A stretch of DNA of 32,257 bases from Candidatus Woesearchaeota archaeon (GTDB lineage: Archaea; Nanobdellota; Nanobdellia; Woesearchaeales; SM23-78), in contig JAFGRK010000013.1 in the NCBI GenBank assembly GCA_016935175.1, forward strand, positions 1 to 32,257, written 5' to 3'. The notes beneath the pieces were generated by a model. It was given only the letters and a program-made list of their open reading frames with translations, searched no databases and was not told where the DNA came from. Position numbers and translations under genes: made by a program. Of the stretch, positions 1 to 32,257 are shown one piece after another (the first letter of the stretch is position 1; each line of letters begins with the position of its first letter).

Positions 1-312
1 AACTTCTGCATCAACTACGACGGCCAGGAAGAAGTGCTAGGAGCTGTCAGGTTGGTTGTCAGGAAGATACTTGCAGAGAAACTCAAGGAAGAAGACCTGA
101 CTAGCCAAGTAATAAAGGAGAACCTTTACTCATCCTACTTTCCACCCCCTCAGCTAATAATAGAGCCAGGAATGAAGTACTCAGGCATAATGCTCTGGGA
201 CTCAAAAGGGGCGCTGATATACTTTACCAGGGCTCCTTGGCTTGAGTTTGAGAAGAAAGAATATGACAAGGCCATAAGCTTCTACAACAAGGAAGCAGAC
301 AAGGCAGAATGA
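1..312 (+). CDS. uppS: Polyprenyl (undecaprenyl-type) diphosphate synthase, C-terminal part, truncated by window start
   Basis: Frame 1 is open from base 1 (NFCINYDGQEEVLGAVR...); the C-terminal pattern ...IEPGMKYSGIMLWDSKGALIYFTRAPWLEFEKKEYDKAISFYN resembles the cis-prenyltransferase C-terminus, but the RTSGE motif is altered. Confidence 0.65.
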   Translation, partial: NFCINYDGQEEVLGAVRLVVRKILAEKLKEEDLTSQVIKENLYSSYFPPPQLIIEPGMKYSGIMLWDSKGALIYFTRAPWLEFEKKEYDKAISFYNKEADKAE

Positions 313-352
313 TACATAAATGATAGGCATGAGTCATAGTTAAATTAATATA

Positions 353-468
353 GTGCGTTCAGCAGTAGCGCATTGCGAGCCCTTGAAAAAATAAGCAATA
401 ACAAAACACGCGGCAAAAGAAGCGATTAAAGATGCGATGCGAGCGCGCTACGAAAAAGCTGAACGCAC
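353..468. ncRNA. Candidate structured RNA or 5' leader, family unknown
   Basis: GTGCGTTCAGC (353-363) pairs perfectly with GCTGAACGCAC (458-468); GTAGCGC (365-371) pairs perfectly with GCGCTAC (445-451). Confidence 0.4.
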
Positions 469-497
469 AAGATACGAACATATGAAGGTGATAAATA

Positions 498-1763
498 ATG
501 GATGAGAACAACCTTTATTTCCAGAGAATGGTTGAGCAAAAGAAACACCATGATAAGAGGAAGACTCCTGCCTGGATAATAGTATTCATCATAATATGCG
601 TGATTGCAATCATAGCCCTGGGAGCTTTGCTTGCCACTAGCAGAAGCCCAATGGATAGCATATTCTCAATTTACAGCCAGCAATACCCGGACTCAGTAAT
701 GAGCGTGCAGATGATCACAGGAGAAGATGCAAACGCCCTAGGGGAGCAGATAAGGGGCTACTGCCCAGGGTTCAACCTTGCAGATTTCTACATGGCACAG
801 TTTGACAATGCTGCAAAGCAGCAGTCAATAGTCCACATAGTCAATTCTAAGAGCGGGGATGTTGAGTGCGTGATTGACAGGAATCCTCCTGTGCAGCAAA
901 GCCAGCAAGCCCTAGGCCAAACCCTATTAGCCACTATCAATGGCGAGCCAGTGTATGCTGAGGAAGTAACGCTTGTGTACAATAACATACCTGCTGAGAG
1001 CAGGACTAATGCCTCGCTAGCAGATGCTTACGACCAGGTAGTCAACAATAAGCTATTGTTGCAGGACGCAGCAAGAAAAGGATTAGTGGTGAGCGATGAG
1101 GAAGTGAACAATGCAATCAATGCCTTCCTTGCCAATAATGGGCTGACCATAGAGCAACTGCAGCAGAACCTGGCAGCTAGCGGCTCAAGCATAGGCACAT
1201 TCACTGTTAACATAAGGAACAACCTGTTATTGCAGAAAGAAGTAGCAGAGGTGACCAAGGGCGCGCCAGCGCCTTCAGAACAAGAGATGATGGCTTATTA
1301 TGATGAGAACAAGCAAGGCTTTTCAACAGTTGCAAGGGCCACCACACATCAGATACTTGTGTATGCCAATGACAGCAACGTTGACTCAAAGCTTGAGTAC
1401 GTGAAAAGCATAGCAGAGCAGCTTAACACAACCAATTTCTGCGAGTTAGTAACCAAGTACTCAGAGGACACAGTCACTATTGGGAGGTGCGGGTTGTATG
1501 AGTTCCAGCAAGGCCAATTACTGCCTGAGTATGAGGATATAGTGTTTAATTCAGAGCCAGGAAGCGCCAAGATAATCAGGACCAGGATAGGCTTGCACAT
1601 AGTCAGGATTGATAATGTCACCTTGCCCAAGCAGCTCAGTTATGAAGAGGCCAAGCCCAGCATCAATGACTATTTTGTGCTAAGGAACATGCAGTCAATG
1701 CTCAACCAACACATCGAACAGCTAAGGCAAGAGGCAGAAGTAGTGAACTATAACCCTCAATAA
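498..1763 (+). CDS. Membrane-anchored PpiC/SurA-type (parvulin) peptidyl-prolyl isomerase
   Basis: N-terminal TM helix (AWIIVFIIICVIAIIALGALLA), SurA-like N-terminal region, rotamase motif TTHQILVYA...FCELVTKYSED...GRCGLYEFQQGQLLPEYEDIVFNSEPG...IGLHIVRI; SD aaggtga upstream. Confidence 0.85.
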   Translation: MDENNLYFQRMVEQKKHHDKRKTPAWIIVFIIICVIAIIALGALLATSRSPMDSIFSIYSQQYPDSVMSVQMITGEDANALGEQIRGYCPGFNLADFYMAQFDNAAKQQSIVHIVNSKSGDVECVIDRNPPVQQSQQALGQTLLATINGEPVYAEEVTLVYNNIPAESRTNASLADAYDQVVNNKLLLQDAARKGLVVSDEEVNNAINAFLANNGLTIEQLQQNLAASGSSIGTFTVNIRNNLLLQKEVAEVTKGAPAPSEQEMMAYYDENKQGFSTVARATTHQILVYANDSNVDSKLEYVKSIAEQLNTTNFCELVTKYSEDTVTIGRCGLYEFQQGQLLPEYEDIVFNSEPGSAKIIRTRIGLHIVRIDNVTLPKQLSYEEAKPSINDYFVLRNMQSMLNQHIEQLRQEAEVVNYNPQ

Positions 1764-1873
1764 GCATAATAACTAAGGATAACAAGCAAAAAAAAGAAGG
1801 ATATTTAAGCAAGAGGAGAATAAGCAATAGGATATAAGCGCAAAAGACAACTAAATAAAGACGGTGGTTTGTT

Positions 1874-2425
1874 ATGGAGAAAGTTGTATATATAATAGGG
1901 GCGTTGAAGAACTGGAAAGTGATAGACTTGGCAAACAGGCTAAGCAAGGAATTCCCTAAGTGTGAATTCTTCTGCAGCTGGATAACCCCAGGGCCTGAGG
2001 CAGATGAATACCTAAGGAAATTCGGCAAGAAAAGAGGCCTTAGTTACAAAGAGACTTTGCAAGACTGGGGCGCTAAGCATGTCTTTAATTTTGACAAGAC
2101 CCATCTAGATAGGGCTGACATGGTGATAATGCTTATGCCTTGCGGAAAATCAGGACACCTGGAACTGGGCTATGTGAGAGGCTGTGGCAAGCCAGGCTAT
2201 GTGCTATTCCCAAAAGAGCCTAAAAGGATTGATGTGATGTACCAATTTGCAACTGACCTATGCTTTAGCACTGATGAATTAATAAATGAATTAAGAAAGG
2301 TTATGGACAAGCCTGTTATGGAAAAGCTAACCATGGAAAAGCCAAAAAACGCAGCTGCGCCAGTCATCAGGAAGAAGAAGATGGACACAGTGGTCATCAC
2401 GGCAAAGCCGCAAGAGATTAGGTAA
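1874..2425 (+). CDS. Nucleoside 2-deoxyribosyltransferase-like protein
   Basis: VYIIGALKNW...RADMVIMLMPCGKSGHLELGYVRGCGKPGYVLF resembles the NDT-like Rossmann fold pattern. Confidence 0.5.
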   Translation: MEKVVYIIGALKNWKVIDLANRLSKEFPKCEFFCSWITPGPEADEYLRKFGKKRGLSYKETLQDWGAKHVFNFDKTHLDRADMVIMLMPCGKSGHLELGYVRGCGKPGYVLFPKEPKRIDVMYQFATDLCFSTDELINELRKVMDKPVMEKLTMEKPKNAAAPVIRKKKMDTVVITAKPQEIR

Positions 2426-2625
2426 AGGCGTTTTTATTGCTTATTCTTATTATTTCTTCTTTGTATTTTTTCTTCACTAGGCATTAGCTATTAGCATATT
2501 ATAGGCGGCGCGCACGAGCCTGCGGGCAAAAAAGACGATGTTTTTTGTTATTGGGCCAAGGCGCGAGAAACTAGGTTTAAAGCGTAACCGAAAATCCTTC
2601 AGGTTTTGTGTCGACGGGTATATAA

Positions 2626-2841
2626 ATGAGTTCTAGCATATACCATTCTAAGATGAAAGACTATTATATAAAAGAAAAAGATACTATTTCCAGGATTAGG
2701 GATGACAATGCCAATGACATCAAAATCCGGCTCGAGGGCCTAAGATGGGAATATGACAAGCTCAGGCATTTAAATTCAGTTATGGCTTATTATGTTAAAG
2801 ACAGCATATATGAGCTAGAAAGGAAATTAAGCAAAATATGA
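2626..2841 (+). CDS. Hypothetical protein, 71 aa
   Basis: ORF in intergenic space between same-strand genes; no motif recognised. Confidence 0.5.
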   Translation: MSSSIYHSKMKDYYIKEKDTISRIRDDNANDIKIRLEGLRWEYDKLRHLNSVMAYYVKDSIYELERKLSKI

Positions 2842-2886
2842 TTATCGCCAACAATATTTATAAAAGCAGACGATATACCAAGTAAA

Positions 2887-3216
2887 ATGACCATGTACTT
2901 TTCAAGCCCAACCATGAGCTACGGCCAGGCTATGGAAAAAGCAGGCTATAACTCAACAGCCAAAGGTAAAAGTAGCTATGGCCCTGCCAATAGCACATAC
3001 GGCTCTGGCAATAGGCTAGTATACGGCAGGAGCAATGCAACATCACCTGATAATCTTTACACCAAGGCCAAGATCGACTACAGCGAGATGATGAAGAACA
3101 AGCTCCGCTACACTGACCCAAAGAAAGCTCTTGAGTACAAAGATAAAGAAGATGATTCTAAAAAAACACTCGAGCTCATGGCACAAAGCGAGCTGGAAAG
3201 GATGCTTGATGAGTAG
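2887..3216 (+). CDS. Hypothetical protein, 109 aa, Ser/Tyr/Gly-rich N-terminus
   Basis: ORF with upstream TATA-like aatatttataaaag. Confidence 0.55.
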   Translation: MTMYFSSPTMSYGQAMEKAGYNSTAKGKSSYGPANSTYGSGNRLVYGRSNATSPDNLYTKAKIDYSEMMKNKLRYTDPKKALEYKDKEDDSKKTLELMAQSELERMLDE

Positions 3217-3265
3217 GAGTTCTTAGTAATGAAAACCTTTATAAACACCCTCTTTTCACTTTCAG

Positions 3266-3380
3266 CTACCAATGAGTTATGAGGTTTTTAGGCCGCAAGC
3301 CTAAAAGCTGAACGAGGTACAGTTCTAAGTGTATCTCATAGTGCATAGCATATAGGACCGATAGTAGGAGGTTGAATAAC
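3266..3380 (+). promoter_or_regulatory. Structured 5' leader of the L7Ae operon
   Basis: TATA tttataaa (3238-3245) implies a TSS near 3266; 11-bp stem GGTTTTTAGGC(3283-3293)/GCCTAAAAGCT(3299-3309) flanked on both sides by GA. Confidence 0.45.
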
Positions 3381-3692
3381 ATGAGCGATAAGGCTTACGA
3401 GGCAATTGAGATTGCAAGAAAGACAGGTAAGATTACCAAGGGAACCAATGAAGTGACCAAGGCCATTGAGAAGGGAAAGGCTAAGCTTGTGGTAGTGGCA
3501 AAGGATGTCACTCCGCCAGAAGTCATCATGCACATTCCTTTGCTTGCCAGGGAAAAGGGCATTGCTGTGGTCGAGGTTGAGAAGAAAGCAGACCTGGGCG
3601 CAAGCGCTGGGTTGAAAGTAGGAACTGCAAGCGTGGCCATACTGAAAGAAGGAGAGGCCAAGGACCTGCTCAGAGAACTAGGCGTGAAATAA
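3381..3692 (+). CDS. rpl7ae: Ribosomal protein L7Ae
   Basis: Canonical L7Ae/L30e family sequence (TGKITKGTNEVTKAIEKGKAKLVVVAKDVTPPEVIMHIPLLAREKGI); ATG at 3381 with SD aggaggt, the tracked start 3372 is a TTG. Confidence 0.97.
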   Translation: MSDKAYEAIEIARKTGKITKGTNEVTKAIEKGKAKLVVVAKDVTPPEVIMHIPLLAREKGIAVVEVEKKADLGASAGLKVGTASVAILKEGEAKDLLRELGVK

Positions 3693-3709
3693 GCCTTTGG
3701 TGAAGTAAA

Positions 3710-4018
3710 ATGGCAGATAAAAGGATGGAAAGAGGAAGCAGCCCCCGCCCGGAAGGAGGCAGGAGGGACCAGCAGGAAGGGCCTAAGGGAGGAGTGAATT
3801 TTTCTCCTGCAGTGCCTGCTAGTGTCGAGGAAATCGTCGGCAGGACTGGAACTAGGGGAGAGGCTACCCAGGTCAGGTGCAAGGTGCTTGATGGCAGGGA
3901 CAAGAACAAAGTCATAAGGAGAAATGTCCGTGGACCTGTTCAGCTGGGTGACATGCTCATGCTTAGGGAGACAGAGATAGAAGCCAGGCCTCTTAACAAG
4001 TCTGGAAGGAGCAAGTAG
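3710..4018 (+). CDS. rps28e: Ribosomal protein S28e with N-terminal extension
   Basis: [55 protein letters not shown]. Confidence 0.96.
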
Positions 4019-4028
4019 GTGATATAAT

Positions 4029-4220
4029 ATGCCTAGATGCGATTTTTGCAGGAAGCAAGTTGAGCCTGGAACTGGCAAGATGTTCGTCACAAAAGAAGGC
4101 AGGGTCTATGACTTTTGCAGCATGAAGTGCGAGAAGAACATGCTCAAGCTCCACCGCAAGCCCAGGACTACGCAGTGGACTGTGGAGTACGGCCAGATAA
4201 AGAAGGGCATGAAGAAGTGA
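4029..4220 (+). CDS. rpl24e: Ribosomal protein L24e
   Basis: Zinc-finger CDFC...FCSMKCEKN, typical L24e, adjacent to S28e. Confidence 0.96.
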   Translation: MPRCDFCRKQVEPGTGKMFVTKEGRVYDFCSMKCEKNMLKLHRKPRTTQWTVEYGQIKKGMKK

Positions 4221-4349
4221 TGAGCCCGGCCGGCGAGGCCCAAATTATTTTTTTCAGGTTTTTTAAGAACTCATTTTCAAACGTAAAAATTATTTGGCCG
4301 CAGGCGCTTACTAAAGTGAAAATACTTTAATCAAAGAAGGTGAATCAAA

Positions 4350-4841
4350 ATGATTGAAAGGACACTTGTGTTGATTAAGCCAGATGGAGTGCAGAGAAGC
4401 CTTGTCGGCAGGATCCTGACCAGGTTCGAGGATGCAGGGCTTAAGATTGTGGGCATGAAGATGGTATGGGTTGATGAGGAGTTTGCCAGAAAGCATTACA
4501 CAGAAGACCTTGAGAAGAGAAGGGGCAAGCATGTTCGTGACTACATGGCTGATTTCATCAAGTCAGGGCCAATAGTGGCTTTTGTGCTTGAAGGCGTCGA
4601 TGCGATTGACAACGTGAGAAAGATTGTAGGCGCAACAGAGCCCAAGGCGGCTGTGCCAGGCACCATAAGGGGAGACTTCGCCCACGTCAGCTATTCACAT
4701 TGCGATGAGAAAAAGCAGGGAGTAAGGAACCTTATCCACGCGTCATCTGACAAGAATGATGCTGAGTACGAGGTAAAGCTCTGGTTCACAGGCAAGGAGA
4801 TGCACTCTTACAAGACAGTGCATGATATTCATTTGCTATAA
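4350..4841 (+). CDS. ndk: Nucleoside diphosphate kinase
   Basis: ERTLVLIKPDGVQRSLVGRILTRFEDAG...NLIHASSDKNDAEYEVKLWF with the active-site His. Confidence 0.97.
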   Translation: MIERTLVLIKPDGVQRSLVGRILTRFEDAGLKIVGMKMVWVDEEFARKHYTEDLEKRRGKHVRDYMADFIKSGPIVAFVLEGVDAIDNVRKIVGATEPKAAVPGTIRGDFAHVSYSHCDEKKQGVRNLIHASSDKNDAEYEVKLWFTGKEMHSYKTVHDIHLL

Positions 4842-4903
4842 GGGCAAAAAAAAGGTAAAATAGCAATAGGTAATACTGCTAAATAACAAGGAGGAAGTAC
4901 AAA

Positions 4904-4960
4904 ATGGGTAACAAAAATGGAATTTTTGAGACCCCCAGAAATCAGGGAGGTGATTTCTGA
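4904..4960 (+). CDS. Putative 18-aa upstream ORF (MGNKNGIFETPRNQGGDF) overlapping the EF-2 start
   Basis: ATG preceded by SD aaggaggaag; stop TGA (4958-4960) shares its A with the EF-2 ATG (TGATG). Confidence 0.5.
   Translation: MGNKNGIFETPRNQGGDF
4936..4959 (+). promoter_or_regulatory. Hairpin presenting the EF-2 Shine-Dalgarno in its loop
   Basis: CAGAAATC-AGGGAGGT-GATTTCTG: perfect 8-bp stem, SD in the 8-nt loop, ATG directly after the stem. Confidence 0.6.
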
Positions 4961-7173
4961 TGGGAGAAAAGATGGTTGATAGGATGAAGAGGATGATGAA
5001 TAAGCGCGAGAATATCAGGAATATTTGCACTAGCGCCCACATCCACCACGGAAAGACTGCTTTTACTGATAATTTGCTGGCAGCAGCAGGGCTCATGTCT
5101 GAGCAGGCTGCAGGAGACCTGGACAAGGGAATGGCTACATGGCAGCACGCTGATGAGCAGGAAAGATTATTGACAGTTGACTCTGCTAACGTCTCAATGG
5201 TTCACGAGTTCCAGAAAGAGGAGTTCTTGATCAACCTAATAGACACGCCAGGGCACGTTGATTTCGGCGGGAACGTCACCAGGGCTATGAGGGCTATTGA
5301 CGGCACAATAGTGCTGGTTTGCGCTTCAGAAGGCATCATGCCGCAGACTGAGACAGTGCTCAAGCAAGCCCTCAGGGAGAGGGTCAAGCCAGTGCTTTTC
5401 GTCAACAAGGTTGACAGGCTCATCAAGGAGATGAAGTTCACGCCAGAGCAAATCCAGGAAAGGCTGGTCAAGATAATCCTTGAGTTCAACACCCTGGTAG
5501 AGGAGATTGCAGAGAAGGATTACAAGCACAAGTGGAAGGTTAACATCCAGGACGGCAGCGTAGCCTTTGGCAGTGCCAGGGATAATTGGGCATTGTCGCT
5601 TCCTTTCATGCAAAAAAAGAACGTCTCTTTCAAGGATGTGAGCAAGGCTTACAATGAGATGACTGCTGATGAGAGAAAGGACTGGTTCTGGAAGAACTCA
5701 CCATTAAACGAGGTAATACTTGATATGGTAGTCAAGCACCTTCCTAACCCTATTGATGCGCAAAAGTACAGGGTCATGAAGATATGGCATGGAGAACCAG
5801 AGTCACCCCTAGGAAAAGGCATGCTTACATGCGACCCTAATGGCAAATTGTCATTCTGCATCACAAGAATCCTTATTGATCCTAAGAGCAACAGGGAGAT
5901 AAGCGCAGGAAGATTGTTCTCAGGAACATTGAAGGAAGGCATGACAGTGTACCTTAACAATGCTAAGCAGAGCCAGAGGATACAGAACGTGTACATGTAC
6001 TTAGGGGTCAAGACTGAGAGCTTTGAGGAAGTGCCGGCAGGCAATGTATTGGCAATAGCAGGCATACAAGGGTTTGCAGGAGAGACTATAACAGAGGAGC
6101 CTGACCAGGCATTTGAGGAATTAAAGCACATTTTTGAGCCTGTCATTACCAAGAGCATCAAGGTCACGCAGATGCAGGACTTGCCCAAGCTGGTTGATGT
6201 GCTCAGGAAGGTTGCAAAGGAAGACCCTAGCATCAAGATAGAGATTAACGAGGAGACAGGCGAGAACCTGATGAGCGGCATGGGAGAATTGCACCTGGAG
6301 ATCATAGAGAACAGGATAGTCACAGAGAAAAACCTGAAAGTCCAGACTTCACCACCCATAGTCGTGTACAGGGAGTCAATCCTTTCCAAATCTCCGCAAG
6401 AGTGCGAGGGAAAAAGCCCTAACAAGCACAATAAGTTCTACTTCCTAGTTGAGCCTCTTGAGGAAGGAGTGTACACTGCCATCAAGGCAGGCCAAGTGAA
6501 TGAGGGCAGGATAAAGAAAAAGGACGTGGCATTGAGGGACAGCCTGGTGGACGCTGGCCTAGACAAGGATGATGCCGATAGAGTCAAGGACATCTTTGAG
6601 GGCAACATATTCATAGACAACACCAGGGGGCAAGTCTACCTTGGAGAAGTCATAGAGATGATAATAGACATGTTCGAGGATGTCATGAAAAAAGGCCCCA
6701 TAGCCCTAGAGCCATGCATCAAGGTGAAAGTAAGGCTTACTGACATGAAGTTGCACGAGGACGCCATCCACAGGGGGCCAGCCCAGGTCTACCCTGCAGT
6801 CAGGGACGGAATAAGGGAAGCCATGATGATAGCCAGGCCTATAATGTACGAGCCCAAGCAGATACAATTGATAGAGGCTCCTGCAGACTACCTAGGGGAT
6901 GTTTCCAAGCTAATCATGAACAAGAGAGGCCAATTAATGGAAGTCACCCAGGAAGGGGCTTTTGCAGAGATAAAGGCCAAGCTGCCAGTGGCAGAGCTCC
7001 TAGGCTGGAGCAGCGACCTTAGGTCAGCTACAGCAGGAAGAGGAGTTTCCTCCTTGATCGACCAGAGCTTCGAGCGATTGCCTGATGAGCTCCATGAAAA
7101 AGTCAAGAGAATCATCAGGAGCAGGAAGGGCATTGCAGAAGACGCAATAGTAGCCAAAGGAGGCAGGGACTAG
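4960..7173 (+). CDS. fusA: Translation elongation factor EF-2
   Basis: HHGKT P-loop, DTPGHVDFGG, NKVDRL, diphthamide-region HEDAIHRGPAQVYPAVRDGI. Confidence 0.97.
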   Translation: MGEKMVDRMKRMMNKRENIRNICTSAHIHHGKTAFTDNLLAAAGLMSEQAAGDLDKGMATWQHADEQERLLTVDSANVSMVHEFQKEEFLINLIDTPGHVDFGGNVTRAMRAIDGTIVLVCASEGIMPQTETVLKQALRERVKPVLFVNKVDRLIKEMKFTPEQIQERLVKIILEFNTLVEEIAEKDYKHKWKVNIQDGSVAFGSARDNWALSLPFMQKKNVSFKDVSKAYNEMTADERKDWFWKNSPLNEVILDMVVKHLPNPIDAQKYRVMKIWHGEPESPLGKGMLTCDPNGKLSFCITRILIDPKSNREISAGRLFSGTLKEGMTVYLNNAKQSQRIQNVYMYLGVKTESFEEVPAGNVLAIAGIQGFAGETITEEPDQAFEELKHIFEPVITKSIKVTQMQDLPKLVDVLRKVAKEDPSIKIEINEETGENLMSGMGELHLEIIENRIVTEKNLKVQTSPPIVVYRESILSKSPQECEGKSPNKHNKFYFLVEPLEEGVYTAIKAGQVNEGRIKKKDVALRDSLVDAGLDKDDADRVKDIFEGNIFIDNTRGQVYLGEVIEMIIDMFEDVMKKGPIALEPCIKVKVRLTDMKLHEDAIHRGPAQVYPAVRDGIREAMMIARPIMYEPKQIQLIEAPADYLGDVSKLIMNKRGQLMEVTQEGAFAEIKAKLPVAELLGWSSDLRSATAGRGVSSLIDQSFERLPDELHEKVKRIIRSRKGIAEDAIVAKGGRD

Positions 7174-7218
7174 GTCTTTGCCTAAATTTTTTTAGTTTTC
7201 TTATTGCTTCTTTTATTG

Positions 7219-7929
7219 TTATTTTTTCATTCTTTTCTTTAAGTGGCCACAGTAAACTGACATCACTTCCAGGGCTTCTACAATCTTTGTGCTGCCATAA
7301 AGATCAAATATAGGAGAATTGCCTTTGAGGGTGTGAGTATGGATGCCCATAACCCTGCCATCAAGGCTGACAAGGCTTCCGCCAGAGTCGCCAGGCACTG
7401 AGTCACCATAGCTAGCATAAATCTCTCCTTTGAAATATAGCTTCCTTTTAAGATGTTTTTCAAGCATGCTCGACCTCAAGGTCAGCTTGCCATCCCATCT
7501 AGTAAGAACTAAAAGCGGCTGCTCTTTCAGCTTCACAGAAGTGTTGCAGAACTTATAGAGCATTGGCTTGCACTCGCCAGGCATGGTTGCTTTTGCTAAA
7601 GCCACGTCTCTCTCCTCACTCCATACGCATACTTTCTCAAAAGCATATTCTTGCTGGTCATGCAGCCTTATTTTTCTCTTTTTCATCTTTTTGGGCTCGT
7701 GGTCAACGCAATGCTTAGCAGTCAGGAAATAGCCATTTGAAGTCACAAGAAGCCCATTTGCAAGATGGCCTTTTTTCCCTACTATCTCAACAACGCCAAG
7801 CTCAAGGTTTTTCTTGGCATCAACTTCGCTCAAGCACTCGCCATTATAGAAGTTCTGCAAAAATGACTCTAGGGCGGATGCGACCCGCATACAATCTTCC
7901 TTTGGCTTCTTCTTGAATAAAAATAGCAT
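7219..7929 (-). CDS. Trypsin-like serine protease (S1/HtrA-type fold), no obvious signal peptide
   Basis: Triad context TAKHC / RDVALAK / GDSVPGDSGGSLVS. Confidence 0.8.
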   Translation of the reverse strand: MLFLFKKKPKEDCMRVASALESFLQNFYNGECLSEVDAKKNLELGVVEIVGKKGHLANGLLVTSNGYFLTAKHCVDHEPKKMKKRKIRLHDQQEYAFEKVCVWSEERDVALAKATMPGECKPMLYKFCNTSVKLKEQPLLVLTRWDGKLTLRSSMLEKHLKRKLYFKGEIYASYGDSVPGDSGGSLVSLDGRVMGIHTHTLKGNSPIFDLYGSTKIVEALEVMSVYCGHLKKRMKK

Positions 7930-7962
7930 GCCATCAATTCCTCCAGAAAAATCAAAATAGTC

Positions 7963-8295
7963 TTACTTCTTTACAAGCTCATACCTTTCCTTTCTTTCAC
8001 GGACCTTCTTGCCGTTGACATACAAGCCTCCTTGCCGCCATACATGCTCACCATTTGGAGCTGACTCTATTGTCGCTGCCCTTGCTGAAATGTATCTTGC
8101 AAGTACAGGATTTTTGGGTGATGGTTCCAAGATGGCTGCAGCATACAGGCCACAAGGATGGTCATAGTTATTGACAACCTCCTCAAGTGCTGACATTGGG
8201 TCTGTTGCCTTGATAAATCCAATATCAGTGTCAGAGAAAAAAGGAGCTGCATTGCTGTTAGTTGCCCATTGGTATACTTTTTTATGATTGCTCAT
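7963..8295 (-). CDS. Hypothetical protein, 110 aa
   Basis: ORF 33 nt upstream of the protease on the same strand; upstream TATA-like sequence. Confidence 0.65.
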   Translation of the reverse strand: MSNHKKVYQWATNSNAAPFFSDTDIGFIKATDPMSALEEVVNNYDHPCGLYAAAILEPSPKNPVLARYISARAATIESAPNGEHVWRQGGLYVNGKKVRERKERYELVKK

Positions 8296-8384
8296 GGCTA
8301 TCCCTCCTAAGGTTTAGAATGCTGTAACAAGAATTAATTTATAAACCTTTTGTTTTCAGTACCACTATCTAGTAGCACTTAACC

Positions 8385-8501
8385 TCAATCTTCCCCGTAG
8401 GGCTCGCTGTCTGCCTCTAGGTCATAGTCAGGCTCTTCCCTATGACTCTCCTCAAAGAACGCCTCGTCATCATCAACTTGCTGCTTTTTCTTCTTGTCCA
8501 T
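8385..8501 (-). CDS. Small acidic hypothetical protein (MDKKKKQQVDDDEAFFEESHREEPDYDLEADSEPYGED)
   Basis: 38-codon ORF below the track cut-off; SD-like gaggtgg upstream; strongly biased acidic composition. Confidence 0.45.
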   Translation of the reverse strand: MDKKKKQQVDDDEAFFEESHREEPDYDLEADSEPYGED

Positions 8502-8611
8502 GATAACCACCTCTGATATGGCACTTATGGCTTAGCCATCTCTGCTTTTGCGCAGGGATAACATGCTTGTTTCAGCTCCCCAGATATGTAAGAACTATTA
8601 TTTAAATTTTG

Positions 8612-10069
8612 TCAAGCTTCCAGGTACTTTTTCTTGAAGCCCATGAGATCTTCCACGTGGTGTATCTCTACCAGGTTGGTTATGGATGGCTGCAAGGTGC
8701 CAAAGGCTGCTGTGAATACAACCAGGTCATTGAGAGAAAGCAATCCTAGGGATAAAAGGTAATCTGCCACCTTGGGCATGACTGCTTGTGAAGGGATTAC
8801 GCTTATGAGAATAGGCATGACCCCCCATGCTAATTGGAGATTGAGCAGCACTTCATGGCTGTCTGTGACAGCTATTACTGGCTGGCAAGGCCTGAACCTT
8901 GATATGAGGCGTGCTGCAAAGCCTGAGCGCGTGACGCACACAATCTTATCAGCCTTGGAATAAGTCGCAAGGTCATATGCTACCCTGCTTATCTCTTCGC
9001 TTATACTGGGGCCGTGCACTTCAGTAAGCGAATGCCTTACCTTATCCTCCACTTCCTCAGCTATATCCCTCACAGCCTGAACTGACTCCGCAGGGTACTT
9101 GCCTATGGCTGTCTCCCCTGAGAGCATAACTGCATCTGCTCCGTCAAGCACTGCATTAGCCACATCACTAACCTCAGCCCTGGTAGGCACTGGAGAATTA
9201 GTCATGGACTCAAGCACTTGCGTGGCTACTATTGCTATCTTGCCTGATGCATTGCATTTCTGTATGATAATCTTTTGCAGGTAAGGTATTTTCTGGGCTG
9301 GTATCTCAACCCCCAAGTCCCCCCTTGCTATCATGATGCCGTCGCTAGCCTCTATTATCTCATCAATATTATCTATGCCTTCCTGGCTCTCAATCTTAGC
9401 GATTATGCCTATAGGCTCATCCCCTAATAATTTCCTGACTCCAAGGACATCCTGCCTGCTCCTGGTGAATGACAAGGCTATGAAGCTGGCCTTGTTCCTC
9501 ACAGCAAACTTGATAGCTTCCTTGTCCCTTTCAGAAAGAGAAGGTATCTTCAGCTTCTTGCCAGGAACATTGACCCCTTTGTTAGGCTTGATAGTGCAAG
9601 CCTCTTGGAAGGAAAGCTTGACCTTAGGGCTTAATCCCTTGCCAATTTCCGCCACAAATGATTTTATGAGCCCGTTATCAAAGAACACCACATCACCTTT
9701 TTTCAGGGCTCTTGAGAAGTCATGGCTAAAATAAGGTAGGCTTCCTTTCTTGAAGCCAAAAGAGGCTGATGAGCCCGCATGGATGTGAATCTCCTTTTCT
9801 GTGCGTATGCGCACCTCAGGTCCTTTGATATCCAGCATCACAGGCATGATCCCAGTATCCCTTACAGCCCTTATCAAGGACTCGTACTGCTCAAAGCTTC
9901 CGTGGGCTGTGTTTATGCGCACGCAGTCCATTCCTGCCATGAACATCCTGCTCAAGACTACAGGGTCAAGCTGGTTTGAGGCAATAGTTGCTATAACCTT
10001 GGTCTTGGTAAATCTTGGCGCAGCGCTGCCAGGGCGCTGGCTTGGCTTATTATTATGGATAATGCTCAC
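8612..10069 (-). CDS. pyk: Pyruvate kinase
   Basis: TKVIATIASNQ, MLDIKGPEVRI, IAKIESQEGIDNIDEII, GIMIARGDLGVEI, ATQVLESM..PVPTRAEVSDVANAVLDGADAVMLSGETAIGKYP. Confidence 0.97.
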   Translation of the reverse strand: MSIIHNNKPSQRPGSAAPRFTKTKVIATIASNQLDPVVLSRMFMAGMDCVRINTAHGSFEQYESLIRAVRDTGIMPVMLDIKGPEVRIRTEKEIHIHAGSSASFGFKKGSLPYFSHDFSRALKKGDVVFFDNGLIKSFVAEIGKGLSPKVKLSFQEACTIKPNKGVNVPGKKLKIPSLSERDKEAIKFAVRNKASFIALSFTRSRQDVLGVRKLLGDEPIGIIAKIESQEGIDNIDEIIEASDGIMIARGDLGVEIPAQKIPYLQKIIIQKCNASGKIAIVATQVLESMTNSPVPTRAEVSDVANAVLDGADAVMLSGETAIGKYPAESVQAVRDIAEEVEDKVRHSLTEVHGPSISEEISRVAYDLATYSKADKIVCVTRSGFAARLISRFRPCQPVIAVTDSHEVLLNLQLAWGVMPILISVIPSQAVMPKVADYLLSLGLLSLNDLVVFTAAFGTLQPSITNLVEIHHVEDLMGFKKKYLEA

Positions 10070-10208
10070 CTCCTATGACAATGGCTATATTGCTTTAATT
10101 ATTTAAAGCTTTTCAAAGGCTAAGGGTGAGTTCAAAATCTTTCAAAAAGTCGCGGCAGCCTATGTCAACAGCAAAATATATAAATAGGATCATAGAGAAA
10201 CCGGCAGC

Positions 10209-10802
10209 ATGATACTTGACATAAGGGCTTTTGAGCCTGCTCTGATAATGCAGATATTCGTGCTATTGAACCCTTTCTCTTCCCTGCCTATCCTTATGAC
10301 TGCTTACAAGCAGAAGATCAATGCAAAAAAGATTGCTCTGAGCTCAACAGGCATCGCTTTTATCATCGCAGTGCTCATGGTATTCATAGGACCGCCGCTC
10401 CTGAGCTTGTTCGGCATCACCATGGACTCTTTCATGATGGCAGGAGGGCTTGTGCTCTTATTGCTTGGCATCAATACCATCCTGCTTGAGGAAAAGCCTG
10501 TGAAGAGCGTTAACAAGAGCGACACCTTGGTGTCAATCATAGCCACGCCTTTGCTCACAGGGCCTGCGACCATCTCTTTCATCACTATCAAGGCCAATGA
10601 GATGGGCAACCTAGCCCTCCTCTCAAACCTGGTGTTTGCCTTCTTATTAGTAGGCTTGGTCTTCTTCTTGTTCTCAGTGCTCATCAAGCATGTCACCTTG
10701 AAGTTTGTGAGCATAACCTCAAAAGTGCTAGGATTGTTCCTGGTAGGTCTAGCCATTGAGATGATAGCGACTGGCGTGATAAATTTCATTAATGCACACT
10801 AA
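10209..10802 (+). CDS. MarC family integral membrane protein
   Basis: LNPFSSLPI..., IATPLLTGPATIS, six hydrophobic segments. Confidence 0.88.
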   Translation: MILDIRAFEPALIMQIFVLLNPFSSLPILMTAYKQKINAKKIALSSTGIAFIIAVLMVFIGPPLLSLFGITMDSFMMAGGLVLLLLGINTILLEEKPVKSVNKSDTLVSIIATPLLTGPATISFITIKANEMGNLALLSNLVFAFLLVGLVFFLFSVLIKHVTLKFVSITSKVLGLFLVGLAIEMIATGVINFINAH

Positions 10803-10812
10803 AATGTTTTTT

Positions 10813-11550
10813 CTATAGCAAGCCTAGCAGTATGACTGAGACCACACCGGTTATCAATGAGAAGATGGTGCTATGGCTCCAGTGCTTAAGGTTCTTGTTG
10901 CAAGAGCAAGGTATGAGCTCATCCCCTGCTATGTATATCATAAGCCCTGCTGTGGCTGCCATTATCACGCCAATAACAGGAAAGGGCAATCCTCTGAGCA
11001 GGAAGTGAGCCAGCAAAAAGCCCCCTACTGTAGGGATAGATGTGAGGGATGACAAGAAGAAGGACTTCCATCTTTTCTTGGTGCAATAATAATAAGGTGC
11101 GCTAGTGCATATGCCTTCAGGTATGTCGTGGATAGCTATGGCTATTGCAATTGTAAGGCTTAGCTTGGCGCTGCTAAACCCCCCTATGGCAATGGCTATT
11201 CCTTCAGGGAAGTTATGCAAGAATATCCCTAGAAGCAAGTACACAGCAGTCCTTTTCAGGTGACACCCTTGCTCCTGGGATGCCAGCTCTGGATGGAAGT
11301 GAGGTATGAGCTTATCAACAGCGTACATGATTGCTGCGCCAATAATTATGCCAAGGCAGCAAAGCCAGATTGAGGAGAACTCTATGCTTTCAGGTATCAG
11401 CTCAAGAAAAGAGATTGAGAGCATCACACCTGCAGCAAAGGCAAGCATGTTGTACATCATAATATTAGAGGGCCTTTTCAACACTCCCAAAAGCGACCCT
11501 ATCACAGGGGCTGCTGCGCTTATTAAAAGGATTATATAGATTATCTCCAT
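10813..11550 (-). CDS. ZIP family metal transporter
   Basis: HNFPEGIAIAIG and HDIPEGICTSAPYY motifs in TM segments. Confidence 0.92.
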   Translation of the reverse strand: MEIIYIILLISAAAPVIGSLLGVLKRPSNIMMYNMLAFAAGVMLSISFLELIPESIEFSSIWLCCLGIIIGAAIMYAVDKLIPHFHPELASQEQGCHLKRTAVYLLLGIFLHNFPEGIAIAIGGFSSAKLSLTIAIAIAIHDIPEGICTSAPYYYCTKKRWKSFFLSSLTSIPTVGGFLLAHFLLRGLPFPVIGVIMAATAGLMIYIAGDELIPCSCNKNLKHWSHSTIFSLITGVVSVILLGLL

Positions 11551-11692
11551 GACTTTATGCTCTTATTTAGCCCGGTATATATACTTTTCTAAAACCGAAA
11601 CCATTAAATAATATGGGCTAACCTGTTTTTTTTTATCGCGCAAGAACGGGTTCTTGACTTGTTTTTCCACGACAAATATTTGGAGTGATACT

Positions 11693-12223
11693 ATGGTAAA
11701 AAAGAAAGAGGATAAGGCAGCAAAGGCAGAAGCAGCAAATGATGCAGTAGGGGAAAAGCCCAAGGCAGCAGATGCAGGTGCAAAGCCAGTAGGCACAGTT
11801 GTGAAGGCTGGTGACAACGTGAAAGTAGAGTACACTGGCAGCTTTGATGATGGAAGGGTTTTTGACAGCTCTGAGAAGCACAAGAAGCCATTGCCTTTCC
11901 AGGCAGGGGCTAAGCAGGTAATACCAGGATTTGACAATGCAGTTATCGGCATGAAGCTTGGAGAGGAGAAGACCATCAAGATTCAGCCAGAGGAGGCTTA
12001 TGGCATGCCAAGGCCTGAGCTGGTGCAAAAGGTTCCCAAGGAGCAATTGCCCAAGGAGCAGGAGCCCAAGGTAGGCATGATATTATTGATAGGCTTGCCT
12101 AATGGCCACCAGGTACCTGCCAAGATTACAGGAGTAACTGATAAGGAAGTGACAATTGACCTGAACCATCCGCTGGCTGGCAAGGTGCTTAACTTCAAGC
12201 TCAAGGTTGTCGGCATCAACTAG
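11693..12223 (+). CDS. FKBP-type peptidyl-prolyl cis-trans isomerase with Lys/Ala-rich N-terminal extension
   Basis: VKVEYTGSFDDGRVFDSS...LPFQAGAKQVIPGFDNAVIGMKLGEEKTIKIQPEEAYG; start chosen at 11693 with SD ggagtgat. Confidence 0.95.
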   Translation: MVKKKEDKAAKAEAANDAVGEKPKAADAGAKPVGTVVKAGDNVKVEYTGSFDDGRVFDSSEKHKKPLPFQAGAKQVIPGFDNAVIGMKLGEEKTIKIQPEEAYGMPRPELVQKVPKEQLPKEQEPKVGMILLIGLPNGHQVPAKITGVTDKEVTIDLNHPLAGKVLNFKLKVVGIN

Positions 12224-12370
12224 TTTTTTTCTTTTTCATTATCATTCTATCTTTATCCCCTAGGGCAGGTACTACTTTCTTCCTTAAATTTTATTATTTA
12301 TAACCACTCTAAAGGCAATATTTATATGCTTGGGAAGGTTCCTCTGCATTATTTCACAAGGGAATTTAAG

Positions 12371-13189
12371 ATGGCAAGAGTGACTTATAAAGAGCGAATA
12401 ATACTGGAGCAAGAAGCAGCCAGGAGGACTTGGGAGGGTTATGGTGATCCTCCGCTGCGCCAGGAACCGCCAAGATATGCAGAGGAGGAAGCTAAGATCC
12501 CGGGTTTAGGTAATATCTTTTTCTGTGCTCACCCTGATTTCAAAAGCTCATTAGAGGTAATAATGGAGAAGTGTGATGAGGTGATTTCTTTAAGAGATTT
12601 GGCGTATGCAAGAATCAAGCAAGGCAAGTATGGCGGCTTGACACAGAATGGCTCGTTTGTGCGCGAAGGAAGCCTGTTCATCCCTAAAAAAGAGGATAAG
12701 AGGATTTTGCTCAGGGATTCATTAGTGTTGAAAGACCCGGCGCATTATGGGTGCTATGAAGTTGCGATTGATGAGCTTTATATGCCTGAAAGCTTCAATG
12801 TTGATGCCTATCTGGAGCAAATAGGCAAAGATAACTATCTCATATTGAAGGATACTTCTCCAGTTCCGGCTAACAGGCTTGGAGAAGATGAAAGAGCAGT
12901 GTGGCTGTACCAGGACCAAGCCAAGGATTACGGTCTGTTCCTGGAAAGCTTGGGAGAGAAGAGGCTAGTCTATGGGCATTTAGAAAAAGTAATCCCTGAA
13001 CTGAGTTTTTATATGTATATGGAAAGTGATGAACACATTGATAAGCAACCAAGACCCTTTGCGCAGCAACTGTGGTTAGGAGGGAAGGATATCGAGGGGC
13101 CCACTTCAACTTCCATGATTGTCGGTGACTGGTGCCTCCAACAATATCGTCTGCGTGGGTTGCGCCGTGAAAATCCGCATACCGATTGA
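12371..13189 (+). CDS. Hypothetical protein
   Basis: Long ORF, likely ATG at 12371 (MARVTYKERI); no family recognised. Confidence 0.7.
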   Translation: MARVTYKERIILEQEAARRTWEGYGDPPLRQEPPRYAEEEAKIPGLGNIFFCAHPDFKSSLEVIMEKCDEVISLRDLAYARIKQGKYGGLTQNGSFVREGSLFIPKKEDKRILLRDSLVLKDPAHYGCYEVAIDELYMPESFNVDAYLEQIGKDNYLILKDTSPVPANRLGEDERAVWLYQDQAKDYGLFLESLGEKRLVYGHLEKVIPELSFYMYMESDEHIDKQPRPFAQQLWLGGKDIEGPTSTSMIVGDWCLQQYRLRGLRRENPHTD

Positions 13190-13449
13190 GTGTGAAGAGC
13201 GATTGTAATCCTGCCAACAGCATCAAATACTTTCTATTCCAGGAGGGGGATTTATCTCCCCTAAGGCGTAGTGATAAGCCTATTTTAGGGCTTGGATATA
13301 GGCAATACACAATAGAAAGATTTAAAAACAAAAGCCTTATTCTTGGGAAGATTAGCCCTTTTGGAAAAAAGGGAAGAGTGTATTATTTGGTTTATGCCAA
13401 GTTATATGCTGGATTATAGTATTGATAAACACGAAGGAGGGAGATATTA

Positions 13450-14736
13450 ATGGCTAAGGGAAAACCACACATCAACCTCGTGTTCATAGGACACGTGGAC
13501 CACGGAAAATCAACAACAGTAGGTAGGCTTCTATTCGATGCAGGCATCATAGATGAGCAGGCCATGAGGAAGCTCAAGGAGAAAGCCCAGCAGCTAGGAA
13601 AGTCAGGGTTTGAGTTCGCATTTGTCATGGACAACCTGAAAGAGGAGCAGGAAAGGGGAGTCACCATTGACCTCGCGCACAAGAAGTTCGAGACTGACAA
13701 GTACTACTTCACCATAATCGACGCTCCAGGCCACAAGGACTTCATCAAGAACATGATAACAGGAACCAGCCAGGCAGACGCAGCAGTTATTGTTGTCTCA
13801 GCCAACCCTGGTGACGGAGTCCAGGCACAGACCAAGGAGCACATCTTCCTCGCAAGGACCCTAGGAGTCCAGCAAGTCATAATCCTGGTCAACAAGATGG
13901 ACATGGCCAAGTACGAGGAGAAGAGGTACAACGAGGTAAAGGACCAAGTCACAGCCCTTCTCAAGCAAGTAGGCTACAAACCAGACACCATACCATTCAT
14001 AGCAGGAGCAGCCTTCCCAGGGGACAACATCTTCAAGAAGACAGATAAGATGCCTTGGTACAAGGGGCCGATACTGGTCGAAGCCATCAATGGCTTAAGT
14101 GAGCCAGAGAAGCCAGTTGAGCTTCCACTAAGGCTGCCTATCCAGGACGTGTATAACATAACCGGGATAGGAGTGGTGCCTGTAGGAAGAATAGAGACAG
14201 GCAAGATGAAAGTCGGCGACAAGATAATTGCAGTCCCAGGAAGGGAAGGAAAAGGAGTGCCTGGAGAAGTAAAGACCATAGAGATGCATCACGAGCAGAT
14301 GCAAGAAGCACTGCCAGGGGACAACGTCGGTTTCAACGTAAGGGGCTTTGGCAAGAAAGACATAGCCAGGGGAGACGTCCTCGGGCATGAAAGTAATGTT
14401 CCAACTGTTGCGACAGAGTTCACAGCCCAGATAATAGTGCTGAACCACCCAACTGTGATGACCGTAGGCTACACTCCAGTGTTCCACATCCACACAGCAC
14501 AAGTGGCCTGCCAGATAACTGAGCTGACCAAGAAGATAAACCCGGCAACAGGAGAGACAATCCAGGAAAAGCCAGACTTCCTGAAGAATGGCGACGCAGC
14601 CATTATCAAGGTAAAGCCTGTGCAGCCATTAGTGATTGAGAAGCAAAAGGACATACCCCAGCTAGCAAGGTTCGCGGTCAGGGACTCTGGCCAGACAGTA
14701 GCCGCTGGAATGTGTATTGACCTGGTGAAGAAATAA
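13450..14736 (+). CDS. tuf: Translation elongation factor EF-1alpha
   Basis: [52 protein letters not shown] aaggaggga. Confidence 0.98.
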
Positions 14737-14838
14737 GAAGAATAAAATCTTCTTTTTTTCATTTTTGTTTTTTTGGGCTTCCAATCATGATGAACTGGAG
14801 CTTTATCATGAGGCAAACAAGATAGGTCGTGATGAAAC

Positions 14839-15150
14839 ATGCAGAAAGCTAGAATCAAGATTACCAGCACAGACATCAGCAAGATAAACCAGGTGTGCGA
14901 GTACATAACTGGCATTGCTGACAAGACCGGAGTCGTCATGAGAGGGCCTATCCCATTGCCAACCAAGAAGCTCAAGCTTTCTACAAGGAAAAGCCCATGC
15001 GGGAACGGGACTGCAACCTGGGACCACTATGAGATGAGAATCCACAAGAGGCTCATAGACATAGGCATAGACGAGCGAGCGCTAAGGCTGGTCATGAGAG
15101 TGCCAATACCAGAAGGGCTGAATATTGAGATAGAGATGATTGATGTATAA
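14839..15150 (+). CDS. rps10: Ribosomal protein S10
   Basis: ARIKITSTD...[40 protein letters not shown]; downstream of EF-1alpha as in other archaea. Confidence 0.97.
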
Positions 15151-15153
15151 CTC

Positions 15154-15187
15154 TTATATGGGCTTGAGCAAAGCGAAACCCATTTTT
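15154..15187 (+). terminator. Possible S10 terminator hairpin
   Basis: ATGGG...CCCAT followed by TTTTT. Confidence 0.4.
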
Positions 15188-15314
15188 ACCCAAAGGCTTG
15201 CTTGCAAGGCTTTATTGAGATGATAGATGTTTGAATTGCGTTCTAGGTTCGTTTTTTCCAACTTTTTCCTAAAAAGTTGCCCTGATTTTCTAGTCCTCAA
15301 ATAAGAATGAGAAT

Positions 15315-15752
15315 TCACCTTTTCTTTTTTAGAATTTCAGCAGAAAGCCTTTCTGCAGTCTCAGCAAACTCCCTGAGAGCTTGACAATAGCCATCATACC
15401 ATCTTTTGGCATCATCATTAGAAACCCAAGGGCCACGATATTTTGAATTTGAGCGCAAGGCTGCTGCCCTGTTGTTATGGGCGGTTACCACCCTTTCACG
15501 GTCAAAAGCGTCTATTTTCTTTTGAGCCTTAACAGCAGCTTTCTTTGCCTCACCTAGAAAATAGTTTAGTTCCTCATTCTTTATCCTGGTGCCTAATAAA
15601 GCCATAAGCTGATCATGGAAAGGTATGTATTTAAATCTTTCTAAAATTAGTGCGACCTTTTCTTTACGAAAGAAAAGCTCGCCAAAAGAAAAAATTGGTA
15701 GGAACAAGTTCATCCACGCCCGAAGCGTGAGCGAGGGCCGAATAAGCTTCAT
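15315..15752 (-). CDS. Hypothetical protein, 145 aa
   Basis: ORF overlapping the next upstream gene by 4 nt (ATGA-type). Confidence 0.65.
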   Translation of the reverse strand: MKLIRPSLTLRAWMNLFLPIFSFGELFFRKEKVALILERFKYIPFHDQLMALLGTRIKNEELNYFLGEAKKAAVKAQKKIDAFDRERVVTAHNNRAAALRSNSKYRGPWVSNDDAKRWYDGYCQALREFAETAERLSAEILKKKR

Positions 15753-16354
15753 CCAGAAACTTCTATTTCATTGGCTTCAAATGCCACTTCTAGTGCATCA
15801 AAGAAACTTTTCCCTTTACCTTTTTTTACCATGTTGTACATCCAAGCATCTCTTCCGCCTTTTTCTTTAGGGCTTTTTAGGACTTTTGTAGCATAGCATT
15901 GATCGCCATTTGGTAACTTGCTCTGCCTTGTTTCATAGGTGAAGCCTCTTTGGAACCAAGTTATAGGAACGCTTATTTCCTTGACTCTTTCAATCACGTC
16001 TCCTGGAACCTCAACCAAGGTAAGGCCACGCAATTCAACAACAAATTCTCCTTTTTGAACATAAGCATCAATAGTCCTTCCTCTTAAAAGCCAGCCATCA
16101 AGAGAGCTTGTTGCGCTAGATGTGCCTGTAAGATAATGTGGCTTTAATTTACCATATACTTCACTGTATTTCCGCCCTCCTGCCAGAAAATCCTCATTAG
16201 CGTGAGAAAGCGCATCCTCAACATTTGGGTGCTCGCCATAGCCTTTCAGCTTATTTTCTTTTTCTATCCTTATAACTCTAAGCCCTCCGCCAGAACGGAA
16301 TCCGTGGAGCTTGCAGCCTTCCTTCAAAGCCTTTTCAAGTCCTGATAGTTTCAT
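15749..16354 (-). CDS. Hypothetical protein, 201 aa
   Basis: ORF; coupled overlap with 15315-15752. Confidence 0.7.
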   Translation of the reverse strand: MKLSGLEKALKEGCKLHGFRSGGGLRVIRIEKENKLKGYGEHPNVEDALSHANEDFLAGGRKYSEVYGKLKPHYLTGTSSATSSLDGWLLRGRTIDAYVQKGEFVVELRGLTLVEVPGDVIERVKEISVPITWFQRGFTYETRQSKLPNGDQCYATKVLKSPKEKGGRDAWMYNMVKKGKGKSFFDALEVAFEANEIEVSG

Positions 16355-16376
16355 TTCAATACCTCTCTTGTAAACT

Positions 16377-16736
16377 TTATTTCAAGTACCTGCCGACAAC
16401 GATTTCCAGGAGGCTTCTTCCCATACGTCTCCAGTTTTCAGGCTCAATTCCAGGCCCAAGCTTGCCATACTCCTTTGCAGGCTTTGCGCCCATCAGTATC
16501 TTGTTCTCAGCGTTTGCAAAGAATGTTAGCATAACCAATTCAGCATCATAGCCCCAAGAATACCTTGTTAGATGGCGGCCTTGGTTGTCAAGCTTATTTG
16601 ATGCTAAGAACTCATCATTGCACTGCTGCCTGATGTCATCAAGCTCTTTCACAGGGCTTCCATCAAGCACTTGCTTAACTGCTCTCAGGTAAGGCTGATA
16701 TTGCTCATGCTGTAGGTATTGCTGCTCTTCATCCAT
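16377..16736 (-). CDS. Hypothetical protein (tracked start 16754 is TTG; ATG at 16736 preferred)
   Basis: TATA-like atttataaac about 25 nt upstream of 16736, suggesting a leaderless start. Confidence 0.65.
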   Translation of the reverse strand: MDEEQQYLQHEQYQPYLRAVKQVLDGSPVKELDDIRQQCNDEFLASNKLDNQGRHLTRYSWGYDAELVMLTFFANAENKILMGAKPAKEYGKLGPGIEPENWRRMGRSLLEIVVGRYLK

Positions 16737-16837
16737 ACATTGTAGCGACTTCAAAGTAGTTTATAAATATTATGGAAACTAGCTGCTGTCTTTTAGGAAA
16801 ATTTATATATCGATGTTCTTATGGCTAATCCAGAGAG

Positions 16838-17458
16838 GTGAGTTTCATGATTAGTCCTAAGTCAATACAGAAAGAGCTGAAAGAAAAGAAGTGGAAGCCT
16901 ATCAAGAAGCATCCTAAGTTTGATTCTATCATCGAGTTCGACATCATTGACGAGAAAAAGTCATGGTACCTGGCTGACTGGTTCCTTTTCATAAAGGAAG
17001 TTGAGAAGCTGGATGGAGCCACTGCAGAAAAGCTTTCCCTTGCCATGGAAAGCCTTGAGGAGCAGGAAAGGAACTGGTGGCAGGCCAAGATACTATTTTT
17101 CATAATACTGGCAGAGGAAGTTGACCCGGAAGCAGCTCTCAGCATAGCCTCTGATGAGCTTGACATAAGGAGCATCAACAAGAAAGGCGAAGTCTCAGGC
17201 AGGACCATAGTCATAGACACTTCAAAAGGCTTGGTTTACGGAAGCCTTCCTTCATCACCGCTTGATTCTAGGCTGAAATTAAGCCATGCCAAGGACAGCC
17301 TTGAGAAGGTCATGAAAAAGCCTTTGCATTATGTCCAGCCAGGCAAGCCAAAGAAGTTGAAGAGGTTCTGGCTTAGGTTCTTCCTGCTGGTAAGCACATT
17401 CTTCCTGCTAGGGTTCATATCAGCGTTTGTGTTCCTGCTGTTTTTGCTGAGAAGCTGA
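16838..17458 (+). CDS. Hypothetical protein with C-terminal membrane anchor
   Basis: Terminal hydrophobic segment FWLRFFLLVSTFFLLGFISAFVFLLFLL. Confidence 0.7.
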   Translation: MSFMISPKSIQKELKEKKWKPIKKHPKFDSIIEFDIIDEKKSWYLADWFLFIKEVEKLDGATAEKLSLAMESLEEQERNWWQAKILFFIILAEEVDPEAALSIASDELDIRSINKKGEVSGRTIVIDTSKGLVYGSLPSSPLDSRLKLSHAKDSLEKVMKKPLHYVQPGKPKKLKRFWLRFFLLVSTFFLLGFISAFVFLLFLLRS

Positions 17459-17549
17459 TCAAGGGGCATGAGCATAAACTAAAAACAGGAATAGCCTGCC
17501 TTAGATTATGATTTGCAAAAGCTTTAAATAAGCCAAAAGCAAAAAGGCA

Positions 17550-18008
17550 TTGATGGCAGATGAAGCTTCTTACCTGGAGATAAAGTATGGGGTTAGTGAC
17601 ATAATAGGCAAGCCCGGGGCTATTGCTTTTGTGTTATTCTTCTGGGCAGTGATTGCCATATATGTCAAGATAAAGCTCCTGACGATATCTGGAATAACTA
17701 AGTATATTGTTTCCACCATGTTCATACTTTTGGGTGGCTTTATAGCGTACATGTTCCTGGGAAAGGATACTACTTCATGCAAATTAAAACAAGATGGGAT
17801 TGAAAGGCGATTAAGGTCATCCACCATGATCTTCTGGGATGAGATAGAGTCTTACGTGGTAAAGGACAACAAGGTTTACCTGAAGATCAAGTATAACCCC
17901 AATAGCCTCATGAGCAAAGCCATTATCAAGATACCGCTTGTGGAACACAAAGCCAAGATTATACAAACCCTAGACCAGCACATCAAGAGGAAGAGTTCGG
18001 ACACCTGA
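17550..18008 (+). CDS. Hypothetical membrane protein (two TM segments plus cytoplasmic domain)
   Basis: Two hydrophobic helices then a PH-like beta pattern (SCKLKQDGIERRLRSSTMIFWDEIESYVVKDNKVYLKIKY). Confidence 0.65.
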   Translation: MMADEASYLEIKYGVSDIIGKPGAIAFVLFFWAVIAIYVKIKLLTISGITKYIVSTMFILLGGFIAYMFLGKDTTSCKLKQDGIERRLRSSTMIFWDEIESYVVKDNKVYLKIKYNPNSLMSKAIIKIPLVEHKAKIIQTLDQHIKRKSSDT

Positions 18009-18081
18009 TTCTAAGCCAGGGCAAGAAAAAAATTTATAAAAAAGACTTATTATCCACTCACAGGGGGTAATATTTTCCAAA

Positions 18082-18459
18082 ATGGCCTCAATGCAATGGA
18101 TTATCGGGGAACAAAAGGGCAAGCTTATCATGGTATTGTCTGTGAAGAGAAACATAGAGGATATCTGCTCTGAGGAAGAGCAGGATTACAGGCAAGCGTT
18201 AAAAGGGCTCAAGGAAGCTGTTCCTGCAAGCTTCAAGCTCTTCAAGCACTACATGGGATATTCTGCCTCAAGGCCTGACAGGCTTTACATCAATGGAGTG
18301 CACTACTTTGCCTTTGAGGCAAGGCAAGGCAGCAAAGCACACTTAGAAGGCCAGCTTGAAAGGATAAATAAGGATTTCAAAGAAAAAATCTTTTTTGACG
18401 ACCCAGTGCCGCTAGAGAAGCATTTCATCTCAGAGATGATTGGGCTTTACCGAGCGTAA
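18082..18459 (+). CDS. Hypothetical protein, 125 aa
   Basis: ORF downstream of a TATA-like sequence; overlaps the convergent kinase by 30 nt. Confidence 0.6.
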   Translation: MASMQWIIGEQKGKLIMVLSVKRNIEDICSEEEQDYRQALKGLKEAVPASFKLFKHYMGYSASRPDRLYINGVHYFAFEARQGSKAHLEGQLERINKDFKEKIFFDDPVPLEKHFISEMIGLYRA

Positions 18460-18951
18460 GAACAATTCCAGCTCCTTCTTGTTGCGTATCCTAATAGTAT
18501 CAGAGGGGTAATTGTCAAATATTGCCTTGTGCTTATGCCTGGTTGACTCGTTGCGCGCATGGTGCTTGTGCGTCGGCTTCTTGTAATAGTCCCAAGCGTA
18601 ATGGATGAAGTCAATGGTCGAGCTCAGCTTTTCCCTCCTTTTGAGCTGCCTTTTCAGCAGCCTCCAGGTTATCACGTGGGGAGGGTAATCAAGCCATACT
18701 ATCAGGTCTGCCCTGTCAAGCGAGCAGGTGACGCAGCTAGAATAAACACCTTCGATTATCCAAGATTTCCTTTTAGTCACCTTTTTGACCAGCTTTTCAA
18801 CCTGCTCTGGCTTTCTTTTCTTGGTGAACTTCCTCTGCCAATAGAAATCATCCAGGCCATAGCTCTTTATCTTCAGCATCATAGCTAGCTTGCTTGCTAG
18901 GGAGCTCTTGCCTGAGGCTGAGTTGCCTATTATATAGATGCGCTTGTGCAT
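18430..18951 (-). CDS. P-loop kinase of the adenylate-kinase/FlaR-like (topology modulation) type
   Basis: Walker A GNSASGKSS, YGLDDFYWQRK, WIIEGVYSS, RADLIVWLDYP. Confidence 0.8.
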   Translation of the reverse strand: MHKRIYIIGNSASGKSSLASKLAMMLKIKSYGLDDFYWQRKFTKKRKPEQVEKLVKKVTKRKSWIIEGVYSSCVTCSLDRADLIVWLDYPPHVITWRLLKRQLKRREKLSSTIDFIHYAWDYYKKPTHKHHARNESTRHKHKAIFDNYPSDTIRIRNKKELELFLRSVKPNHL

Positions 18952-19002
18952 GGCAAAAGGGCTAGTTCTGCATTATTTAAATCTTTTTAGGCTATCAGCA
19001 AG

Positions 19003-19116
19003 GAAAAAGCCGCCGCCACCTCAGCTTTCGCTTTGAACGAGAATATCTATTCGAGTGAAAAGCGATGGTGGCTTGGGCGGGGGATGCCCCCACGAGGTGC
19101 CCAAGGCGGCTTTTTC
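19003..19116 (+). ncRNA. Candidate structured ncRNA, contiguous three-way junction, family unknown; strand not certain
   Basis: GAAAAAGCCGCC(19003-19014)/GGCGGCTTTTTC(19105-19116); GCCACC(19015-20)/GGTGGC(19067-72); TTGGGC(19073-78)/GCCCAA(19099-19104); TATA atttaaat (18975-82) about 25 nt before 19003. Confidence 0.55.
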
Positions 19117-19162
19117 AGTTTCTAGCCGAATATATACTCTACTACCGAAAGATTTAAATAGT

Positions 19163-19185
19163 TAATAGTGTATTCTAAACACTAA
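19163..19185. promoter_or_regulatory. Putative NrtR operator 1
   Basis: TAGTGT-ATTCTAA-ACACTA palindrome, GT-N7-AC core, just downstream of TATA tttaaata (19153-19160). Confidence 0.7.
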
Positions 19186-19217
19186 GAAAGCCACAAAAGA
19201 TGGCTTTTCACCTTAAT

Positions 19218-19237
19218 AAGTGTCAAAAAAACACTAA
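19218..19237. promoter_or_regulatory. Putative NrtR operator 2
   Basis: AGTGT-CAAAAAA-ACACT palindrome with GT-N7-AC core, right arm ACACTAA identical to operator 1. Confidence 0.65.
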
Positions 19238-19251
19238 TGGAGGCGCACAAT

Positions 19252-20607
19252 ATGGAGCACAAACAAGACAAGACCCTTCTCACAGACCTGTATCAGCTGA
19301 CAATGCTGGCATCATACCATGACAACAACAAAGGCGAAGACACAGCCACCTTTGATCTTTTCATAAGAAAGCTGCCAGAAGACTGGGGCTACTTCATAGC
19401 CAATGGCATAGAAGACGCCATAGACTACATCACCAGCCTCAAATTTTCAGAATCAGACATAGAATACCTAAGAAAGCAGGAGTTCTTCAAGCCAGAGTTC
19501 ATAAAATACCTCAAAGACTTCAAGTTCGAAGGAGATGTGTGCGCAGTGAAAGAAGGCACGCTAATATTCCCAAACCAGCCAATAATGCGGGTGAGTGCCA
19601 AAAGGAGTCAAGCCCAATTCGTAGAATCTGCCCTCCTTAACATGATAAACTTCCAGACCATGATTACCAGCAAGACAAACAGGATTGTAAACGCGGCAAA
19701 AGAAGCCAAGATAGTTGATTACGGGCTAAGGAGAGCCCAGGAAGAAGATGCAGCAATGAAAGGAGCAAGGGCCACCTACATTGGAGGCGCAATAGGCACG
19801 AGCAATGTCAAGGCAGGCAAGGATTATGGCATAAAAATACTAGGCACGCAGGCCCACAGCTTTATCATGAGCTTTCCCTCAGAGCTAGAGGCTTTCAGGG
19901 CTTATGCCAAGACCTTCCCAAATAAAGGAACACTCCTAATCGATACATATGACACAATCCAGGGAGCAAAAAACGCAGCCATAGTAGCCAAGGAGCTGGA
20001 AAAGCAAGGAGACAGGCTGAGCGCAGTAAGGCTTGACTCAGGAGACTTATGCGACCTTTCCAAGAAAGTCAGGGAGATACTTGACAAGGAAGGCTTGCAC
20101 TATGTCAACATCGTAGCAAGCAATGACCTCAATGAATACAAGATAGAAGAGCTGAGAAAAAATGGAGCAAAAATAACAGGCTACGGGGTAGGCACAGAGA
20201 TGATAACAGCCAAACCAGTAGCAGCCGTCCCAGGAGTGTACAAGCTTGTTGAAGACAATGACGGAGCCAAGATCAAGCTTTCAGCTGAGAAAAAGACTTA
20301 CCCAGGCAAAAAGCAAGTTTACAGGATGGCAGGGGCTGATGGAAAATACTCTCATGACATTCTAGGATTGGACTTTGAGCCAATAGAAGGAACTCCGCTA
20401 CTGGAGAAAGTAGTCAAGCAAGGCAAGAGAGTGACAGCAAGGAGAAGCCTGGAAGAGATAAGGCAGTACGCGCTTGATAATGCCTCAAGATTGCCTGACC
20501 ATCTGAAAGAAGTCAAGGTGGCAAGGCACTACGAGATGAAGATATCAGAAGGATTGAGCAAGCTCATTGATAATCTCACGGATAAATATGGAAATGGAGG
20601 AAAATAA
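19252..20607 (+). CDS. pncB: Nicotinate phosphoribosyltransferase
   Basis: LLTDLYQLTMLASY, DYGLRRAQ, GTQAHSF, DTYD; ATG 19252 has SD ggagg 8 nt upstream, the tracked 19237 start lies in the operator. Confidence 0.95.
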   Translation: MEHKQDKTLLTDLYQLTMLASYHDNNKGEDTATFDLFIRKLPEDWGYFIANGIEDAIDYITSLKFSESDIEYLRKQEFFKPEFIKYLKDFKFEGDVCAVKEGTLIFPNQPIMRVSAKRSQAQFVESALLNMINFQTMITSKTNRIVNAAKEAKIVDYGLRRAQEEDAAMKGARATYIGGAIGTSNVKAGKDYGIKILGTQAHSFIMSFPSELEAFRAYAKTFPNKGTLLIDTYDTIQGAKNAAIVAKELEKQGDRLSAVRLDSGDLCDLSKKVREILDKEGLHYVNIVASNDLNEYKIEELRKNGAKITGYGVGTEMITAKPVAAVPGVYKLVEDNDGAKIKLSAEKKTYPGKKQVYRMAGADGKYSHDILGLDFEPIEGTPLLEKVVKQGKRVTARRSLEEIRQYALDNASRLPDHLKEVKVARHYEMKISEGLSKLIDNLTDKYGNGGK

Positions 20608-20608
20608 G

Positions 20609-20989
20609 ATGAAAAAGATTGAGCCAGAAAGCCTTAAGCAGCGCATTGAGACATATCTTGAGAGGGCCAAAAAGAACAGAGAAAAGGATGTGCCGTACTA
20701 TCCATTGGATCAGGTAGCAACTTATGAGATAATCGGAGGATACGACTTAGACTGGAGGCGGCAGGTAGACAACAGGTTTGTGACGGGAAAATTCATAGAC
20801 GCTCTTGTATATGCGCTTCACCAGCCTGAATTCTATGCTACCTGGTGCGATGATGATGACCTTAACAATTGCAACCATGGCTTTATCAGGAGAATGGATG
20901 ATCCAGTGCAAACCTTCAGTGCGAGGCAAATGCTTCCAACAGGAGATTATTTTGAAATAATTAAAAAATATGGGAGGGAAAAAAAATGA
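20609..20989 (+). CDS. Hypothetical protein embedded in the NAD operon
   Basis: ATG at 20609 with SD ggagg, 1 nt after the NAPRT stop, overlaps the next ORF by 4 nt. Confidence 0.8.
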   Translation: MKKIEPESLKQRIETYLERAKKNREKDVPYYPLDQVATYEIIGGYDLDWRRQVDNRFVTGKFIDALVYALHQPEFYATWCDDDDLNNCNHGFIRRMDDPVQTFSARQMLPTGDYFEIIKKYGREKK

Positions 20990-21795
20990 AAATCTTTTAC
21001 GATGTGGACACGCAACGCGACTTCATGCACACGAACGGGGCACTATATGTGCCTGGTTCTGGCAAGATTGAGTCAAACCTGGAGGAACTAACAAATTTTG
21101 CAAGGATAGAGAGAATACCCATCTGGGGAAGCATGGACAGGCACTTTGAGAATGACCCTGAGCTCAAGAGAAATGGCGGACCATTCCCAGACCACTGCAT
21201 GAATGGCGCTACAGGTCAAAAACTTGTGGCTGAAACCAATTATGACGTGATAGATGTAGATATGGGGTATGCAACCAAGGTTATCCCGCACAAAGTATCG
21301 GAAAATCAAACCTATGACTGGAATCCCCAAAGGCTTTTTGGGGTTGTAAGACTTTTCCAGGCGGCGAGTGTAATGAATTACATGCGGGGAGTTAAAATAC
21401 TGATTCAAAGAGGGCCCAACATAATATTTGAGAAACAAGCAAATGATGTATTCACTAACCCGGCTGCAGAAAAGCTAATGCGCGCTCTTGAAGTCAAAGA
21501 AGCAGTCGTGTACGGAGTCGCAACAGACTATTGTGTTAAGGATGCTGTTCTCGGCATGCAAAAGAGAGGAATCCAATGTTACGTTGTGAAGGACGCCATT
21601 GCAGCAGTTACTACTAAAACCGGAAAAGCTGCGCTTGAAAAAATGGTAAAAGCAGGAGCAAAGCTAGTCAAGACTAAAGATGTGTTAAAGAATATGATGA
21701 AATGGGATTTACCTGATTATACGACATGGTTGAGTAAAGAAAAAGAAAGAGAACCCGATAAAAGTGGGCTCGTTGAATGGTTTGAGACAAAATAA
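20986..21795 (+). CDS. pncA: Nicotinamidase / isochorismatase-family amidohydrolase
   Basis: FYDVDTQRDFM, SMDRH, FPDHCMNGATG, EKQANDVF, VYGVATDYCVKDAVLGM (catalytic Asp/Lys/Cys context). Confidence 0.9.
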   Translation: MKIFYDVDTQRDFMHTNGALYVPGSGKIESNLEELTNFARIERIPIWGSMDRHFENDPELKRNGGPFPDHCMNGATGQKLVAETNYDVIDVDMGYATKVIPHKVSENQTYDWNPQRLFGVVRLFQAASVMNYMRGVKILIQRGPNIIFEKQANDVFTNPAAEKLMRALEVKEAVVYGVATDYCVKDAVLGMQKRGIQCYVVKDAIAAVTTKTGKAALEKMVKAGAKLVKTKDVLKNMMKWDLPDYTTWLSKEKEREPDKSGLVEWFETK

Positions 21796-21810
21796 GAAAA
21801 GGTGATAATC

Positions 21811-22725
21811 ATGGGTGGAAATGCATTGGAAGACAGAATCAAGCTAGCAAAGATGAACCCTGAACTAGTAGCAAGCCAGATAGAGGATTTCATAATCAGG
21901 GAAATTGAGCAGTGCGGATACGGCGGCGTGGTTATAGGGCTTTCAGGAGGAGTAGACTCAACAGTCACAGCAGCCTTGGCCAAGAGGGCTTTTGACAGGT
22001 ACAACCATGCTCACCCTGACCAGCCACTGGAAGTAAAGGCTTACCTGCTTCCAGCACATACCAATGACCCTATAGACACTAGTGATGGAGTCAAGGCTGC
22101 AGAGCAGCTCAAGATAGATTATGAGCTTTTAAGCATCCAGCCTGTTATTGATTCTTACAAAGCCACTAACCCTGAGGCTTTTGAGAGCAACTATCATAAG
22201 GGTAATCTCATGTCAAGGATAAGGTCTAACATACTTTCTACCAAGGCAGCCACTGAGCAAAAGCTTGTGATAGGCACTGGCAACAAGGACGAGGACTTCG
22301 GTGTAGGCTACTATACTCTTTTTGGAGACGGGGCAGTGCACCTGAGCCCAATAGGAGGGCTTCATAAGAGGCTGGTGAGGGAAATGGCTCGCTACCTCGG
22401 GTTTGCAGGCATTGCAGACAGGATGCCAACTGCTGGCCTTGAGCCATGCCAGACTGACTTCAAAGACTTAGGCTACAAGTATGAAACTGTAGAGCTTGTC
22501 ATGGAAGGGTTGCGCCAAGGGTTCACTTGGAAGCAATTGCCAAAGCATAGCCAAGTGGTTGAATACGCAAAAAACGACATGAAAGAATATGCAAGGCTCT
22601 ATGGCAAGAGCAAGTTTAGCACTGTCAAGGCAATGGTGGAAGACATAAACAAGAGGAACAAGATAGCTAAAAAAAAGGCGCAGATAGTCAACCCCCCAAA
22701 GCCAATAATAACTTTGGAGTATTAG
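21811..22725 (+). CDS. nadE: NAD synthase (NH3-dependent type)
   Basis: PP-loop GLSGGVDSTVTAAL, IGTGNKDEDFGVGYYTLFGDGAVHLSPIGGLHK. Confidence 0.96.
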   Translation: MGGNALEDRIKLAKMNPELVASQIEDFIIREIEQCGYGGVVIGLSGGVDSTVTAALAKRAFDRYNHAHPDQPLEVKAYLLPAHTNDPIDTSDGVKAAEQLKIDYELLSIQPVIDSYKATNPEAFESNYHKGNLMSRIRSNILSTKAATEQKLVIGTGNKDEDFGVGYYTLFGDGAVHLSPIGGLHKRLVREMARYLGFAGIADRMPTAGLEPCQTDFKDLGYKYETVELVMEGLRQGFTWKQLPKHSQVVEYAKNDMKEYARLYGKSKFSTVKAMVEDINKRNKIAKKKAQIVNPPKPIITLEY

Positions 22726-22766
22726 TGATAATGTATAATCAGGAAAGATAAAACAAGGGCGTTAAC

Positions 22767-23678
22767 ATGAAACAAAAAAAAGGATTGATCATCGGAAAGT
22801 TTGAAGTTGTCCACCAAGGCCATGTCGATCTATTCACACAAGTGTCAGGGCGCAAGGACATAAGCCAAATAATAGCCGCGATAACAAGCAACAAGAAAAA
22901 TATATTCTCATGGGAAGAGAGAAAGAGCATGATAGAGCAAGCAGCAAATAGAATGAAGAAGCCTTTTGTGTTCTACAATGTGCCTGATATCAACAACCCA
23001 CCAATGTATGCAGAACATGTAAGGAGGATTATAGGCTTGCCTTCACTTGATGAGGTTGTGCTTTTCACAGGCAACCCTTACACTTCTAACTGCTTCAACG
23101 GCAAGTGCGGAATTGAAACCATCATGATTAAAACCCCTTATAGCTCCTCAAGGTTGCTGGAGATGATAGGCTCTGATGACAATGGCTGGGAAAAATTAGT
23201 GCCGAAATCAACAAAGAGGTTCATCTATGGACATAATGGCGTTGAGAGGATTAAGGAGCACTTCAACAAGGTCCCAGGCCCTCACAAGTTCCCTCGCCTG
23301 GCAACTGACATAATCATAGAATACCAAGGAGGAGTTGTACTTATTGAAAGGAAGAATGAGCCTTTTGGCTGGGCCATGCCAGGTGGCTACCACGAGCTAG
23401 GCTTGTCAGCAGAGAAAAACGCTGCAAAAGAGGCAAAAGAAGAGACAAGCCTTGACATTAATGTCAAGTACTTGCTTGGCTTTTACAGCGATCCAAAAAG
23501 GGATGTCAGGGCACACACAGCATCTGCTGTCTTTGTCGCAGATGGTCATGGAGCACTAAAAGCTGATGATGATGCAAAGGATGCCAGGGTATTCAAGAAA
23601 GAGGAAGTGCCTTGGGAAAAGCTTGCGTTTGACCATGCCAGGATAATCAAGGATTATTACGATAAAAAAGATACTTAG
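22767..23678 (+). CDS. nadM: Archaeal-type nicotinamide/nicotinate mononucleotide adenylyltransferase fused to a Nudix domain
   Basis: GKFEVVHQGHVDLF, SWEERKSMI, SSSRLLEMI; then Nudix-like AMPGGYHELGLSAEKNAAKEAKEETSLDI and KLAFDHARIIKDYY. Confidence 0.88.
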   Translation: MKQKKGLIIGKFEVVHQGHVDLFTQVSGRKDISQIIAAITSNKKNIFSWEERKSMIEQAANRMKKPFVFYNVPDINNPPMYAEHVRRIIGLPSLDEVVLFTGNPYTSNCFNGKCGIETIMIKTPYSSSRLLEMIGSDDNGWEKLVPKSTKRFIYGHNGVERIKEHFNKVPGPHKFPRLATDIIIEYQGGVVLIERKNEPFGWAMPGGYHELGLSAEKNAAKEAKEETSLDINVKYLLGFYSDPKRDVRAHTASAVFVADGHGALKADDDAKDARVFKKEEVPWEKLAFDHARIIKDYYDKKDT

Positions 23679-23800
23679 GAAAATTCAGGCTTAAGCATAG
23701 CCAAACTCTTTGCCAGTTATCAATATGAAAAAAATCAGGGCTAGATAGTCAAGGAGATAAGCAAGCTGATTGATTTTTCCCCCATGACAAAATTTATAAA

Positions 23801-23820
23801 TAATGTATGCCATACACTAA
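23801..23820. promoter_or_regulatory. Putative NrtR operator 3 at the nrtR promoter
   Basis: TAATGT-ATGCCAT-ACACTAA, GT-N7-AC core, directly downstream of TATA tttataaa (23793-23800). Confidence 0.6.
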
Positions 23821-23864
23821 CTTCTATGGGTGAGGATGACATTAGTAAAAAGAATGAAGGAGCA

Positions 23865-25019
23865 ATGAATTCTGTCGATATAATCTTTGACATAAACGGC
23901 AAAGAGGTGCTGCTTGTGAAAAGAAAAGCAGAGCCTTACAAAGGCTACTGGGGCCTTCCTGGAGGCAAGCAAGAGCCATTTGAGAAATTGGAGAGCGCAG
24001 TAGTGCGAGTGCTAAAGCAAAGGCTCAACCTTGATGTTAGCGGAGACTTTTCCCAGATGCCCAATGTATTGGTGTTCAATGAGCTGAAAAAAGAGGCAGA
24101 GCTCCACCAGATAAGGACATATGACTCAGGAGCAGACCCAAGAGGAGGCAACACAACTGTGTTTGCCATCCAGCTGCACATTTCACCTGAAAAGCTTATG
24201 AAAGTGATTAAGCCAGGATTCAAAGTGGCAGAAGTAAAGCTGGTGAGCAAGCAAGAGCTTCCTAAGCTGGCATTTGACCACCTGAAATTCATAAACGACT
24301 ATTATAAGTACCTCAAGCCTTACAAGGACAGCGCCAAGACTTATGACTCAAGCAAGTATGAGAAGCCTTCTGTGACAGCAGACATGCTGATATTCACCAT
24401 AAGAAACAATGAGCTGCAAGTGTTGCTGATAAAGAGAAAGTCCTGGCCTTTCAAGGGTATGTGGGCAATACCAGGAGGGTTTGTGGGGCTGAACGAGCCT
24501 ATTGATGAGGCTGCAAAGCGAGAATTGCTAGAGGAGACAGGAGTGAAGGATGTGTATCTTGAGCAGCTCTACACCTTTGGAAAGCCAGAAAGAGACCCAA
24601 GGACAAGGGTGATAACCATCGCATATTATGCACTCATATCCTCTGCTAATGTGAAGCTAGAGGCTTCCACCGACGCTGCAGATGTGGCATGGCTGCCAGT
24701 TGACAATATCCCCAAGCTCGCATTTGACCACAACGAGATAGTCGACTACGCCATAAGCAGGATAAGGAACAAGATTGAGTACACTAACATCGCGTTCCAG
24801 CTCCTTCCGGAAAAGTTCACCTTGAGTGAGCTGCAGAAAGTGTATGAGGTAATCCTTGGAAAAAAGCTTGATAAGAGGAATTTCCGCAAGAAAGTCAAGG
24901 AAACAAGAGTGCTTATCCCTTCGAAGGACTACAAGATGGAAGGGGCGCACAGGCCTGCGCAGCTTTTCTCCTTCAAGGAAAAAGGCCAGAGCATACTTAA
25001 GGCTAGCAAGAAAGTGTGA
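23865..25019 (+). CDS. nrtR: NrtR-like transcriptional regulator with tandem Nudix domains and C-terminal winged helix
   Basis: Degenerate Nudix 1, canonical Nudix 2 GFVGLNEPIDEAAKRELLEETGV, NrtR-type C-terminus AFQLLPEKFTLSELQKVYEVILGKKLDKRNFRKK. ATG 23865 has SD gaaggag; ATG 23826 is an alternative; tracked 23784 would precede the TATA. Confidence 0.88.
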   Translation: MNSVDIIFDINGKEVLLVKRKAEPYKGYWGLPGGKQEPFEKLESAVVRVLKQRLNLDVSGDFSQMPNVLVFNELKKEAELHQIRTYDSGADPRGGNTTVFAIQLHISPEKLMKVIKPGFKVAEVKLVSKQELPKLAFDHLKFINDYYKYLKPYKDSAKTYDSSKYEKPSVTADMLIFTIRNNELQVLLIKRKSWPFKGMWAIPGGFVGLNEPIDEAAKRELLEETGVKDVYLEQLYTFGKPERDPRTRVITIAYYALISSANVKLEASTDAADVAWLPVDNIPKLAFDHNEIVDYAISRIRNKIEYTNIAFQLLPEKFTLSELQKVYEVILGKKLDKRNFRKKVKETRVLIPSKDYKMEGAHRPAQLFSFKEKGQSILKASKKV

Positions 25020-25066
25020 CTTTCAAGCAACAGTTTTATAAACTGAAAGTTTTTCTTTTTTCCCAC

Positions 25067-25274
25067 GCCGCAGTCGCATATAATCAGAAACTGATGTTTC
25101 TGGACATGCGACCTTAGGAAGACCTGCCGCGGTCGCATAATCTGGTATTGCACAAGCCTGGAAAGCTTGACTCGAAAGGGTATCCCGGTTCAAATCCGGG
25201 CCGCGGCGTAGCGAAGCGAAGCCGGGGGAGGACTCAGAAATTTATTTCTGTTGTCCGGGCCGCGGCGCTTTTTT
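25067..25274. repeat. Partial copies of the tRNA-Ser 5' and 3' ends flanking the tRNA
   Basis: GCCGCAGTCGCATATAATC (25067-25085) vs GCCGCGGTCGCATAATC (25126-25142); TCCGGGCCGCGGCG at 25195-25208 and 25254-25267, followed by TTTTTT. Confidence 0.75.
25126..25208 (+). tRNA. tRNA-Ser (anticodon GGA)
   Basis: Acceptor GCCGCGG/CCGCGGC, discriminator G, anticodon arm CAAGC-CTGGAAA-GCTTG, long variable arm, T-arm CCCGG-TTCAAAT-CCGGG. Confidence 0.92.
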
Positions 25275-25331
25275 CTTAGGGTATATGCCGTATTAAGAAC
25301 ATTTATATAAAGAGCATCATTCATTATCACT

Positions 25332-25886
25332 ATGAAAAAGCCCGATCTTAACTTTCCGAAACTGACAAGTAATGAGAAGATAGTCCTGAAGAAAATCATT
25401 GGCCAAGCTAAGATACCTGACTTGGAAATAGCCAAAAAAATAGGGCTTTCGCAGCAAGCCATCTTCAAGATAAGGCATAAGCTGGAGAATGTCGGCATAA
25501 TCAAAGGATATGCTCCTGTCATAGATTATAAGAAGATAGGTATTGAGGCCTTGGTCGTGCTTGGCGTGAGATTCACTCAGTACATCTGGAACAAATACTC
25601 AGAGGATGAGATCGCTGAGAAGATACTGAAGATTCCGCAAGTGATAACTGCCTATCGCATCCCTGAAGCAAGGATATCCCACCTGCTGGTCATGGGATTC
25701 AGGAATATAGATGATAAGGACAGGTACATGATGAGGCTGCAGAGCAAATATTCAAGAGAGATTGAGATAGTCAATGTCTATCCTTTCTCAGTGGATAGAA
25801 TCATCAAAAACAACCATATCGGCCTGCTAAACACCATCCTTAACCCAAAGGAAGCCTTCTCAAATGATTTTTTCCTGGATAAATAG
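25332..25886 (+). CDS. Lrp/AsnC-like winged-helix transcriptional regulator
   Basis: KLTSNEKIVLKKIIGQAKIPDLEIAKKIGLSQQAIFKIRHKLENVGIIKGYAPVIDYKKIGIEALVVLGV. Confidence 0.75.
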   Translation: MKKPDLNFPKLTSNEKIVLKKIIGQAKIPDLEIAKKIGLSQQAIFKIRHKLENVGIIKGYAPVIDYKKIGIEALVVLGVRFTQYIWNKYSEDEIAEKILKIPQVITAYRIPEARISHLLVMGFRNIDDKDRYMMRLQSKYSREIEIVNVYPFSVDRIIKNNHIGLLNTILNPKEAFSNDFFLDK

Positions 25887-25968
25887 CTCCGTAAATAACT
25901 ACTTCTAAAGGATTTTAAGATTACTTATACCACCATAGCTAGTTATAGTTGTTATGCTAAGTATATAT

Positions 25969-26094
25969 ATGGTTAAGGCAAAAAGGGTAACTGCTTGTAA
26001 GCATTGCAGCAAGGAAATCAGGGATAAGGCAAAAATAATCGGGATTACATTTATTTGCCCTTACTGCGAAAAGCCATGCGAAGACGTTATTTAA
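25969..26094 (+). CDS. Small zinc-ribbon-like protein (MVKAKRVTACKHCSKEIRDKAKIIGITFICPYCEKPCEDVI)
   Basis: CxxC...CxxC pattern in a 41-codon ORF missing from the track. Confidence 0.55.
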   Translation: MVKAKRVTACKHCSKEIRDKAKIIGITFICPYCEKPCEDVI

Positions 26095-26151
26095 AAAAAG
26101 AGATGAGAAGGGACAGGAGGAAGTGAAAAAAAGGAGGTAGGAGCAGTGAGG

Positions 26152-26204
26152 TTTAAGATCAGGGGATTTTGGGGGCAGGAAGAATAAGCTGCCCCGATCT
26201 TAAA
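26152..26204. promoter_or_regulatory. Long bulged hairpin, function unknown
   Basis: TTTAAGATC (26152-26160)/GATCTTAAA (26196-26204) and GGGGCAG (26172-26178)/CTGCCCC (26189-26195), both perfect. Confidence 0.55.
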
Positions 26205-26236
26205 TCAGGCGGTCATGATAACAAGAGGTGATTAAA

Positions 26237-26410
26237 ATGGCAGGAGTTAAGAAGCAAGATGAAATAAAGTCAGGATTGGTCTATCTTACCAACGAAGAGA
26301 TCTGTTCGGGCTTCTGGTCTAGGCTTATGAGCAACAAGAGGGGAGTGTTGAAGGATTATAAGGTGGATAAAAATGTGGCAAACAAGAGACGATTACATGT
26401 ACGAAGCTGA
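26237..26410 (+). CDS. Small basic hypothetical protein
   Basis: ATG 26237 with SD gaggtgattaaa (MAGVKKQDEIKSGLVYLTNEEI...). Confidence 0.5.
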   Translation: MAGVKKQDEIKSGLVYLTNEEICSGFWSRLMSNKRGVLKDYKVDKNVANKRRLHVRS

Positions 26411-26447
26411 AGATAAGATATGAGAAAATATTTAAAAGGTGATTAAA

Positions 26448-26549
26448 ATGAGCAATGCAGGGCTGGATAAATGGTGGCAGAAGATGGAAGAGCACAGGAG
26501 GCTTGGGCATCACATAATAAAGTATTCTTATGACGATTATTATGACTAA
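26448..26549 (+). CDS. Putative 33-aa protein (MSNAGLDKWWQKMEEHRRLGHHIIKYSYDDYYD)
   Basis: Same aggtgattaaaATG initiation context as the preceding small ORF. Confidence 0.45.
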   Translation: MSNAGLDKWWQKMEEHRRLGHHIIKYSYDDYYD

Positions 26550-26646
26550 TTCTTAGTTGTTGATAGGGACATCTTTATATAAGCAGTGAGCATCAACTTC
26601 TAGCACTTATTAAGGATAGGCTCGCACCTAAGCATCATAAAGATGC

Positions 26647-27204
26647 TCATATATTCTTCAATGCCTCATAGAGATCATGCTTGTCAATCCCGCCGTACTT
26701 CACAGGCTCTTTAATCACATCGAAATAATTCTCTAGGCGAGCAATGGCGCCGCCGATAGCCCATGCCATGGCAGAGCCATCAGTTATTGGTATTAGCTTC
26801 TGGCTTGATATATAGCTTTCTATCATCCGGCTGAACTCATGCTCCTTTATAGGCTTTCCTTGGGTTTGCTGCCTTATGTGCCTGCCAGTGTATTCTACGA
26901 GGCTGTTAAGGCTTCTCACATCATGCTCTGCCTCTATTGAGAGCTCCTTGTCCTTGAGGGATACATACCTCTTGTGAATGCCAGTGTGCATCTCAGCCTT
27001 TACCTTCACCCTTATACTTTCGCCTACACTCACAGCAAGGCCCATGTTCTCAATGGAGTACTTGCCCTTGGCCAAGCCTTCCTTTCTCAACAAGTCATGG
27101 ACTGTATTGAAGTACTCATCCTGCTCCATCTCTCGTTGCTCCAATATCTTCACCACCTCATCTTTTATGTTCCTTAATTTGTCCTCTAACATCTTAGCTA
27201 TCAC
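26647..27204 (-). CDS. Hypothetical protein, 185 aa
   Basis: Long ORF with plausible helical/charged composition. Confidence 0.65.
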   Translation of the reverse strand: MIAKMLEDKLRNIKDEVVKILEQREMEQDEYFNTVHDLLRKEGLAKGKYSIENMGLAVSVGESIRVKVKAEMHTGIHKRYVSLKDKELSIEAEHDVRSLNSLVEYTGRHIRQQTQGKPIKEHEFSRMIESYISSQKLIPITDGSAMAWAIGGAIARLENYFDVIKEPVKYGGIDKHDLYEALKNI

Positions 27205-27353
27205 CTTTTGCTTTCATATGTTTTATGCCAATAACTTTCTAAGAAGCAGTGCAATAAGAGGTCCTTTATAAACCGCTACCTTATATTTTCCGTGATATTT
27301 CCGGAAAAAAATTAATAGATAGTTTTTTATACTAAAGGCAGAACCTATTAAGC

Positions 27354-27902
27354 ATGGTGGACGTCCGTAAAATCCTGGTGATATTTCTCATCGGCATAAT
27401 CTTTGCTTTCTTTGTGAACAGCCTGATTGAGGCTTTTTATCCTTCTCCCAGGTATGAGGATTATTGCGGCAGGGATATGTATTCTGAGCCTATGAAGCTA
27501 AGCCCTGGCTCTCCTGACAACTGCACTCCCTTGCCTCCGCTGCGGTGCGATACTGATGGCTTTGTCCAGTACGATTATGAAGGCGGCTATTGCCCTGTCA
27601 GCTCATACTGCAATTACTGCCAAAAGGATTATAATTCTGCCCAGGAAAAGTATAATATGATAGTCTTCATCATCTCTTCCATAATGGCGCTGATAGCCAT
27701 AGCAATCGGGCTTCTCCTTCCGACAGACAAGAACAACCTTAACGAGTGGATAGGCACTGGCTTCCTTTTAGGCGGGCTCATCACTTTGTTCATAGGCACT
27801 GCAAGGTATTACAATGACATGGCAAGGATACTTAGGCCTATTGTGCTTCTCTTGGAGATGCTTCTTGTAATCTTCCTGGCGTATAAGAAGCTTAAAAAAT
27901 GA
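27354..27902 (+). CDS. Hypothetical membrane protein with Cys-rich extracytoplasmic segment
   Basis: N-terminal TM, Cys-rich region, then three hydrophobic helices. Confidence 0.75.
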   Translation: MVDVRKILVIFLIGIIFAFFVNSLIEAFYPSPRYEDYCGRDMYSEPMKLSPGSPDNCTPLPPLRCDTDGFVQYDYEGGYCPVSSYCNYCQKDYNSAQEKYNMIVFIISSIMALIAIAIGLLLPTDKNNLNEWIGTGFLLGGLITLFIGTARYYNDMARILRPIVLLLEMLLVIFLAYKKLKK

Positions 27903-27910
27903 TTCTTTTT

Positions 27911-28294
27911 TTAGATGCTTTTAGCATATGCTAATCCTGCTCTTGAGCTTTGCACTGCTGAATGAGCATGGTTATCTAAGTGCTCTTCTGCCACTAATCT
28001 CAAGCATTCCTTGAAACTCTTCATTAGCAGCTTGGCTCTCGGGTTGGTTTTGTTGAGCAGGTAGAGTTGGGTCTTGCCGATTATTCTTGACTTTGCAACA
28101 AAACCCTTTTTCTCCAGTTCTCCAATAATCTCATAAGCCTTAGGCCTGGATATCTTAACTTCTCTTGCCATGTCTCCCACAGCAAAGTCTAGTGCCTGGT
28201 TTTCCAGCAAGTATTCAAGGACCGTGTTCCTTATGCTCTTACCGTATGTCTCGCAGAACGCCCCTCCTTTCCTCATGTTTCGCCCTCCCATCAA
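27911..28294 (-). CDS. Winged-helix transcriptional regulator (start may be an internal Met)
   Basis: VLEYLLENQALDFAVGDMAREVKISRPKAYEIIGELEKKGFVAKSRIIGKTQLYLLN. Confidence 0.75.
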   Translation of the reverse strand: MMGGRNMRKGGAFCETYGKSIRNTVLEYLLENQALDFAVGDMAREVKISRPKAYEIIGELEKKGFVAKSRIIGKTQLYLLNKTNPRAKLLMKSFKECLRLVAEEHLDNHAHSAVQSSRAGLAYAKSI

Positions 28295-28414
28295 TAAGTT
28301 ATTTATTATTAACTAACTGTAATTACATATTTACTAAGTCTTATAAATTTTTCGATAAGAGCTTTTATCACTAAGAGCCTTAATATTTTTAAACACCAGC
28401 ATCCCCCCATCCTT

Positions 28415-29230
28415 ATGCCAGATTATTTCAACCCTGCATTCCAGAAATGCATTAGAAAGATTGCTGACTTTGGCTTTAGCAGCTACTTTGGCATCCAAGT
28501 CCATGGCAAAGATAATGTCCCTAAAGCAGGGGCAGCAATATTCTCATTTAACCACGTGCACATGCTTGACTCGTTCATAATAGGAGCCAAGGAGCCTAGA
28601 ATCAGCTACGCCATCTCAAAAAAAGAGCATTTCTACCCTGTTTTAAGGTCAGCTCTTAGAGGAGTAGGGGCTTTGCCTGTGAACACCAAGCCAGAAAAGC
28701 ATAGGTTCACAGAGCTCACAACTAACTATGGCCTTCTCATCCCTAAAAGAAACCACCAAGCCTTCCTGGAAGAGATCAACAGCTACCTTTCAGAAGAGGA
28801 AAAGCTTCAAGACTTATCAACCCTAGACTACAAGCTCATGTCCAAGTACGCCATGGGCAAGGGAGAAGGATTGCTAAGCCACTTGCCAGGCACAAGGACT
28901 AACAGCTATGAAAATATAGCCAAGCCCAAGAAAGGCACAGCAAGATTAGCCTTGCAGATGCAGCAAGAAGAAGGCATAATAGTCTCAATAATCCCGGGGG
29001 CGATTGTTTACAGCAAGGATAATAAGCCTATCATAACCAGGAAGCCCTTGCCCCCATACAAGACTAGGGCGGATATAAGCTTTGGCAAGCCCTTGACAGC
29101 AGCCAGGCAGCACCAGCTTTACAAGCAAGAGCCTGAGGCTGCAGTGCAGCAGCTGACAGATATAATAAATGAAGAAGTTAATAATGAAGTAAAAAATATT
29201 CTGAGAAGCCTTACTCCTTCGCGACCTTAA
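28415..29230 (+). CDS. 1-acylglycerol-3-phosphate acyltransferase-like (PlsC family) protein
   Basis: Hx4D in FSFNHVHMLDSFIIG; RSALRGVGALPVN; EEGIIVSIIPGAIV. Confidence 0.75.
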   Translation: MPDYFNPAFQKCIRKIADFGFSSYFGIQVHGKDNVPKAGAAIFSFNHVHMLDSFIIGAKEPRISYAISKKEHFYPVLRSALRGVGALPVNTKPEKHRFTELTTNYGLLIPKRNHQAFLEEINSYLSEEEKLQDLSTLDYKLMSKYAMGKGEGLLSHLPGTRTNSYENIAKPKKGTARLALQMQQEEGIIVSIIPGAIVYSKDNKPIITRKPLPPYKTRADISFGKPLTAARQHQLYKQEPEAAVQQLTDIINEEVNNEVKNILRSLTPSRP

Positions 29231-29402
29231 TAGCCCTCATGCCTCGGTCTCCTTGCTCGACTTCAAAAGTCACAGGGTCATTCTCCTTGAGAACTACGCC
29301 CGGAGCGAGAGCTGACTGGTGCACGAACAATTCAGAGCCGTCCTCTGCCTTGATAAACCCAAAACCTTTCATCGCATTGAAAAACTTAACTGTCCCTTTC
29401 AT
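29211..29402 (-). CDS. csp: Cold-shock domain protein
   Basis: MKGTVKFFNAMKGFGFIKAEDGSELFVHQSAL (RNP1 and RNP2 motifs). Confidence 0.96.
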   Translation of the reverse strand: MKGTVKFFNAMKGFGFIKAEDGSELFVHQSALAPGVVLKENDPVTFEVEQGDRGMRAIKVAKE

Positions 29403-29566
29403 TTTTCTTTCTCCTCCTTATCTTTCTCCTCCTTTCTAAATCTCTTTATGCAATCATCGCAATACTCCTGCATCTTCTGGCCCTGCTCAATTAAATACCT
29501 TTTCTTGCAAAGCCTGCAATGCTTGACATGACGATAACCACCAGCCATCTTGGCATAAACCTCCAT
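29399..29566 (-). CDS. Small zinc-ribbon-like protein (MEVYAKMAGGYRHVKHCRLCKKRYLIEQGQKMQEYCDDCIKRFRKEEKDKEEKEK)
   Basis: CxxC...CxxC; stop overlaps the csp start as ATGA; 55 codons, below the track cut-off. Confidence 0.65.
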   Translation of the reverse strand: MEVYAKMAGGYRHVKHCRLCKKRYLIEQGQKMQEYCDDCIKRFRKEEKDKEEKEK

Positions 29567-29693
29567 TATAGCAAACAGCCTTCAGAACGAACATACGCAA
29601 AAAAAAGTCAACGCTTAACCAAAGTTGTCTGATGATAAGGGATAATGAGCCTTGATTTATAAAAGGTTGCTTTTCAGGTGTTAAGGGCAGGTT

Positions 29694-30077
29694 TCAATAC
29701 TTATGAGGCTTTCTCTTCTGCTGGGGCAATCTCACGTATATATAGATGAACACCATTCCCAGCAGGAACAATACTACTGGAATCACCATTGATGATGCCA
29801 TGTGCTGCTTGGAGTTCACTCGCTTAAGCTCGCCTACGTACATCTCCCTATCTTGCATGGTAAAATAATATACTCCTGAGCACAGCTCTTCCTCATAGCA
29901 TATGCCTGGGCCTTCCTCTGTGGGGCAGCAAGCAAGATTGCTAGGGCAGTCATCCTCGCAAAGCGCGCCAATAGCATCCTCATACACAATGTTGCCTGTG
30001 TAAGATACCCCTAATGAGACAAAGCTTAAGATGAAGAGTGATATGCTGATTAAAAGAGATATCTTCTTTAGCATCAC
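29694..30077 (-). CDS. Hypothetical membrane protein with Cys-rich external segment
   Basis: Signal/TM N-terminus, CEDDCPSNLACCPTEEGPGICYEEELC, C-terminal TM. Confidence 0.65.
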   Translation of the reverse strand: MMLKKISLLISISLFILSFVSLGVSYTGNIVYEDAIGALCEDDCPSNLACCPTEEGPGICYEEELCSGVYYFTMQDREMYVGELKRVNSKQHMASSMVIPVVLFLLGMVFIYIYVRLPQQKRKPHKY

Positions 30078-30099
30078 AGTTAATTATGAAAACAGGTAT

Positions 30100-30501
30100 T
30101 TAAAGGTTGCGATGGGAGCAATTGAAATAATCATCAACAATGCTTCTGGTGTCATTCCATAGCTGCCTGACTTCAGGCCTATAGTCATAGGCTTCCCAGC
30201 CAGGCACAATGAAGAACATCATGCCCTTGATAAGGTTGGTGTCAGAATTGCAGTGCTGGGTCTCAAATGAGTCAAACACAACAGCATTGTCCAAGCGGCT
30301 GATAGTGCCTTTGATGCTGGCAGTGCCATAGTCCGTTAGCTTTTTCTTCTCAGGCATGAGGTTGACGTACTCGTTTTTGCAGTAAGTTATTCTTGCAGGC
30401 AGCTCTTTTGCCACCCTTTCAAGGATGATTTCCATCTCCCTGATACTGACTGCGCGCACAAACCCAATAGTCGCTTGGTCAATTAGCTCATCCAATGCCA
30501 T
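30100..30501 (-). CDS. Hypothetical protein (tracked start 30552; ATG 30501 preferred)
   Basis: TATA-like atttatac about 25 nt upstream of 30501 suggests a leaderless start. Confidence 0.6.
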   Translation of the reverse strand: MALDELIDQATIGFVRAVSIREMEIILERVAKELPARITYCKNEYVNLMPEKKKLTDYGTASIKGTISRLDNAVVFDSFETQHCNSDTNLIKGMMFFIVPGWEAYDYRPEVRQLWNDTRSIVDDYFNCSHRNL

Positions 30502-30626
30502 GGCAATGAATATTGAAAGGCTAGTATAAATAATTTTCCTATATGTTTCCATTATTGAATGATAAAGGATTCTCTTTTTTTCGCAAATTTTATATACTTC
30601 TTGCCCTATGAAACCTTTCTACAGGG

Positions 30627-31184
30627 GTGAGAGTGCAGCAACTGAGTGATAGCATGGACATACTTAACATACCCCTTGAGGAGCTGGTTTCTGAGATGCT
30701 AAGCGACAAGCTTGCTGAGAGCTATGATAAAAGGTTCTTCAGCGTTCTCACAGCCTATTCCTTTGAGAAAACCAACCTAAGGGTTCACCAGCACTACCTG
30801 CCTGCTTTGCACATCTCAGGAGTGCTTGATGGCTTTGCAAGGAATGACTCTAGCTTTGACCAGGGCTTCCTGTATTTCAATGACCCTGTTGCCAGGCTTG
30901 AGAATGCAGCTGACAACGAGGCATTGCTCTCATTCTGCGATACAGTGCTGTTCTTCTCAGGGCTCATGCCAGAAGCCTTCACCAAGAAGATGGCATCCAA
31001 GGATTACTATGAGAAACTAGCCATAAAAGGCTTCTATGCCCTGCATAAGCGAAGTGTTGGCGGGGATTCGTATTTTAGCATGATGGCTCACTACTTCCCA
31101 AGGTACAGGGACGCCTTAGGCTTTATGAGGCACAACCTGCTCTCAGATAATTTCTCAGGAGAGGAAGAGTGGGCAGTGCAGTGA
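30627..31184 (+). CDS. Hypothetical protein (GTG 30627 or ATG 30654 start)
   Basis: ORF with upstream TATA-like ttttatatac. Confidence 0.65.
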   Translation: MRVQQLSDSMDILNIPLEELVSEMLSDKLAESYDKRFFSVLTAYSFEKTNLRVHQHYLPALHISGVLDGFARNDSSFDQGFLYFNDPVARLENAADNEALLSFCDTVLFFSGLMPEAFTKKMASKDYYEKLAIKGFYALHKRSVGGDSYFSMMAHYFPRYRDALGFMRHNLLSDNFSGEEEWAVQ

Positions 31185-31290
31185 GTGTGGTGATGAAAAG
31201 TCGCCCTTGCCAATAAAAACATTTATAAATAACCAAATCAAGTGATAGCTTGTAACCGCTGTATATACTTAGCACGCATACCACAGTATA

Positions 31291-32175
31291 ATGAGAAAGC
31301 TGTTAGCAACAGGTATGATCGCGCTTTCGCTTGTTTTTGGTGCGAGCCGGTTAGAGGCATCATCAGGAGAGCAAGATAGGGCTCTGAATTCTCAAATGCA
31401 AAAAAAGCAGGAGCAGCAAGAGCTCTCCCCTCGCCAGAAGCAGCTTAACGAAGCCATGAATAAGGTAATGGCAGAGGTGCAAAGGCAGGAAGCAGGAAAA
31501 AACGCTAAAGGAGCGTATATGCCTGCCAACCCATCAGCAGCTTATGACGGCAAAAGCCTGACCCTGAGCAAGAAGGGCGAGTTCAAGGCAGAAGATGGCT
31601 TAGTCACCAAGCTAGGCGCTGATTTTGTGGTTGATGAAAGCCGCAGGGCCAAGGCATTCAACTTCACAGGGGAGCACGTGACAGGCTCACAGGAAAAGGT
31701 AAGTGCTTTTTTCAGCTATGACTTGCAGAGCAGGCAGAGCATGCTGCAAGGCTCTTATAGGCACAAGGACAAGGGCTTAGAGGTTGCTGTCAGGAACTTC
31801 AAGGAGCCTGTTTTCAAGGCTTATGCGCCCATAGCCAAAGGCATGAGCATAGGCGTCCACGCAGACCCTGCCAGGCATTATTATGCCACTAACCTCGGGT
31901 TCAAGCACCAGGGATTGAATGCAGGCATAAGGCAGGAGAGCATCTTCAGCAATTACAGGACTACCACTAGCTTGTCTTATAGCCTGCCTGAAAAGTATGA
32001 TTTATTGTTCAAGAGCCTATCCTGGACCCATGTCATGTACAACGGCAGCCACAGGGACTCATTCCAGGCTAATGCAAAGATAGGCTTTGCTAATGTGCAG
32101 CTAGGGTTGGATAACATGGCAAGGCCTGAGAAGTATAATCCTTGCTTTAGGATAATGGTTAATAAGAAGTTCTGA
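31291..32175 (+). CDS. Secreted protein with signal peptide and beta-strand-rich C-terminal domain
   Basis: MRKLLATGMIALSLVFGASRLEAS signal; alternating hydrophobic/polar C-terminal half ending in Phe. Confidence 0.65.
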   Translation: MRKLLATGMIALSLVFGASRLEASSGEQDRALNSQMQKKQEQQELSPRQKQLNEAMNKVMAEVQRQEAGKNAKGAYMPANPSAAYDGKSLTLSKKGEFKAEDGLVTKLGADFVVDESRRAKAFNFTGEHVTGSQEKVSAFFSYDLQSRQSMLQGSYRHKDKGLEVAVRNFKEPVFKAYAPIAKGMSIGVHADPARHYYATNLGFKHQGLNAGIRQESIFSNYRTTTSLSYSLPEKYDLLFKSLSWTHVMYNGSHRDSFQANAKIGFANVQLGLDNMARPEKYNPCFRIMVNKKF

Positions 32176-32257
32176 AAAGGCTTTCTAAGGATAAAAGCTG
32201 GCAAGCAAGATAGATTATCCCCTCTAGAGTGGTTAACCAAGCGAAATATTTATATTA

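Follow-up and report, generated by a model that had tools for sequence, protein, structure and literature searches.

The NAD Salvage Operon and Its Palindromic Sites

The window, that is, the whole stretch of 32,257 nucleotides analyzed here, carries on its forward strand an operon with the gene order NAPRT, 140-aa protein, PncA candidate, NadE, NadM-Nudix and, as the last gene, nrtR, together with three palindromic sites that are termed O1, O2, and O3 in the following.

19145-19152, + strand: BRE-like element CCGAAAGA; its CGAAA just 5' of the TATA box is kept in most relatives' NAD promoters
19153-19160, + strand: TATA box TTTAAATA of the NAD operon promoter, read from the sequence
19165-19185, no strand: predicted operator O1, ATAGTGTATTCTAAACACTAA, with arms ATAGTGT and ACACTAA around ATTCTAA; overlaps the predicted transcription start site (TSS) and is kept in relatives
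19186-19209, + strand: hairpin of GAAAGCC (19186-19192) and GGCTTTTC (19202-19209) at the predicted mRNA 5' end; -7.9 kcal/mol, z -4.0
19217-19237, no strand: predicted operator O2, TAAGTGTCAAAAAAACACTAA, with arms TAAGTGT and ACACTAA around CAAAAAA; in the leader, just 5' of the Shine-Dalgarno (SD) sequence
19239-19243, + strand: SD sequence GGAGG of NAPRT, directly 3' of O2; same layout in the relative G006
19252-20607, + strand: nicotinate phosphoribosyltransferase (NAPRT, pncB); NF006696, 565 bits
20567-20989, + strand: co-operonic 140-aa protein; relatives lie directly behind operators in G003 and G046
20986-21795, + strand: isochorismatase-fold protein, probable nicotinamidase PncA; PF00857, weak NF008623 match
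21802-22725, + strand: NAD synthetase NadE; PF02540, TIGR00552 above cut-off
22767-23678, + strand: NMN adenylyltransferase-Nudix fusion (NadM-Nudix); PF01467 and PF00293
23793-23800, + strand: TATA box TTTATAAA of the internal nrtR promoter, with O3 directly behind
23800-23820, no strand: predicted operator O3, ATAATGTATGCCATACACTAA, with arms ATAATGT and ACACTAA around ATGCCAT; nrtR promoter, same site in G002, G003, and G006
23826-25019, + strand: nrtR, 397 aa, comprising a degenerate Nudix domain, an intact Nudix domain, and the NrtR winged helix; PF21906 4e-26, fold matches 5bs6 and 3gz6

For NAPRT, the start codon ATG at 19252 is preferred over 19237 because of the SD sequence and the reading frame in G006. 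The listed start of the nrtR open reading frame at 23784 is probably wrong, as O3 and its TATA box would then be coding; with the ATG at 23826, the gap between operator and start is short and similar in three same-genus relatives. The 140-aa protein has no match in Pfam or NCBIfam and may act in NAD metabolism, given that its relatives adjoin NrtR operators (G003 L122 5968 and G046 L060 7520). In G006 (L054, 7830-8811), the same promoter and operators are followed by a first gene whose product is only 22 % identical to NAPRT over 300 aa; the enzyme has apparently been exchanged while the promoter was kept.

The sequence-only reading of this DNA had described two palindromes with 7-nt centers, the first downstream of the TATA box at 19153-19160 and overlapping the expected TSS, the second ending just before the SD sequence. 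Both are present in promoter and leader exactly in this arrangement, and O3 adds a third operator that was absent from that reading. In the window, GTGTN7ACAC occurs three times versus 0.12 times expected from shuffles, the third match (13480-13494) lying inside an EF-1A-like open reading frame (13450-14736) and lacking the outer bases. The longer AGTGTN7ACACT has exactly two matches in the entire genome (1,223,909 bases, 35 contigs), namely O1 and O2, and its reversed-pattern control has one; the genome scan that had been proposed as a check thus showed that random positions rarely carry the motif (two matches in 1.22 Mb). O3 surfaces as the third site once two mismatches or fewer to TWAGTGTN7ACACTWA are allowed. 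Near NAD genes of this genome, a search for a wider regulon yielded only O1, O2, and O3, and the remaining one-mismatch matches (contig C22) do not exceed chance expectation.

The Regulator NrtR

The product of the last gene scores above cut-off with both PF00293 and PF21906 (E 4e-26), that is, with a Nudix domain and the NrtR winged helix. Against NF050029 (NtrR equivalog) it reaches 226.6 bits versus a cut-off of 400, a model that is a narrow equivalog and not a definition of the NrtR family. In an AlphaFold2 model (mean pLDDT 80.7), a winged helix accompanies two Nudix folds; among solved structures, BtAraR (5bs6) and DNA-bound Shewanella NrtR (3gz6) match its fold best. As read from the translation, the Nudix box is degenerate in the first domain (GKQEPFEKLESAVVRVLKQRLNL) and canonical in the second (GFVGLNEPIDEAAKRELLEETGV), and hydrolase activity is predicted from the intact second box. 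Among the sequences examined, the extra N-terminal Nudix domain was found only in the window's genus (G000, which is the window's genome, G002, G003, and G006). A free-standing Nudix gene located after the NAD genes of G009 is 37-38 % identical to this domain, which suggests that the double-Nudix NrtR arose by gene fusion.

The recognition helix DKRNFRK is invariant across the aligned relatives and identical in BtAraR. In the BtAraR-DNA crystal, which contains the duplex GTGT-TACTTTT-ACAC, the helix residues Lys179, Arg180, Asn181, and Lys184 read GTGT, with Lys179 contacting G7, Arg180 placed between T8 and G9, Asn181 contacting A18, and Lys184 contacting T10 (PMC4666351). The shared helix therefore lends direct structural support to the GT-N7-AC argument, via a sister branch and not NrtR itself.

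Conservation of Sites and Regulator

PF21906 was detected in 14 of 59 genomes (relatives, the window's genome included); across the phylum, 35 of 279 sampled genomes carry it. Perfect 21-mers of the operator number 14 (the G013 sites in this count were taken from a separate site listing) and are distributed over nine of the 14 NrtR-positive genomes, as compared to none in the 45 NrtR-negative ones (p ~1e-7). Sites with one mismatch amount to 2.57 per Mb with NrtR versus 0.54 without, and the reversed-pattern control to 1.46 versus 1.13. Within -300 to +20 of a NAD or nrtR gene, 29 of 36 NrtR-positive genomes have a site (two mismatches or fewer) and none of the 36 has one for the reversed control, which is the fair yardstick rather than the raw fraction, because the fetched loci were picked partly for holding sites or NrtR; in the other seven, no site was found within this interval. 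Broken down by gene, sites precede NAPRT in 13/20 cases, NrtR in 17/37, PncA in 6/25, NadE in 2/25, and NadM in 0/30, the few or missing sites at the last three being expected for internal operon genes. The phylogenetic footprinting that the sequence-only reading had called for hence came out in its favor, the motif being retained by relatives ahead of their NAD and nrtR genes.

NrtR co-occurs with an above-cut-off NAPRT in eight of nine NAPRT-positive relatives and is thus linked to NAD genes. In G049 (85 % complete), NAPRT is strong, and neither NrtR nor an operator site was detected. A recognizable NAPRT is missing as well from most NrtR-lacking relatives (G001-G058), so that NrtR and NAD salvage seem to have been gained or lost together.

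Beyond the archaeal relatives, 45 sites with one mismatch or fewer, versus one for the reversed control, turned up in a set of 80 loci around the best NrtR relatives, which are mainly bacterial with a few archaea, and many of these sites lie 120 bp or less upstream of nrtR. The sites at bacterial nrtR loci indicate that the operator code is shared with bacterial NrtRs of several phyla. The assignment of GT-N7-AC to NrtR-type operators, on which the sequence-only reading had relied, accordingly holds up, with a cognate NrtR in the same operon and sites conserved both in relatives and at bacterial nrtR genes. In the NrtR tree, archaeal and bacterial sequences are intermingled, which suggests transfer between the domains; its direction cannot be called, as the backbone of the tree is not resolved. 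An earlier NrtR survey had a search scope that at least included archaeal sequences (PMC6800001), a Sulfolobus study calls NrtR bacterial (PMC10311068), and a limited literature search retrieved no article dealing with an NrtR regulon in archaea.

Archaea also have a second NrtR-like branch at 33-38 % identity, a clade of its own that is set deeply apart (G046:C31, G009:C80, G187:C12, G107:C2, and G220:C4); no such operators were found in the fetched flanking DNA of its members.

Register to the TATA Box and Tandem Spacing

Counted from the start of the TATA box to the first operator base, O1 lies at a distance of 12 bp and O3 at 7 bp, the latter resembling the nrtR promoters of G002 and G006. 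Among 55 operators with a TATA box in reach, this distance is 11-12 bp in 29 (exactly 12 bp in 23) and 7-8 bp in 16. With the usual archaeal distance between TATA box and start, O1 spans about -20 to +1, a position that fits repression by blocking the polymerase. The start sites are predicted near 19183 for the NAD operon and near 23824 for nrtR.

O1 and O2 are spaced by about 52-53 bp, and tandem partners 52-55 bp apart recur in families f1, f2, f41, f52, f55, and f57; spacings of 22, 43, 64, and 85 bp were seen elsewhere. Helical phasing could not be established as a general rule: the Rayleigh p of 0.0004 for all pairs rises to ~0.16 once the related pairs at 52-55 bp count as one.

Proposed Mechanism and the Question of the Effector

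From the computed sites, the regulator with its matching recognition helix, the conservation, and the TATA register, we infer that O1, O2, and O3 are very probably operators for the NrtR whose gene closes the operon, and that NrtR blocks initiation there. A dimer would insert one recognition helix into each GTGT half. Bound to O1, between TATA box and start site, it would prevent the engagement of TBP/TFB by RNA polymerase, and on O2, in the leader, it may act as a second block or cooperate with O1. Occupation of O3 in the promoter of nrtR itself would limit the synthesis of NrtR, a predicted autoregulation. Upon NAD turnover, the Nudix part would take up ADP-ribose (or a nucleotide related to it), which would probably release NrtR, upon which the salvage genes for NAPRT, PncA, NadE, and NadM would be expressed.

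The most serious competitor, appreciably less likely than this scheme, leaves the operators with NrtR and assigns it another effector, such as ATP, NAD, or a sugar nucleotide, or else a partly activating role. The family does vary in this respect, with Corynebacterium NdnR responding to NAD and BtAraR to L-arabinose (PMC4666351), and the effector may not be ADP-ribose, given the NF050029 score below cut-off and an arabinose-responsive AraR as the closest solved relative. The extra N-terminal Nudix domain, with its degenerate box next to the canonical C-terminal one, could furthermore add a ligand. However, the position of an operator at the predicted TSS agrees with repression, and the targets are NAD salvage genes, as with ADP-ribose-responsive NrtRs; control of arabinose genes as in the AraR branch was not observed, the targets found being NAD genes, with no further exact site in the genome.

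Leader Structure and Other Readings

A hairpin between the two sites had also been pointed out from the sequence. It does exist, with the energy listed above, and strong hairpins between the sites occur in G000, G003, G007, and G045; the role implied for it found no support, as a conserved leader hairpin had to be rejected, with none at the matching position in G002, G046, and G057. A search of the leader against Rfam gave only a sub-threshold miRNA model. That the palindromes are instead RNA elements, with leader hairpins (the O2 stem AGUGU/ACACU and the GAAAGCC hairpin) controlling translation or attenuation, is very improbable: both stems can pair in the window, but the O2 sequence of relatives, TAAGTGT...ACAATAA, disrupts the stem and keeps the DNA half-site, O1 and O3 are next to TATA boxes and mostly outside the predicted mRNA, and the presence of sites follows that of NrtR.

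Still less credence can be given to another regulator binding the sites, for example, the Lrp/AsnC-like protein encoded downstream at 25332-25886, a regulator gene with weak Lrp matches, since the sites co-occur with PF21906 across genomes and the NrtR recognition helix matches that of a crystallized GTGT reader. Chance palindromes, conceivable in AT-rich intergenic DNA such as this leader, have a negligible probability with both genome-wide AGTGTN7ACACT matches in one leader and sites conserved across families and the class, as the footprinting revealed.

Upstream of the promoter, positions 19003-19116 (+ strand) contain a strongly structured three-way-junction element (MFE -62.2, z -6.35). 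Searched with a covariance model built from its 3' arm, the 1.22 Mb genome yields 41 copies, G006 67, and G009 35, and 16 of 59 relatives have matches. The closing stem of the copies varies on both sides, the middle arm is hypervariable, a T-run follows at the 3' end, and some copies are opposite-strand neighbors. With no match in Rfam, these copies may belong to a family of non-coding RNAs or represent a REP/MITE-like element.

Implications

Operators for the operon's own NrtR amount to a bacterial-type NAD regulon, with regulator and operator code together, on archaeal TATA promoters in DPANN-type archaea. The fixed register to TATA box and start codon would make it a case of a transcription factor shared with bacteria that has been fitted to the archaeal machinery, and the regulon predicts which small-genome archaea control NAD salvage themselves. 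A bolder and rather doubtful extension holds that the phased tandem pair (about five turns) lets two NrtR dimers act cooperatively or form a loop over the start site while the double-Nudix NrtR integrates two nucleotide signals; if true, phased operators and double-Nudix NrtR would represent an archaeal redesign of the bacterial switch.

Comparison with Known Systems

The NrtR family and the operator type are already known, and the mechanism as such is an ordinary one, here unusually well supported and placed in archaea, where it was less expected; new are the fit to archaeal promoters, the tandem layout, and the double-Nudix NrtR. Bacterial NrtR regulons were reportedly described by Rodionov in 2008, and Shewanella NrtR (3gz5/3gz6), MsNrtR, and the NrtRs of S. 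suis and S. sobrinus are said to belong to the same group. Common to these regulons and the present one are the Nudix plus winged-helix architecture, the linkage to NAD salvage, a palindrome of ~21 bp with a 7-nt center, and autoregulation (here predicted), whereas the archaeal TATA/BRE promoter, the tandem operators at TSS and SD sequence, the additional N-terminal Nudix domain (in the genus), and the salvage-only operon set the present system apart. Bacteroides BtAraR (5bs6 family) shares the helix DKRNFRK(R/K) and the GTGT-N7-ACAC operator, with tandem sites at its araM, but controls arabinose genes, answers to L-arabinose, and has one Nudix domain. Agrobacterium NadQ (7q91-7q94), another NAD-related regulator, gives a longer fold alignment (about 280-290 columns) and is similar in the winged helix, yet at an identity of about 20 %.
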